From: Bacteroidales bacterium
Lineage (GTDB): Bacteria; Bacteroidota; Bacteroidia; Bacteroidales; Muribaculaceae
Length of the DNA: 64,000 nucleotides
Reading direction: 5' to 3'
NCBI GenBank assembly: GCA_014800845.1
Contig: JAAVFJ010000068.1
Coordinates: 1-64,000, forward strand
In this document: in pieces, positions 1 through 64,000 of the stretch
Numbering within the stretch: the first letter of the stretch is position 1
Layout: every line of letters starts with the position of its first letter
Notes under the pieces: generated by a model
Told to the model about the DNA's origin: nothing
Databases searched by the model: none
The model's input: only the letters and a program-made list of their open reading frames with translations
Translations under genes and position numbers: made by a program

Positions 1-2
1 AA

Positions 3-122
3 TGGACATATAAGGCGCAGTTATTTTCGAGGCGATTTCGCCGCGGAGCGAAGGAGCATAGCAAGCTATGCGACTGAGCGACAAGGTGAAAGCGGCCGAA
101 AAGAACAAGAATTATATGTCCA
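3..122. repeat. Palindromic MITE-like hairpin element, copy 1
   Basis: Terminal inverted repeat TGGACATATAA (3-13) / TTATATGTCCA (112-122); central dyad GCATAGC-AA-GCTATGC (56-71); arms partly complementary (TTTTCG...CGAAAA). Confidence 0.7.
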
Positions 123-176
123 AGATATAACACTTACTTCAGAATTTGATATCGTTTAATTTTTGATACTTACTTA

Positions 177-869
177 ATGACCGTTGCAGCCAATCAGCCA
201 TATTTGTTTCCCTATCTCGGCTATTTTCAACTGATAGCCGGGGCTGATTTGTTTGTCATTGCTGACTCTCTCCAATTTACAAAGGAAACGTGGATGATAA
301 GAAATAAATTGTTAATTCAAGGTCATCCTAAACTTGTAACATCGTCTGTAATAGATAAGAAACATATAGCTCCTATAAATTGTAAGTACTATAGGGATAA
401 TTTACTTTCTAATTGGCTTAATTATTTAAAGTTTGATTACGCTAATGCGCCATATACTGAAAATGTTATAGATTTGATTACTGAGACATTAAAGAATGGA
501 GAAAGAAATGTAGCTATAGTAAATGAATTGTTGATTAAAGCAATTTGTAATTTTATAGGAGTTGAAACCCCCATGCTTAGACTTTCTGAACTTAGAGTTA
601 AAAGCGATGAAAAGGTTAAAAGAGTAATTGAAATAACTAAATTATGTGGTGGAGATTCTTTTATTAATCTTCCGGGAGGTCGAACACTCTACGATAAGAA
701 TATATTTGCGCGCGAAGGGATTGAGCTGCAATTTTTGGAGCCTTCGCTTCCCCCTTACCGGCAGCAGCGCACCCGGGAGTTTCATCCCGGTCTCTCTATT
801 CTCGATTTGCTCTGTAATATCTCTCCTTCCGAAATACTTGATATGGTTAAATCCGCTCGTTTCTCATGA
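177..869 (+). CDS. WbqC-like family protein
   Basis: N-terminus MTVAANQPYLFPYLGYFQLI and FINLPGGRTLYDKNIF resemble WbqC family; first ~480 bp AT-rich. Confidence 0.85.
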   Translation: MTVAANQPYLFPYLGYFQLIAGADLFVIADSLQFTKETWMIRNKLLIQGHPKLVTSSVIDKKHIAPINCKYYRDNLLSNWLNYLKFDYANAPYTENVIDLITETLKNGERNVAIVNELLIKAICNFIGVETPMLRLSELRVKSDEKVKRVIEITKLCGGDSFINLPGGRTLYDKNIFAREGIELQFLEPSLPPYRQQRTREFHPGLSILDLLCNISPSEILDMVKSARFS

Positions 870-1411
870 ATCATAAGAAGAAAAATATACTTGAACTTAC
901 GCGCATGACTCCGGCTGAGTGTCGGGCTATGGGGAAACTGCCGCTGATGGTGCTTCTCGACAATGTGCGCTCGCTTAATAATGTTGGTGCTATTCTGCGC
1001 ACTGCCGATGCCTTCAGTGTGGCACAGGTGGTGATGTGTGGCATTACGGGCACTCCCCCCTCGCCGGAGATTCATAAGACGGCTCTCGGGGCGGAGGAGT
1101 CGGTGGTGTGGCGCCACGTGCCCTACACTGCTGATGAGGTTCGCCGTCTGCGCGAAGAGGGGTGGCATGTGTGTGTGCTGGAGCAGACCCACAATTCCGT
1201 ACCCTTGCAGGACTTCCGCGTGGAGCCGGGTAGGAAGTATGCCTTAGTAGCCGGCAATGAAGTGCAGGGTGTGGACCAGAAGGTGGTGGACCTTGCTGAC
1301 ACGGTGATTGAGATACCTCAGGAGGGGGCCAAGCACAGTCTGAACGTGTCCGTAAGCACCGGCATAGCACTGTGGCATCTGTTCTCAGCGCTGCGTGGTG
1401 TCCATTCGTAA
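866..1411 (+). CDS. TrmH/SpoU family RNA 2'-O-methyltransferase
   Basis: LLDNVRSLNNVGAILRTADAF, NEVQGVDQKVVDLAD, SLNVSVSTGIALW SPOUT motifs. Confidence 0.9.
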   Translation: MNHKKKNILELTRMTPAECRAMGKLPLMVLLDNVRSLNNVGAILRTADAFSVAQVVMCGITGTPPSPEIHKTALGAEESVVWRHVPYTADEVRRLREEGWHVCVLEQTHNSVPLQDFRVEPGRKYALVAGNEVQGVDQKVVDLADTVIEIPQEGAKHSLNVSVSTGIALWHLFSALRGVHS

Positions 1412-2917
1412 GAGGGGGGGGCCAATCAGTGAACGGGCCCGTATGAGCGGGCGATAGGCCGACAGGGTGTCTGAGAGTGGCACCTCATAGAGGGTGACTT
1501 TTTGCGGCACCTCTTCCGCCCCTTTGAAGCGCAGGAAGCTGAGCAGTGAGCCCTCGCGCAGCGAATGGGTGCATATCACCTCCCGCAGTCCCGGAGAGGC
1601 TGTAAAGGCCTCGGCAGTGCCTCTGGCGCGGGCTGTACCCGCCAGAGCCGGGAGGGTGTCACACCTCAGAAATTCCGGGGGCAGGACTATGAATGTGCGC
1701 CGCCAGTCATGAAATGCTTCGGCCGAGAGATTGGCTCTCACTGTGGCCGCACCGTTGACGTAGGTGAGATATGGCGCAAGAGTGGCCGGCACCTGAGGGG
1801 TTTCTATGATATTTCGGTAAATTACCCGGTTTCCACCCTTGAGTTCGCTGAGTATGCTTTGGGCCTCGCGTGTGGCGTAGGCTTGCCAGGCGATGAGGGT
1901 AAGCATAAAAAATGAGAATATAAGCGTGCCGGCAGCGCAGAGACCTGCGTAGACTTTGCGGGTGAAATGCGGGTGAATGGCGCGCGCAGCTATGGCTATG
2001 CTCAGGCAGAGTGGTAACCAGAAGACTCTGCCGCTCTGGCGGGCAAATATAGCTAATGCGAAGGTCACGGCGGTCACGCTCCAGAAGCAGAGTGTAAGCG
2101 GGTCAAGCGTGCGGCGCTTCAGGCTCTTGGCAATTGTAAAAATCAACGCGCACCAGAGGGGCCATTGCTGCAATCCGAGGGTGTAATAGTAGAAATTATG
2201 TCCTGTCTCCAGCCTGGTCACGTCCTCTGCATGGCTGAATATGCCGGGGCTCAGCATAGTAATCAGCGAGCAGCAGAGATAGACTGTCGAGAAGGGGCTC
2301 ACACGACGCTCTCTGAGCATAAAGCAGATGAGAGCCACATCCACCGAGAGCGCCATCCCTTCGTGCATCAGAGGAGCTATGACGGCAAGTATAAAGGCTG
2401 TTTTCTTGTGGGAACCGGCTCTGAAAATGCCGGTTGCAAAGACGAGCACCCAGAGATTCAGAGCTGAGGAGGCTACATAATTCAGGTAATAGTCGCAAGA
2501 AATCATCTGCTCTCCCCACGGCAGCAGGAGCCAGCTAAGCAGCACTATGCCCACAAGGCTGAGGGGATGGTTGTTCCACCCCTTCCCCTTTGAAAGAGCG
2601 CACAGGGACGCAATCATCAGCGGGAACGCCAAGGCACACAGCATCAACACCACTGCCGGGCAGAGCGGGAGCAGGAAAGCGAGCATGTTGGCGAGGCGAC
2701 CGTTGACAGTGAGGTAATGGTGCCACCACGCCTGCGGCAATTGAGAGAACGATGTGAGCGCGGGCCCGGTGCAAGAAAAGAAATCATCCTCGGAGCCTGC
2801 GGGCAGATGGCTGTAAGGCAAATCGTCAGCCCACGGACCATGACCAAGCATAATCCAGAGGCTGACGAGTATGGAGAAAAATGCAAGCAGCAGCCCGAAG
2901 GCAGTGGTGCGCTTCAT
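1385..2917 (-). CDS. Polytopic membrane protein (DUF6056-like)
   Basis: Many hydrophobic helices; family call from recall of similar Bacteroidales proteins; 3' end overlaps the convergent 866-1411 gene by 27 bp. Confidence 0.6.
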   Translation of the reverse strand: MKRTTAFGLLLAFFSILVSLWIMLGHGPWADDLPYSHLPAGSEDDFFSCTGPALTSFSQLPQAWWHHYLTVNGRLANMLAFLLPLCPAVVLMLCALAFPLMIASLCALSKGKGWNNHPLSLVGIVLLSWLLLPWGEQMISCDYYLNYVASSALNLWVLVFATGIFRAGSHKKTAFILAVIAPLMHEGMALSVDVALICFMLRERRVSPFSTVYLCCSLITMLSPGIFSHAEDVTRLETGHNFYYYTLGLQQWPLWCALIFTIAKSLKRRTLDPLTLCFWSVTAVTFALAIFARQSGRVFWLPLCLSIAIAARAIHPHFTRKVYAGLCAAGTLIFSFFMLTLIAWQAYATREAQSILSELKGGNRVIYRNIIETPQVPATLAPYLTYVNGAATVRANLSAEAFHDWRRTFIVLPPEFLRCDTLPALAGTARARGTAEAFTASPGLREVICTHSLREGSLLSFLRFKGAEEVPQKVTLYEVPLSDTLSAYRPLIRARSLIGPPLLRMDTTQR

Positions 2918-2944
2918 TTTATTTCATTTGCTTAAGAGAGTGTC

Positions 2945-5437
2945 TTATTTCACTACCAGTATCTTGCCGGCGTTGGCAGTGCCGCCATCTTCGGTGGAGG
3001 CCGCTATGATGTAGACACCGGTGGACACGCGGCGACCATCGACGTTTGAGAGGTCCCAGGTGAGCATACCCCCTTGTGAACGTCCGAGCTCTTTCACGAG
3101 GTGGCCACCCTGATCTATGATTTTCACCAGCGAACCGTCCATGAGTCCCTGTATGGTCACGTGGCCGTAATAGTCAGGACGCACGGGGTTGGGATAGCTC
3201 ACTACGTTGTCAAAGTTCTCCTCGCCGGGAGTTACGTCGGAGTAGTAGGTGGCAAGCTGATATTTTGTGCCGATCCACACGGCGTTGCTCTTGGGGTCGA
3301 AGGCAGTGCAGTAGACCTCATCGCTGGGGAGCAGGGAGTTGTCAGTGGTGAAGTGCTCCACAACCTCATCGCCGTTAGGTGAGGTTACATATATACCACT
3401 GCCGATGGTTGAGAACCATTTGCGGCCTGCGCCGTCGGCATTGATGTTGTAGATGTCGTTGCCGGCCAGCAGGTAGTCACCCTGATTGGTGCCGTCGTTG
3501 CGGCTCACGATGATGCGGTTCACAGTGGTCTTGCCTGCTGCGAGTTCCGAGGGCTTGAAGGTGAAGGTACCTGTGGAGGTAGCCACCCATACGGTGCCGG
3601 TAGCGGGGTCTTCATACATGTCCTGCACGTAGATGTAGGCTATGTCATTGCCATTCTGGTCGATGAATTTAGTAAGACGCAGCGACTGATCATCGGCATC
3701 ATTAGCGAGTGTGCCCTTGTGGTCGAGCAGATAGAAGCCGCCTGCCCACTGAGTGGGGTGATAGAAGAGCACGAGGTTGCGGTTGGAGCTATGCTTCAGC
3801 GCCAGAATTTTGCCGTAGTCGCCATAGGGGGAATAGGCTTTCACGTTGATGCCCTTCAGCGAGGCAGTGTTGTCGGCCAGGCGGTCGGCAGCGGGCCAAA
3901 CATAAACGGGCTGCAGAGAAGAGGTGTTGGAGCCGGCTATGTTGCGCACGAGCCACATGTTGCCGTCGGCGTCAAATGAGGGCTTACCGAGCATGACATT
4001 GGCATTCGCCAGACCACCTGTCAGGGATGTAAATACATTGTGGAAGCCTTCTTGGCCTTTCCCGAGGCCGTTAGCATAAGTGTATATTGCTACCTTGTTT
4101 TCCGGAAGAGTAACTTTATAGAAACCTTTAAGCAAACCTGACCAAAATACATTTTCATCAAGTGGATCAACTATAGGGCCATATCCTGTTGCTATTTGTT
4201 TAGCATAAGGGGTAGTTGAGGTGCGACAACCTATAGTAACCCAATCGCCACCATCATAATAGGAAAGTAAGTGTTCATTATCAACCCATATTGGTGTCAG
4301 AAAACGATTGAAAGATTCATTGCCCGCAACCATTCCATATTTATCAGAGTATGTTAAATCAAAGACTCTATTGGGAGCAAGAAATTTATGAGGGGTAATA
4401 ATTTCTGTTGTAAAGCTTTTGTCAGCGTTAGCAGAGTTTTTACACCAGCCCTGTGCCCCTAATTCGTAGTAAAAATCTTCAAAATCCCATGAGCCACTTT
4501 TTTGACCTCGCAGATTAGTGGAGACTGCCAGACGCCTGCAGACACCTTCTCTGTCAAGTTGATTAACTTGCCAGTCATTTAAAATGAAATAGCCATCGCG
4601 GTTTTCGCTGAAGTACTGCACTTTGTCAGAGAATCGCTTATTTGCAGTAATAGAGCCGTCGGCATTCAGCGTTACTATTGTCATGCCGCTCTGCAAGAAG
4701 GCAAACTGATTGTCATTGATGGGCACAATGCCGTCGGCCGCTCCGGAAATACCCTCGATAGGCTGGAAGGAATCAAAGGTATTGTGGCGTGATGATACAG
4801 GCGATGAGAATACACCTTTGCTTGATGAGGCAATGAGCTTGTCCCCAACACGGCCTATACCGGTAAGAGGCTCATTGTAGATGTAGCTCTCTTTGATTAC
4901 TTTATTCTTATCGTCAATGACTAAATAACCGAAATCAGTTGCTAAATACGCACATGAATTTTGGGGATCAAAAGTTATGTTTTTAACATTTTTTGAAGAG
5001 GTAAGCGTGGCATTTGACAGGCCGGGTACGGTATAAACAGAGTCATCGTCATAGAGAATATCTATTTTTGAATCGTCGTATATCACCATCAGATAACCTT
5101 TGGTGGCGTTATAAGCAGCGTTACGTATTATATTACCATGTAAATAGTTACTTGCATTATAAGGAATCATTTCTTGTGATTTCTTATCTAATACAAATAA
5201 GTTACCAAAATCTTCTTCCCAACCGTTGGTGCCGGTGAGATTCATAGATAGAAGATTGGGCTGGGCTAACATAATGAAAAAAGTACGATCTTTCGTATCA
5301 ATTACTTTTAATGGGAAAGCGTCCCATGTGTTGTGCAGGCGCCACTGGCCCGGGGTGCCGTTTTCGGCGCGCAGTCCGAGCATTGTCATGAGCGTGAGCA
5401 GAAGCAGTATCAGTCGGTTCATATGTGTAAATGTCAA
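2945..5437 (-). CDS. PorZ-like beta-propeller protein with C-terminal T9SS sorting-type domain
   Basis: Signal peptide, N-terminal GQWRLHNTWDAFPLKVIDTKDRTFFI, two-component-propeller-like repeats, C-terminal YPNPVRPDYYGHVTIQGL...GVYIIAASTEDG..GKILVVK. Confidence 0.7.
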   Translation of the reverse strand: MTFTHMNRLILLLLTLMTMLGLRAENGTPGQWRLHNTWDAFPLKVIDTKDRTFFIMLAQPNLLSMNLTGTNGWEEDFGNLFVLDKKSQEMIPYNASNYLHGNIIRNAAYNATKGYLMVIYDDSKIDILYDDDSVYTVPGLSNATLTSSKNVKNITFDPQNSCAYLATDFGYLVIDDKNKVIKESYIYNEPLTGIGRVGDKLIASSSKGVFSSPVSSRHNTFDSFQPIEGISGAADGIVPINDNQFAFLQSGMTIVTLNADGSITANKRFSDKVQYFSENRDGYFILNDWQVNQLDREGVCRRLAVSTNLRGQKSGSWDFEDFYYELGAQGWCKNSANADKSFTTEIITPHKFLAPNRVFDLTYSDKYGMVAGNESFNRFLTPIWVDNEHLLSYYDGGDWVTIGCRTSTTPYAKQIATGYGPIVDPLDENVFWSGLLKGFYKVTLPENKVAIYTYANGLGKGQEGFHNVFTSLTGGLANANVMLGKPSFDADGNMWLVRNIAGSNTSSLQPVYVWPAADRLADNTASLKGINVKAYSPYGDYGKILALKHSSNRNLVLFYHPTQWAGGFYLLDHKGTLANDADDQSLRLTKFIDQNGNDIAYIYVQDMYEDPATGTVWVATSTGTFTFKPSELAAGKTTVNRIIVSRNDGTNQGDYLLAGNDIYNINADGAGRKWFSTIGSGIYVTSPNGDEVVEHFTTDNSLLPSDEVYCTAFDPKSNAVWIGTKYQLATYYSDVTPGEENFDNVVSYPNPVRPDYYGHVTIQGLMDGSLVKIIDQGGHLVKELGRSQGGMLTWDLSNVDGRRVSTGVYIIAASTEDGGTANAGKILVVK

Positions 5438-5579
5438 GATAGGTTTCGTGTTGATGAAAGGAGATGCCTCAGACCCGCGCAGGAGTCTTCACACATTTCC
5501 CGTAACTATAATACTCCGAAATTTAGTTATTTATTGTCCTGACACCCCGATTTTTTAAAAATTTAAGGAAGTAATCCTC

Positions 5580-7115
5580 CTAACGGGGGGTCATGGTCAC
5601 TACGGGCACGAGCATTTCCTGCATGGAGATGCCGCCATGCTGGAAGGTACCGTTGTAGTACTGCACGTAGTAGGAATAATTGTTGGGGTAGGCGAAATAG
5701 TCCTGGTTGCAGGCGTAGATGTAAGCCGACGACACGTTGGGGCTCGGCAGTCCGAAACGCTTGGGATTATTCATCTCATACACCTGTTTCTTGTTGTAAC
5801 CCAGATTCTTACCCACCTTGTAGCGCAGGTTGGTATTGGTGTTGCGGTCACCCACCACCTTTATGGGATTGTCCACCTTTATGGTGCCGTGGTCAGTGGT
5901 GAGCACAATCTTCGCACCCATGGCGGCAATGCGGCGGAAGAGCTCTATGATGCCTGAATGGCGAAACCAGCTCTCGGCCAGCGAGCAATAAGCGGCGTCA
6001 CTGTTGGCCAGCTCACGAATCATGCGGCTCTCCGTGCGTGCGTGAGAGAGCATGTCGATGAAGTTGAGCACCACCACATTCAGGTCAGTATCCTTAAGGT
6101 TCTTGATGCGCGCTATGTATTTTTCTATGGCGGGGGAGTCATTGAGCTTGGCATAGGACATGGTGTCCTTTCTGCGATAACGCTCCAGCAGAGTCTTCAG
6201 CAGGGCCTCCTCATGGATATTCTTGCCCTCATCCTCATCCTCCTCCACCCACAGGTCGGGATACATTGTGGCTATCTGCAGCGGCAGCAGGCCGGCGAAG
6301 ATAGCGTTGCGGGCATACTGCGTGGAGGTGGGCAGAATAGTGGTATAGAGGTCTTCGGAGACGGTGAAGAGCTCGCTGAGCATGGGCTGCACCACGCGCC
6401 ACAGGTCCAGGCGGAAGTTGTCGATGAGGATGAAGAATACCTTCTCACCCTCGTCGAGCAGTGGAAATATCTTGGATTTCATCAGCTCGTGGCTCATGAG
6501 CGGATGCTCCTCGCCATTCACCCAGTCCTCATAGTTCTGCTTCACGAATTTCGTGAAATTATAGTTGGCGTCGCGCATCTGCATGCCGAGCATCTCGTCC
6601 ATGTTAGTCTCCGCGCCGCTCAGGTTCAACTGCCAGTAGATGAGCGACTTGTAGAGGTCATAGAAGTCTCGGCTCGTCTCCGCACGGGCTATGCGCGAGC
6701 TCAGCGCGCCAAACTCCTGCTGGTAGGAGCTCGTCTGCTGTATGCTCACCAGCTCCGAGCTGTGCAGATTCTTCTTTATGGAGAGCAGAATCTGGTTGGG
6801 GTTCACCGGCTTGATGAGGTAATCGGCTATCTTTGAGCCTATTGCCTGGTTCATAATGTTCTCCTCCTCACTCTTTGTAATCATGATTACGGGCACCTCC
6901 GGGTGATCCTGATTTATGAGCATAAGGGTCTCCAGGCCCGACAGGCCGGGCATATTCTCATCGAGCAGCACCAGGGAGTAAGGCTCAGCCTGCAGAGCAT
7001 CGAGCGCATCGCGACCGGAGGTCACGGTGGTCACCTCGTAGCCCTTTTGCTTGAGGAAAAGTATGTGAGGTTTAAGCAGATCTATTTCGTCGTCGGCCCA
7101 AAGAATTTTTTCCAT
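5580..7115 (-). CDS. porX: PorX-like bifunctional response regulator / alkaline-phosphatase-fold protein
   Basis: Receiver domain ILWADDEIDLLKPHILFL...LVLLDENMPG...KPVNPNQILL, then phosphatase-like domain (VLTTDHGTIKV); ATG at 7115 chosen over the ORF-track start at 7178. Confidence 0.8.
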   Translation of the reverse strand: MEKILWADDEIDLLKPHILFLKQKGYEVTTVTSGRDALDALQAEPYSLVLLDENMPGLSGLETLMLINQDHPEVPVIMITKSEEENIMNQAIGSKIADYLIKPVNPNQILLSIKKNLHSSELVSIQQTSSYQQEFGALSSRIARAETSRDFYDLYKSLIYWQLNLSGAETNMDEMLGMQMRDANYNFTKFVKQNYEDWVNGEEHPLMSHELMKSKIFPLLDEGEKVFFILIDNFRLDLWRVVQPMLSELFTVSEDLYTTILPTSTQYARNAIFAGLLPLQIATMYPDLWVEEDEDEGKNIHEEALLKTLLERYRRKDTMSYAKLNDSPAIEKYIARIKNLKDTDLNVVVLNFIDMLSHARTESRMIRELANSDAAYCSLAESWFRHSGIIELFRRIAAMGAKIVLTTDHGTIKVDNPIKVVGDRNTNTNLRYKVGKNLGYNKKQVYEMNNPKRFGLPSPNVSSAYIYACNQDYFAYPNNYSYYVQYYNGTFQHGGISMQEMLVPVVTMTPR

Positions 7116-7178
7116 AACTTGAGTATTAATAGTGAACGGAGAGCTGGCAGACACTCCGCATCGGGAGATTTGGTCCAA

Positions 7179-7210
7179 AAAGCGCCGGGGGTCGCAACCC
7201 TCGGCGCTTT
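7179..7210 (-). terminator. Strong stem-loop with U-tract on minus strand
   Basis: AAAGCGCCGGGGGT-CGCA-ACCCTCGGCGCTTT; minus-strand reading ends CGGCGCTTTTTGG. Confidence 0.6.
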
Positions 7211-7353
7211 AAGGTTTGTTGATGCAAAGATTGTTTCTATCTTCACTACCTGAGGACACACCTGAGGTCTGCCCTATGTCTTTGAAACACACTTCGCGGC
7301 CAAAGGTTTAGCCGCCCCGTGTGGTTTTAACAATTTTTATAAACTGTTTAAAA

Positions 7354-8853
7354 TTACTTCACGTAGCGTGCGTAATCGGCCTGCAGCATGTCACCCTGCT
7401 CCTGGAGCGCCTGATGCAAAGCGAAGGCGGCGGGGAGAGTGTGGGGAGTGTGAGCCACTTTCTTGGAGAGCTTCAGGTAATCCCACAGCAGCTCGCGATA
7501 CATGGGGTGAGCGCAGTTTTCGATTATGGTTTCGGCGCGCTGGATGGGGTCCTTGCCGCGAAGGTCGGCCACACCCTGCTCCGTCACGAGAATCTTCACG
7601 GAGTGCTCCGAGTGGTCCACGTGGCTCACCATGGGCACGATGGCTGAAATCTTGCCACCCTTCTGGATTGAGGGGCAGGAGAAGATTGAGAGGTAAGCGT
7701 TGCGCGAGAAGTCGGCTGAGCCGCCTATGCCGTTCATCATCTTGGTGCCGCACACGTGAGTGGAGTTGACATTGCCGAAGATGTCGGCCTCCAGCGCGGT
7801 GTTCATGGCTATGAGGCCAAGTCGGCGCACTACCTCGGGAGAGTTTGAAATCTCGCCGGGGCGCATGAGAATCTTGTCGCGGAAGAAGTCTATGTTGTCC
7901 ATGAAGTGGAGCATGGCGTCGTCAGAGAAAGTGAGCGCACAGGTAGAAGCGAAGCGACACTTACCCTCCTCCATGAGGTGCATTACGGCGTCCTGAATCA
8001 CTTCGGTGTACATGTCGAAGCGGGGGATTTCGGGGTTCTCGCCCAGGCCGTAGAGCACAGCGTTGGCCACATTGCCTACGCCGCTCTGAATCGGAAGGAA
8101 TTCCTTAGGCATCTTGCCCTCGCGCAGCTGGCTGGCCAGGAAGTGGCAGACGTTGTCGCCGATTTTCTGGGTCACCTCGTCGGCGGCTGCAAACGCATGG
8201 ATTGACTCGGAGGCGTTGCTGGGCACGATACCGATGATCTTGGCGGGGTCAATCTTAAGCACGGTTGAGCCGATGCGGTCAGCCGGGCGGTAGATGGGGA
8301 TTTCGCGACGGTGAGGGGGATCCAGAGGGATGTAGTTGTCATGGAAGCCGCGGAAAGAAGTGCGATAATAGGAGCTGTACTCGATTATCACCTTCTTTGC
8401 CATCTGCGCGATGGTGGGAGTCATGCCCAGACCGGCGCCGAGAATAATTTCGCCGTTGGGGCTCATCTCCGTAGCCTCGATGATAGCCACATCGATGTCG
8501 CCGTAGAAGCCGTAGCGCAAATCCTGGCTCAGATGGCTCAGGTGAGTGTCTACATACGCTATTTCACCATTGTTGATGGCATTGCGGGCATCTTTGTGAC
8601 CCTGATAGGGGATACGCAGATTCACACACTGAGCGCGTGAGAGCTCACCGTCTACGTGGTCGTTTGTGCTGGCGCCCGTGTAGAGGTTAATCTTGAAGGG
8701 TTCGCCTTTTTCATGGAGCTCCTTGGCACGCTGTGCCAGAGCTACTGTTACAACTTTGGGAGTACCGGATGCCGTGAAGCCCGACAAACCCACATTGTCT
8801 CCATTTTTGATATAACTTGCAGCCTCTTCAGCTGTAATAAAAGGGATACTCAT
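7354..8853 (-). CDS. Acetyl-CoA hydrolase / succinate:acetate CoA-transferase family
   Basis: MSIPFITAEEAASYIKNGDNVGLSGFTASGTPKVV...GIGGSADFSRNAYLSIFSCPS...VTEQGVADLRG; ATG at 8853. Confidence 0.9.
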   Translation of the reverse strand: MSIPFITAEEAASYIKNGDNVGLSGFTASGTPKVVTVALAQRAKELHEKGEPFKINLYTGASTNDHVDGELSRAQCVNLRIPYQGHKDARNAINNGEIAYVDTHLSHLSQDLRYGFYGDIDVAIIEATEMSPNGEIILGAGLGMTPTIAQMAKKVIIEYSSYYRTSFRGFHDNYIPLDPPHRREIPIYRPADRIGSTVLKIDPAKIIGIVPSNASESIHAFAAADEVTQKIGDNVCHFLASQLREGKMPKEFLPIQSGVGNVANAVLYGLGENPEIPRFDMYTEVIQDAVMHLMEEGKCRFASTCALTFSDDAMLHFMDNIDFFRDKILMRPGEISNSPEVVRRLGLIAMNTALEADIFGNVNSTHVCGTKMMNGIGGSADFSRNAYLSIFSCPSIQKGGKISAIVPMVSHVDHSEHSVKILVTEQGVADLRGKDPIQRAETIIENCAHPMYRELLWDYLKLSKKVAHTPHTLPAAFALHQALQEQGDMLQADYARYVK

Positions 8854-8876
8854 TTGTAACGTGTTAGATTTTATGG

Positions 8877-8884
8877 TAATTTTG
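8877..8884 (+). promoter_or_regulatory. Bacteroidetes -7 box TAATTTTG upstream of miaB
   Basis: Matches TAnnTTTG, 36 bp before the ATG at 8921. Confidence 0.55.
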
Positions 8885-8920
8885 CACAAAATTAATTCAC
8901 AACTCCGAAATAACAAAAAA

Positions 8921-10288
8921 ATGAATACCTTTTTTTTACCCGATAACGAGAAAAATTGCACAGTCACCAAAAAAGTGCGCATCGAAACTTACGGTTGCCA
9001 GATGAATGTGGCTGATTCTGAGGTAGTTGCTACCATGATGGGCATGGCCGGCTATTCTTTGACCGAAAATGACTCCGAAGCCGCCGCCGTGCTCATCAAC
9101 ACCTGCTCCATCCGCGACAACGCCGAGCAGAAGATTTATTCACGCCTGGCCTACTGGAACTCCATGCGTCGCCGCCTGGGGCGTCACATAATAATCGGCG
9201 TAATCGGCTGCATGGCCGAACGCCTTAAGCAAGAGCTCATTGACAACCACGGCGTGGACCTCGTGGCCGGCCCCGACGCCTACCTCGATCTCCCCTCACT
9301 GGTGGCATCGGCCGAGACCGGCAACCCCGCCATCAACATAAACCTCTCTACCACCGAGACCTATCGCGACATAATCCCCACACGCATAGCCGCCGGAATC
9401 TCAGGCTTCATCTCAATCATGCGCGGATGCAACAATTTCTGCTCCTACTGCATAGTGCCCTACACACGCGGACGCGAGCGCTCGCGCGAACCTCGTTCCA
9501 TCCTGGCCGAACTCGCCGACCTGCGCGAACGCGGCTTCAAGGAGGTGACCCTGCTGGGCCAGAACGTCAACAGCTACCGCTTCACCGACCCCGACACCGG
9601 AAAAGTGACCGACTTCACCACCCTGCTCACCGAAGTGGCCGACGCTGCCCCCGACATGCGCATACGCTTCACCACCTCTCACCCCAAAGACATGACCGAC
9701 GAGACGCTCCACGCCATAGCCTCCCGCCCCAACATAGCCCGCCACATCCACCTGCCCGTGCAGAGCGGCAGCAACGCCGTGCTCAAAGCCATGAACCGCA
9801 AATACACCCGCGAATGGTACATGGACCGCGTGGAGGCCATACGCCGCATCATCCCCGGCTGCGGACTCAGCTCCGACCTGTTCTGCGGCTTCCACTCCGA
9901 GAGCGAGGAAGACTTCGAGCAGACCCTGTCGCTGATGCGCGAAGCCGCCTTCGACTCCTCATTCCTCTTCAAATACTCCGAACGCCCCGGCACCTACGCC
10001 TCCAAGCACCTGCCCGACAACATCTCCGAAGAGGTTAAGATAGAGCGACTTAACCGCATGATAGCGCTCCAGAACGAACTCTCACTGGCCTCCAACCGCG
10101 CCGACATAGGCAAAGAGGTGGAAGTGCTGGTCGAGGGACGCTCCAAGCGCTCCGCCGACGACCTGTTCGGCCGCACCTCCCAAAACAAGGTAGTAGTCTT
10201 CCCCGCCGCCGGCGCCCGCCGAGGCGAAACCGTCCGCGTCCGCATCACCGACGCCACCTCCGCCACCCTCCTCGGCCACCGCATCTGA
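8921..10288 (+). CDS. miaB: tRNA-2-methylthio-N6-dimethylallyladenosine synthase
   Basis: RIETYGCQMNVADSE, radical SAM CNNFCSYCIVPYTRGRERSR, C-terminal TRAM-like domain. Confidence 0.95.
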   Translation: MNTFFLPDNEKNCTVTKKVRIETYGCQMNVADSEVVATMMGMAGYSLTENDSEAAAVLINTCSIRDNAEQKIYSRLAYWNSMRRRLGRHIIIGVIGCMAERLKQELIDNHGVDLVAGPDAYLDLPSLVASAETGNPAININLSTTETYRDIIPTRIAAGISGFISIMRGCNNFCSYCIVPYTRGRERSREPRSILAELADLRERGFKEVTLLGQNVNSYRFTDPDTGKVTDFTTLLTEVADAAPDMRIRFTTSHPKDMTDETLHAIASRPNIARHIHLPVQSGSNAVLKAMNRKYTREWYMDRVEAIRRIIPGCGLSSDLFCGFHSESEEDFEQTLSLMREAAFDSSFLFKYSERPGTYASKHLPDNISEEVKIERLNRMIALQNELSLASNRADIGKEVEVLVEGRSKRSADDLFGRTSQNKVVVFPAAGARRGETVRVRITDATSATLLGHRI

Positions 10289-10330
10289 TGGGTTAAGGGT
10301 TAAGGGTTACGGGTTAAGGGTGATGGGTTG
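10289..10330. repeat. Heptamer array GGGTTAA and variants
   Basis: GATGGGTTAAGGGTTAAGGGTTACGGGTTAAGGGTGATGGGTT immediately after the miaB stop. Confidence 0.9.
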
Positions 10331-10404
10331 CGGCACCTCTGTACACACTCTGAGACCTCTCTTGACAGAGTAAGCAAATTTTCATTAATAATTAAATTTT
10401 TAAT

Positions 10405-10788
10405 ATGGGTTATTCTTTATCTTTTGAGAAGCTTGAGGTTTATCAACTTTCTCGCAGTTTGGTGAAATGGGTGTACCGCGTCACGTCATCCTTTCCTGAA
10501 CATCAACGCTTTAGTTTGATAAATCAGCTTCAGCGTGCCGCTGTATCCGTAGCTTCAAACATAGCTGAAGGAAGCGGGCGGCAACACTCAAAAGATAAGG
10601 TCCATTTCATTCATATAGCTTACGGCAGTTTAATGGAGGTATATTGCCAATTGCAGATATAGTTAGATTTAGGCTATATCTCAGCGGAAGACATGGCTTT
10701 CATCAAACCTCATATACTTCAAATAAGCAGAATGTTATCAGGATTAAGAAAAGCCTTAATGGCAGTCCCCGCCCCCCATAACCCATAA
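10405..10788 (+). pseudogene. Four-helix bundle protein (S23/IVP family, TIGR02436-like) interrupted by in-frame TAG at 10660-10662
   Basis: FEKLEVYQLSRSLVKWVY...QRAAVSVASNIAEGSGRQ...GSLMEVYCQLQI*LDLGYISAEDMAFIKPHILQISRMLSGLRKAL; same frame continues after the stop with the expected C-terminal helix. Confidence 0.85.
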
Positions 10789-10828
10789 CCCTTAACCCAT
10801 AACCCTTAACCCATAACCCATAACCCCT
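10775..10828. repeat. Heptamer array CCCATAA/CCCTTAA, inverted relative to 10289-10330
   Basis: CCCATAACCCATAACCCTTAACCCATAACCCTTAACCCATAACCCATAACCCCT, touching the GH3 stop codon. Confidence 0.9.
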
Positions 10829-12362
10829 ACTCGAACTCGGCAAGCCGGGGGGCGGTGGGGCAGAGGCGGGGGATTTTGCGCTGGCCGCCGAGCTTGCCGT
10901 TGCCGTGGGTGGCGAGCCAGTGGGCGAAATGGCCTCGCAGCATCGGGCGCACCTGCGGCGCGTCCAGGAAGATGCCCCCGGCACGCTTCGCTTGGTAGTC
11001 GCTGTTCACCCGCTGCAGTTCGCGGTCAAGTACTGCGGCGAATTCACTGATGTCGCGCGGCTCACGGCTGAACTCAATCAGCCAGCGGTGACGCCCGCGG
11101 CGACCGTCGGCAGCGTAGACGGGCCCCGCAGTGTAATTCTCCACCGCAGCCCCCGTCAGGCTACAGGCTTCAGCCATAGCCCGCTCGGCATTGTGCTCCA
11201 TCAGCTCCTCGCCAAAAGCATTGATGAAACTCTTCGTGCGCCCCGCAATCACAAATTTCGGAGGGAGCAGCGACGTGAAGCGCACCGTGTCCCCTATGGA
11301 ATAGCGCAGCAGACCATTCACACTGCTGATTATCAGCGCATAAGTGCGTCCCGTCTGCACCTGCTCGATGCCCACAGGCTCACCCCATTCACCATCATTG
11401 CCCATAGGCGCAAACTCAAAATAGACACCGCGGTCAATCAGCAACTGCAGCGACCGGTCATCAAAATCAGTCTGCACGCCGAAGAAACCCTCCGACGCAT
11501 TATAAGTCTCCAGGAAGTGCATCTTCCCTCCGTCAGTAAAACTCTCATACTCACTCCGATAGGGTGCAAAACTGATGCCGCCGTGGAAGAACACCTCCAG
11601 CCCCGGCCACACATCCTGCAGACACCCTTTGCCCGTCTGCTCCAGCACACGCCGCAGCAGAATCAGAAACCAGGAGGGCACGCCGCTCAGCGAGGTAATA
11701 GGCTGGCGCGTGGCAGCCTCCACGAGCCTCGGCAGTTTCTGCTCCCAGTCAGCCATCAGCGCCAGCTCCTTGGCAGGCGTACGCATCATGGCACCCAGCG
11801 CCGGCGCGCGGTCTATCAGCGTAGCGCTGAGGTCCCCCACACGTATGCCGTGTCCCGGAGTGTCAGCCAGCTCATTGGCAAACGAACCGCCCAGAATCAG
11901 CGCCTTACCCGAAAAGAGCCGCGACTCCGGATTGAGCCGCAAGTAAGAAGCCACAGCATCGGCCGAGCCCGCGAAATGATTCAGCCGCAGCGAAGCGTCA
12001 GTGACAGGTATATACTTCGACTTACCCCCGCTCGTGCCGCTGCTCTGCGCGAAATTGCGGCAACGCCCCGGCCACATCACATTCCTCTCGCCGCGCACCA
12101 TGCGCAGCGTCAGCTCCCTGACATCCTCATACTCACTCACCGGCACCCGCTCAGCGTAGGCCCTGCGCAGACTCTCATCGCCCGGAGCCGTCAGCCGGCT
12201 TAACTCCAGCCTGCGCCCCTGCTCAGTGGCGGCAACGCGCGTGAGCAGCTTGCGGAGCACCTCAGATTGAGTACGCTCCGCCACCCCCGGCTCCGCCCAA
12301 GCATCCATGCGCCGGGCCAGCCTGCTGAAATAGCCCCTCACGGCCCAAGTCAGATTTATCAT
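10827..12362 (-). CDS. GH3 auxin-responsive promoter family protein (acyl-adenylating fold)
   Basis: FAQSSGTSGGKSKYIPVTDASLRLNH, LETYNASEGFFGVQTDF, YSIGDTVRFTSLLPPKFVIAGR. Confidence 0.9.
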   Translation of the reverse strand: MINLTWAVRGYFSRLARRMDAWAEPGVAERTQSEVLRKLLTRVAATEQGRRLELSRLTAPGDESLRRAYAERVPVSEYEDVRELTLRMVRGERNVMWPGRCRNFAQSSGTSGGKSKYIPVTDASLRLNHFAGSADAVASYLRLNPESRLFSGKALILGGSFANELADTPGHGIRVGDLSATLIDRAPALGAMMRTPAKELALMADWEQKLPRLVEAATRQPITSLSGVPSWFLILLRRVLEQTGKGCLQDVWPGLEVFFHGGISFAPYRSEYESFTDGGKMHFLETYNASEGFFGVQTDFDDRSLQLLIDRGVYFEFAPMGNDGEWGEPVGIEQVQTGRTYALIISSVNGLLRYSIGDTVRFTSLLPPKFVIAGRTKSFINAFGEELMEHNAERAMAEACSLTGAAVENYTAGPVYAADGRRGRHRWLIEFSREPRDISEFAAVLDRELQRVNSDYQAKRAGGIFLDAPQVRPMLRGHFAHWLATHGNGKLGGQRKIPRLCPTAPRLAEFE

Positions 12363-12388
12363 AATGAGAAATGCAAGAAACTATACCG

Positions 12389-12396
12389 CAAAATTA
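12389..12396 (-). promoter_or_regulatory. -7 box TAATTTTG for the GH3-family gene
   Basis: CAAAATTA on + strand equals TAATTTTG on minus strand, upstream of 12362. Confidence 0.5.
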
Positions 12397-12595
12397 AAAA
12401 TTTATTTTGGTAAACCGAAATTAAAACCCAACTTTGCCGCGGGCGCACTCCAGTGTCAGCCGCGTGGCTTCGAAGAGGACTCTCTGCGTCGGCATCAAAA
12501 ATTTTTACAATGTCTTCTCCCCAAAAAATCGATAGAATCAACTTTTATTCATTTTAAATGTTGTATAATTGAACAACCTTTTGTAATTTCGCGGC

Positions 12596-12934
12596 ATGAT
12601 ACGAGAAATTATAGCCTATAAGGACTATTATCGTGACTTCATGGCTAAACTCAGCGATAAGGAGCAATTTAAAATTAGAAGAGCCCTATTGTTGTTCTCT
12701 GATACTGAAAGGATTCCTACTCATTTCATTAAGTATATTGAAGAGGATATTTATGAATTCCGAGTTAATTATGGAAACAATGAATTCAGAATCTTCTTCA
12801 TTTATGACGGTGATAAACTGGTGATTTTATTTAATGCCTTCAGAAAGAAAACACAAAAGACTCCAAGAAGTGAAATTGCAAAGGCAAAAAGACTTAAGAA
12901 AGAATATTATGAAGACAAAAATGCAAACATATAA
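12596..12934 (+). CDS. Type II toxin, RelE/HigB (Gp49-like) family
   Basis: IYEFRVNYGNNEFRIFFIYDGDKLVILFNAFRKKTQKTPRSEIAKAKRLKKEYYE. Confidence 0.9.
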   Translation: MIREIIAYKDYYRDFMAKLSDKEQFKIRRALLLFSDTERIPTHFIKYIEEDIYEFRVNYGNNEFRIFFIYDGDKLVILFNAFRKKTQKTPRSEIAKAKRLKKEYYEDKNANI

Positions 12935-13199
12935 TGTCAGTGAAGAACTCAATCAGGTTTTCGGTGCCCCCGGCTCTGAGAGTCGCAGATATGCCGAAAA
13001 TCAGGCTTGGGAAGAATACAACGCCCAAATCTTGCTTGATGCACGCAAAGAGGCGGGTATGACTCAATCTGAACTGGCCGAAAAGATAGGGACAGACAAG
13101 AGCTATATTTCCCGCGTGGAACGGGGTCTCACGATCCCTTCAATTTCTACGTTCTATCGTATGGTCTCGGCCATGGGGCTGACCGTGGAGTTGCGATGA
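12909..13199 (+). CDS. XRE/HigA-like antitoxin
   Basis: HTH: ARKEAGMTQSELAEKIGTDKSYISRVERGLTIPSISTFYRMVSAMG; overlaps toxin 3' end. Confidence 0.9.
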   Translation: MKTKMQTYNVSEELNQVFGAPGSESRRYAENQAWEEYNAQILLDARKEAGMTQSELAEKIGTDKSYISRVERGLTIPSISTFYRMVSAMGLTVELR

Positions 13200-13223
13200 A
13201 ACTTGAAATGGAAATATAGCGGA

Positions 13224-13257
13224 TTTTTGCGATTGTTAAGAAATTTTCTTACCTTTG
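13224..13257 (+). promoter_or_regulatory. Bacteroidetes promoter TTTTTG-N20-TACCTTTG
   Basis: TTTTTG 13224-13229 and TACCTTTG 13250-13257. Confidence 0.6.
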
Positions 13258-13332
13258 CGAGTTAAAATCAGGGGCTTGCCGGTGGACGGTTTGTACTGCC
13301 GGCGCTTCAGCCCTAAAAAAATTTACTACGTT

Positions 13333-13782
13333 ATGAATCTCTTTGACAAAGTAAGTGAAGACATACGCACTGCCATGCTCGCGCGCGACCGTGTGCGTCT
13401 CGAGGCCCTGCGCGGTGCCAAGAAGGAATTTCTTGAGGCTAAGACTGCCAAGGGTGCCGGCGGTGAGCTCACCGATGAGAAGGCTATTCAGATCATCACC
13501 AAGATGGTGAAGCAGCGCAAGGAGAGCGCTAAGATCTACACCGAAAATAACCGCCCCGAACTCGCTGAAAATGAGCTCGCTGAGGCTGCCGTGCTCGAGG
13601 AGTATCTGCCCGCGCGCCTCTCTGCCGAGGAGCTTGAGGCCGAGCTTCGCAAAATCATAGCCGAGGTGGGCGCCACCTCCATGAAGGAGATGGGCAAGGT
13701 GATGGGCGTGGCCTCAAAGGCTCTGGCCGGCCGCGCCGACGGACGCGAAATCAACATGAAAGTCAAGGAATTGCTCGGGTAA
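13333..13782 (+). CDS. GatB/YqeY domain-containing protein
   Basis: MNLFDKVSEDIRTAMLARDRVRLEALRGAKKEFLEAKTA...MGKVMGVASKALAGRADGREINMKVKELL. Confidence 0.9.
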   Translation: MNLFDKVSEDIRTAMLARDRVRLEALRGAKKEFLEAKTAKGAGGELTDEKAIQIITKMVKQRKESAKIYTENNRPELAENELAEAAVLEEYLPARLSAEELEAELRKIIAEVGATSMKEMGKVMGVASKALAGRADGREINMKVKELLG

Positions 13783-13850
13783 GGTTTTAGGTGTTAGGGC
13801 CGCGGAGAACTCCGAGATCTCCGAGTACTCCGAGAACTCCCAACTCCCCA
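13780..13850. repeat. Composite heptamer plus nonamer array
   Basis: GGTTTTAGGTGTTAGGG then GGAGAACTCC-GAGATCTCC-GAGTACTCC-GAGAACTCC; begins at the YqeY stop. Confidence 0.85.
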
Positions 13851-13880
13851 CCCGAAAGCAAAAAACTAAATCGCAAGAAT

Positions 13881-15152
13881 ATGCTTACGCTTCAAGCCAT
13901 TAAGGAAAATCCCGAATATATCATTGAGCGCCTCGGTGTGAAAGGTTTCGATGCCCGTGCGCTCATAACCGAAATCATAGAGCTCGACAAGGAGCGCCGC
14001 GCTCTCCAGACCCGTTGCGACAACAATAATTCGCAACTCAATAAGCTTGCCGCCTCCATAGGTCAACTGATGAAGAGCGGTCAGCGCGACGAGGCCGAGA
14101 AGGTTAAGACTGAGGTGGCCGCTCTCAAGCAGAGCACCAAGGGGCTCACCGATCTGCTCGATGAGACTCAGGAGAAAATCACCAAGATTCTGCTCAACAT
14201 CCCCAACACCCCCTGCGAGGCTGTGCCCCACGGCAAAACGGCCGAAGACAACGTTGTGGAAAAGACCGGCGGCGTGATTCCCGAGCTTCCCGCCGATGCT
14301 CTCCCCCACTGGGAGCTGGCGCGCAAATATAACATAATAGACTGGGAATTAGGCGTAAAGGTTACCGGCGCCGGCTTCCCCTTCTATATCGGCAAGGGCG
14401 CACGCCTGCAGCGCGCTCTGCAGCAGTTCTTCCTCGACGAGGCCTGGAAGGCCGGCTACATTGAGGTGGAGCCCCCCTTCGTGGTCAACGAAGCCTCCGG
14501 CTACGGCACCGGTCAGCTCCCCGACAAGGAGGGGCAGATGTATCACGTCACCGTGGATGACCTCTACCTCATCCCCACCGCCGAGGTGCCCGTGACCAAC
14601 ATCTACCGCGACGTAATCATCCCCGCCGCCGAGCTCCCCAAAAAGAACTGCGCCTATTCCCCCTGCTGGCGCCGTGAGGCCGGCAGCTACGGCAAGGATG
14701 TGCGCGGCCTGAACCGCCTGCATCAGTTTGACAAGGTAGAGATAGTGCGCATAGAGCGTCCCGAGGACTCCTACGCTGCTCTCGAAGAGATGAAGGACCA
14801 TGTGCAGGGACTGCTTGAAAAACTCGGTCTGCCATGGCACATACTGCGTCTCTGCGGCGGCGACATGAGCTTCACCTCAGCCATCACCTTTGACTTCGAA
14901 GTCTTCTCAGCAGCCCAGAAGCGCTGGCTTGAAGTGAGCTCCGTCTCCAACTTCGAGAGCTATCAGGCCAACCGCCTCAAGTGCCGCTACCGCGATGCCG
15001 ACAAGAAGATTCACCTCTGCCACACGCTCAACGGTTCTGCCCTGGCGCTGCCCCGCATCGTAGCCGCTCTGCTCGAAAACAACCAGACCCCCGAGGGCAT
15101 CGTAATCCCCGAGTGTCTGCGCCCCTACACAGGCTTCGACATAATCGACTGA
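13881..15152 (+). CDS. serS: Seryl-tRNA synthetase
   Basis: MLTLQAIKENPEYIIERL N-terminus; YLIPTAEVPVTN, CWRREAGSYGKDVRGLNRLHQFDKVE, class II motif 3; ATG at 13881. Confidence 0.95.
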   Translation: MLTLQAIKENPEYIIERLGVKGFDARALITEIIELDKERRALQTRCDNNNSQLNKLAASIGQLMKSGQRDEAEKVKTEVAALKQSTKGLTDLLDETQEKITKILLNIPNTPCEAVPHGKTAEDNVVEKTGGVIPELPADALPHWELARKYNIIDWELGVKVTGAGFPFYIGKGARLQRALQQFFLDEAWKAGYIEVEPPFVVNEASGYGTGQLPDKEGQMYHVTVDDLYLIPTAEVPVTNIYRDVIIPAAELPKKNCAYSPCWRREAGSYGKDVRGLNRLHQFDKVEIVRIERPEDSYAALEEMKDHVQGLLEKLGLPWHILRLCGGDMSFTSAITFDFEVFSAAQKRWLEVSSVSNFESYQANRLKCRYRDADKKIHLCHTLNGSALALPRIVAALLENNQTPEGIVIPECLRPYTGFDIID

Positions 15153-15191
15153 GCCTAAACCAGATACATACCCCTTAAAACTCTCATCCCT

Positions 15192-15965
15192 ATGCAACCC
15201 TACATCAGTAAAGGCGAAAAGAAAATAGAAATCAATGACCCCTCAGGAAAGTGGACCGACATGACCCTGCTGCCCGAATGGGAAGAGGAATTTTACGATG
15301 TCTTCACGGCCCGCAAACATGGCAAATGGGTCATGCTCAAAGCCCTGAAAAAGCAATTTGCCGACGACCCGAAGTATCGCAAGCACATGGAGCGAGAGTT
15401 TGAGACGCGCTACAATCTGGCTCATCCCAATGTGGTGATGGTCAATGACTTCGAAATGATTCCCGGCATAGGTATGGCCATGATTTTCGACGATGCCTAC
15501 GGCTACTCCCTGCGTCGCCTCATAGAGGAGCACCGCCTGACGCCCCGCATAGTCCACCGCCTCGAGACCCAGCTGCTCGACGCGCTGGACTATATCCAGG
15601 AGCACCACGTGGTGCACTACCCTATCACCCCGGACAACATCATCTTCACCGAATACAACGAGAACCTCAAGCTCATCAACGTGGGCTACGACCAGCGCGA
15701 CGAGCTCTCCTCCCAGGACACTGCCGAAGACATCCGTCAGTATGGCCTGGTGCTCGGCGAAGTCCTTGACAACCTCCCCACCAGCCTGCCGCGCCTGCGC
15801 CGCATCTCGCGTGTGGCCGCCGCCTCCGACCCCATACGCCGCTACCGCTCAGTGGCCGACCTGCGTCTGGCCATAGAGAAGCGCTCCATGACCACGATCT
15901 ATGTTGCCATAATAATCTTCATAGTCCTCATGACCACGCTTCTCTGCTACCTTGCGTGGCACTAA
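15192..15965 (+). CDS. Protein kinase-like domain protein with C-terminal TM helix (predicted pseudokinase)
   Basis: Kinase fold with VMLKALKK, HMEREFETRYNLAHPNVV, VVHYPITPDNIIF, LKLINVGYD, C-terminal TM IYVAIIIFIVLMTTLLCYLAW. Confidence 0.8.
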   Translation: MQPYISKGEKKIEINDPSGKWTDMTLLPEWEEEFYDVFTARKHGKWVMLKALKKQFADDPKYRKHMEREFETRYNLAHPNVVMVNDFEMIPGIGMAMIFDDAYGYSLRRLIEEHRLTPRIVHRLETQLLDALDYIQEHHVVHYPITPDNIIFTEYNENLKLINVGYDQRDELSSQDTAEDIRQYGLVLGEVLDNLPTSLPRLRRISRVAAASDPIRRYRSVADLRLAIEKRSMTTIYVAIIIFIVLMTTLLCYLAWH

Positions 15966-15987
15966 TTCCCTTTAACCAAAGACTCTT

Positions 15988-17121
15988 ATGATAACCATAC
16001 GCGAGATACCCGCGACCCCCTCGGCTCTCAAAAAGTTCACTCAGTTTCAGATTGATCTCTACGAGGGCAACCCCTACTTCGTCCCCCCATTGGTGAGCGA
16101 TGATGTCAACACCCTGATGCCCTCGCGCAACCCCGCTTTCGATTTCTGCGAAGCGGCCTACTTCATGGCTTACGACGACAGCGGCAACCCCGTGGGGCGC
16201 ATAGCCGCCATAATCAACCGCCAGGTCAACGAAAAGAATGGCGAGAAGAACGCCCGCTTCGGCTTCATCGACTTCATAGATGACCCCGAGGTGAGCCGTG
16301 CTCTGCTCAGCGCCGCCGAGGATTGGGCGCGCTCCAAGGGTATGGAGACCATAATCGGCCCCCTGGGCTTCACCGACCTGGACCACGAAGGGATGCTCAC
16401 CGACGGCTACGAAGAGCTCTCGACCATGGCCACCATCTACAACTATCCCTACTACGTGAAGCACATAGAGGCCCTGGGCTACACCAAGGCCAACACATGG
16501 CTGGAATACGTGATGGATGTGCCCGAAAAAATCCCCGAGAAGTATGACCGCATAGCCGACATAGTAAAGAAAAAATTCGGCCTGCGAGTGCTCAAATACA
16601 CCTCTCGCAAGAAAATCAAGCAGGAATATGGCCACGCACTCTTCGAGCTCATAAATGAGGCCTACGCCGACCTCTACGGCTACTCCACGCTGACCCCGCG
16701 TCAGATTGATTACTATGTGAACCAATACATCTCGCTCCTCAATCTCGACCTCGTGACCCTCGTGGTCGACGCCGACGACAAGCTCGTAGGGGTAGGCATC
16801 TCCATGCAGAGCATGAGCCGCGCCCTGCAAAAGAGCCGCGGCAAGCTCTGGCCCTTCGGCTGGTATCATCTGCTCAAAGGACTCAAGGGGAAGAACGACA
16901 GAGTGGACCTGCTGCTCGTGGCCGTAAAACCTGAGTATCAGAGCAAAGGCGTGAATGCCCTCCTCTTCCAGGACCTCATACCGCAATACAACAAGTGTGG
17001 CTTCAAGTGGGCCGAAAGCAACCCCGAAATGGCCGAAAACACCAAGGTGCAGAGCCAGTGGAGCTACTTCACCCGCCGCCAGCACCGCGCACGAGCGGCC
17101 TATCAGAAATCATTGAACTAA
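15988..17121 (+). CDS. GNAT-like N-acetyltransferase family protein
   Basis: LLVAVKPEYQSKGVNALLFQDLIPQYNKCGFKWAESNPEMAENTKVQSQW. Confidence 0.75.
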   Translation: MITIREIPATPSALKKFTQFQIDLYEGNPYFVPPLVSDDVNTLMPSRNPAFDFCEAAYFMAYDDSGNPVGRIAAIINRQVNEKNGEKNARFGFIDFIDDPEVSRALLSAAEDWARSKGMETIIGPLGFTDLDHEGMLTDGYEELSTMATIYNYPYYVKHIEALGYTKANTWLEYVMDVPEKIPEKYDRIADIVKKKFGLRVLKYTSRKKIKQEYGHALFELINEAYADLYGYSTLTPRQIDYYVNQYISLLNLDLVTLVVDADDKLVGVGISMQSMSRALQKSRGKLWPFGWYHLLKGLKGKNDRVDLLLVAVKPEYQSKGVNALLFQDLIPQYNKCGFKWAESNPEMAENTKVQSQWSYFTRRQHRARAAYQKSLN

Positions 17122-17132
17122 AATCTATAACG

Positions 17133-17156
17133 GGGGCCGATTAAACTTTCGGCCCC
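17133..17156 (+). terminator. Rho-independent-like hairpin
   Basis: GGGGCCGA-TTAAACTT-TCGGCCCC then TGATTTTG. Confidence 0.65.
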
Positions 17157-17203
17157 TGATTTTGTTCAAAAAGGAAAGCGCCCTACCCGCGGAGTGCGGC
17201 TTA

Positions 17204-17388
17204 AGAGAGTGTTTAAATTTATGTGTCAATGATTTTGAGAATATTTTTGGATGATTTTTGCGAGTTGAAGAGAGAGCAATGCGGGCATTGCGACCGATGA
17301 GACTCGGCGAAAAGCACCAAAAAGATTATTAAAATCATGGCATATAAGTCTAATAATAAAATCTTTTACATAAATTCAAACACTCTCT
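17204..17388. repeat. Palindromic MITE-like hairpin element, copy 2
   Basis: 21-bp TIR AGAGAGTGTTTAAATTTATGT (17204-17224) / ACATAAATTCAAACACTCTCT (17368-17388), one mismatch; central dyad GCAATGC-GG-GCATTGC (17276-17291). Confidence 0.85.
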
Positions 17389-17436
17389 AAGCCTCCTGCT
17401 GCTACGGGCAGATTAACACTTAAGCTCTCAAAAATT

Positions 17437-17940
17437 ATGAAAAAATTCTTCCCTCTGCTCTTTATCCTGGCACTCATCCCGGCACTGTTCACCTCCTGTG
17501 ACGATGACGGTTACTACTATAACGACTACGACTCCTACCTCCCCGGACAGTGGCAGTTGATTTCCGCCGACGGCATCCGTGTGACCGGCTACAACGTGAA
17601 CTACCTGGACTTCTACAGCAACGGCGCCGGCACCTATTACTACTATCAGAACACCATCCCCTACAAGATGGCGCTGCGCTGGAGCGTAGACCTCTACGCC
17701 GGCGGCTCCGTGCTCTACATCACCTACGCTGACGGCTCCCAAGTCTCCATGGACTACTGGTATAACTCCAACTACACCCGCCTCTACACCTCATGGTATG
17801 AGGGCGCTTACCGCCACGAATACGTCTACCAGCTCATAGACGACTTCTCCTGGGGCGCACCCGCCAAAGCACCCGCCACGCAGGGGGCAGCCGACATATT
17901 CACCACGCGCCCCGGCGGCGCCCTTAAACCGGCCCAGTGA
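17437..17940 (+). CDS. Small Tyr-rich lipoprotein, possibly lipocalin-like
   Basis: Lipobox LIPALFTSCDDD; GQWQLISADGI...YYYYQ; ATGA overlap with rsmA. Confidence 0.7.
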   Translation: MKKFFPLLFILALIPALFTSCDDDGYYYNDYDSYLPGQWQLISADGIRVTGYNVNYLDFYSNGAGTYYYYQNTIPYKMALRWSVDLYAGGSVLYITYADGSQVSMDYWYNSNYTRLYTSWYEGAYRHEYVYQLIDDFSWGAPAKAPATQGAADIFTTRPGGALKPAQ

Positions 17941-18710
17941 TGAACGTACGCCCTAAGAAAGCCCTCGGCCAGCACTTCCTGACCGACATGAGCGTAGCCG
18001 CGCGCATAGCCGACACCATCGACCTGCCCGGCTACGACCGGCTCCCCATACTCGAAATAGGCCCCGGCACCGGAGTGCTCACCCGCTTCCTGCTCGACAA
18101 GGGGCGCGAGCTCAAGTGCATAGAGCTCGACTCCGAGTCAGTGAGATACCTGGCCGCGGTCTATCCGCAGCTCCCCGTCATAGAGGCCGACTTCCTGCGC
18201 CTTGACCTGCGCGACGTCTACCCCGGACCCTTCGCCCTGATTGGCAACTACCCCTATAACATCTCCTCGCAGATATTCTTCAAACTCCTGGACTACAAGG
18301 AGCAGATACCCGTCTGCACCGGCATGCTTCAGCGCGAAGTGGCCGAGCGCATCTGCGCCGCCCCCGGCACGAAAGCCCGCGGCATCCTCTCGGTGCTCCT
18401 GCAGGCCTGGTACGACTGCGAATACCTCTTCACCGTGTCGGAACACGTCTTCAACCCGCCCCCCAAAGTGAAGAGCGGCGTGCTGCGCCTCGTGCGCAAC
18501 GGAGTGACTGACCTGGGCTGCGACGAAGCCCTATTCAAGAAAGTAGTGAAGACCGCGTTCGGCCAGCGCCGCAAGACCCTGAGAAACTCCCTGGGCTCCC
18601 TCATCCCCGCCGGCCACCCCCTGCGCGACCATCACCTCATGAGCGAGCGCCCCGAGCGCCTGAGCGTAGCCCAATTCATAGAACTGACCCGCGCCCTCGA
18701 AACCCCCTGA
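17937..18710 (+). CDS. rsmA: 16S rRNA (adenine1518/1519-N6)-dimethyltransferase
   Basis: RPKKALGQHFLTD, LEIGPGTGVLTRFLL, LIGNYPYNISSQIFFKLL. Confidence 0.95.
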   Translation: MMNVRPKKALGQHFLTDMSVAARIADTIDLPGYDRLPILEIGPGTGVLTRFLLDKGRELKCIELDSESVRYLAAVYPQLPVIEADFLRLDLRDVYPGPFALIGNYPYNISSQIFFKLLDYKEQIPVCTGMLQREVAERICAAPGTKARGILSVLLQAWYDCEYLFTVSEHVFNPPPKVKSGVLRLVRNGVTDLGCDEALFKKVVKTAFGQRRKTLRNSLGSLIPAGHPLRDHHLMSERPERLSVAQFIELTRALETP

Positions 18711-18778
18711 CCCCCCGGGCAATAATTAATAAACTCCAAATAATTACCTGGAGGCTTGGATATTAGCGGGAAGAATTG

Positions 18779-18786
18779 TAACTTTG
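18779..18786 (+). promoter_or_regulatory. -7 box TAACTTTG
   Basis: GAATTGTAACTTTGTAACC, 25 bp before the ATG at 18811. Confidence 0.55.
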
Positions 18787-18810
18787 TAACCACAAAAAAT
18801 AATCAAAGCC

Positions 18811-19008
18811 ATGATACGTTCAATACCCAATCCCCCCATGAATCGAGATGATGTCGCTCGGTTTCGTGGCAATCTGGAGAAGCATCTCCGGGGGAACTTC
18901 AGCGAAGAAGAAAGACATCGGATTGAAGCGCGTCAGGCTCGCACTGACGCCAACGCCAAACGAATAATAGAGAATTGTGGAGGCAAGAACCCCTTACTCG
19001 GATATTGA
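18811..19008 (+). CDS. Small charged protein (candidate antitoxin)
   Basis: 65 aa with its own promoter; overlaps the downstream GNAT ORF by 32 bp. Confidence 0.6.
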   Translation: MIRSIPNPPMNRDDVARFRGNLEKHLRGNFSEEERHRIEARQARTDANAKRIIENCGGKNPLLGY

Positions 19009-19543
19009 TTTTAAAATAAGACAACTGACTGACGCAGACTTTGACACATTGTCTGCGTTTTCATGTGGTGTAGAGGACCTGGATGATTTTTTTCATTATG
19101 AGGTAAGAGAGTGTGTGGCTCACCATTATCTCGCGGCCTACTGCGCTTATGAGGATTCGGGGGAGATAATAGCTCTGTTCACGCTTATGAATGATGCGTT
19201 GATGATAACGGGGCAGACTGAAAAGGAGGATTTCATAGGTGACCTCAGGCTGGAAACAAGCGAGGATATAGTGGAATTCTTCAATCGCCAGAGTTCATAT
19301 CCCGCTATTAACATAGGCCCTCTGGGCATTTCGGTGAAGTATCAGAGTCGCGGCATAGGAACAGCTATCGTGGACCTCGTGGCCCACACTTACGCCAACC
19401 ACACCCAGTCGGGCTGTCAATTCATCACGGTCGATGCTCTGAACAACCCGCGCACTAAGCAGTTCTATCTTGACAATAGCTTTAACTTCCAGACCAACAG
19501 GGATTTCTATTCCTCTACACGACGAATGTACCGAATTCTTTGA
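18977..19543 (+). CDS. GNAT family N-acetyltransferase (candidate GNAT toxin)
   Basis: GVEDLDDFFHYE, INIGPLGISVKYQSRGIGTAIVDL; GTG start. Confidence 0.75.
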   Translation: MEARTPYSDIDFKIRQLTDADFDTLSAFSCGVEDLDDFFHYEVRECVAHHYLAAYCAYEDSGEIIALFTLMNDALMITGQTEKEDFIGDLRLETSEDIVEFFNRQSSYPAINIGPLGISVKYQSRGIGTAIVDLVAHTYANHTQSGCQFITVDALNNPRTKQFYLDNSFNFQTNRDFYSSTRRMYRIL

Positions 19544-19583
19544 CGAATCCGGCACTTAAATCACAGTTGTTGTTGCGGGGAGA

Positions 19584-19913
19584 TCAGGCGCCCCAGGGGT
19601 CGTTGCTGTTGAGCTCCTTGTTCTCGTGCATCACCTGGATTTCGCGCAGCAAGATGCGCTTTATTTCATCCTTGGCCTTGTCATCGAGCAGCGGATAGTC
19701 GGGCGCGTCGGCCTTGTCTACCTCGGTTATCTCCGGCGTGGTGAAATAAGCGAAATTCTCACCCGGGAAGCGGCTGCTCAGATACTCGTTCAGCTCCCTT
19801 TCGAGGTTTGTCACGGCATCCTCATTCTCCTTTGCCGGCAAAAGATACTTGCGGCTGTCACCAAATGCTATGATATAAAGGCGGTCAGCCTCATTAATTG
19901 TTGTGTTCTTCAT
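19584..19913 (-). CDS. Hypothetical protein
   Basis: 109-aa ORF with charged composition typical of real coding; no family recognised. Confidence 0.55.
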   Translation of the reverse strand: MKNTTINEADRLYIIAFGDSRKYLLPAKENEDAVTNLERELNEYLSSRFPGENFAYFTTPEITEVDKADAPDYPLLDDKAKDEIKRILLREIQVMHENKELNSNDPWGA

Positions 19914-19975
19914 AATTTTAAATGCTTTTTATATTTTAACACTGACACAGCAATTATAGTTCAGACTATTTTTAT

Positions 19976-19983
19976 TACTTTTG
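19976..19983 (+). promoter_or_regulatory. -7 box TACTTTTG for the GH31 gene
   Basis: TTTATTACTTTTGCAC, 52 bp before the ATG at 20035. Confidence 0.55.
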
Positions 19984-20034
19984 CACAAAATAAATTAATA
20001 GGGCGTTTGAATTCAAACACTAAGTAATATACCC

Positions 20035-22509
20035 ATGAGATACCCCCTGTCAGCTATTGCCGCCATGCTACTTCTCGGCTGCGGCGCCACTCAGGCATCA
20101 TCCATAGGCAAGGTGCGTCAGCTCCTCCCCCCCGCTCCGGCTTCTCAGGTTGGCGCCTGCAATGCCGAAGTGAAGATAGCCACCTCCGCCGGCACACTCG
20201 TCATCACCCCCCTCACGGCCGATATCTTCAAGGTCACCACCCTCCCTGCGGCCGGTGACATACCCTCGCTCCCCTCCCAGAGCGCCACGCTCAAGAGCCA
20301 GTGCCCCTCTGTGAGCCTCTCAGCCACCTCTGACGCCGTGATTCTCGCCTCCCCTACCACACGTGTGCGTGTAGACCGCGAAACGGGCCTGGTGAGCTTC
20401 TATAGCGCCGACGGCACCCTGCTCATAGGCGAACAGGAGGGTGTGGACAACACCAACCGTGAGCTGCGCCGCGCCACATTCCTCAACCCCGGCGCCGGCG
20501 ACATCTTCTACGGTGCCGGCGAGCGCGGTCACTCCGTGAAGCTCAACGGCGATACACTGCAGATGTATAACCGCCCCACTTACGGCTACGGCGCCGGCGA
20601 CCCCCGCATCAACCAGATGAACATAACGGTGCCCTATTTCGCCTCTTCGCGCGGCTACGGCATCCTCTTCGACGACCACTCCAAGGCGCGCCTTATCTTA
20701 GGCGACACCATAGCCTACGAGAGTGAGTCCCCCGCCTCCCCCCTGTCCTACTATTTCATCAACGGCAACGGATCGCTGGCAGGCGCCACAGCCGGCTACC
20801 TCGCCCTCACCGGCCGCCAGGAGCTTCCCCCCTTCTGGACGCTGGGCTACATCACTTCCAAGTATGGCTACCACAATCAGGCCGAAGCTCTCGGCGCCAT
20901 CGATTCGCTGAAGACTCGCGGCTACCCCGTGGACGGCATGGTGCTCGACCTCTACTGGTATGGTGTGGAGACCGACATGGGGCGCCTCGCCTGGGACCCC
21001 AAGCAGTGGCCCGACCACCGCGCCATGATTGATTCCCTCAAGGCGCAGGGAGTGAAGCTCGTGACTATCTCGCAGCCGTTCTTCAACAAGAAGGGGGCCA
21101 TTGACAACTATAACTATCTGGTCGAGAATGGTCTGACCGTGCGCGATGAGAATGGCGACAACCACGATGTGACCCTTTGGATCGGCGACTCCGGCATGAT
21201 TGATGTCTCCAACCCCGAGGCCCGTCAGTGGTATTGGGACCACTATAAATCCCTGACCGACGACGGCATAACCGGCTGGTGGGGCGACCTCGGCGAGCCC
21301 GAGCAGCACCCCTCGACAATCCGCCACGCCAACGGCATGACGGCCGACCAGTATCACAATGTCTATGGCAACGAGTGGAGCCGCATTATCTACGAAGGCT
21401 TCAAGGAGAACTACCCTGACCGCCGACTGATGCTCATGATGCGCGGCGGCACAGCCGGTCTGCAGCGTTACAGCGTGTTCCCCTGGAGCGGCGACGTGGG
21501 CCGCAGCTGGCAGGGCCTGCAGGCGCAGGTGCCCATCATGCTCAATTCCGGCCTCTCCGGCCTGGCTTACATGAGCTCCGACATAGGAGGTTTCGCCGTG
21601 AACCCCGCCTCACCCACTGACCCCGAGCTCTACGTGCGTTGGCTGCAGATGGGCTCCTTCACCCCTACCCTGCGCACCCACGCGCAGCTCAAACCGGAGC
21701 CCTATCACTACCCCGCGCAGGAGCCGATTATCAAGAAATACATAGGCATGCGCTACGAGTGGCTCCCCTACAACTATACGCTCGCATTTGAAAACGCCTC
21801 CTACGGCTATCCGCTCGTGCGCCCACTCAATTTCCGCGGCGACAACCCCGGCGAGAAATATGCCGATGTGCGCGACGAGTATCTCTGGGGCGACAATGTG
21901 CTCGTGGCTCCCGTGATGACCAAGGGTGCGCGCTCACGCAAGGTGCTCTTCCCCGCCGGCACGTGGATTGACCTCAACAACCCCTCGCTGACCTATAAAG
22001 GGGGCACTACCGCCACCGTAAAGGCCCCTCTCGACGTGATGCCTATGTTCGTGCGTCAGGGCTCATTTATCCCCCGCTACACACTTCCCATCGAGAACAC
22101 CGACCATTACGACCTCTCGGCCCTGACGGTGGACTACTATCCCTCGGCTGAAGAGACTGAGTATGTGCTCTTTGATGATGACCGCAGCAATCCCCGCTCA
22201 CTGGAGGATGATGACTACCTGCTGACCACCTTCCGCGGCCGCCGTCTTGCCGATGGTTCCGTAGAGGTGAGCATAGCCTCGCAGAAGAACCCCTCCACGC
22301 TTGACTGGATGCCCGGCAGCCGCACCATCACCCTGCGCGTGATAGGCCTGACAAAGCGCCCCGCCTCAGTGAAGATAGCCGACGGCGGCGAGCTCGACGA
22401 CACCCTCGACTACAAGCCGCTCCCCGCCGCCGACCAATCCTGGTCACGCGGCACGCTGACGCTGACAATCCCCTTCACCGGCACCGCCCGGACTCTGGTA
22501 ATCAAGTAA
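20035..22509 (+). CDS. Secreted glycoside hydrolase family 31 (alpha-glucosidase/alpha-xylosidase-like)
   Basis: Signal peptide; FWTLGYITSKYGYHNQAEALGAID, GMVLDLYWYGVE, GWWGDLGEPEQHP, WSGDVGRSWQGLQAQVPIMLNSGLSGLAYMSSDIGGF. Confidence 0.92.
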   Translation: MRYPLSAIAAMLLLGCGATQASSIGKVRQLLPPAPASQVGACNAEVKIATSAGTLVITPLTADIFKVTTLPAAGDIPSLPSQSATLKSQCPSVSLSATSDAVILASPTTRVRVDRETGLVSFYSADGTLLIGEQEGVDNTNRELRRATFLNPGAGDIFYGAGERGHSVKLNGDTLQMYNRPTYGYGAGDPRINQMNITVPYFASSRGYGILFDDHSKARLILGDTIAYESESPASPLSYYFINGNGSLAGATAGYLALTGRQELPPFWTLGYITSKYGYHNQAEALGAIDSLKTRGYPVDGMVLDLYWYGVETDMGRLAWDPKQWPDHRAMIDSLKAQGVKLVTISQPFFNKKGAIDNYNYLVENGLTVRDENGDNHDVTLWIGDSGMIDVSNPEARQWYWDHYKSLTDDGITGWWGDLGEPEQHPSTIRHANGMTADQYHNVYGNEWSRIIYEGFKENYPDRRLMLMMRGGTAGLQRYSVFPWSGDVGRSWQGLQAQVPIMLNSGLSGLAYMSSDIGGFAVNPASPTDPELYVRWLQMGSFTPTLRTHAQLKPEPYHYPAQEPIIKKYIGMRYEWLPYNYTLAFENASYGYPLVRPLNFRGDNPGEKYADVRDEYLWGDNVLVAPVMTKGARSRKVLFPAGTWIDLNNPSLTYKGGTTATVKAPLDVMPMFVRQGSFIPRYTLPIENTDHYDLSALTVDYYPSAEETEYVLFDDDRSNPRSLEDDDYLLTTFRGRRLADGSVEVSIASQKNPSTLDWMPGSRTITLRVIGLTKRPASVKIADGGELDDTLDYKPLPAADQSWSRGTLTLTIPFTGTARTLVIK

Positions 22510-22698
22510 GAGCAGGGGCTGAAAATTTAGAGAACTCGGAGAGTTCGGAGTAATCGGAGCTCTCCGAGTTATCGCTTGAGCTGGGACTTGGGAGTTTTGG
22601 GTGGCTTGGGAGTTCTCGGAGTTCTCGGAGTTCTCCGACCTCACCCAAAACTCCCATAGCTCCCAAAACTCCCATTATTCCCAAGTCCCAGCCCCTGC
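22510..22698. repeat. Nonamer-derived inverted-repeat array filling a convergent intergenic region
   Basis: AGCAGGGGCTG...CTGGGACTTGGGAGTTTTGGGT...ACCCAAAACTCCCATAG...CCCAAGTCCCAGCCCCTGCC plus CGGAGTTCT units. Confidence 0.85.
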
Positions 22699-22704
22699 CA
22701 AAAG

Positions 22705-23727
22705 CTAAGGCTCACTCCGGTAGTCGTAGTTGTCGCGGAGGGCTTCGAAGGCTTCGGGGTGGCTGCGGAGCAGCAAGTCATCGGCTTCGGGGCAGTAGCT
22801 GCGGAGCAGGCGGATCGCATCGGGAGCGTGGCCGGGGCGGTAGGGCTCCGGCAGATCCCACACCTTTATTCCCGACTCCCCTTCGCTCTCGGCCAGCGGC
22901 AGCCCGAAATGCCGGGCAAGGTTTTCGAGCACCATCCGCGTGGCCCGCTGCTTGCCTTGCAGCGAATAGCCGGCTATGTGAGGGGTGGCGAAAAGGCTTA
23001 ATTCGAGCTGACGCCTGTCGATGGCTGAGGGTTCCCCCTCCCAGCAGTCCGTTATGAGGCGAATAGAGCCCCTCTCAGCCGCTTTCACCACCGCAGGCGT
23101 ATCAACTACCGGCCCGCGCGCCGCATTGACGAGAATGGCGCCCTCACGCATCAGAGCCACCTCCCTCTCCCCTATCAGATGAAACGTGGCATCCTCACCG
23201 GTGCGTGTCAGCGGCGTGTGAAGGGTCACCACGTCGCATTGCGGCAGCATCTGCTCCAGCGTGAAGTAATCCCCCTCAGCGCCGCTGCGGGCCTTCGGCG
23301 GGTCGCATTTCAGCACACGCGCCCCGAGGGCTTCGCCCCATTCGGCCACGATGCTGCCGACATTGCCGTGACCCACCACGCCGATGGTAATCTCGGCGGG
23401 ATTGATGCGCAGATGCAGCAGACAGCTCCACACGTACTGAGCCACCCCGGGGGCGTTGCAGCCCGGCGAATTGTGGGTGGCGATGCCGCGCGAGGCGCAC
23501 CAAGGCAGGTCAAATTGGTCCATACCGATGGTGCCGGAGGCTATGAATTGCACTTTCGACTCCCCTAACAGCGGCTCTCCGCAGCGTGTGCGCGTGCGTA
23601 TCAGCAGCCCGTCAGCCCCCTTCACCGCTTCGGGGGTGATGAGGTCGGGGTGCAGGTATTCTATGTCGCAGAAGGGCTCCAAGCGCCCTTTCAGGAAGGG
23701 GATGTAGCTGTCGGCTATGATTTTCAT
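22705..23727 (-). CDS. pdxB: 4-phosphoerythronate dehydrogenase
   Basis: MKIIADSYIPFLKGRLEPF, GTIGMDQFDLPWCASRGIATHNSPGCNAPGVAQYV, TIGVVGHGNVGSIV; ATG at 23727 rather than 24585. Confidence 0.92.
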   Translation of the reverse strand: MKIIADSYIPFLKGRLEPFCDIEYLHPDLITPEAVKGADGLLIRTRTRCGEPLLGESKVQFIASGTIGMDQFDLPWCASRGIATHNSPGCNAPGVAQYVWSCLLHLRINPAEITIGVVGHGNVGSIVAEWGEALGARVLKCDPPKARSGAEGDYFTLEQMLPQCDVVTLHTPLTRTGEDATFHLIGEREVALMREGAILVNAARGPVVDTPAVVKAAERGSIRLITDCWEGEPSAIDRRQLELSLFATPHIAGYSLQGKQRATRMVLENLARHFGLPLAESEGESGIKVWDLPEPYRPGHAPDAIRLLRSYCPEADDLLLRSHPEAFEALRDNYDYRSEP

Positions 23728-23766
23728 TTTGGGGTTATGGGTTATGGGTGATGGGTTATGGGTTAG
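23728..23766. repeat. Heptamer array GGGTTAT
   Basis: TTTGGGGTTATGGGTTATGGGTGATGGGTTATGGGTTAGG; contains the stop codon of the 23763 gene. Confidence 0.9.
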
Positions 23767-24746
23767 GTGTATTGCATCAGGAAGTAGATTAGGAGGTAGG
23801 TGGCGGCTACGCAGACGGGGAGTATCCATGCGCGGGGGGAGCGGGACTGGCTGGTGCAGCGGGCGGTCATGAAGCTGAGGCTCATGAAGGCTATCATCAG
23901 GTAGGCCGGGAGCCGTTCGGCATCGAATATCATGAAGATTACGGCGGCGAATCCCAGCAGGTTGATGAAGGAGTTGTAGGCGCGCACCTGCACCCCGGCA
24001 GGCGGGGTGGTTATGGCGTTGTAGAGCATCATAATCAGTAGTCCCAATGCGGTGACGCCGGCGGTTACGAGTGTCCAGATCAGGTCGGCGGGATTTCCGG
24101 AGAGGGCTGTGACCATGTGGGGCGCCTCTATGTGCAATTGGTCGGGGGTGACAAGACCGAGGCCGAGCATTATCCAGTAAGGGGCGGCCAACCCGAGCAG
24201 CGATGCCACCACCTCGCGCAGGCGGAACACCTGCACCACGGCCAGCCCGATGAGAAACACCCCCGCAAGCCAGAGGCAGGGGGTCTGAATCATGCTCCCC
24301 CACCCCAGGCAGGTGAAGAGCAGAAAGCAGTCGGCGGTGGCGTTGCGCTTGCCGTAGAGCCCGAAGAGCGTGAGGGTGCACCCGAGCGTTATGAGCGCCA
24401 TAATCACAGCCGGGCTGAAGCCCCGGGTCACTGCCGGCGTGGTGCCGCACATAATCAGCAGCAAGGAGCTGTAGAGCGCACCCGGCAGCATGTTGTAGCG
24501 CTTGTTGAGCAGCCAGAGCGCGGCGGCGCTGAGCGCCATGCCAAACATTCCGAAAGCACAGAGCGCGCCGTAAGGGAGCCCCCACTGCGTGGAGGGGAGC
24601 ACGAGCGTGCCCCCGCCGCAGCTGAAGCCGTGGTCGGAGCCGGAGGCTGACATGATGCTGAGCACCAGCCAGATAAGAAAGGATATGAAGAGGCCCGGCG
24701 CACCAGAGCAGATGCGCAGGGCCGGGCTATAAACATTTCTTCGCAT
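23763..24746 (-). CDS. Polytopic membrane protein (DUF6427-like)
   Basis: About 9-10 hydrophobic segments; family call tentative. Confidence 0.6.
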   Translation of the reverse strand: MRRNVYSPALRICSGAPGLFISFLIWLVLSIMSASGSDHGFSCGGGTLVLPSTQWGLPYGALCAFGMFGMALSAAALWLLNKRYNMLPGALYSSLLLIMCGTTPAVTRGFSPAVIMALITLGCTLTLFGLYGKRNATADCFLLFTCLGWGSMIQTPCLWLAGVFLIGLAVVQVFRLREVVASLLGLAAPYWIMLGLGLVTPDQLHIEAPHMVTALSGNPADLIWTLVTAGVTALGLLIMMLYNAITTPPAGVQVRAYNSFINLLGFAAVIFMIFDAERLPAYLMIAFMSLSFMTARCTSQSRSPRAWILPVCVAATYLLIYFLMQYT

Positions 24747-24751
24747 CGGGA

Positions 24752-26023
24752 TTACATTGCTTGCAAGTCCCTGGATATGTCGCGGCGGAAATACTTGCCG
24801 TCGAAGTCCACACGTTCAGCCTCGGCGAGAGCCTTGGCGGCGGCAGCGGCTATATCGGTCCCGTAGGCAGTGAGCGCCATCACGCGGCCGCCGGCAGTGA
24901 GCACATTGCCCTGCTCATCGAGGCGGGTACCGGCGTGGAAACGGAGCACGTCACCCTGCCCGGGGAGCGTCATCATCTTACCCTTCTGATAGTCACCGGG
25001 ATAGCCGGCAGAGGTAAGCATTACGCTCACAGCGGCGCGCGGATCCTCCTCCACCTGCTTGATGGATAGAGTCTCGTCGGCCACACCTTCGAGCAGGTCC
25101 ACCAGGTCGCTTTTCAGGCGGGGCATGACAACCTCGGTTTCCGGGTCACCCATGCGCACATTGTATTCTATCACCATCGGGTTACCCTCCACATTGATGA
25201 GGCCCAGGAAGATGAAGCCCTTGTAGTGGATGCCCTCGGCCTTGAGACCCTTGAGAGTAGGCTCCACAATGCGCTGCACCACCTTCTCCATGAAGACCTC
25301 GTCGGCGAAAGCCACGGGGCTCACGGAGCCCATGCCGCCGGTGTTGGGGCCGGTGTCACCCTCCCCTACTCGCTTGTAGTCCTTGGCTACGGGGAGCAGC
25401 TTGTAGTCCTCGCCGTCGGTCACCACGAACACCGAGCACTCGATGCCGCTGAGGAACTCCTCGATTACCACCGTGGCCGAAGCGCTGCCGAACATGCCTG
25501 AGAGCATGTCAGAGAGTGTGTCCTTGGCGTCGGCCAGAGAGTCGAGGATAATCACACCTTTGCCGGCAGCCAGGCCGTCGGCCTTGAGCACGTAAGGTGG
25601 CTGCAGGCTCTCCAGGAAGTGCATGCCCTGCTCCAGAGTCTCCTCGGTCACGCTCATGAAGCGCGCCGTGGGGATGCCGTGGCGTACCATGAATTCCTTG
25701 GCAAACTCCTTGCTACCCTCCAGGCGGGCGCCGTCGGCCTTGGGGCCTATCACCTTCACCTCGGAGTCAGCGAAGAAGTCGGCAATGCCGCCAACAAGAG
25801 GATTCTCGGGGCCCACCACAATCATGTCGATGTTCTTCTCCTCCACGAAATTCTTCACAGCGGGGAAGTCCATGGGGTCGAGAGCCACGCGAGTTCCGTA
25901 AGGGGCAGCGTTGCCGGGGGCTACATAGAGAGTGTCGAGGCGGGGAGAACGGGATATTTTCCAGGCCATGGCACATTCGCGGCCACCTGACCCGAGAAGC
26001 AATATGTTGATTTTTTCTTTCAT
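24752..26023 (-). CDS. purD: Phosphoribosylamine-glycine ligase
   Basis: LLLGSGGRECAMAWKI, YVLKADGLAAGKGVII, GDTGPNTGGMGSVSP, RMGDPETEVVMPRL. Confidence 0.95.
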   Translation of the reverse strand: MKEKINILLLGSGGRECAMAWKISRSPRLDTLYVAPGNAAPYGTRVALDPMDFPAVKNFVEEKNIDMIVVGPENPLVGGIADFFADSEVKVIGPKADGARLEGSKEFAKEFMVRHGIPTARFMSVTEETLEQGMHFLESLQPPYVLKADGLAAGKGVIILDSLADAKDTLSDMLSGMFGSASATVVIEEFLSGIECSVFVVTDGEDYKLLPVAKDYKRVGEGDTGPNTGGMGSVSPVAFADEVFMEKVVQRIVEPTLKGLKAEGIHYKGFIFLGLINVEGNPMVIEYNVRMGDPETEVVMPRLKSDLVDLLEGVADETLSIKQVEEDPRAAVSVMLTSAGYPGDYQKGKMMTLPGQGDVLRFHAGTRLDEQGNVLTAGGRVMALTAYGTDIAAAAAKALAEAERVDFDGKYFRRDISRDLQAM

Positions 26024-26061
26024 AATCAGTTAGGGTTATCGCAGCACAGATGCGGCGGAGG

Positions 26062-27630
26062 TCAATCTTCAGAGGCTTTTTTCCAGCCCTTGCGCTGGCG
26101 CATCACAGGCGCTGTCTTGCGCTCGCCGAAGCTGATTTCGCGCTCGCCGTCAATGCTCGGACTCTTGGGCATGAAAGCCTTTGACTCGTGGCGGCGTGCA
26201 GACTCCTGGCGGCGGGGTTTTTCGTCGCGGAAACGCTTGTCGTCGTGGTGTCCTTTCCCCTCATGGCGCTTCTTATCAAAGCGGGGGCGGCCGTCGGTGC
26301 GGCGGGCATCCTCGCGGCGATCAGACTTAAACTCGCGGCGCTCCTGAGTGCGGCGCTTGTCGCTCACGGCTTTCTTCTTGCCGCCAAAAGTGCGGGTCTC
26401 GGCCTTCCACTCGCGGTCAGACAGGTGCTTGGTCTTGGGCTTGGCATCGCGCTCGAAGTCATCGTTGCCCACGCTGCCACCCTGCTCGCGGAAGGCGGCG
26501 TAGGAGCCGTCGAACAGCACATACTCGCGCAACTCACACTCCAGCTTGCCGTTGAGTATGGGATACTTCACGCTTGCCTTCAGGCCGATTTCGCGGAAGT
26601 GCTCATCCTTGTAGCCCAGAATCCAGGCGTGGTAGCCCTGGAAATAGTGCTTGAGAGTGAATCCGAGCTGCTTGTAGAGCCCTTCGAGGTCGCCGGGGCG
26701 CAGGCGTTCGCCGTAAGGGGGATTGGTTATGAGCATAGCCTCCAGCGGGGGCTCGGTCCAGTCCTGCATGGGTTTGCACTCCACGCTGACCCATTCCTCC
26801 ACGCCGGCGCTCTTGATGTTCTTGCGGCTGATTTCCATGGCCTCGCGGGCTATGTCGCCGCCATAGATTCTACATTTGGGGGTGCGCTCCTCGCTGTCAT
26901 CGTTGTAGAGCTCCTCGAAGAGCTCCTTGTCGAAGTCGGGCCAGGTCTCAAAGGCGAAGTTAGAGCGGAAAATGCCGGGATTGATGTTGGCGGCAATCAG
27001 GGCTGCCTCAATCAGGAAAGTGCCGGAGCCGCACATGGGGTCGACCAGGTCGCAGTCCCCGCGCCATCCGGTCTTGAGCAGGATGCCGGCAGCCAGGGCC
27101 TCGTTGAGCGGGGCTTCGGTCTGCACGGTGCGGTAGCCGCGGCGCGACAGGGGTTCGCCCGAGGAGTCGAGCGAGATGGTCACGCGGTCACCCAGGATGT
27201 GGACATTGAGCTGCACGTCGGCGCCATTGAGGCGGATTGAAGGGCGCTTGCCATATTTATCGTTGAAGTAGTCGGCAATTCCGTCTTTCACTCTGTAAGT
27301 CACAAACTTAGAGTGAGTGAACTCAGCGGAGTTGACCGTAGAGTCAATGGCGAAAGTCTTTTCGGGGGTCAGGAGAGTGTCCCACTCGAAATCGCGCACG
27401 AAGTCATAGAGCTCATCGGGGTTGGCGGCGGTGAACTTAGCTATGGGTTTGAGAATACGCAGGGCGGTTCTCAGGCAGAGATTGGCGCGATAAAGCAGGC
27501 GCTTGTCGCCGCGGAAGGAGACCATGCGGCGACCGGTCTGCACATCTTCGGCACCGAGCTCAATCAGCTCGTCGCGCAGTACATCTTCAAGACCCTGAAA
27601 GGTCTTTGCAACCATTTCAAATTTTTCCAT
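26062..27630 (-). CDS. THUMP-domain class I SAM-dependent RNA methyltransferase (RlmL-like) with basic C-terminal tail
   Basis: LVDPMCGSGTFLIEAALIA, ITNPPYGERL; Lys/Arg/Asp-rich C-terminal ~130 aa. Confidence 0.9.
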   Translation of the reverse strand: MEKFEMVAKTFQGLEDVLRDELIELGAEDVQTGRRMVSFRGDKRLLYRANLCLRTALRILKPIAKFTAANPDELYDFVRDFEWDTLLTPEKTFAIDSTVNSAEFTHSKFVTYRVKDGIADYFNDKYGKRPSIRLNGADVQLNVHILGDRVTISLDSSGEPLSRRGYRTVQTEAPLNEALAAGILLKTGWRGDCDLVDPMCGSGTFLIEAALIAANINPGIFRSNFAFETWPDFDKELFEELYNDDSEERTPKCRIYGGDIAREAMEISRKNIKSAGVEEWVSVECKPMQDWTEPPLEAMLITNPPYGERLRPGDLEGLYKQLGFTLKHYFQGYHAWILGYKDEHFREIGLKASVKYPILNGKLECELREYVLFDGSYAAFREQGGSVGNDDFERDAKPKTKHLSDREWKAETRTFGGKKKAVSDKRRTQERREFKSDRREDARRTDGRPRFDKKRHEGKGHHDDKRFRDEKPRRQESARRHESKAFMPKSPSIDGEREISFGERKTAPVMRQRKGWKKASED

Positions 27631-27636
27631 TCTTAG

Positions 27637-27780
27637 AGTGATTGGGAGTTTTGGGTTTTAGAGCTGGGGGCTTGGGAGTAATGGGAGTTTTGGGAGCTAT
27701 GGGAGTTTTGGGAGTTCTCCGAGTTCTCCGAGTTCTCCGAGTTCTCCGAGAACTCCGAGGGCCTAAAACCTAAAACCTAA
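27637..27780. repeat. Composite nonamer array plus CCTAAAA heptamers
   Basis: TGGGAGTAA-TGGGAGTTT-TGGGAGCTA-TGGGAGTTT-TGGGAGTTC-(TCCGAGTTC)4-TCCGAGAAC-TCCGAGGGC-CTAAAACCTAAAACCTAAAA. Confidence 0.95.
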
Positions 27781-29177
27781 AAAGTAATTGTGCTGCCGGA
27801 TTCGGCCGGAGAGTCGGTGGAGCGTTCCGCGGCTTTGGCTGCGGCATCGTTTTCGGTGCGCACACCCTGACCTATGGAGCGTATGTGGTCCTTCAGGCGT
27901 ATGTCGCGCCCGTAGGCCGGATTCTTTTCAAAGAGGTAGATTACCTCGTCGTCGTCAAACTGCGAGGGCTTGAGCACCACGTATTTGGCGCGGGCCATGG
28001 CCTGTTCGTGGTCGGCCATTTTGCCCGGACCATACTGGTCCTCGATTTTGGTGCGGGCGGCGTTGATGTCTTCCGCAGGGGTGGCCACACGGGTGTCCTC
28101 CTTGCCGGGAGCCGCGGGGAAGATTATTGAGCCGCTGCCCACACCCTTGCCCTCCTTGTCGGCGGAGCCTTCGGAGATGGTTATGTCGAAACCGGAGGCG
28201 AGGATGGTCATTTTCACCCCTTCGCCCAGCGATTCGTCGAAGCAGTTACCCCACTTCACGTCGATTTTGGGGTTGAGGTTGGCAGAGAACTGCGTGATTT
28301 CGTTCATCTCGGCCATGCTGACCACATTCTTGGCCTTAGGATTGAAGTAGAGATAGAAGAGCAGACGCTTGGAGCTCTTGATGTCGGCATTGCGGAGCAG
28401 GGGAGAGTGGAGCGCATCCTGAATGGCGTTGGTCACACGATGCTCACCCTCGCCGTAGCCGGTAGAGATAATGGCTGTGGAGCTCTGCTGGAGTGTGGTC
28501 TTCACGTCATTGAAGTCAGCGTTGATATAGCCGTTGGTGTTGATGATTTCGGCTATGGAGCGAGTGGCGTTGGCCAGCGTGTCGTCGGCCTTTTCAAAGG
28601 CGTTGAGCAGATTCAGGTCCGGATAGATTTCCGTCAGTCGCTCGTTGACCACTATTAGCAGCGTGTCCACATGCTTGCGCATCTCCTCGGCGCCCTTGAG
28701 GGCCTTGAGAATCTTGCGCTCACCCTCGAAGAAGAAGGGGATGGTGACGATTCCCACCGTGAGTATACCCATCTCCTGAGCCACCTGAGCCACGATAGGC
28801 GCGGCGCCTGTGCCTGTGCCACCACCCATGCCGGCGGTGATGAACACCATGCGGGTATCGTCGCCCAGCTCGCGGCGAATCTCCTCGCGCGAAGCCTCGG
28901 CGGCCTGGCTGCCCAGCTCCGGATTGTCGCCGGCGCCCAGGCCGTGGGTTATGTCGTAGCCCAGGATTATGCGGTTGGGAATCTGCAACTTGCGCAGCGA
29001 GTGCATGTCAGTGTTGCAGACCAGGAAGGTCACATTCTCGATTCCCTGCTTAAACAGGTAGTTGGCGGCATTGCAGCCACCGCCGCCCACACCAATAACC
29101 TTGATGATAGGGGGGAAGTTGCCCTCTTCCAGGGGATCGGACTGAAAGGCCTCGGGGTTCTGTATGTTGTCGGTCAT
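27777..29177 (-). CDS. ftsZ: Cell division protein FtsZ
   Basis: IKVIGVGGGGCNAANYL, FITAGMGGGTGTGAAPIVA. Confidence 0.97.
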   Translation of the reverse strand: MTDNIQNPEAFQSDPLEEGNFPPIIKVIGVGGGGCNAANYLFKQGIENVTFLVCNTDMHSLRKLQIPNRIILGYDITHGLGAGDNPELGSQAAEASREEIRRELGDDTRMVFITAGMGGGTGTGAAPIVAQVAQEMGILTVGIVTIPFFFEGERKILKALKGAEEMRKHVDTLLIVVNERLTEIYPDLNLLNAFEKADDTLANATRSIAEIINTNGYINADFNDVKTTLQQSSTAIISTGYGEGEHRVTNAIQDALHSPLLRNADIKSSKRLLFYLYFNPKAKNVVSMAEMNEITQFSANLNPKIDVKWGNCFDESLGEGVKMTILASGFDITISEGSADKEGKGVGSGSIIFPAAPGKEDTRVATPAEDINAARTKIEDQYGPGKMADHEQAMARAKYVVLKPSQFDDDEVIYLFEKNPAYGRDIRLKDHIRSIGQGVRTENDAAAKAAERSTDSPAESGSTITF

Positions 29178-29189
29178 GGTTGTTCGGAG

Positions 29190-30530
29190 TTAATTAAATT
29201 CAGAGTCATCATCGTCATCGTCAGAGGTGTCGCCCCACCAGGAGGCGAGCTTGCCTGACAGGTTGGAGAAGAATGTGGAGCGTTTGCGCCCCTCGTCGTC
29301 GCGGCGGCGCTTGCGTGGCTTCTCCTCCTCGTCGGCCTCCTCCTCGACATAGTCGCCTACGGGGAGCTCCTCTTTCACGGGAATCTCCAGGCAGTCGGGC
29401 GCGGTTATCTTGTTGCCGGCGTTCATGATGGCAGCCACCTCGATGATTTCGTAGGTGGGCGCCTTGGTGTCTTCCACGGTGACGGAAGAGGGGAGAGCTC
29501 CGCGGCGCACGGGCAGGTTGCTCTTGCGCTTGAGCAGCTCGGTGAGGCGGTTGAGATTGAAGCCACCCCCTATGGTGATGATGCCGCCGGGGAGCTGCAT
29601 GTCCTGAATACCGGCGTAGTTCACCTGTTCGATGATGTTGGCCACAATCTCCTCGGCGCGTGCCACCACGAGGTTGGACACATCAGAGAGCTTCACGCCG
29701 TCGAGATTGAGCGACGAGGGGTTGTCGCCGGCTATTGCGCAGCCGGAAGTGGTCTTGATTTCCTCGGCGCGCTCCTCGAGCACATTGAGGGTGGTAATGT
29801 CGGTGGTTATGTTGCGGCCACCCATGGGGAGCACCGCCAGATAGCGCAGGCCCCCACCGCGGTAGATTGCCACCGTGGTGGTCTCGGCGCCGAGGTCCAC
29901 GAGCATGCAGCCCAGGCGCTTCTCTTCGGGGGAGAGGATGAGGTCGGCCACAGCCAGCGGAGTCACCACGAGGCCGGCAATGCTCACACCCACCTTGTCG
30001 CGCACCACGCGCTCCAAGTGCTTGCGCAGCAGCGGACGGGCCGCTATGAGCTGGTAGTGCACGCGGATTGATGAGCCGAAAGTGCCAATGGCAGAGCGGG
30101 TTTCTACCTTGTTGACATGATAGGTGGCCGGCACGGCCTCGATTACCTCGAGCGAGGAGTCGATGTGAGAGTGCAGGGCGTCGCTCTGCAGATTGTTCAG
30201 GATTTCTTCAGTAATCTCCGTGTCTTCCGGGAGATTGCGTGCCACTTCGCGGGGCACATTGCGCAGGGAGCGCCCTGCCAGGCCCACGTAGGCGTATTTC
30301 AGTTTGCGGGGAGCCACGCCTGTGCGGCGCTCAATGCGGGCTATGAGGCGGTTGACAATGGCGGCGGTTTCCTCCACGTTGTGGATGACACCGTGGCAGA
30401 CACATTCCACCATGTGCTCCTGCTCTACAGCCACTATGGACAGACGTCCGCCGGAGCCGGCGCGCCCTATGGCTACTGTTATCTTGCTGCTGCCTATCTC
30501 GATGGCAGCTATATATTTTTCCTGACTCAT
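29190..30530 (-). CDS. ftsA: Cell division protein FtsA
   Basis: IAAIEIGSSKITVAIGR, LVDLGAETTTVAIYRGG, IITIGGGFNL. Confidence 0.95.
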   Translation of the reverse strand: MSQEKYIAAIEIGSSKITVAIGRAGSGGRLSIVAVEQEHMVECVCHGVIHNVEETAAIVNRLIARIERRTGVAPRKLKYAYVGLAGRSLRNVPREVARNLPEDTEITEEILNNLQSDALHSHIDSSLEVIEAVPATYHVNKVETRSAIGTFGSSIRVHYQLIAARPLLRKHLERVVRDKVGVSIAGLVVTPLAVADLILSPEEKRLGCMLVDLGAETTTVAIYRGGGLRYLAVLPMGGRNITTDITTLNVLEERAEEIKTTSGCAIAGDNPSSLNLDGVKLSDVSNLVVARAEEIVANIIEQVNYAGIQDMQLPGGIITIGGGFNLNRLTELLKRKSNLPVRRGALPSSVTVEDTKAPTYEIIEVAAIMNAGNKITAPDCLEIPVKEELPVGDYVEEEADEEEKPRKRRRDDEGRKRSTFFSNLSGKLASWWGDTSDDDDDDSEFN

Positions 30531-30543
30531 GCTGGTGTTGGTT

Positions 30544-31449
30544 TTAAGGATTTTTGGGAGAGGGTTTGGTGGCCGGCTCGGGAGCGGGGGTGTCCGCGGC
30601 GGGCGCCGGCTCGGGGAGATCGGCTATCGGCTCGGTCTGCTGCAGGGCTATTGCCTCTTCGGGGTCCGGGTCGGGGTCGTCAAAGTCTGTGGAGTGCTTG
30701 CGTCGCTGCTTGTCGGCGCGCGTGGCCACAATCTGGCCGCGATACTTCACCGAGATAGTGTCGTAAGCGCCCCAGCCCTTCTGCGGCATCACTTTGCGGT
30801 AGAAGAGGGTGAGGTTGGCAAGCTTTTCGTCGAGACGGCTTGTGTCGCCGATGTTTATGACATGTCCGCGTATGCGGGGAATGAGCAGAATATTGTTGGG
30901 GGAGCGGTACTCAATCATAGACACGAGTGAGCGCATGAGTGAGTCGGAGGCAATCTTGCGCACCACGGGCAGCGCCAGGCGCGCCGGCATGCGGGAGTTG
31001 AAGTCGCCGCTCACCACGGGGAGGTCTATGAAGTATTCGGAGTGGGCGTCGAGGCGCTTCCCCTCCTTGTTGATGTAGTAGGTGCCTGAGGGGGTGAAGA
31101 TGCGCGCTTCGGGCACTATGGGGGTGACGCGCACGAGCAGGTAGCCGTCGGAGGTGATTACGCACTCGGCATCTTCAAAGTTGTTGACGGTGCGCAGGTG
31201 CTTCTCCAGCGCTTCGGTGTTGAGCGAGGTCAGGGGCATTCCTGCGGCGCGCGAGGGGAGGAGTCCGAGTTCGCGTTCCACGGCTTTGGGGGTGAGTATG
31301 GCGGGCATGCCGTCGGCCGACGGCTGCACCTCGATTCTGAGCCCTTTGCAGGAACGAGAGCGCACCTCAGAGGCCGCCCATGCAGCCATAAAGACCGCGT
31401 AGGCGAGCAATCCTATGAGCAGGAGCCATTTGCCAATCGTGCGCTTCAT
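30544..31449 (-). CDS. ftsQ: Cell division protein FtsQ
   Basis: N-terminal TM, POTRA-like region, position between murC and ftsA. Confidence 0.85.
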   Translation of the reverse strand: MKRTIGKWLLLIGLLAYAVFMAAWAASEVRSRSCKGLRIEVQPSADGMPAILTPKAVERELGLLPSRAAGMPLTSLNTEALEKHLRTVNNFEDAECVITSDGYLLVRVTPIVPEARIFTPSGTYYINKEGKRLDAHSEYFIDLPVVSGDFNSRMPARLALPVVRKIASDSLMRSLVSMIEYRSPNNILLIPRIRGHVINIGDTSRLDEKLANLTLFYRKVMPQKGWGAYDTISVKYRGQIVATRADKQRRKHSTDFDDPDPDPEEAIALQQTEPIADLPEPAPAADTPAPEPATKPSPKNP

Positions 31450-31470
31450 TCCTTCAGATTTTCAATGTAG

Positions 31471-32874
31471 TCAGCCCCGGCCGCCGGTCTGTTTCGCCAG
31501 CAGCAGAGCCTTGATTTCGGGGAGCAGCACATTGATGTCGGCTGCCCCCAGGGTCATTAAGATTTCAAAATTACTGTTTTTTACCAACGTGAGCAAATCT
31601 TTTCGCTCGATTACGGAAATTTTTTCGCTTTTCACGTCGCGGGCTATAATCTCGGAGGTCACGCCGGGGAGGGGAAGCTCGCGCGCAGGGTAGATTTCGC
31701 AGAGTATCACGTCGGGAGCTGCTGAGAGTGCTTCGGCAAATTCGGGAGCGAAGTCGCGGGTGCGGGTGTAGAGGTGCGGCTGGAACACTACGGTCAGTCT
31801 CCGGCCGGGCCAGAGCTTCTTGACCCCTTCGATCGAGGCGCGCACCTCGGCGGGGGAGTGGGCGTAGTCGTCGATCAGGATGGTGCCGCGACCGGAGGGG
31901 TAATCCTCGTCGCGGAGCCAGATTTCAAAGCGGCGCTTGGGGCCCATGAAGCTCTTCAAGCCGCTGCGCACCTCCTGCTCCGTGGCGCCGCTCAGCAGGG
32001 AGGCGGCGGCAGCTGCCACAGCGTTGTCCACGTTGATTTCCACCGGCACGCCGAGCTCCAGGTCGCGGATGGTCCCCTCGGGGGTGACCAGGTCGAAGTA
32101 GAGGTGCCCCTCGGGATGACGCAGGTTTTCAGCATGATAGGCAGCCTGCGGGTCGCGGGCGGAGTAGGTGAGTGTGGTCACCCCCTCGGCGCAGCGGGGG
32201 TGGAGCTTAAGGCCGGAGTGGAGCAGCAGGTAGCCCCCGGGGCGGATGAGGGAGGTGAAGTGGGCGAAGCCCTCGAGATAGCCGGCTTCGTCGCCGTAGA
32301 TGTCGAGATGGTCGGGGTCCACACTGGTCACTACGGCTATGTGGGGAGTGAGGTGATGGAAGGAGCGGTCATATTCGTCGGCCTCCACTACGGCTACTTT
32401 CGAGTGGTCGCAGAGCAGGAGATTGGTGTCGTAGTTGCGCAGAATCCCCCCGAGGAAGGCGTTGCAGCCCACGTGGCCGGAGTAGAGGATGTGGGCTATC
32501 ATGGAGCTTGTGGTGGTCTTGCCGTGGGAGCCGGCCACGCAGATGGCTTCGGTGTGGCGCGTGATGCGTCCGAGCAGCGCCGCGCGCTTGATTACTTCGA
32601 AACCGGAGTCGCGGAAGAAGCTGAGAATACGGTTGTCGGCGGGGACGGCCGGGGTGTAGACCACCAGCGTGTCGTCGGGGTTGCGAAAGGGGAGGGGTAT
32701 CTCCATTTCGTCATCGGCGTAGGTGACCTGAGCCCCTTCGGCTTCCAGAGCGTGGGTGAGGTCGGAGGGGGTGCGGTCGTAGCCGGCCACTGCTGCCCCC
32801 TTGAGCATATAGTAACGGGCGAGGTTGGCCATGCCTATGCCACCTATGCCCACGAAGTAGACTTGCTTTTCCAT
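31471..32874 (-). CDS. murC: UDP-N-acetylmuramate-L-alanine ligase
   Basis: YFVGIGGIGMANLARYY, GSHGKTTTSSMIAHIL, DDYAHSPAEVRAS. Confidence 0.96.
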   Translation of the reverse strand: MEKQVYFVGIGGIGMANLARYYMLKGAAVAGYDRTPSDLTHALEAEGAQVTYADDEMEIPLPFRNPDDTLVVYTPAVPADNRILSFFRDSGFEVIKRAALLGRITRHTEAICVAGSHGKTTTSSMIAHILYSGHVGCNAFLGGILRNYDTNLLLCDHSKVAVVEADEYDRSFHHLTPHIAVVTSVDPDHLDIYGDEAGYLEGFAHFTSLIRPGGYLLLHSGLKLHPRCAEGVTTLTYSARDPQAAYHAENLRHPEGHLYFDLVTPEGTIRDLELGVPVEINVDNAVAAAAASLLSGATEQEVRSGLKSFMGPKRRFEIWLRDEDYPSGRGTILIDDYAHSPAEVRASIEGVKKLWPGRRLTVVFQPHLYTRTRDFAPEFAEALSAAPDVILCEIYPARELPLPGVTSEIIARDVKSEKISVIERKDLLTLVKNSNFEILMTLGAADINVLLPEIKALLLAKQTGGRG

Positions 32875-32882
32875 GTTGAGTG

Positions 32883-33983
32883 TCAGTGCTTTGCGGTAAG
32901 TTTGTCAATCTCGTCGGCTATCACGCGGGCGGAATCGGGCAGGGCGAGCTGTCGGATTTCTTGCTGCATGTCCCGGCGTGCGGCGGGGGCGCGCATGAGT
33001 TTAAGAATGGCGGGCACGAGCTCCCGGCGCGCCTCGGCGTCGGGCACGAGCAGGGCGGCGCCGCGTGTTGAGAGGGCGCGGGCGTTGTGGGTCTGATGGT
33101 CTTCGGCCACATTGGGGCTGGGCACCAGTATGCAGGGTTTGCCCAGCAGCTCAAGTTCGCTGATGGAGCCTGCGCCGGCGCGGCTCACCACGAGGTCTGC
33201 GGCGGCGTAGGCGGCGGCCATGTCGGCTATGAAGGGGGTCACGACCATCCCTTTCATCCCCTTGGCGGCGCGGATGCCGGTGTCGGCGTAGCCCTTGCCT
33301 GTCTGCCAGATTACCTGCACGCCGGCGTCGGCGAGCTGCTGCAGCCCGGCGTGGATGCTTTCGTTGATGGTGCGGGCGCCCAGCGAGCCGCCGACCACGA
33401 GCAGTGTGGGTCGCTCGGGCTCCAGGCCGAATGTGCGGCGTGCCTCGCCGGGGGTCAGCTTGTTTTCAAGCAGGGCGGGGCGCACGGGGTTGCCGGTGAG
33501 CATAATCTTGTCGGCGGGGAAGTAGCGGTCCATGTTCTCGTAGGCCACGCATATCTTCTCGGCGCGCTTGGCCAGCAGCTTGTTGGTCACTCCGGCGTAG
33601 CTGTTCTGCTCCTGTAGCAGGGTGGGTATGCCGAGGCGCTGAGCGGCTTTGAGGGTGGGTCCGGAGGCGTAGCCACCCACGCCGATTACGGCGTCGGGGT
33701 GGAAGTCGCGCACGATGCGTCGCGCCATCTTCAGCGACTTGCGCAGCTTCAGCAGCACGGAGAAATTCTTCAGCAGGTTCTTGCGGTTGAAGCCTGCCAC
33801 GGGTAGCCCCTCGATGCGGAAGCCTGCGGCGGGCACTTTCTCCATCTCCATGCGCCCCTGAGCGCCTACGAAGAGGATTTCGCAGTCCTTGTGGCGGCGT
33901 TTGAGCTCGGTGGCTATGGAGAGAGCGGGGAAGATGTGGCCGCCGGTGCCTCCGCCGCTTACTATAAATTTCTTTTTCGTCAT
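32883..33983 (-). CDS. murG: UDP-GlcNAc:lipid I N-acetylglucosaminyltransferase
   Basis: FIVSGGGTGGHIFPALSIA, SRAGAGSISELELLGKPCILVPSPNVAEDHQTHNA; ATG at 33983. Confidence 0.96.
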   Translation of the reverse strand: MTKKKFIVSGGGTGGHIFPALSIATELKRRHKDCEILFVGAQGRMEMEKVPAAGFRIEGLPVAGFNRKNLLKNFSVLLKLRKSLKMARRIVRDFHPDAVIGVGGYASGPTLKAAQRLGIPTLLQEQNSYAGVTNKLLAKRAEKICVAYENMDRYFPADKIMLTGNPVRPALLENKLTPGEARRTFGLEPERPTLLVVGGSLGARTINESIHAGLQQLADAGVQVIWQTGKGYADTGIRAAKGMKGMVVTPFIADMAAAYAAADLVVSRAGAGSISELELLGKPCILVPSPNVAEDHQTHNARALSTRGAALLVPDAEARRELVPAILKLMRAPAARRDMQQEIRQLALPDSARVIADEIDKLTAKH

Positions 33984-34005
33984 GGTCTGTCGGGTCATTA
34001 GGGGG

Positions 34006-35373
34006 TTACTCATCGAGTGAGGAGTAGGTGAGCTGAGTGGGGTTGATGTTAGCGTCGCCGCCATCGTCGAGTTGCTCCTTGAGGCGTGCGTTTTCATCAC
34101 CCTTCTTGCGCTCCTGCACGGCGTATTTGCTCACGGAGAGCATCATGCCCATGGCTGCGCTCATCACGATAATCGATGTGCCACCCTTGCTGATGAAGGG
34201 TAGCGGCTGTCCGGAGACGGGCATGAGGCCCGTGACGATGAACATGTGTATGAGCGCCTGCGTGACTATCAGAGCCGCGCAGCCCATGATGAGCAGGGCG
34301 GGGAATGCCTTGCGGCATTTGGCGGCAATGATGCCTGCGCGGGCCACGAGGCAGAGGTAGAGCACGAGCAGGATTATGCCACCTACGAAGCCTGTGTCCT
34401 CCACGATGATGGAGTAGATATAGTCGGAGAAAGCGAGGGGGAGGCGAGCGCTTTCGCGCGAATTGCCGGGGCCGTTGCCGAGCACGCCGCCGTGGGCCTG
34501 CGCTATTTTGGCGAAGATTACCTGGCGGTTCTCGTCGTTTACGGGGTCGTCGGGGTTCACGCCCTCGAGGAAGGCTGATATGCGCCCTTTACGCAGGCCG
34601 TCGCGGTTCACGTTCTTGGGGTCTTTCTGCTCCACCTGAGCCACGAGGTCGGCAGTGCCGGTGGCTGCGTCAGCGTCGGAGTGGTCGCTGAATTTCGCGA
34701 AGTAGACCACGGCTGCCACTACTAAGATGAGCAGGGTCACTACGCCCATTTTGCGCCACTGTGTGCCGCCGATGATGAGCATGGTGTAGCCCACGATGCC
34801 GAGCAGGGCGGTGTTGGTGAAGCCGTTTTTGTAGAGCAGCACGGCGAAGAGGCCTATGATGGCCAGCGAGATGATGATGCCGCGATTGTCCACACCGTGG
34901 CGCATCTGGTGCTTCGACATGACTTTGGCGAGCACGAGGACCACTGCGAGTTTGGCTATCTCAGGGGGCTGGATGGTGATGCCGGCAAAGCGGATGGCTC
35001 GCATGGCGCCGTTGATGTTCACACCGAACAGGGTGGCGTAGATAACCAGCCCCACGGATAGGAACATGAAGGCCCAGGCGCATTTGCGGAAGTATTTGTA
35101 GTGAATGTTCTGGAACAGGAGCACCAGGCCGAGGCCGAGGGCGAGGAAGGTGACGTGGGTCACCAGGGGTGAGTAGACGTTGTCGTCCTTCACCTCGGTA
35201 GATGATGCGCTGTAGAGCTCGATAACGGAAAAAATGAGGAGCATGATGTATATGCCCCAGAGGTAGCGGTCGGAGCGCAGCAGCCTCTTCCCCTGCAGCG
35301 CGGCTTTGCGCATTTCGGTGTCGGAGGCTACGGGCTGACCGTCGATGGTGCGTTGGATTTGCAGTTCAGGCAT
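34006..35373 (-). CDS. ftsW: Division-associated SEDS glycosyltransferase FtsW
   Basis: IKFAGITIQPPEIAKLA-like motif, GGVLGNGPGNSRES, PVSGQPLPFISKGGTSI; ATG at 35373. Confidence 0.94.
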   Translation of the reverse strand: MPELQIQRTIDGQPVASDTEMRKAALQGKRLLRSDRYLWGIYIMLLIFSVIELYSASSTEVKDDNVYSPLVTHVTFLALGLGLVLLFQNIHYKYFRKCAWAFMFLSVGLVIYATLFGVNINGAMRAIRFAGITIQPPEIAKLAVVLVLAKVMSKHQMRHGVDNRGIIISLAIIGLFAVLLYKNGFTNTALLGIVGYTMLIIGGTQWRKMGVVTLLILVVAAVVYFAKFSDHSDADAATGTADLVAQVEQKDPKNVNRDGLRKGRISAFLEGVNPDDPVNDENRQVIFAKIAQAHGGVLGNGPGNSRESARLPLAFSDYIYSIIVEDTGFVGGIILLVLYLCLVARAGIIAAKCRKAFPALLIMGCAALIVTQALIHMFIVTGLMPVSGQPLPFISKGGTSIIVMSAAMGMMLSVSKYAVQERKKGDENARLKEQLDDGGDANINPTQLTYSSLDE

Positions 35374-35393
35374 TTTTAGAGAAGGGGGAGGGT

Positions 35394-35434
35394 CTTGGGA
35401 GATTTGGGAGGTTTGGGAGATATGGGAATTTTGG
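35394..35434. repeat. Nonamer array GGGAGNTNT
   Basis: GGGAGATTT-GGGAGGTTT-GGGAGATAT-GGGAATTTT-GGGGGAAC, next to the murD stop. Confidence 0.85.
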
Positions 35435-35441
35435 GGGAACT

Positions 35442-36782
35442 TCAGAGCTGGGCTAAAACGGCCTCTTTGAAGCGTTGGCCGCGGTCTATGTAGCTCTTGA
35501 ACAGGTCGAAGCTGGCGCAGCAGGGGGAGAGGAGCACTGTGTCGCCGGGGCGGGCGGCGGCGCGGCATGCCTGCAGGGCGTCGGCGAGGCTGGAGGTGTC
35601 GGCCACTTCGAAACCGTGGGTGCGGCAGAAGTCCACTATCTTGCGGTTGTCGGCGCCCATGGCTACCACGGAGCGCACTTTCTGCTTCATGAAGGTGAGG
35701 ATTTCGGTGTAGTCGTTGCCCTTGTCGGTGCCTCCGAGAATGAGCACTGTGGGGCGCGTCATGCTCTCGAGGGCGTAGTAGGTGGAGGCTACGTTGGTGG
35801 CTTTGGAGTCGTTGATGTATTGCACGCCGTCGATTTCGGCCACATGCTCGAGGCGGTGTTCCACGGCCTTGAAGCTTGCCAGCGCTTCGCGGATGAGTTT
35901 GGGCTCCACTCCCATGCGTGTGGCGGCTATGGCGGCTGCCATCGAGTTGTAGAGGTTGTGCAGCCCCTTGAGCGACATTTCGGCGCGGGGCATGGACCAG
36001 GCTGAGCCGGAGGTGGCTATCTGCATTACGTCCCCCTCAAGCCACGCGGCGCTTTCCAGGGTGCGCTTCACGCCGAAGGGGAGGCGGGTGGCGCCTATGT
36101 CGGTGCGCTCTATGGTCTGCATGCTCACGGGGTCTTCCTGCCAGTAGATGAAGGCATCCGTAGCGCGCTGATTGCGGGTGATGCGCAGCTTGGAGTCGGC
36201 GTAGAGTTCCATGCGGTGGTCGTAGCGGTCGAGGTGGTCGGGGGTGATGTTCATCAGTATGGCTATGTCGGCGCGGAAGTCATACATGTTGTCGAGCTGG
36301 AAGGAGCTGAGTTCCACGACGTAGATGTCGTGAGGGTCGCGCGCCACCTGCATTGCGAGCGAGTCGCCGACGTTGCCTGCCATGGAGGCATCCAGGCCGG
36401 CGTGGGTGAGGATGTGGTGGAGCAGGGTAGTGGTGGTGGTTTTGCCGTTGGAGCCGGTGATGCAGAGCATCTTGGCGTCGGTGTATCGGCCGGCAAATTC
36501 TATCTCGGAGAGGACGGGGATGCCCGCCTCCATGGCGCGGACTATGATGGGTGCGGTCGGGGGTATGCCGGGGCTTTTTATGATTATGTCGGCGCTGAGC
36601 ACACGGCTCTCGGTGTGGGGTGTGCCTGATTCGTAGGCTATCTGCTCACGGTCCAGGATTTCGCGGTATTTGGGGGCGAGGTTGCCGGTGTCGGAGAGGA
36701 AGACGTCGAAGCCTTTGTCCTTGGCGAGAACGGCGGCGCCGGTGCCGCTTTCTCCGCCACCTAATATAGCTATTTTCTTCAT
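35442..36782 (-). CDS. murD: UDP-N-acetylmuramoylalanine-D-glutamate ligase
   Basis: CITGSNGKTTTTTLLHHIL, YINDSKATNVASTYYAL. Confidence 0.95.
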   Translation of the reverse strand: MKKIAILGGGESGTGAAVLAKDKGFDVFLSDTGNLAPKYREILDREQIAYESGTPHTESRVLSADIIIKSPGIPPTAPIIVRAMEAGIPVLSEIEFAGRYTDAKMLCITGSNGKTTTTTLLHHILTHAGLDASMAGNVGDSLAMQVARDPHDIYVVELSSFQLDNMYDFRADIAILMNITPDHLDRYDHRMELYADSKLRITRNQRATDAFIYWQEDPVSMQTIERTDIGATRLPFGVKRTLESAAWLEGDVMQIATSGSAWSMPRAEMSLKGLHNLYNSMAAAIAATRMGVEPKLIREALASFKAVEHRLEHVAEIDGVQYINDSKATNVASTYYALESMTRPTVLILGGTDKGNDYTEILTFMKQKVRSVVAMGADNRKIVDFCRTHGFEVADTSSLADALQACRAAARPGDTVLLSPCCASFDLFKSYIDRGQRFKEAVLAQL

Positions 36783-36784
36783 GT

Positions 36785-38050
36785 TTAGCGTACTTTAAGG
36801 GTTATGAAAGTGATGGCGGCCAGCAGCAGGGCTACTATCCAGAAGCGGGTCACGATTTTCGGTTCGGGGATGGGTCGCTTCGGGAAGTTGAGCAGCGCCT
36901 GGATTGAGGGGTCGCCGGCCTTCTGGAAGTGATGGTGGAGGGGTGTCATCTTGAAGATTCGGCGCCCCTGGCCATATTTGCGCTTGGTGAGCTTGAAGTA
37001 GCTGACCTGCAGGAGCACGGAGAGATCTTCGAGGAAGAAGGTGAGGCAGAGCACGGGAATCAGTAGCTCTTTGCGTATGAGAATGGCGAAGACTGCGAGA
37101 ATGCCGCCGAGGGTGAGCGAGCCGGTGTCGCCCATGAATACCTGCGCCGGGTAGGCGTTATACCAGAGGAAGCCTACGAGGGCCCCCATGAAGGCGCCGG
37201 CGTAGACCACGAGCTCCGAGGAGCCGGGTATGTACATGATATTCAGGTAGGAGGAGTAGATTACGTTGCCTCCGAGGTAGGCCATGATGGCGAGCGCCAG
37301 GCCTATGATGGCCGAGGTACCGGCAGCCAGGCCGTCGAGGCCGTCGGTGAGGTTGGCGCCGTTGCTCACGGCTGTGACCACCAGGATTACTACGAAGACG
37401 AAGACGAGCCAGCCGGCTGTCTTGGCGGCTTCCTTGTCGGAGATCCAGGAGGTGAGCTTCTCGTAGTTGAAGTTGTTGTTCTTCACGAAGGGGATGGTGG
37501 TCTGCGGAGTTTTCTGCAGCGTGCCTTCGTGGATAATCTCCACTTCATGGGCCCCTTCGCGGATCACTTCGTGGTTCTCCTGCATGACAATAGCCGGGGA
37601 GAGCCACATGGTTATGCCCACTATGAGGCCGAGACCCACCTGTCCGGTTATCTTGTACTTACCCTTGAGGCCCTCCTTGTTGTGGTACTTGAGCTTGCGG
37701 TAGTCGTCAAGAAAGCCTATGGCACCCATCCAGACGGTGGCTATGAGCATTAGAATCATGTAGACATTGTCAAGGTTTCCGAGCAGCAGGCATGGCACGA
37801 GGATGGAGATGATTATGATGATGCCACCCATTGTGGGTGTGCCTTTTTTGCTCATCTGCCCCTCGAGGCCGAGGTCGCGCACGATTTCGCCTACCTGGAG
37901 CAGCTGGAGGCGGTCGATGATTTTTCGGCCCGCCACCAGAGCAATAATCAGCGCCAGCGCGAAGGCTATGCCGGTGCGGAAGGTGATGTAGTACATAAGC
38001 CCGGAGCCGGGCACGTCAACGGAGAGATTGCGGAACAGCTGGTAAAACAT
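36785..38050 (-). CDS. mraY: Phospho-N-acetylmuramoyl-pentapeptide-transferase
   Basis: SKKGTPTMGGIIII, GANLTDGLDGLAAG, MGDTGSLTLGG, MTPLHHHFQ. Confidence 0.97.
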   Translation of the reverse strand: MFYQLFRNLSVDVPGSGLMYYITFRTGIAFALALIIALVAGRKIIDRLQLLQVGEIVRDLGLEGQMSKKGTPTMGGIIIIISILVPCLLLGNLDNVYMILMLIATVWMGAIGFLDDYRKLKYHNKEGLKGKYKITGQVGLGLIVGITMWLSPAIVMQENHEVIREGAHEVEIIHEGTLQKTPQTTIPFVKNNNFNYEKLTSWISDKEAAKTAGWLVFVFVVILVVTAVSNGANLTDGLDGLAAGTSAIIGLALAIMAYLGGNVIYSSYLNIMYIPGSSELVVYAGAFMGALVGFLWYNAYPAQVFMGDTGSLTLGGILAVFAILIRKELLIPVLCLTFFLEDLSVLLQVSYFKLTKRKYGQGRRIFKMTPLHHHFQKAGDPSIQALLNFPKRPIPEPKIVTRFWIVALLLAAITFITLKVR

Positions 38051-38103
38051 AGATGTGGACTTGGGTTATAATGGAGATGAGAGAGCGGCTCTCAGCAGGG
38101 GAG

Positions 38104-39564
38104 TCAGAGCTCTTTGAAGTATTCAGAGAGCACTTCGCGGTCGTCGAAGTGATGGCGTATGCCGTTGATTTCCTGGTAGGTTTCGTGTCCTTTGCCGGCC
38201 ACGAGCACCACGGAGCCGGGAGTGGCCAGGGAGCAGGCGGTGCGTATGGCTTCGCGGCGGTTGGTGATGCAGAGAGTCATGGGCTTATGCTCGGGGAGTA
38301 GCCCGCTCTTCATCTCCTCGATTATGGCGTCGGGGTCCTCGGTGCGGGGATTGTCGGAGGTGAGGATGAGTCGGTCGGAGCGCTTGGCGGCTTCGAGAGC
38401 CATCATTGGGCGCTTGCCGTGGTCGCGGTCGCCGCCGCAGCCCACCACGGTGATGATTTCACCCTCGGAGCCCACGATTTCGCGTATGGTGGAGAGCACG
38501 TTGACAAGCGCGTCGGGGGTATGGGCGTAGTCCACAATGGCGGTGAAGCCTGTGGGGGAGTGGAGGGTCTGGAAGCGTCCGGCCACGGGGACGAGGCGGC
38601 TCATGTTGACGAGTACCTCCTCCTGTGGGAAGCCGGTGAGGATTGATGCGCCGTAGACGGCTGTGAGGTTGTAGGCGTTGAAGAGGCCCGTGAACATCAC
38701 CTCCATCTCGCGGCCATTTATTGAGAGCAGCGTGCCGTCCAGGCGTGTCTCGAGCACCTTGCAGCGGAAGTCGGCGCCGGTGCGCAGCGAGTAGGTGTAT
38801 TTTGCCGCCTTGGTGTTCTGGAGCATGTAGGCTCCGGCCTTATCGTCCTCATTGACAAGGGCGAAGGCGTCGTCGGGCAGAGAGTCGAAGAAGAGTTTCT
38901 TGGCGTCCATGTAGTTCTGCACGGTGCCGTGGTAGTCGAGGTGGTCGCGGGTGAGGTTTGAGAATACACCCCCCTTGAAGCGCAGTCCGGCAATGCGTCG
39001 CTGCGAGCAGGCGTGGGAGCTGACCTCCATGAAGGCGTAGTCGCAGCCGGCCTCGACCATGCGCGCGAGCAGGGCGTTGAGGGTGAGAGGATCGGGGGTG
39101 GTGTGGGTGGTGGGAATGGCTTCGCTGTCCACATAGTTGCAGACGGTGCTGAGCAGGCCGGCTTTGTAGCCGAGCGAGCGTGCCATCTCGTAGAGGAGGG
39201 TGGCGGTGGTGGTTTTGCCGTTGGTGCCGGTCACGCCCACGAGCGAGAGCTGGCGCGAGGGGTGGCCATACCAGGCGGAGGCGAGGCGTCCGAGGGCTTC
39301 GGCGCTGTCGGCCACGCGGATGTAGGTGACCCCCTGGCGTATGGCTGCGGGAAGCTGTTCGCAGACTATGGCGCCTACGTTGCCGGAGGCCACTACGGGT
39401 ATGTATTTGTGGCCGTCGGTGGTGACGCCGCGCACGGCCACGAACATGCCCTGGGGCTGCACCTTGCGGGAATCGGCCTCCAGGCTGTGTATGTTTTTGT
39501 CGGTGTCGCCGATGACTTCGAGCGCACCGATTTCTTTAAGCAGATTGGATAGTTTGTGTATCAT
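38104..39564 (-). CDS. murE: UDP-MurNAc-tripeptide synthetase
   Basis: [45 protein letters not shown]. Confidence 0.96.
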
Positions 39565-39595
39565 GGGTTCAGGCTTTTTTTATGTTGTGATAGGT

Positions 39596-41809
39596 TTATT
39601 TCCATTGTAGTCTGAGTTTTACGGGTGAGCCTTTGGCTATTTTTGTGCCGGGGGCGGGGATTGAAGCGGCCACGTAGCCGGAGCCTTCGACAGCGCTTAC
39701 GTTGAGGCCCGATTTCTCGAGCAGGGCTATGGCCGCGGGCAGGTCCAGGCCGCGCACGTCGGGCACGAAGCCTTTGGTGACGCCCGCCTCCGGAGCCTGG
39801 AATTTGCGGGCACCTTTCAGGCCGAGCTTCTCCACCAGGTTGCTGATGTAGTTCTTGGCGGCGGCGTAGAGGTGAGGTGCCTTGGGGGCGTCGGTGGCGG
39901 AGTAGGGGAGAGGGTCGGTGAGCAGTCCGCGGGCGAAGAGCTTGAGGGCCACATTGAGCAGCACCTTGCCGGAGCCGCGTGCGGCCGATGTGCTACCCGC
40001 GGGGGCTGTCATGAGCACCATGCAGGAGTAGCGCGGGTTTTCGTAGGGGAAGAACCCGGCGAATGCGAAGCGGCGCTTGGAGTTGTCGTAGGCGTGGGTG
40101 TGCTCGTAGTCGTAGGGGATGGCGGTGCCGGTCTTTCCGCAGACGGTGACGCGGTCATCCTGGAGGGCGCGGGCAGTGCCGCGCTTGTCCCACACCACGT
40201 CGTAGAGACACTCCTTGACCTGCTGCGCGGTCTTTTCGGAGCAGAGGGGATCGCGGATGTAGCTGACGGGGAGGATGGAGTCATGCCCCTCTCCGTCGCG
40301 CAGTGCGCGGACTATGTGGGGGCGCACGTAGCGACCCTTGTTGGCTATGGCGTTGTAGTAGGAGAGGGTGTAAAGTGGCGGAATTTCAGTGTTGTAGCCG
40401 TAGGCCTGACGGGCGAGGTCGAGGTGACGGGCAGTCATGGTTATGGGTGCGCCGGTCTTGGGGTGGGTGGCGTAGAGAATGGGCACTCGGGGTAGCTGCT
40501 CGCCCCCTATGCCGGAGTTCATGCGCTCGAAGAAGCCTATGGAGGCGAGTCGGTCGCGGTATTTTTCGGGGTGCTCGCGGTAGCCGCGGAAGATTACGCG
40601 GGCTATGCCGGTGTTGGAGCTGGTGGCTATAATCTGGCGCATGGTCTTACGTCCGCCGCCGGCGTGGTCGGAGGTGCGCATGAAGGGTGAGCAGTCCTCT
40701 GTGTCGGTGTTGTGGCGCACGAGTCCATCCTCAAATGCCACCATGAGGGCTATTGGCTTCATGACGGAGCCGGGCTCAAAGGGCTGGAGGGCTCGGTTCA
40801 TGGCCTCCTCGTAGCGGCCTGTCTCGGGGTTTCGCTCCACGTTGGAGATGGCTTTGATTTCGCCGGTGGCTACCTCCATTACTATTGCTGTGCCCCAGTC
40901 GGCACGCACGGAGTCGCACATGTTGAGGAGCTCCTCTTCGAGTATGTCCTGGATGTCTATATCTATGGTGGAGAGGATGTCGTAGCCGCGCACGGGGGGC
41001 ACGTCCACCCAGTTGGCGAAGCCGTTGTTCATGGCCACTTTCTTGGCGCGTCCGGGCTTGCCGTAGAGCAGGGAGTCGAGGGCTTTTTCCAGGCCTGCGT
41101 AGCCGGTGATTCGGCGTGTGGCGCTGTCTTCGTAGACTCGGCCTATGCTCAGGCGTGCCATGTCGCCGAAGGGGTAGATGCGCACTACGTGGTCCTCGGC
41201 GTAGACGGGGCATCCGCGCCCTTTGGCTTTGATGGAGCCGAAGAAGGGCCATTGGCGTATTCTCTCCCACTCCTCTTTGGTGAGCTTAAGGCCGATTTTG
41301 GCCGTCTTGCGGCGCTCGTTCTGGGGCTTGGCAAACTCGTTGCGGAAGAGGGTGTGCCAGGAGTAGCGCGCCATGGAGTCGGCGTTTTCGCGTATGAATT
41401 TGTTGCGGGGATAGTGAGTGTCGAGGGAGTCGGCCAGGGAGTCGAGCATGCGCCATTTCTCGGCGTCGAGGCGGCTGCCTACGAGGCGGGGGTGGCGCAT
41501 GTCGAGGCGTACGTCGTAGAGGGTCTGGTTGCAGGCCAGAATGTTGCCGTTGGCAGCCAGGATGTTGCCACGCTCCGGGGCGAGGGGCACGGTCTTCTGC
41601 ATCTCCTTGGCGGCGCGGGCGTTCCAGGCGGGAGCCTCGATTATGGTAGTGTAGGAGAGTTTGGCTATGACGGCACCTGCGCCGAGCAGGAAGGCCACTA
41701 CGATTACGGCGTAGCGCGCCATTATGTGCTGGCGGTTGTTGAGCTTCTTTTTCTTGCGGTTTCTGCGTGGTGGAGCGGCAGAGGCGCGTCGTTGGTTATT
41801 GGTGGGCAT
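39596..41809 (-). CDS. ftsI: Penicillin-binding protein (FtsI) with C-terminal PASTA domain
   Basis: FEPGSVMKPIALMVA (SxxK), ATSSNTG, CGKTGTA; PASTA FVPDVRGLDLPAAIALLEKSG; ATG at 41809. Confidence 0.95.
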   Translation of the reverse strand: MPTNNQRRASAAPPRRNRKKKKLNNRQHIMARYAVIVVAFLLGAGAVIAKLSYTTIIEAPAWNARAAKEMQKTVPLAPERGNILAANGNILACNQTLYDVRLDMRHPRLVGSRLDAEKWRMLDSLADSLDTHYPRNKFIRENADSMARYSWHTLFRNEFAKPQNERRKTAKIGLKLTKEEWERIRQWPFFGSIKAKGRGCPVYAEDHVVRIYPFGDMARLSIGRVYEDSATRRITGYAGLEKALDSLLYGKPGRAKKVAMNNGFANWVDVPPVRGYDILSTIDIDIQDILEEELLNMCDSVRADWGTAIVMEVATGEIKAISNVERNPETGRYEEAMNRALQPFEPGSVMKPIALMVAFEDGLVRHNTDTEDCSPFMRTSDHAGGGRKTMRQIIATSSNTGIARVIFRGYREHPEKYRDRLASIGFFERMNSGIGGEQLPRVPILYATHPKTGAPITMTARHLDLARQAYGYNTEIPPLYTLSYYNAIANKGRYVRPHIVRALRDGEGHDSILPVSYIRDPLCSEKTAQQVKECLYDVVWDKRGTARALQDDRVTVCGKTGTAIPYDYEHTHAYDNSKRRFAFAGFFPYENPRYSCMVLMTAPAGSTSAARGSGKVLLNVALKLFARGLLTDPLPYSATDAPKAPHLYAAAKNYISNLVEKLGLKGARKFQAPEAGVTKGFVPDVRGLDLPAAIALLEKSGLNVSAVEGSGYVAASIPAPGTKIAKGSPVKLRLQWK

Positions 41810-41831
41810 AGGCGATGAAGTCAGTAGTCGG

Positions 41832-42197
41832 TTATTCGTAAAGCACAAACGGTGGTTGCTCCTGGTAGTCGAGGTCCAGGTGGTTGGCGCGCAGCAGGCG
41901 GCGCATTTCGTTTTCGCGGATGAGGCTCATGTAGCGTGCCTTGCAGCTTATCTGGTCGCTTTTGGCTATGGACAGCTGTGTCTCCAATTGCTTGATTTTC
42001 TGTCGTTTGCTCTGGTTGGTGTATCGCTGGCCGATGAGCGCGAGCACTACGACTACAGCGATAAGAATAAACCAGGCATGCCGGCGGAAGAACTCCAGGG
42101 AGAGGAGTCTGCCGGCCAGTATTCCTTTGCGCTCGGCCTGGAGCCGGGCTTTTGTATCTTGTCCCTTGCGTGAGGGTTTCTTAGTTTTCTTTGCCAC
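41832..42197 (-). CDS. ftsL: FtsL-like small bitopic division protein
   Basis: Single TM (FILIAVVVVLALIGQRYT), coiled-coil-like tail, position between rsmH and ftsI; GTG start at 42197 proposed. Confidence 0.75.
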   Translation of the reverse strand: MAKKTKKPSRKGQDTKARLQAERKGILAGRLLSLEFFRRHAWFILIAVVVVLALIGQRYTNQSKRQKIKQLETQLSIAKSDQISCKARYMSLIRENEMRRLLRANHLDLDYQEQPPFVLYE

Positions 42198-42261
42198 GAT
42201 TCTTAGACTGTTAAGAATAAGTGCGATGATGAAGAGAGGTCGGAAATCAGCCCGTGGGAGG

Positions 42262-43182
42262 TCAGTCTTCGGGGCCGATGAGTTCCGCCACACGGAGCTT
42301 TGCGCTTCGTGAGCGGGGGTTGCGCTCAATCTCCTCGGGGGTGGGAACTATGGGCTGTCGGGTGACGAGTTTCCAGGGGGAGTTTGTGCGGCCGAAGAAG
42401 TCTTTTTCGACCTCTCCGGAGATGTTGCCGGTGCGCATGAAGTTTTTGACCATGCGGTCCTCGAGCGAGTGGTAGGTGAGCACCACGAGTCGCCCGCCGG
42501 GGCGGAGTGCTTGGGTGGTGGCTTTCAGGAATTCTTCGAGGGCTTGCATCTCGTGGTTGACCTCAATGCGCAGAGCCTGAAAGACTTGCGCGAGTTCGGC
42601 CTTTTCGCGGCGTGGGTTTATGACCCCTTTGAGGGTGTCGAGCAGACGTCCGGTGGTCTCGATGGGAGCGGCGGCGCGTGCGCGCAAGATTGCTTTCACG
42701 ATAGGCCCCGGTTTGCGCAGGTCTCCCCAAAGACGGAGCACTCGCTCCAGGTCGCGGTCGGAGTAGTTGTTGAGCACGTCGCGGGCGGTGAGGGTGGCGC
42801 GCTGGTTCATGCGCATGTCCAGGGGTGCATCGGCCCGGAATGAGAATCCTCTGTCGGCTTCGTCGAAGTGATGGAATGAGACTCCGAGGTCGGCCAGGAT
42901 GCCGTCGGCTTTCTCCACGCCGTAGTAGCGGAGGAAGTTGGTGAGGAATCGGAAGTTAGAGCGCACGAAGGTGAAGCGGGAGTCGTGCAGAGCGTTGCGC
43001 AGGGCGTCGAGGTCCTGGTCAAATCCGTAGAGATGTCCTTGGGTATCAAGGCGTTCGATGATGGCACGCGAGTGGCCGCCGCCGCCGAAAGTGGCGTCGA
43101 CGTAGGTGCCTCCGGCTTTGATGTCGAGCGCCTCAAGGCACTCGGAAAGTAGGGCTGGAATATGATATACGGGCTCCGACAT
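42262..43182 (-). CDS. rsmH: 16S rRNA (cytosine1402-N4)-methyltransferase
   Basis: YVDATFGGGGHSRAII, GILADLGVSFHHFDEADRGFSFR, VLTYHSLEDRMVKNFM; ATG at 43182. Confidence 0.96.
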   Translation of the reverse strand: MSEPVYHIPALLSECLEALDIKAGGTYVDATFGGGGHSRAIIERLDTQGHLYGFDQDLDALRNALHDSRFTFVRSNFRFLTNFLRYYGVEKADGILADLGVSFHHFDEADRGFSFRADAPLDMRMNQRATLTARDVLNNYSDRDLERVLRLWGDLRKPGPIVKAILRARAAAPIETTGRLLDTLKGVINPRREKAELAQVFQALRIEVNHEMQALEEFLKATTQALRPGGRLVVLTYHSLEDRMVKNFMRTGNISGEVEKDFFGRTNSPWKLVTRQPIVPTPEEIERNPRSRSAKLRVAELIGPED

Positions 43183-43332
43183 AGATACGTAACTTTGAGT
43201 GTTCTGCTTTAAAGCAATAAGAAAGCCACACCGAAAAATTTTTGAGACTGTAAAGTTAGCTATTTTTGCCAACAGAAAGAGCCGATTTATCCCCCTTTTT
43301 CTCTTTTTTTAACAAAAAAAGTTTTTGCCGCC

Positions 43333-44499
43333 CTACTGTGCGGATGATTTGGCGCGGAAATCTTCTATTGCTTTGAGGTAGACGGTGCGGGTGTTTGCGG
43401 CTACATCGGCCCCCCGGAAGCGGTCGGCGTGGCGCAGGCCTTCAGCTCTGAGTGTTTCTCTTAAATCGCTGTCGGTGAGTAGTTTATTCAGCGCCTGAGC
43501 CATAGCCGGGGTGTCGTCGGGATCTACGTAGAGGGCTCCCGGGCCGCCGGCTTCTTCCAGGCATGAGCCGGTGGCTGCCACGCAGGGTGTGCCGCAGGTG
43601 AGCGCCTCGAGCACGGGGAGGCCGAAGCCTTCGTAGCGCGAGGGGTAAGCGGCGGCGGCGGCTCCGCGGTAGAGCAGCGGCAGGTCGGGGAAGGGTACGC
43701 CGTGAAGCAGGCGCACGCGGCTGCGGACACCGAGGCGTTCGGCCTTTTTCAGCACCTTGTCAAGATAGGGGGTCGGTCGCCCTACGAGCACGAGCTCTAT
43801 GTCGGCGGGGAGGGCAGTGAGGGCGCGCACGCTCAGCATGGCGTTTTTGCGCTCTTCGATGCTACCCACTTGCAGAATGTAGGGCTTCTGCAGTCCATGT
43901 TTGCGGATGGCCTGCTCTATCTCGGCGGGGGTGAAGGGGCGCTTGAATATCTCATCAACTCCTTGATAAACAATGTCTATCTTCTCTTCGGGCACTCCGT
44001 AATATTCCATCACGTCGCGCTTTGTGCACTCGCTGATGGCTATGATGCGTGTGGCTTGACGGCAGGAGCGGCCATATTTGAGGTCGTAGATTTTGCGGTC
44101 TATGGGGGAGTAGCATTGCGGCATGCGGCGGTAGATTACGTCGTGCATGGTTACCACCGATGGTATGCCGGCGCGGCTGATGTTGAGGGGTAGCTCGTTG
44201 GAGAGACCGTGGTAGATTTCGTAGTCTCCGCGGGCGAGCAGTCGCGGCAGGCCGAAGGTTCGCCAGAAGGCTGTGCCCAACGGTGCCTCCCCTTTTTGCG
44301 GAAAGCGGAGCTCGACGTTGGGGAGCGCGAGGATGCCGGCCATGCGCGGGTTGTCGCGATGACGGGGTGCGAAGAGGGTGAGCCGGTCGGAAGGATACTC
44401 TCGGCCGATGGATTCTATAATCAGTCGGGAGTAGTTGCCCAGGCCGGTCATGTTCTGCACGGCTCGCTTTGCGTCGTATGCTATCCGGATAGATTTCAT
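43333..44499 (-). CDS. Glycosyltransferase family 4
   Basis: MKSIRIAYDAKRAVQNMTGLGNYSR; PYILQVGSIEERKN; YPSRYEGFGLPVLEALTCGTPCVA. Confidence 0.92.
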   Translation of the reverse strand: MKSIRIAYDAKRAVQNMTGLGNYSRLIIESIGREYPSDRLTLFAPRHRDNPRMAGILALPNVELRFPQKGEAPLGTAFWRTFGLPRLLARGDYEIYHGLSNELPLNISRAGIPSVVTMHDVIYRRMPQCYSPIDRKIYDLKYGRSCRQATRIIAISECTKRDVMEYYGVPEEKIDIVYQGVDEIFKRPFTPAEIEQAIRKHGLQKPYILQVGSIEERKNAMLSVRALTALPADIELVLVGRPTPYLDKVLKKAERLGVRSRVRLLHGVPFPDLPLLYRGAAAAAYPSRYEGFGLPVLEALTCGTPCVAATGSCLEEAGGPGALYVDPDDTPAMAQALNKLLTDSDLRETLRAEGLRHADRFRGADVAANTRTVYLKAIEDFRAKSSAQ

Positions 44500-44752
44500 C
44501 TTGAAATTGCCTTTCGGCAAAGTTACCAATTTTCCGCCAATCTTCCAAGCTATTTTGAGCGCGCTCAGGTTGCGAAATTCCTTATGAATGGTGGGGTTTG
44601 AGGGTTTTGCGTTATTCTCACGGGGTTAAAATGGGGATTTTTGGGAGGTAATGGGTTAATATATAGTGGAATAATGCGGAAAAGTTTTGTGCTGATTTGC
44701 GGACTAAATAGATAAAAACGGGGGTGGAGTGGGATATTCCTGAAACTTTTCG

Positions 44753-44760
44753 TATATTTG
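44753..44760 (+). promoter_or_regulatory. -7 box TATATTTG for ybeY-mnmG
   Basis: TTTTCGTATATTTGCAGG, 27 bp before the ATG at 44787. Confidence 0.6.
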
Positions 44761-44786
44761 CAGGTTAAAGTAAAATTAGTTGACTT

Positions 44787-45209
44787 ATGATAGGATTCAG
44801 TACTCAGGATGTCCCGATGCCCTCTCTCGACTTTGCGCTGGTGCGCGAGTGGATTGAGGCTGTTTGTGAAAGTCACGACAGGCTGCCGGGTACAATCAAC
44901 TACCTCTTCTGTAATGATGAGCATATCCTGAAGGTCAATCGTGAATTTATCAATCATGATTATTTCACTGATGTCATAACCTTTGATTACTGCCGCGGCA
45001 ATCGTGTGAATGGCGATATTGTAATTTCGCTGGAAACGGTGGCCTCTAACGCTGAGTTGGTAGGGGAGGCTTATGATCGTGAGCTCCACAGGGTGATTAT
45101 CCACGGTGTGCTCCACCTCTGCGGCATCAATGACAAGGGTCCGGGTGAGCGCGAAATTATGGAAGGTTTTGAAAACCAGGCACTTAATTTGCTTGATACG
45201 CTGAAATGA
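44787..45209 (+). CDS. ybeY: rRNA maturation RNase YbeY
   Basis: REFINHDYFTDVITFDY; HRVIIHGVLHLCGINDKGPGE (HGxLHLxG). Confidence 0.95.
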   Translation: MIGFSTQDVPMPSLDFALVREWIEAVCESHDRLPGTINYLFCNDEHILKVNREFINHDYFTDVITFDYCRGNRVNGDIVISLETVASNAELVGEAYDRELHRVIIHGVLHLCGINDKGPGEREIMEGFENQALNLLDTLK

Positions 45210-47128
45210 GATACGACTACGATGTAATAGTAATAGGTGGCGGCCACGCCGGTTGTGAGGCTGCTCACGCTGCGGCTACTCTCGGAGCGACTACTCTGTT
45301 GCTCACTTCTGACATGAACCGGATTGCGCAGATGTCTTGCAATCCGGCTGTTGGCGGCATAGCTAAGGGTCAGATAGTCAGAGAGATAGATGCGCTGGGC
45401 GGCATGATGGGCATAGTCACGGACCGCACAGCCATACAGTTCCGTATGCTTAACCGCTCGAAGGGACCGGCTGTCTGGAGCCCCCGTTCGCAGAGTGACC
45501 GCACCCGTTTCAGCGATGAATGGCGCCGTGTGCTCGACGCCACGCAGGGGCTCGACATCTTTCAGGACACGGTCGTGGCGCTGACTTTTCACGATGAAAG
45601 CGGCGGTGTCAGCGGTGTGCGCACCACTCTCGGTGTTCACTTCCGCGCCAAGAAGATAGTGCTGACCGCTGGCACATTCCTCAACGGGGAGATGCACTTC
45701 GGCCAAGTGCGTCTGCCTGGTGGCCGCATTTCGGAGACCGCCTCCTACGGATTGACCGAACAGCTCGCCGAGCGGGGTCTTCGCGTCCAGCGAATGAAGA
45801 CGGGCACCCCGGTGCGCATCGACGGTAAGTCGGTGGATTTCTCGCTCACGCAACCCCAGAGCGGCGAGGATGAGGTGCTGGAGAATGGCGTGGTAATCAG
45901 AGATTTCCATAAGTTCTCCTATCTGCCTGAGGTGCAGCGCACGCTCACTCCGCGCAACTGCTTCATACTCCACACCAACGCTGAGGCACACAAGATTCTG
46001 CGCGATAATCTGGATCAATCGCCCCTCTATAATGGTCAGATTCAGAGCATCGGTCCCCGCTATTGCCCCTCGATTGAGACCAAAATCGTGACCTTTGCCG
46101 ACAAGGAAAGCCATCAGCTTTTCCTGGAACCGGAGGGGGAGACCACCGAAGAATATTACCTCAACGGCTTCTCGTCGTCGCTCCCCATGGAGGTGCAGAT
46201 AGCCTCGCTGGAGTCAGTGCCAGCTCTTAGGAATCTTCAGATTTATCGCCCCGGCTACGCTATAGAGTACGATTTCTTCGACCCCACGCAGCTTAACCAT
46301 TCGCTGGAGTCGCGCCTCGTTTCCGGCCTTTATCTCGCCGGCCAGGTCAACGGTACGACCGGCTATGAGGAGGCTGCCGGCCAGGGACTCATGGCCGGAA
46401 TCAACGCCGCACGCAGTGTGAAAGGGGAGGAGCCCGTGGTGCTCTCGCGCGATGAGGCTTACATAGGTGTGCTCATCGATGACCTCGTGATTAAGGGGGT
46501 GGATGAGCCTTACCGTATGTTCACCTCGCGCGCCGAATACCGCATACTGCTTCGTCAGGATGACGCCGACATGCGCCTCACCCCCCTCGGCTTCAAAATA
46601 GGACTCGCTTCTCAGCACCGGTTTGACACCATGCAGCTGAAGAAACGCGAGCGCGATGCGCTGATAGCGCTCTGCAGCGAGGTGAAAATCACTGCCGCGC
46701 AGGCCAATGAGATGCTTACCTCTCATGGGAGCGCTCAGCTGCAAGGTGGCTCTCGCGCCAAGGATTTACTTTCGCGCCCCGGGTTATCATTTGCCGATAT
46801 TGCCGGCGTCTCCCCAGAAATCAGCGCCCGCGCCGAGGAGCTGCGTGAGAAATATCCGCTGCTTGCTTCCGAAATAATCGAGGCTGCTGAGATACTCATA
46901 AAATATGAGGGCTACATAGCCCGCGAGCGCCAGTTGGCAGAGAAACTGCACCGTCTGGAGCATGTGAAACTCCCCGCAGACTTTGATTACGAAGGGGTGC
47001 AGGCCATCAGCACCGAGGCGCGCCAGAAGCTCACGCGCGTGCGCCCCTCCACAGTGGGGCAGGCCTCAAGAATCCCCGGTGTTTCTCCGGCTGATATTAA
47101 CGTTCTGCTGCTGTTGCTTCACCGATAA
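45206..47128 (+). CDS. mnmG: tRNA uridine-5-carboxymethylaminomethyl modification enzyme
   Basis: DVIVIGGGHAGCEAAHAAATLGA; SCNPAVGGIAKGQIVREIDALGG; ATGA overlap with ybeY. Confidence 0.97.
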   Translation: MRYDYDVIVIGGGHAGCEAAHAAATLGATTLLLTSDMNRIAQMSCNPAVGGIAKGQIVREIDALGGMMGIVTDRTAIQFRMLNRSKGPAVWSPRSQSDRTRFSDEWRRVLDATQGLDIFQDTVVALTFHDESGGVSGVRTTLGVHFRAKKIVLTAGTFLNGEMHFGQVRLPGGRISETASYGLTEQLAERGLRVQRMKTGTPVRIDGKSVDFSLTQPQSGEDEVLENGVVIRDFHKFSYLPEVQRTLTPRNCFILHTNAEAHKILRDNLDQSPLYNGQIQSIGPRYCPSIETKIVTFADKESHQLFLEPEGETTEEYYLNGFSSSLPMEVQIASLESVPALRNLQIYRPGYAIEYDFFDPTQLNHSLESRLVSGLYLAGQVNGTTGYEEAAGQGLMAGINAARSVKGEEPVVLSRDEAYIGVLIDDLVIKGVDEPYRMFTSRAEYRILLRQDDADMRLTPLGFKIGLASQHRFDTMQLKKRERDALIALCSEVKITAAQANEMLTSHGSAQLQGGSRAKDLLSRPGLSFADIAGVSPEISARAEELREKYPLLASEIIEAAEILIKYEGYIARERQLAEKLHRLEHVKLPADFDYEGVQAISTEARQKLTRVRPSTVGQASRIPGVSPADINVLLLLLHR

Positions 47129-47173
47129 ACTTAAAATCAGAACCCCGCATAAATAAACAGATGTCTCAATGTT

Positions 47174-47189
47174 TGTTCCACGTGGAACA
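47174..47189. promoter_or_regulatory. parS-like ParB-binding palindrome
   Basis: TGTTCCACGTGGAACA, perfect 16-bp dyad of the form TGTTnCACGTGnAACA. Confidence 0.75.
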
Positions 47190-47290
47190 CATTTTCAGAC
47201 CCTCTCCCGACTCCCACTGAGAGGGGCGCTTCCGGGAGCAGCTGATGCGGGGAAAAATAGAGCAAAAACTACTAACTAAAAAACATAGAA

Positions 47291-47815
47291 ATGAACACTG
47301 AAGAACTTAAAGCTTCAATTCGCGATGTAGTGGATTTTCCCTCAAAGGGAATTATTTTCCGCGATCTCACCACCCTCATTAAGAATGGTGAATACCTTCA
47401 CATACTTAGTGACGCTCTCAAAGAACTTTACGCCGACAAAGGTGTTACAAAGGTAGTGGGCATAGAATCGCGCGGTTTCATCAGCGGTTCCATCCTGGCT
47501 TACCAGCTCGGCGCCGGCTTCGTGCCTGCCCGCAAGCCCGGCAAACTCCCCGCTGTGACCGTGAAAAAGAGCTATGCCAAGGAGTATGGCGTCGACACAA
47601 TCGAGCTCCACTCCGATGCTATCGATGAAAACGACGTGGTGGTGCTTCACGACGACCTCCTCGCAACCGGCGGCACTATGGCTGCGGCTTACGAACTTGT
47701 GAAGAGCATGAACCCCAAGAAAATCTATATCAATTTCTCAGTAGAGCTCACCGCGCTGCATGGCCGCGACAATCTCCCCAAGGATTGCGAGGTTACATCG
47801 CTGCTTAAATACTGA
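47291..47815 (+). CDS. apt: Adenine phosphoribosyltransferase
   Basis: IRDVVDFPSKGIIFRDLTTLI; VVLHDDLLATGGTMAAAYELV. Confidence 0.96.
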   Translation: MNTEELKASIRDVVDFPSKGIIFRDLTTLIKNGEYLHILSDALKELYADKGVTKVVGIESRGFISGSILAYQLGAGFVPARKPGKLPAVTVKKSYAKEYGVDTIELHSDAIDENDVVVLHDDLLATGGTMAAAYELVKSMNPKKIYINFSVELTALHGRDNLPKDCEVTSLLKY

Positions 47816-47847
47816 TTCCTGCCGATTCTATCGGCTAAATTCATGAC

Positions 47848-47914
47848 GAGGAGGTTTTCTCTTCGATTGCCCGAGCCCTGATGGTGCGGACTATCGAAGT
47901 CTGAAAAGCTCCTC
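47848..47914. other. Extended imperfect hairpin (candidate structured RNA or repeat element)
   Basis: GAGGAGGTTTTC (47848-47859) pairs with GAAAAGCTCCTC (47903-47914); CTTCGAT (47861-47867) pairs with ATCGAAG (47893-47899). Confidence 0.55.
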
Positions 47915-47944
47915 TCCGCGTAAATTAAATAAAGTTTCTTCCTG

Positions 47945-49978
47945 ATGTCAGATTCCACACGAGACATAAATATTCCCGATGAATCCGCTGCTACCGACCG
48001 TAAAGGAGTAGGGGAGACCCTTCTGCGTCAGGTGGCCCGCGAAATAAACAAGGGCACGGAGATGCCCATAGAGATTCAGGGGAAGCGCACACGCGCCGAA
48101 ATCTTCGACAACAAGCCGGGAAAATACCTGCGTGAGAAAATCCTCTCCCTGCCCGACGAACCGGGGGTCTACATGTATCTCGACAAATATGGTCAGGTGA
48201 TATATGTAGGCAAAGCCAAGCGCCTCAAGCGCCGAGTGAGCTCCTACTTCAACCGCCATCACGACTCCACGAAGACAAACCTGCTCGTGCGCAACATAGT
48301 GGACCTGCGCTTCGTGGTGGTCCCCACCGAAGAGGACGCGCTGCACCTGGAGGATGCCACCATCAAAGAGTACCAGCCCCGCTATAACATCCTGCTGAAG
48401 GATGACAAGAGCTATCCCTGGATAGTCGTGACCAACGAGCCCTATCCGCGAGTCTTCATGACCCGCGACAGAGAGGGGATACGCGGCCGCTTCTATGGCC
48501 CCTACTCCAACATAACCTCAGCAAAAGTAGTGCTCGAACTCATCCGTCAGGTCTTTCCGCTGCGCAGCTGCCGCCACATGATAGACCAAAACTTCATAGA
48601 CCGCGGCAAAGCGCGCCTCTGCCTGGACTATCATATACATAAATGCGGAGGGGCCTGCCGCGGACTGATTTCCACCGAGGAATATGGCGCCTACATCACC
48701 CAGGTTCGCAAGATACTCAACGGCGACACAGCCACCCTCATGCGCCACCTCGAGAGCGAAATGGCCCGCCTGAGCGAGCAATGGAAGTTTGAGCAGGCCG
48801 CCGAGATGAAGCGCCGCTACGACCTCGTGGCGCGCTATCAGGCCAAATGCACCATCGTGCCCCCCGACGAGAGGGAGTATGACATCTTCGCCTTCGATGA
48901 AAACGGCCCCGCGGCCTATGTAGGCTTCATGCACATACGCCACGGCGCCGTGGTGCAGAGCCTCACGCTGGAATATCGCCGCCGCATGGATGAGTCGAAA
49001 GAGGAGATACTCTCCATGGCCATCGGCGAGATAGAGCGCCGCTTCGAGCGCCGTTTCCGCGAACTGATAGTCCCCTTTGAGCCCGACATGCCCTTTGAGG
49101 GAATCACCTTCACCATCCCCACGCGCGGCGACAAGAAGAAACTGCTCACCGTGGGGCAGAAAAACGTGACGCGCTATCGCCTCGACAAAGAGAAAGAGGC
49201 CGACAAACGCGACCCCGAACAGGCCACCGTACGCCTCATGCAGCGGATGAAGTCTGACTTCCGCCTCAGCGAGGAGCCCCGCCACATAGAGTGCTTCGAT
49301 AACTCCAACATACAGGGCACAAACCCCGTGGCCTCCTGCGTAGTCTTCCGTAACGGCAAGCCCGCGCGGCGCGACTACCGCCACTTCAACATCAAGACAG
49401 TGGTGGGTGCCGACGACTTCGCCTCCATGAAAGAGGTGCTCCACCGCCGCTACACGCGCCTCATGGCCGAGGGTGAGGAACTGCCCCAGCTCGTGGTGGT
49501 CGACGGCGGCAAGGGGCAGCTCAACGCCGCCGTGGAAGCCTTCGACGAGATGGGAATACGCGGCAAAGTGGCCCTGGTGGGCATAGCCAAGCGCCTTGAA
49601 GAAATCTATTTCCCCGGCGACCAGATACCCCTCTACATCGACAAAAAGAGCGAAAGCCTGCGAGTGATTCAGGCCCTGCGCGACGAGGCCCACCGCTTCG
49701 GCATAACTCATCACCGCGACCGCCGAAGCAAGAGCGCACTGAGCTCCGCGCTCGACGACATCAAAGGCATAGGCCCCGCCACCGCCGCCGCGCTCCTTAA
49801 GGAATTCAAGAGCGTGAAGCGAATAGCCGCCACACCCATCGACGACCTCGCAGCCGTGGTCGGACCGGCCAAGGCGCGCCTCGTGGGGGAGGCCCTGCGC
49901 AAGCGCGGACAGCAAGCCGATGCGCCCCAAAACGAACCCTCAGACCCCGCCGGCGATTCCGGTGAGCGACAGCCATGA
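47945..49978 (+). CDS. uvrC: Excinuclease ABC subunit C
   Basis: LPDEPGVYMYLDKYGQVIYVGKAKRLKRRVSSYF; HIECFDNSNIQGTNPVASCVVF; C-terminal HhH. Confidence 0.96.
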   Translation: MSDSTRDINIPDESAATDRKGVGETLLRQVAREINKGTEMPIEIQGKRTRAEIFDNKPGKYLREKILSLPDEPGVYMYLDKYGQVIYVGKAKRLKRRVSSYFNRHHDSTKTNLLVRNIVDLRFVVVPTEEDALHLEDATIKEYQPRYNILLKDDKSYPWIVVTNEPYPRVFMTRDREGIRGRFYGPYSNITSAKVVLELIRQVFPLRSCRHMIDQNFIDRGKARLCLDYHIHKCGGACRGLISTEEYGAYITQVRKILNGDTATLMRHLESEMARLSEQWKFEQAAEMKRRYDLVARYQAKCTIVPPDEREYDIFAFDENGPAAYVGFMHIRHGAVVQSLTLEYRRRMDESKEEILSMAIGEIERRFERRFRELIVPFEPDMPFEGITFTIPTRGDKKKLLTVGQKNVTRYRLDKEKEADKRDPEQATVRLMQRMKSDFRLSEEPRHIECFDNSNIQGTNPVASCVVFRNGKPARRDYRHFNIKTVVGADDFASMKEVLHRRYTRLMAEGEELPQLVVVDGGKGQLNAAVEAFDEMGIRGKVALVGIAKRLEEIYFPGDQIPLYIDKKSESLRVIQALRDEAHRFGITHHRDRRSKSALSSALDDIKGIGPATAAALLKEFKSVKRIAATPIDDLAAVVGPAKARLVGEALRKRGQQADAPQNEPSDPAGDSGERQP

Positions 49979-50694
49979 TAGAAAACCTGCGAGGCATAGT
50001 GCTGCAGTGTGTGAAGCACAACGACAAGACCTCCATCCTCACCCTCTACACCCCCACCCACGCCTGCCTCACGCTGGCAGTGCCGGCAGGGAGCGGACCC
50101 CGTGCGCGCTCCCGCGCCGTCACCCGCATGCCCCTGGCGCAGGTGGAATTCACATGCAACATCAAGCCCGGCCAGAGCATACAGCGCCCCGGGGCCCTGC
50201 AGCTCACCGCCACCTACAGCAGCCTCTACTTCCACCCCGTGAAGAGCGCCCTGGGCATCTTCATCTCCGAATTCCTCACCCGCCTGCTGCGCGACACACC
50301 CCCCGACCCCGTGCTCTTCAGCTACCTCAGCGGAGCCCTGCGCCTGCTCGACAGCACCCCCGCCACCCCCGCCAACTTCCACATCACCCTGCTCGCCGGC
50401 CTCACCGGATTGCTCGGCATAGCCCCCGACGTAAGCCGCCCCACCCACATCTTCGACATGCGCGCCGGCGCCTACACACCCCTTCACCCCGGCCACCCCG
50501 ACGTGCTCATGGGGGAACGGGCCCGCCTACCCCTCATCCTCTCCCGCCTCAACTTCTCCAACATGCACCTGCTGCGCCTCAGCCGCACAGAGCGCACAGA
50601 GCTGCTCGCCGGCCTGCTGCGCTATTACTCCATGCACCTCGGCCTGCCCGCCACCTACACCTCCCTGCCCGTGCTGGCACAAATTTTTGATTAA
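49975..50694 (+). CDS. recO: DNA repair protein RecO
   Basis: LRGIVLQCVKHNDKTSILTLYTP N-terminal OB fold; coupled to uvrC by ATGA overlap. Confidence 0.85.
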   Translation: MIENLRGIVLQCVKHNDKTSILTLYTPTHACLTLAVPAGSGPRARSRAVTRMPLAQVEFTCNIKPGQSIQRPGALQLTATYSSLYFHPVKSALGIFISEFLTRLLRDTPPDPVLFSYLSGALRLLDSTPATPANFHITLLAGLTGLLGIAPDVSRPTHIFDMRAGAYTPLHPGHPDVLMGERARLPLILSRLNFSNMHLLRLSRTERTELLAGLLRYYSMHLGLPATYTSLPVLAQIFD

Positions 50695-50841
50695 GCTAAT
50701 GTGCTGATAATCAGAAGGGTAGCGCAAAATCAAAAAAGCAAATAGATAAAATCCTCATTTATAGCGTTATATACATGTATAGGGGAATAAAATGCTCTCT
50801 TAAAAATTCAAATAACCCAAAGAAAAAAACTACAAAATATT

Positions 50842-53103
50842 ATGAATAAAGACACTAAAAACAAGCCCCGCGCGCGCCGACTCAGCAAGCAGGAACTGGC
50901 TCAACGCATCGTTGACTTCCTGCAGAAAGAATCGCGCCAGGCTTTCAACTATAAGCAGATAGCCTTCGCTATCGACGCCACAGCCCCCTCACAGCGCATG
51001 GACCTGCTCAATGTGCTCGACGAACTGGCCGCCACCGAGTCCATCACCGAGGTAAGCCTGGGGCGCTATAAAGCCAACTCCAACCGCGGCACCGAAAACA
51101 TAGGCACATTCGTGCGCCGCTCCAACGGCAAGAACGCCGTGATACTCGACGACGAACCCATCATGGTGGCAGAGCGCAACTCCATGCACGCCCTCAACGG
51201 CGACACAGTGAGAGTGATAGTCTCAGCCGCACGCAAGGGGCAGGACCCCGAGGCACAGGTGGTGGAAATCATCGAAGCCAAGGACCAGATATTCATAGGC
51301 ACCCTCAAAGTGGAGGGCAACTACGCCGCCCTCATAACCGACTCCAAGCACCTGGCCGCCGACATCGTGATACCCCGCGGCAAACTCAAGGGGGGCAAGG
51401 ATGGCGACAAAGCCATAGTGCGCATCACCCAGTGGCGCGACGAGGAGATGAATCCCCGCGGCGAAGTGGTGGACATACTCGGCAAGAAGGGTGAGAACAC
51501 CGCCGAGATGCACGCCATCCTCGCCGAATTCGGCCTGCCCTATCACTACCCCGAAAACGTAGAGAAAGCCGCCGCCAAAATCGACGCCGGCATCACCCCC
51601 CAAGAGATAGCCAAGCGCGAAGACTTCCGCGGAGTGACCACCTTCACCATCGACCCGCGCGACGCCAAGGACTTCGACGATGCCCTCTCGGTGCGCCGCC
51701 TGGCCAACGGCCATTACGAAGTGGGTGTGCATATAGCCGACGTGACCCACTACGTCACTCCCGGCTCCCTGCTCGACAAGGAGGCCCAGAGCCGCGCCAC
51801 CAGCGTCTACCTCGTGGACCGCACCATCCCCATGCTCCCCGAGCACCTCTCCAACGGCATCTGCTCCCTCCGCCCCAACGAGGAGAAGCTCACCTTCTCA
51901 GCCATCTTCGAGCTTGATGAAAACGCCAACATCATCAACTCCCGCATAGGGCGCACCGTGATCCGCTCAGACCGCCGCTTCACCTACGAAGAGGCTCAGG
52001 ACATAATCGAAGGCAAGAGCGACGGACCCTTCCGCGACGAAGTGCTCCTGCTCGACTCCTTGGCAAAGAAACTGCGCCGCCGCCGCTACGACCTGGGCGC
52101 CATAGAATTTGACCGCGCCGAGGTGCGCTTCAACATAGACAACGACGGCAAGCCCACCGAAGTCTACTTCAAAGAGGCCAAAGACTCCAACAAACTCGTA
52201 GAGGAATTCATGCTCATGGCCAACCGCGCCGTAGCCGAATACGTAGGCCTCGCCGCCAAAGGCTCCTCACGCAAGCCCAAGACATTCGTCTACCGAGTGC
52301 ACGACGCACCGGACCCCGAGAAGCTTGCCAGCCTCGCCCTGATAGCCCGCCGCTTCGGCTTCAAAGTCAAGACCGACGGTTCCCCCACCGAAATCAACAA
52401 GAGCATCAACCGCCTGCTGAAAGACATAAAGGGCACCCCCGGCGAAAATCTCCTCGCCCTGCTCGCCCTCCGCTCCATGGCCAAGGCACTCTACACCACC
52501 GACAACATAGGCCACTACGGCCTCGGCTTCCCTCACTACACCCACTTCACCTCCCCCATACGCCGCTACCCCGACATGATGGTTCACCGTCTGCTCGAGC
52601 GCTACCTGGCCAAGGGGCGCTCCGCCGACAAAGCCAAGCTCGAGGACCAGTGCAAACACTCCTCAGAGATGGAGATGCTCGCCGCCAACGCCGAGCGCGC
52701 CTCAATCAAATACAAGCAGGTGGAATACATGCAGGACCACCTGGGCGAAATCTACGAAGGCACCATCTCCGGAGTGACCGAATGGGGACTGTACGTGGAG
52801 CTCACCGAAAACATGTGTGAGGGTCTCGTGCCCGTGCGCGACCTGGCCGACGACTTCTACGACTACGACGAGAAGAACTACTGCCTCAAAGGGCGCCGCA
52901 ACCACACCACCTACACCCTGGGCGACAAAGTGAAAGTGCAGGTAGCCCGCGCCGACCTCGACAAGAAGCAGCTCGACTTCGTGCTGCTCAGCGACGAAGG
53001 GCGCCCGCTCAACGAGCGCCCCCGCAAAGGCTCGGCCTGCCCCGTAAACCCCCGCCACAACAGCAAGCAGAAGCGCCAACGCCGCCGCTCCTCCCGCAAA
53101 TAA
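50842..53103 (+). CDS. rnr: Ribonuclease R
   Basis: TFTIDPRDAKDFDDALSVRRL; HFTSPIRRYPDMMVHRLL; C-terminal S1 domain. Confidence 0.96.
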   Translation: MNKDTKNKPRARRLSKQELAQRIVDFLQKESRQAFNYKQIAFAIDATAPSQRMDLLNVLDELAATESITEVSLGRYKANSNRGTENIGTFVRRSNGKNAVILDDEPIMVAERNSMHALNGDTVRVIVSAARKGQDPEAQVVEIIEAKDQIFIGTLKVEGNYAALITDSKHLAADIVIPRGKLKGGKDGDKAIVRITQWRDEEMNPRGEVVDILGKKGENTAEMHAILAEFGLPYHYPENVEKAAAKIDAGITPQEIAKREDFRGVTTFTIDPRDAKDFDDALSVRRLANGHYEVGVHIADVTHYVTPGSLLDKEAQSRATSVYLVDRTIPMLPEHLSNGICSLRPNEEKLTFSAIFELDENANIINSRIGRTVIRSDRRFTYEEAQDIIEGKSDGPFRDEVLLLDSLAKKLRRRRYDLGAIEFDRAEVRFNIDNDGKPTEVYFKEAKDSNKLVEEFMLMANRAVAEYVGLAAKGSSRKPKTFVYRVHDAPDPEKLASLALIARRFGFKVKTDGSPTEINKSINRLLKDIKGTPGENLLALLALRSMAKALYTTDNIGHYGLGFPHYTHFTSPIRRYPDMMVHRLLERYLAKGRSADKAKLEDQCKHSSEMEMLAANAERASIKYKQVEYMQDHLGEIYEGTISGVTEWGLYVELTENMCEGLVPVRDLADDFYDYDEKNYCLKGRRNHTTYTLGDKVKVQVARADLDKKQLDFVLLSDEGRPLNERPRKGSACPVNPRHNSKQKRQRRRSSRK

Positions 53104-53105
53104 AC

Positions 53106-53149
53106 AAAATGTTCAGCCCCGCCAAGCTCCCGGCGGGGCTGAACATTTT
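53106..53149 (+). terminator. 18-bp perfect stem terminator downstream of rnr
   Basis: AAAATGTTCAGCCCCGCC-AAGCTCCC-GGCGGGGCTGAACATTTT. Confidence 0.9.
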
Positions 53150-53210
53150 AGGTTTTAGGCGTTAGAACGATTGACAGCAAAACTACAATTTCCAGCCTCC
53201 GGCCAGCCCC

Positions 53211-53320
53211 CGCATGGAGAGGAGGTTTCCAACCTCCGACAGCCCAAAGCCGCGCCCAAACAGTCCAAAGCCGCAGGCATTTCGGCGCCAGTCGGAGGTT
53301 GGAAACCTCTTCTCCATGCG
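53211..53320. repeat. REP-like 30-bp inverted repeat pair
   Basis: CGCATGGAGAGGAGGTTTCCAACCTCCGAC (53211-53240) vs GTCGGAGGTTGGAAACCTCTTCTCCATGCG (53291-53320), 29/30 complementary; degenerate third copy at 53354-53375. Confidence 0.85.
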
Positions 53321-53524
53321 TTGGCAGCTAAAGGGGGATAAGTTAACATTACTGGTTTACAACCTCTGACAGCTAACTAACTGCGCGGCTGCCTGGCTCT
53401 GCCCGAACGCCGCGCCCGCGCGTGCCGGGGGCAGAAGCAGGCAATGCCCCGGGTGGGTGGCTTGCGTAACCGGATGGTTGCGTGCGCCACATGCCCGGGG
53501 CATGTCCATTCTTTGGGGTTTTGA

Positions 53525-53953
53525 TTACTTGCTTTGCTTCTCGAGGATGTCGCGAATCTGGGTGAGCAATACCTCTTCCTTAGTGGGCTCTGCGGGAGCG
53601 GCGGCTGCCTCCTCCTCCTTTTTGCGGAACTTCTGCATCACGCGGATAGCCATGAAGATACAGAACGCTACGATGAGGAAGTCTACGATGTACTGTATGA
53701 ACATACCGTAATTCACCGTCACAGCCTCCTGCACCACCTTGCCGGCGGCATCAATCACCGGGTCCTTGATAGTAGTCTTCAGGTCCTTGAAATCCATGCC
53801 ACCGGTGGCCAGACCCACCACAGGCATGATGATGTCATCCACGAGTGAGCTGATAATCTTGCCGAAAGCACCACCGATGATAACACCTACGGCCATATCC
53901 ACAACATTGCCACGCATGGCAAAATCCTTGAAATCTTGTAAAAATTTACCCAT
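53525..53953 (-). CDS. mscL: Large-conductance mechanosensitive channel
   Basis: [44 protein letters not shown]. Confidence 0.97.
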
Positions 53954-54101
53954 AGTAAAAAATAAGAGTATAAAAAGGTTATAAAAAATTTTTGTTACAA
54001 ACAGCCCAACAACCCGCCCGCTTGGAGCGTTACAATAATGTTCCGCCTCGGGACAAAAGAAAAAAGTTGTGGTAAAATGTGCACGTTACGAAAAAAAGTG
54101 C

Positions 54102-54109
54102 TAATTTTG
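54102..54109 (+). promoter_or_regulatory. -7 box TAATTTTG for gapA
   Basis: GTGCTAATTTTGCGGG; ~125-nt leader follows. Confidence 0.6.
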
Positions 54110-54192
54110 CGGGAAAATCCCGTGGAGCGTCAATCGTACATCGATTGCACATAATTACAACACCAAACTACGCAATAAGTTTTAACTCATAA

Positions 54193-55245
<1,053 letters not shown>

Positions 55246-55330
55246 TAAGCCCTTTACCCCCGGCAGCCCCCCGGCGCGGCAGTCGGCTTCAAGGCTGGAT
55301 TCTTAAGCAATCCCCTAACCTTAATGATAG

Positions 55331-55361
55331 AATCCACGGCTTGCACCGCAAGTCGTGGATT
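55331..55361 (+). terminator. Hairpin downstream of gapA
   Basis: AATCCACGGCTTGC-ACC-GCAAGTCGTGGATT then TGT. Confidence 0.75.
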
Positions 55362-55509
55362 TGTCATACATACCCCCGCCCCTACGGACTGAATAATAAT
55401 ATACCTCCGCAGAACGTTATATGTTATGAAAAACTCACGTAGGCTCACGTAGGGCCACCTATCTCAAGACTTACCGGTCCTCAGATTTCCATAGTTACGG
55501 AAGATTTAT

Positions 55510-55517
55510 TATCTTTG
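55510..55517 (+). promoter_or_regulatory. -7 box TATCTTTG
   Basis: TTATTATCTTTGCACCC, 21 bp before the ATG at 55538. Confidence 0.6.
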
Positions 55518-55537
55518 CACCCGAAAACAACATTGCA

Positions 55538-56545
55538 ATGAAAAATATCGTTCAAGGAAGCCTCATAACGACATTCCGCTGCAACGCGAAATGCAACATG
55601 TGCAACATCTGGAAGTTTCCCACAGCTCCGGCTGAAGAAATCGACGCCGAATACTACGAGAAACTCCCCCCCGGCCTCCGAATCAACATAACAGGCGGCG
55701 AAGCCACCATTCGCAAGGACATAAACAAAATCTTCGAGATTCTCTATCCCAAAGCCTCGCTGCTCGAGCTCTCCACCAATGGCTACAACACCGAGAAAAT
55801 CGTGGAGTTAGCCAACAAATACCCCAACATACTCATCCGCGTGAGCGTAGAGGGTCTGCCTAAAATCAACGATTCCAAGCGCGGACTCGTCAACGGCTTC
55901 GACCATGCCCTGCGCACCATGCTCGAGCTCAAAAAGACAAAGTGCAAGAACATAGGCTTCTCCGTAGTAATCTCACCCGACAACTACAAAGACCTGCTGC
56001 ACCTCTACGAACTCTGCGTGGCACTCGACGTGGAGCTCGGCAACTCCACCGTGCACAACTCCTGGTACTTCCATAAGGAGGACAACCAGATAGAAAGCGA
56101 AGAGGCTCTGGCTCAGCACGAACTCTTCGTCAAGGCACTGCTCACCTCCAAGCGCCGCGGCCTGAAAAACCGCCTTAAGGACTACGGTCGCGCCTTCTTC
56201 AACCGCTCCATCCACCGCCGCCTGCGCGGCGACGAAAGCGGCTACCGCCCCGCCTGCGGCGCCCTCACCGACTTCTTCTTCATCGACCCCTGGGGCAACG
56301 TTTCCCCCTGCAACGGCTCCGGCGAAGAATGGGTGCTCGGCAACATCAAGGAGCAATCATTTGAAGAAATCATGGCCTCCGACAAAGCCAAACAAGCACT
56401 CGAAAAGGTCAAAAACTGCAAGCGCAACTGCGCCTTCATCGTCACCGAACGCCACGACATGAAGCGCCGCCCCTGGATACCCATCAAGTGGATACTTAAA
56501 AACAAATGGCGCATACGCCGCGGTAAACCCATCTGCTGGGATTAA
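55538..56545 (+). CDS. Radical SAM protein with SPASM-like C-terminus
   Basis: TTFRCNAKCNMCNIWK (CxxxCxxC); C-terminal CGALTDFFFIDPWGNVSPCNGSGEEWVLGNIKE...CKRNC. Confidence 0.9.
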   Translation: MKNIVQGSLITTFRCNAKCNMCNIWKFPTAPAEEIDAEYYEKLPPGLRINITGGEATIRKDINKIFEILYPKASLLELSTNGYNTEKIVELANKYPNILIRVSVEGLPKINDSKRGLVNGFDHALRTMLELKKTKCKNIGFSVVISPDNYKDLLHLYELCVALDVELGNSTVHNSWYFHKEDNQIESEEALAQHELFVKALLTSKRRGLKNRLKDYGRAFFNRSIHRRLRGDESGYRPACGALTDFFFIDPWGNVSPCNGSGEEWVLGNIKEQSFEEIMASDKAKQALEKVKNCKRNCAFIVTERHDMKRRPWIPIKWILKNKWRIRRGKPICWD

Positions 56546-56574
56546 GATAGTGTTTAAATTCAAACACTCTCTAA

Positions 56575-57684
56575 ATGAAAAACAGCGACAAGAAACATAA
56601 CCGGAGCCTCGCCGTAATAGGTATCAGGGGCTTTCCGGGTGTGCAAGGCGGAGTAGAGAGCCACTGTGAGCAACTCATACCCCGCCTGGCCCGTCAGTTG
56701 CACTGCCGGGTGTTCAGACGCAAACCCTACCTGACCGACGCCTCACACACCGAAATCCCCGGCGTCAGCTTCACAGACCTCACCTCCACCCGCATCGGCG
56801 GCTTCGAATCACTCTGGCATACATTTAAAGCCTCGCTACGGCTCATCCTAAGCCGCCCTGACGTCGTAAACGTCCACAATATAGGTCCGGGCCTCTTCAC
56901 GCCCCTGCTGCGCCTGGCGGGCCTAAAAGTCGTGCTCACATACCACAGCCCCAACTACGAGCACGATAAATGGAGCGCCCCCGCCAAGCTTCTGCTGCGG
57001 GTGGCCGAAAAACTATCACTCGGATTTGCCAACCACATCATCTTCGTGAGCCCCGTGCAGCGCGCCCGCTACTCCGAAAAAATCCTGCGCAAATCCACCG
57101 CCATACCCAACGGCATCACCCCCATAGGCATAGACCGCAACACCGGCTTCCTCGAGCGCCACAGCCTCCGCCCCGGCGGCTACATCCTCGCCGTGGGGCG
57201 CCTTACCCCCGAAAAAGGCTTCGACAACCTCATCCGCGCCGTCAACCTCCTGCCCGACCCCCACGCGCGCCTCGTGATAGCCGGCAGCGCCGACCACAAC
57301 CCCGCCTACCTGGACTACCTGAAGAGCCTCGACACCCACAGCCGCACCCTCTTCACCGGCTACACCTACGGCGCCGACCTGGCACAGCTCTACACCCACG
57401 CCTCCCTCTACGTGCTCTCCTCCCACAACGAAGGCTTCCCCATGGTGCTGCTCGAAGCCATGTCCCACGACCTGCCCATAGTCTCCACCGACATCCCCGC
57501 GGCCCACATCATTCCCCTCCCCGCCGAAAACTACTGCAAAGACCGCGACCCGCAAGCCATGGCTGACGCCATAGCCCGCGTCCTCGAAAAGCAGGAGCGC
57601 CCCACCTACGACCTCACCCCCTACGATTGGGACAACATAGCCACCCAAACCCTCGAAATCTACCGCCCCCTTTTGAGGGAATAG
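56575..57684 (+). CDS. Glycosyltransferase family 4
   Basis: IGIRGFPGVQGGVESHCEQL; ILAVGRLTPEKGFDNLIRAVN; YVLSSHNEGFPMVLLEAM. Confidence 0.92.
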   Translation: MKNSDKKHNRSLAVIGIRGFPGVQGGVESHCEQLIPRLARQLHCRVFRRKPYLTDASHTEIPGVSFTDLTSTRIGGFESLWHTFKASLRLILSRPDVVNVHNIGPGLFTPLLRLAGLKVVLTYHSPNYEHDKWSAPAKLLLRVAEKLSLGFANHIIFVSPVQRARYSEKILRKSTAIPNGITPIGIDRNTGFLERHSLRPGGYILAVGRLTPEKGFDNLIRAVNLLPDPHARLVIAGSADHNPAYLDYLKSLDTHSRTLFTGYTYGADLAQLYTHASLYVLSSHNEGFPMVLLEAMSHDLPIVSTDIPAAHIIPLPAENYCKDRDPQAMADAIARVLEKQERPTYDLTPYDWDNIATQTLEIYRPLLRE

Positions 57685-57775
57685 TCGGAGCACTCGGAGT
57701 TCTCGGAGCACTCCAGCTGAGGGAATAGTCGGAGCTCTCGGAGTACTCCGAGTTCTCCGAGAGCTCCCAAAACTC
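57674..57775. repeat. Nonamer array with 44-bp tandem duplication
   Basis: TGAGGGAATAGTCGGAGC at 57674-57691 and 57718-57735; units CGGAGTTCT, CGGAGTACT, CCGAGTTCT, CCGAGAGCT. Confidence 0.9.
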
Positions 57776-58324
57776 TCATTGCTTGCGCCTGCGGGCTTCG
57801 AGGCGGGCGTGGGTCATTTGTTCGCGGATGCCTCCTTGCTCTAAGAAGTCTTTTTTCTGACGCTCTATGAGGCGGTGCAGCAGCACATCAGCCTGATGGA
57901 GCAGCACTATCGCTATGCTGGCTGCCGTGGCGTCTGTGCGCGTCTGCAGGCGCGAAATGTAGTCTTGGCTTTCGGTATGCGACATGCAGAATGTGCGCGT
58001 CTGAGCCACTTCGCGGGAATTCTTTTCCCAGATGCTCAGTCCGCGCACACGCAGATAATCTTCGTAATCCAAGAGCAATTCCTGAAGGCTTGCCTTGGCA
58101 ACGTTTGTCAGTTTTATTTCTGTCTCTTTTGAGGTGGACCCCGCGGCACTCCCTTCTGCTATGTTTTGTTTTCCGCTGCGCGCAGCCTGAATCATTTGAT
58201 CGACCGTGCGGTCGCCGCGCTGAAGATATCTGTGAGCGAAGAAGTAGGTGATGTCATAGATGATTTCGGCTACTTTGAAGGCTTTCAGATTTCGATAGTG
58301 ACCGCGCTGCGGAATGAAGGTCAT
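57776..58324 (-). CDS. Four-helix bundle protein (S23/IVP-like with C-terminal extension)
   Basis: RNLKAFKVAEIIYDITYFFAHRYL...QMIQAARSGKQNIAEGSAAGSTSKETEIKLTNVAKASLQELLLDYEDYL. Confidence 0.88.
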   Translation of the reverse strand: MTFIPQRGHYRNLKAFKVAEIIYDITYFFAHRYLQRGDRTVDQMIQAARSGKQNIAEGSAAGSTSKETEIKLTNVAKASLQELLLDYEDYLRVRGLSIWEKNSREVAQTRTFCMSHTESQDYISRLQTRTDATAASIAIVLLHQADVLLHRLIERQKKDFLEQGGIREQMTHARLEARRRKQ

Positions 58325-58325
58325 G

Positions 58326-58406
58326 TTGGGTTGAGGTTTTTGGGTTGAGGTTTGGGGGAGTTCTCGGAGTTCTCGGAGTACTCTGAGAACTCCCAGAACT
58401 CCGAGT
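58326..58406. repeat. Composite array: (GGGTTGAGGTTT)2 plus nonamers
   Basis: GGGTTGAGGTTTTTGGGTTGAGGTTTGGGGGAGTTCTCGGAGTTCTCGGAGTACTCTGAGAACTCCCAGAACTCCGAG. Confidence 0.9.
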
Positions 58407-58412
58407 GCAAGC

Positions 58413-59807
58413 TTAGGCTTTGAGGTAGCGGTCTATGGCAGCAGCGGCACGGCGGCCGGCACCCATAGCCAGGATTACCGTGGCGGCGCCGGTCACGGCA
58501 TCGCCGCCGGCGAAGATGCCCGGGCGCGTAGTGGCTCCATCCTCATCAGCTACGAGGCAGCCGCGGCGCGTCACGTCCAGACCTGCCGTAGTGTCCTTAA
58601 TCAGAGGGTTGGGGCTGGTGCCGAGAGCCATAATCACCTCGTCGCAGTCAATCACGAAGTTGCTGCCGGGCACCTCGCGGGGGCTGCGGCGCCCACTCTC
58701 GTCGGGCTCTCCGAGCTCCATGCGCACACACTCCATGCCTATTACCTTGCCCTGCTCATCGCCTATGATGCGCACGGGGTTGGTGAGCATGTGGAAGTTG
58801 ATGCCCTCCTCCTTGGCGTGGTGCACCTCCTCCACGCGGGCGGGGAGCTCGGCCTCGCTGCGGCGGTAGACGATAGATGCGTCGGCGCCCAGGCGCTTGG
58901 CGGTGCGCACGGCATCCATAGCCACATTGCCGCCACCCACCACCACAATGCTGCGGGCATCATAGAGCGGGGTGTCGTAGCTATCATCCCAGGCGTGCAT
59001 GAGATTGGCACGGGTGAGCATCTCGTTGGCAGAGAACACACCGTTGAGATTCTCGCCGGGAATACCCATAAAGCGGGGCAGGCCGGCGCCGGAACCGATG
59101 AACACGGCATCGAAGCCCTCCTCATCGAGCAGTCCGTCAATGGTCATAGTGCGACCTACGATTACGTCAGTCTCAATCTTCACACCGAGGCGCTTCACGG
59201 CCTCCACCTCCTTGGCCACGATGCGCTCCTTAGGCAGACGGAATTCCGGAATACCATAGACCAGCACGCCGCCGGCCTTATGCAGCGCTTCGAAGATGGT
59301 TACCTCATGGCCGAGGCGGGCAAGGTCGCCGGCACAGGCCAGACCTGCCGGGCCGCTGCCTATCACAGCCACGCGCTTGCCGGTGGGGGTGGCTGCGGGC
59401 ACCTCAAACTCATCGGCATGCTCAATCTTCCAGTCGCCGGTGAAGCGCTCCAGCTTGCCTATGGCGAGCGGTTCGCTCTTGATGCCGAGCACACAGGAAC
59501 CCTCACACTGAGTCTCCTGCGGGCATACGCGGCCGCAGACGCTGGGCAGAGCGGAGTCCAGACCGATAATCTCTGCGGCTCCCTTGATGTCCCCCTCAGC
59601 CAGATGCCCTACGAAACCGGGGATATTGATGCCCACCGGGCAAGCCTGCACACAGCGCGGGCGGGGGCACTGCAGGCAGCGGGTGGCCTCAAGCATAGCC
59701 TCCTCGGCATTGTAGCCCAGGCATACTTCTTCAAAATTAGTGGCGCGAACCTGAGGGTTCTGTTCGCGCACCGGAGTGCGCGGTATCTTGTTTCCTTTAA
59801 TTGCCAT
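58413..59807 (-). CDS. GltD/NfnB-like NADPH-dependent oxidoreductase
   Basis: CLQCPRPRCVQACPVGINIPGFV; VAVIGSGPAGLACAGDLARLGHEV; VVVGGGNVAMDAVRTAKRLGA; ATG at 59807. Confidence 0.92.
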   Translation of the reverse strand: MAIKGNKIPRTPVREQNPQVRATNFEEVCLGYNAEEAMLEATRCLQCPRPRCVQACPVGINIPGFVGHLAEGDIKGAAEIIGLDSALPSVCGRVCPQETQCEGSCVLGIKSEPLAIGKLERFTGDWKIEHADEFEVPAATPTGKRVAVIGSGPAGLACAGDLARLGHEVTIFEALHKAGGVLVYGIPEFRLPKERIVAKEVEAVKRLGVKIETDVIVGRTMTIDGLLDEEGFDAVFIGSGAGLPRFMGIPGENLNGVFSANEMLTRANLMHAWDDSYDTPLYDARSIVVVGGGNVAMDAVRTAKRLGADASIVYRRSEAELPARVEEVHHAKEEGINFHMLTNPVRIIGDEQGKVIGMECVRMELGEPDESGRRSPREVPGSNFVIDCDEVIMALGTSPNPLIKDTTAGLDVTRRGCLVADEDGATTRPGIFAGGDAVTGAATVILAMGAGRRAAAAIDRYLKA

Positions 59808-60651
59808 GACAGGTGCAGGTGTGAGTTTCAGGGTTAGTCTTAGGATTGTTTTTATACATAGCCTGGCGGCGCATGGCTTCATCGTAGTCCACGAGGTGGC
59901 CGTCGAATTCCGGGCCCTCCACGCAGGTGAAGCGCGTCTTGCCATCCACAGTCACGCGGCAGGCGCCGCACATGCCCGTGCCGTCCACCATCAGTGCATT
60001 GAGCGAAACCACGGTGGGTATGCCATACTTCTTGGTGGTGAGCGAGCCGAACTTCATCATAATCATGGGGCCGATTATGATGCAGCGGTCAAACTCCCGA
60101 CCCTCCTCCATGAGCTTGTCGATGAGGCCGGTGACCATGCCGTGGAAACCTTCGGAGCCGTCGTCGGTACAGAGGTGCACGCGGCCCACGCTCTTCATCT
60201 CCTCCACGTAAGAGAACATGTCGCGAGTCTTGGCGCCGATAATCACGTCGGCCTCCACACCCTGCTCCTTGAGCCATTTCACCTGCGGATAGACGGGGGC
60301 GGTGCCCACGCCGCCTGCCACAAAGAGGATGCGCTGCTTTCTGAGCTCCTCGAGAGGCATTTCGAGCAGGTCAGAGGGGCGTCCGAGCGGGCCGGCCACA
60401 TCGGCAAATGCCTCTCCCTCTTTCATGTCGCAGATTTTTTTACTGGAGATGCCGATTTCCTGAATCACGAGCGTCACAGTGCCGCGGGTGCGGTCATAGT
60501 CGCAGATAGTCAGGGGGATGCGTTCGCCCTGCTTGTCGGTGCGAACAATAAGGAATTGGCCCGGCTGAGCCGAGCGGGCTATGCGTGGCGCCTCCACTAC
60601 CATCTCGTAGATACGGGGTGCCAGCAAGCGTTTTGATACGATTGTGTACAC
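59797..60651 (-). CDS. Sulfide/dihydroorotate dehydrogenase-like FAD/NAD-binding protein (NfnA-like)
   Basis: FVAGGVGTAPVYPQVKWLKEQG; GTGMCGACRVTVDGKTRFTCVEGPEFDGHLVDY. Confidence 0.92.
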   Translation of the reverse strand: MYTIVSKRLLAPRIYEMVVEAPRIARSAQPGQFLIVRTDKQGERIPLTICDYDRTRGTVTLVIQEIGISSKKICDMKEGEAFADVAGPLGRPSDLLEMPLEELRKQRILFVAGGVGTAPVYPQVKWLKEQGVEADVIIGAKTRDMFSYVEEMKSVGRVHLCTDDGSEGFHGMVTGLIDKLMEEGREFDRCIIIGPMIMMKFGSLTTKKYGIPTVVSLNALMVDGTGMCGACRVTVDGKTRFTCVEGPEFDGHLVDYDEAMRRQAMYKNNPKTNPETHTCTCHGN

Positions 60652-60673
60652 GGTATAGATTTTGATTTGTTGG

Positions 60674-60700
60674 CAAAGTTAATAACTTTTCGTAACTTTG
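60674..60700. promoter_or_regulatory. Divergent back-to-back -7 boxes
   Basis: CAAAGTTA (60674-60681, minus TAACTTTG) and TAACTTTG (60693-60700, plus). Confidence 0.6.
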
Positions 60701-60733
60701 CGGATATAATAATTCAGAAAAATTCTGATAACC

Positions 60734-61522
60734 ATGAGCAAAGACCAACGCGTACTGTTTCATTCCACCATCTTCGGCCCCATTCACAGCCGCCGGCTCG
60801 GCACGAGTCTGGGCATAAACCTCTCACCCACAGACGGCAAGGTGTGCAGCTTCGACTGCCTTTACTGCGAGGCGGGCTTCAATGCCCAGGGCCCCGGTAA
60901 GAGCGGGCTTCCCCGCCGCGAAGCCGTGCGCGAGCAGCTGCGCGCCAAGCTCGAGCAGATGAAGCAGCAGGGTGAAGCGCCCGATGTGCTCACCTTTTCC
61001 GGCAACGGAGAGCCTACCGTGCACCCCGAGTTTGCCGGAATTATGGACGATGTGATAGCCCTGCGCGACGAGTTCTTCCCGCAGGCCAAGGTCAGTGTGC
61101 TCTGCAACAGCACCCGCCTGGACCGCCCCGAAGTGTGCCGCGCCCTGCGCCGCGCCGACAACAATATTCTGAAGCTCGACTCCGCCATAGAGAGCACCAT
61201 GCGCCGCCTGGACCGCCCCGGCGACAAGATCTTCACCGTGGACCGCGTGATAGGGGAGCTCGCCACCTTTGCCGACGAGGCTATCATCCAGACCATGATG
61301 CTGCGCGGCAGCTACGAGGGGGAGACCGTAGACAACACTACCCCCGAGGAGATAGCGGCCCTCATCGAAGCCTACAAGCGTATTCGCCCGCGCGAGATAA
61401 TGCTCTACAGCATAGACCGTTCCACCCCCGCCGAGGAGCTCGTGAAGGTGCCCGCCGAGGAGCTTCGCGCCATAGGCCTGCAAATCGAAGAGGCCACCGG
61501 CATCCACGTTCAAGTCAACTGA
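60734..61522 (+). CDS. Radical SAM protein
   Basis: VCSFDCLYCEAGFN (CxxxCxxC); LTFSGNGEPTVHPEF; LKLDSAIESTMRRLDRP. Confidence 0.88.
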   Translation: MSKDQRVLFHSTIFGPIHSRRLGTSLGINLSPTDGKVCSFDCLYCEAGFNAQGPGKSGLPRREAVREQLRAKLEQMKQQGEAPDVLTFSGNGEPTVHPEFAGIMDDVIALRDEFFPQAKVSVLCNSTRLDRPEVCRALRRADNNILKLDSAIESTMRRLDRPGDKIFTVDRVIGELATFADEAIIQTMMLRGSYEGETVDNTTPEEIAALIEAYKRIRPREIMLYSIDRSTPAEELVKVPAEELRAIGLQIEEATGIHVQVN

Positions 61523-61526
61523 TTTT

Positions 61527-62444
61527 ATGCTTTATCCCGAACCCCTTAAGAAAGGGGACACAATAGCAATACTTTCGCCGGCCACGACGGTGAAGGAGGA
61601 GTATGTGCGCGGAGCAGCCGCGGCCATAGAGGCCCGCGGATTCCGGGCACTCATAATGCCGCATGCTCTCGGCCCCGCCTCGGGCTCCTATGCCTCAGCC
61701 TCGGCGGAGTTCGACATGCGCGAGGCCCTGCGCAATCCCGAGGTGAAAGCCATCTTCTGCGCGCGCGGCGGCTACGGAGCCGTGCGCCTGGCTGCGGTTT
61801 TCAATCCTGAAATCGTGGCAAACTACCCGAAGTGGCTGATAGGCTTCTCCGACATATCGGTGCTCCACGCCCTATGGCAGAAGGCCGGCATAGTGAGTTT
61901 GCACGCCCCCATGGCCAAGCATCTCACCCTGCTCCCTGCCGACGATGAGTGCACCCGCCTGCTTTTCGACCTGCTGACCACCCCCGAGCCCCGCATAGAC
62001 TATCATGAGCCCACGTCGCCGCTCAGCCTGCCGGGTGAGGGCGAGGGCACTCTGTTGGGCGGCAATCTGGCCGTGCTGTCACATCTTATCGGCACCCCCT
62101 ACGATGTGCTGATGCCCCACGACGGTGAGGATACGATACTCTTCATAGAGGATATAGGGGAGGCCATCTACGCCACTGAGCGCATGCTCTGGCAGCTCTA
62201 CCTCTCCGGCGCCCTCTTCCGCTACAAGGGCATCATAGCCGGCCAATTCACCGATGCGCGCGCCGACAAGAACTTCCCCTCCACAGCCATGATGATATTC
62301 TCGCGACTGAAGGAATGGGGAGTGAAGTGCCCCCTTGCCAACGAGTTCCCCGCCGGCCACGTAGACCGCAATCTCCCTCTGCCGCTCGGCTCGCGGGTGC
62401 GCCTGACCGTAGCCCCCGGCTCCACTCGGCTGATTAACATATAA
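61527..62444 (+). CDS. LD-carboxypeptidase (peptidase S66)
   Basis: GDTIAILSPATTVKEEYV; IFCARGGYGAVRL; LIGFSDISVLHALWQK; GGNLAVLSHLIGTPYD. Confidence 0.93.
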   Translation: MLYPEPLKKGDTIAILSPATTVKEEYVRGAAAAIEARGFRALIMPHALGPASGSYASASAEFDMREALRNPEVKAIFCARGGYGAVRLAAVFNPEIVANYPKWLIGFSDISVLHALWQKAGIVSLHAPMAKHLTLLPADDECTRLLFDLLTTPEPRIDYHEPTSPLSLPGEGEGTLLGGNLAVLSHLIGTPYDVLMPHDGEDTILFIEDIGEAIYATERMLWQLYLSGALFRYKGIIAGQFTDARADKNFPSTAMMIFSRLKEWGVKCPLANEFPAGHVDRNLPLPLGSRVRLTVAPGSTRLINI

Positions 62445-62478
62445 TTTTTGCGACACTCTCTTAATCAAATTTTTTTCG

Positions 62479-62486
62479 TACATTTG
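62479..62486 (+). promoter_or_regulatory. -7 box TACATTTG
   Basis: TTTTTTCGTACATTTGCAGC, 20 bp before the ATG at 62506. Confidence 0.6.
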
Positions 62487-62505
62487 CAGCATAAAACTTT
62501 TACAA

Positions 62506-63114
62506 ATGACCTATTCAGAAAAAGCTAACGAAATCTTCGACCGCGCCGTGCGCGACTATCATATCACTGATTGCATAGACACCCTCTGCCCCAACCCCTA
62601 CGAGGCCGGTTCCACCGAGGCTACCCTCTACGCCAAGTGCTGGGTTGACGCCGCTCAGTGGCACATGGAGGATGAAATCCGTGTGCCCTCGCTTCCCGCC
62701 GAGCAGGGCATGGTGCTCAAGCACCGCATCGATGCCTCCAACCAGCTGCGCACAGACATGGTGGAGGAAATCGACACACAGCTGCGCGAGAAATATAAGG
62801 ATGTGACCCCGCTGCCCGAGGCCACCATCAACACCGAGAGCCCCGCCTGGGCCATAGACCGCCTCTCAATCCTGGCCCTCAAGCTCTGGCACATGCGTGA
62901 GCAGGCCGAGCGCACCGATGTGAGCGAGGAGCACCGCGCCACCACCGCCGGCAAGCTGGCCGTGCTGCAGGAGCAGCGCCGCGACCTCTCAGGCGCCATC
63001 GACGCCCTGCTTGCCGACATCGAGGCCGGCCGCAAATACATGAAAGTCTACCGCCAGATGAAGCTCTACAACGACCCCGCAACCAACCCTGCAATCTCCC
63101 GCGCCGCCAAGTGA
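62506..63114 (+). CDS. DUF4254 domain-containing protein
   Basis: Sequence style and coupling to a GT9 gene match DUF4254; not verified by search. Confidence 0.75.
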   Translation: MTYSEKANEIFDRAVRDYHITDCIDTLCPNPYEAGSTEATLYAKCWVDAAQWHMEDEIRVPSLPAEQGMVLKHRIDASNQLRTDMVEEIDTQLREKYKDVTPLPEATINTESPAWAIDRLSILALKLWHMREQAERTDVSEEHRATTAGKLAVLQEQRRDLSGAIDALLADIEAGRKYMKVYRQMKLYNDPATNPAISRAAK

Positions 63115-64000
63115 TTAAATCCGTTCCAAAGAACATACTCATAGCCCGCTTCTCGGCGCTGGGCGATGTGGCCATGACCATCCCGGTGGTCTACAGCCTG
63201 TGTCGCACCAACCCCGACTCGCGCTTCATCTTCATCACCCGCAAGCTCCCGGCCTCCATCTTCCTCAATGCGCCGGCGAATCTGACGGTGCTCCCCATAG
63301 AGCTCTCGCAATACAAAGGGGTGGCGGGCATGCAGCGGCTTGCGCGCGAGCTCCGCGAGGCTTACGGCATAGACTCCTTCGCTGACCTGCACAGCTCGCT
63401 GCGCACTCGCCTGCTGCGCTTCTTCCTGCGTCTGCAGGGGGTGCGCACGGCCCACATCCACAAGCAGCGCCTGCGCCGCAGAGCGCTCACACGCGCCCGC
63501 AACAAGGTGATGCTGCCGCTCACCCCCACGCGCGCCAAGTATCGCGAAGTGTTCTGGAGCCTCGGGCTGCCGCGCGAAGACAGTTTCGACCACATCTTCA
63601 GCGGAGCCGAGCCGAGCCCCGAGGTGTATGCCGCAGCCACCCCCCCGCGCCGCGAGGGGGAGACCTGGGTGGCCATAGCCCCCTTTGCCGCTCATGCCGG
63701 CAAAATCTACCCCGAGCAACTGATGGAGCAGGTGGTGGCGGAGTTGGCTGCGCGCCCCGGCTACAAGCTGTTCCTCTTCGGCGGAGGGCGCGAGGAGTCT
63801 GCCACACTGGCGCGCTGGCGCGCAAAGTATGGAGAAAACCTTGTGAACATGGCGCAGCTGCGCCTCGGCATACCCGCAGAGATGGCGCTGCTCCGCCATT
63901 GCGACGTTATGCTGTCGATGGATTCCGCCAACATGCACTTGGCCTCGCTGGTGAAGCTCAGAGTAGTAAGTGTGTGGGGCGCCACGCACCCCTATTGCGG
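63111..64000 (+). CDS. Glycosyltransferase family 9 (heptosyltransferase-like), truncated by window end
   Basis: GTG start overlapping the DUF4254 stop (GTGA): VIKSVPKNILIARFSALGDVAMTIPVVYSL...VAIAPFAAHAGKIYPEQLM...VVSVWGATHPYCG; open to base 64000, so absent from the ORF track. Confidence 0.9.
   Translation, partial: MIKSVPKNILIARFSALGDVAMTIPVVYSLCRTNPDSRFIFITRKLPASIFLNAPANLTVLPIELSQYKGVAGMQRLARELREAYGIDSFADLHSSLRTRLLRFFLRLQGVRTAHIHKQRLRRRALTRARNKVMLPLTPTRAKYREVFWSLGLPREDSFDHIFSGAEPSPEVYAAATPPRREGETWVAIAPFAAHAGKIYPEQLMEQVVAELAARPGYKLFLFGGGREESATLARWRAKYGENLVNMAQLRLGIPAEMALLRHCDVMLSMDSANMHLASLVKLRVVSVWGATHPYC

Follow-up and report, generated by a model that had tools for sequence, protein, structure and literature searches.

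Small four-helix-bundle (4HB) genes are known mainly from inserts in ribosomal RNA genes. The locus described here raises the question of why such a gene lies between two protein-coding genes, enclosed on both sides by arrays of a short repeat. The window, i.e. the whole 64-kb stretch of DNA that was analysed, is one end of contig C68 of a draft genome of 2.45 Mb in 82 contigs.

The bracketed gene and its neighbours

The gene on the minus strand at 57776-58324, described from its ORF, profile scans and a structural model, encodes a 182-aa S23/IVP-like 4HB protein. The N-terminal bundle matches the profile TIGR02436 with 33 bits (cut-off 24), which places the protein in the S23/IVP family, and the C-terminal part corresponds to the '4helix_suffix' domain TIGR04258 (72 bits, cut-off 40). 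The Pfam family PF05635 gave 28.2 bits, below its cut-off of 33.8. The AlphaFold model is a helical bundle (mean pLDDT 84) with 2GSC (TM 0.85-0.87 by target) and 2RLD as best PDB matches; its fold resembles that of these two proteins, at weak Foldseek E-values (0.03-0.35), and a profile match to 2GSC reached E=3e-4. Both structures belong to the S23 family and were crystallised with five chains, and we take these relatives, following the literature, to be toroidal pentamers. Pfam and NCBIfam scans of the bracketed gene returned 4HB families only and no Y1 (HUH) transposase, and no recognised nuclease or transposase motif was found in the 4HB proteins. The low dN/dS of two 4HB ortholog pairs (0.06 and 0.10) indicates that the protein is maintained by purifying selection where it is intact; between the window protein and its relatives pN was 0.23-0.32, with pS saturated.

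Upstream of the 4HB gene lies a gltD-like oxidoreductase gene (58413-59807, minus strand), and its convergent neighbour is a glycosyltransferase gene (56575-57684, plus strand). The repeat search located one nonamer array (GGAGTTCTC-type) on the 3' side of the 4HB gene at 57685-57775, beginning right after the glycosyltransferase stop (57684) and adjoining the 4HB stop. Another, on the 5' side at 58325-58412, begins beside the gltD-like stop codon and extends to the 4HB ATG, where two 14-bp TTGGGTTGAGGTTT copies of a degenerate heptamer type adjoin the start codon. The arrays themselves occupy 57685-57767 and 58326-58405. Nonamer arrays fill both intergenic gaps, as the original prediction had described, and its coordinates agree to about 10 bp. 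The 3' end of the glycosyltransferase gene (TGAGGGAATAGTCGGAGC) is duplicated about 45 bp downstream within the array (57672-57735), so that this array contains copied gene-end sequence.

A second element and dispersed arrays in the same genome

The window also harbours a short-type 4HB gene at 10405-10788 on the plus strand (PF05635, 123 bits), interrupted by an in-frame TAG at 10660-10662. A heptamer (GGGTTAA) array on the plus strand at 10290-10330, after a miaB-like stop codon, lies upstream of this gene, and a heptamer array on the minus strand at 10772-10826 lies on its downstream side; the two arrays are inverted relative to each other. The genes at 57776-58324 and 10405 are the sole PF05635 matches in the 2.45-Mb genome, and both family members are indeed bracketed by repeats, nonamers and heptamers respectively, as had been proposed.

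The arrays are more numerous than the 4HB genes. Genome-wide pattern searches returned 86 nonamer and 143 heptamer matches, compared with none for reversed control patterns; the matches group into about 35 places for nonamers and at least 32 for heptamers. Solo copies without an ORF in the window include nonamer arrays at the ftsZ 3' end (27665-27782), at 22609-22684 and at 13801-13840 (minus strand), and a heptamer array at 23732-23765 (plus strand), as well as a period-9 array with a variant unit (TTGGGAGAT) at 35395-35435. An array does not uniquely mark a 4HB gene. In the stretches examined there were 62 arrays, all of them outside genes. Dyad symmetry of the nonamer units was considered and found unconvincing (mean mismatch to their own reverse complement 3.42, vs 3.77 for shuffled units).

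Several of these features suit an explanation in which polymerase slippage gave rise to the arrays as ordinary intergenic simple repeats or terminators, the 4HB genes just occupying roomy regions. Most of the roughly 65 array places in the window genome are without a 4HB gene, many arrays are hairpin-like and abut stop codons, and heptamer repeats are common in bacteria, with slippage proposed as their origin (PMC4679880, PMC4692102).

Nonamer and heptamer arrays are also found together. At least 10 of the 35 nonamer places have a heptamer array no more than 60 bp away (12 pairings among the matches listed), where 0.5 were expected. In nearly every pair the plus-strand array comes first and the minus-strand array second, and some nonamer arrays sit between two heptamer arrays (co-location on contigs C9, C42, C55, C70 and C80 of the window genome, G000). 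This co-location fits a shared landing site and, together with the excess of arrays over 4HB genes, agrees with an explanation in which the 4HB genes are passengers that land or recombine in arrays of unrelated origin and have no part in array making.

Association and repeat period within the genus

PF05635 matches were present in 78 of 101 genomes of the same genus. The surroundings of 87 4HB genes were taken from the genus, genes were called, and TRF arrays were counted in intergenic regions of 20-200 bp, with the remaining regions of each stretch as controls for the 4HB flanks. Arrays occurred in 52 of 78 regions flanking short 4HB genes (Fisher p=6e-14) and in 21 of 38 regions flanking long ones (p=2e-5), compared with 48 of 242 controls. 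They stood on both sides of 18 of 47 short and 11 of 40 long 4HB genes, vs 21 of 354 ordinary genes. The link between this fold and simple-repeat arrays, which the original prediction had suggested from the window, thus holds as an enrichment over random genes; the prediction's own refuting condition, an array frequency no higher at 4HB genes than at random genes, did not come true in this comparison. Most arrays in the window genome are found without a 4HB gene. For the slippage explanation, the much smaller number of arrays in length-matched controls is a difficulty.

The repeat period follows the class of 4HB protein. The dominant lag in short-4HB flanks was 7 (46 flanks) or 8 (6) in 52 of 57, and in flanks of long, TIGR04258-type genes it was 9 (33) or 10 (5) in 38 of 42. 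The ratio of periods 7/8 to 9/10 was 52:4 for the short class vs 2:38 for the long class (p=9e-20); the exceptions L073, L075, L076 and L166 are short 4HB genes with period 9. The unit sequences vary between elements, even in one genome, despite the class-bound period. We consider the association of 4HB genes with arrays, together with the period rule, to be strongly supported and close to certain.

Because arrays start at stop codons, we had first favoured a reading in which the bracketing is the mere sum of the 3' arrays of the neighbouring genes; given the result by class, this is insufficient. A period that follows the protein clade is likewise unpredicted by slippage, which the comparison of periods by clade contradicts and which we regard as very unlikely. 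Nor would a clade-specific period be expected if the 4HB genes were passengers in arrays made by other means.

Replication beyond the genus

PF05635 was detected in 301 and TIGR04258 in 47 of 393 genomes of the phylum. At phylum loci outside the genus, the lags of short 4HB genes were 7 (13), 8 (5), 6 (2), 9 (2) and 13 (1), and those of TIGR04258 genes were 9 (13), 10 (1) and 7 (1). In these independent genera, periods 7/8 to 9/10 were 18:2 for short vs 1:14 for TIGR04258 proteins (p=7e-7). A tree of 99 4HB proteins needed 16 period changes, vs 42.6 in shuffles, none of 200 shuffles being as low; the placement of win_short, the broken 10405 gene with a wrong frame and a long branch, was disregarded. 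One short clade of this tree has period 7 in 23 of 23 members, the TIGR04258 clade has period 9 in 36 of 39, and a third, small clade has mostly period 8.

Named genomes were scanned by a protein motif, blind to repeats, which gave 80 loci, 79 of them testable. These loci belong to Bacteroidota, Bacillota, Acidobacteriota, Pseudomonadota, Planctomycetota, Verrucomicrobiota, Campylobacterota and others, many of them from metagenome-assembled genomes, so that single phylum labels need care. Arrays were found at 66 and strongly inverted flanks at 53 of the 79 loci, with period 7 in 74 flanks and period 8 in 19. An Rfam scan of 20 named 4HB loci found rRNA in none, and an rRNA location of the related loci was dropped. 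Viral contigs yielded one long-type 4HB relative, which is uninformative on viral carriage. Beyond what had originally been predicted, the repeat period tracks the 4HB clade in the sequences compared, and the pattern spans many phyla.

Inverted flanks

Read on the 4HB strand, the usual order is the stop codon of the upstream gene, an array, the 4HB ORF, a complementary array, and the ATG of the next gene of the same operon. The local inverted-repeat score between flanks was at least 30 in 33 of 44 short and 9 of 37 long elements, vs 2.1% of 378 ordinary genes. Minimum-free-energy folds of short elements had a median of 21 flank-flank pairs, which fell to 9 once the flanks were shuffled; the median of ordinary genes was 4. 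Taken as a class, long elements did not pair their flanks better than shuffled flanks do (7/28 vs 7/28). The long element at 57776-58324 itself has 53 predicted flank-flank pairs vs 0-32 with shuffled flanks, so that complementary termini are predicted round its ORF, as in an intervening sequence (IVS) of rRNA. Inverted flanks are unpredicted by slippage. Inverted termini were seen and no target-site duplication was delimited, as the arrays run into the gene ends.

One short 4HB element with inverted heptamer flanks (L152; G365 C41, about 1440-1880) lies inside a large methyltransferase-like gene. The open frame of this gene (381-3317, with a DPACGSGHML motif) has 979 codons and stays open right through the element, in a frame different from that of the 4HB ORF.

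Insertion sites and sharing of repeat units

In at least 20 genomes of the genus, including the window genome, the FNR and gltD genes meet in a stop-start overlap, a junction that is occupied in G005 by an array, a 4HB gene and an array. The gltD-ychF junction holds a short 4HB gene in G005 and G012, and a heptamer hairpin without an ORF in G051. At the gltD 3' end, the window genome has the nonamer/long-4HB element, G020, G046 and G052 have ORF-less arrays (period 9, 7 and 8, respectively), and no array was found in G018, G028 and G011. This comparison implies that unrelated array families insert repeatedly at one gene end, and the gltD 3' end appears to be a recurrent insertion site in the genus. 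The ORF-less hairpins may plausibly be reduced forms of 4HB elements. Array-free junctions in relatives are unexplained by landing in existing arrays, and the passenger explanation is on the whole improbable.

Two side observations concern single loci. At L083 (G005 C273, 1804-4050) a gltD-like gene is bordered on either side by different short 4HB elements. L077, L079 and L084 are seemingly one locus at which the 4HB gene is kept in three species and the unit differs in one (ACGTTGG vs GCGTATC), which suggests concerted turnover of the repeat unit there.

Dispersed arrays share the unit of the resident 4HB gene in all three genomes examined (the window genome, G030 and G062). The unit AGTAGRG has 63 matches in G030 and 0-1 in 11 of 13 other genomes (15 in G034 and 14 in G074), and ATCGTTA has 38 matches in G062 and none in 12 of 13 others. 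Such genome-wide sharing, like the purifying selection on the protein, would also be in line with regulation that benefits the host, the 4HB protein being an RNA-binding regulator and the arrays its dispersed operators, many in 3' untranslated regions, without any mobility; a repeat-binding regulator has been proposed for TAACTGA arrays (PMC4679880). Regulation of this kind sits poorly with the differences between species in unit sequence and sites, with junctions occupied in some species and empty in others, with several 4HB copies carrying different units in one genome (G091, G005, G022 and G087), and with the broken state of the second window copy at 10405. We judge it to have a small chance of being right.

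Arrays of period 7-10 were found in 7 of 209 intergenic regions (3.3%) of genomes without PF05635, vs 84 of 374 regions away from 4HB genes (22.5%) in 4HB-bearing genomes (p=4e-11), with the caveat that the latter stretches were picked around 4HB genes and that unselected stretches of the window genome gave 7 of 123. Some arrays persist in two of five genomes without PF05635 (G008 and G024, both draft assemblies). A low array load in genomes lacking 4HB genes is not predicted by slippage.

Relation to known systems

Avd of diversity-generating retroelements is a related four-helix bundle, likewise pentameric, that acts together with nucleic acid, and it had been put forward as a precedent together with the 4HB proteins of 23S rRNA intervening sequences. 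The latter, S23/IVP, turned out to be the better one. No reverse transcriptase, template or variable repeat was found among the neighbours examined of the window 4HB genes. The search for a reverse transcriptase elsewhere in the genome yielded a single domain (RVT_1; G000 C42, 28560-29045), on a contig other than that of both 4HB genes, and a reverse-transcriptase partner was rejected. In REP/RAYT systems an autonomous gene is bracketed by inverted short repeats and accompanied by many solo repeats. The 4HB elements are similar in both respects, but RAYTs are Y1 transposases and the 4HB proteins have no recognised nuclease or transposase motif.

The IVS of the Coxiella 23S rRNA is a 428-nt selfish element with inverted termini and an S23p ORF, preceded by two or three tandem heptamers (GACAGAT) in a strain-variable number, and is excised by RNase III (PMC4990558). 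The published element thus already shows heptamers and inverted termini, without a generalisation beyond rRNA. Similar to the rRNA IVS of Coxiella, Leptospira and others (PMC4990558), the window element encodes a protein of the same family and fold, with its ORF between complementary termini. It differs in lying between protein genes (gltD-like and glycosyltransferase) and outside 23S rRNA. Unlike the Coxiella heptamers, the arrays of 4HB elements are longer and two-sided; also unlike rRNA IVS, the long class has the C-terminal suffix domain and nonamers, and the unit recurs across the genome in many ORF-less copies.

Dispersed intergenic heptamers near gene ends have been described as GGGAATC in Xanthomonas and GGGGATT in Nostoc (PMC4692102), and others in Beggiatoaceae (TAACTGA), cyanobacteria and Bacteroidetes (PMC4679880). 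Like the 4HB arrays, the published heptamers (Xanthomonas, Nostoc, Beggiatoaceae, cyanobacterial STRRs) are intergenic, lie near stop or start codons, and have a species-specific unit and variable copy number. However, no protein partner was identified for them (PMC4692102, PMC4679880), whereas 4HB arrays are tied to a gene of matching period. PMC4679880 raised the idea that a repeat-binding protein could be the mobile element in its own right. The BrickBuilt MITE of Porphyromonas gingivalis (PMC4596501) is, like the 4HB element, found between genes in Bacteroidales and combines inverted ends with a tandem repeat inside, but it has a 23-bp unit, lacks a 4HB ORF and is treated as a MITE. In the open-access subset of the literature searched, we did not find S23/IVP genes tied to dispersed arrays, or repeat period to protein clade.

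Proposed explanation

On the sequence comparisons above, 4HB elements are likely to be selfish elements of the IVS type that reside outside rRNA and have ORF-less derivatives. With slightly more reserve, the feature in the window is probably one copy of such a widespread IVS-like element, acting by the following mechanism. An S23/IVP-type 4HB ORF between two arrays would insert at gene junctions, usually right after a stop codon. In the transcript, the inverted arrays would anneal to form a long stem enclosing the ORF; by analogy with the Coxiella IVS (PMC4990558), this stem could be cleaved by RNase III, and the cutting would limit harm to the host operon. The 4HB pentamer would bind the RNA or DNA of the arrays at a spacing of 7, 8 or 9 nucleotides per subunit, which its clade would determine. 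Its binding might promote array spread and expansion, including that of ORF-less arrays, as an autonomous element serves non-autonomous ones.

Several observations count against the selfish-element reading. About one third of the flanks have no detectable array, some short genes depart from the period rule, and some arrays persist in genomes without PF05635. Long-type flanks are inverted in only about one quarter and, as a class, pair no better than shuffled ones, and no target-site duplication was identified. Arrays also keep close to gene junctions, places that would put up with any insertion that is not disruptive. It is plausible, at rather less than even chances, that array spread is driven by the 4HB protein and that this protein senses or sets the period. 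More tentative still is the broadest extension of this reading, in which the ring or subunit geometry of 4HB IVP sets the period while leaving the unit sequence free, and drives the birth, spread and concerted turnover of most bacterial heptamer and nonamer repeats, including those of Xanthomonas, Nostoc and Beggiatoaceae, without a classical transposase.

Significance

The over-representation of heptamer tandem repeats in bacteria has lacked an explanation for decades, and for S23/IVP proteins there are solved structures and, to our knowledge, no known function. The link between protein clade and repeat period pairs these two puzzles and gives each a testable partner. Outside rRNA, in operons of many phyla, IVS-type selfish elements are perhaps far commoner than has been supposed, and 4HB elements there may cut or stabilise messenger RNA. 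Many simple repeats that lack an explanation may originate from these widespread and little-described elements.
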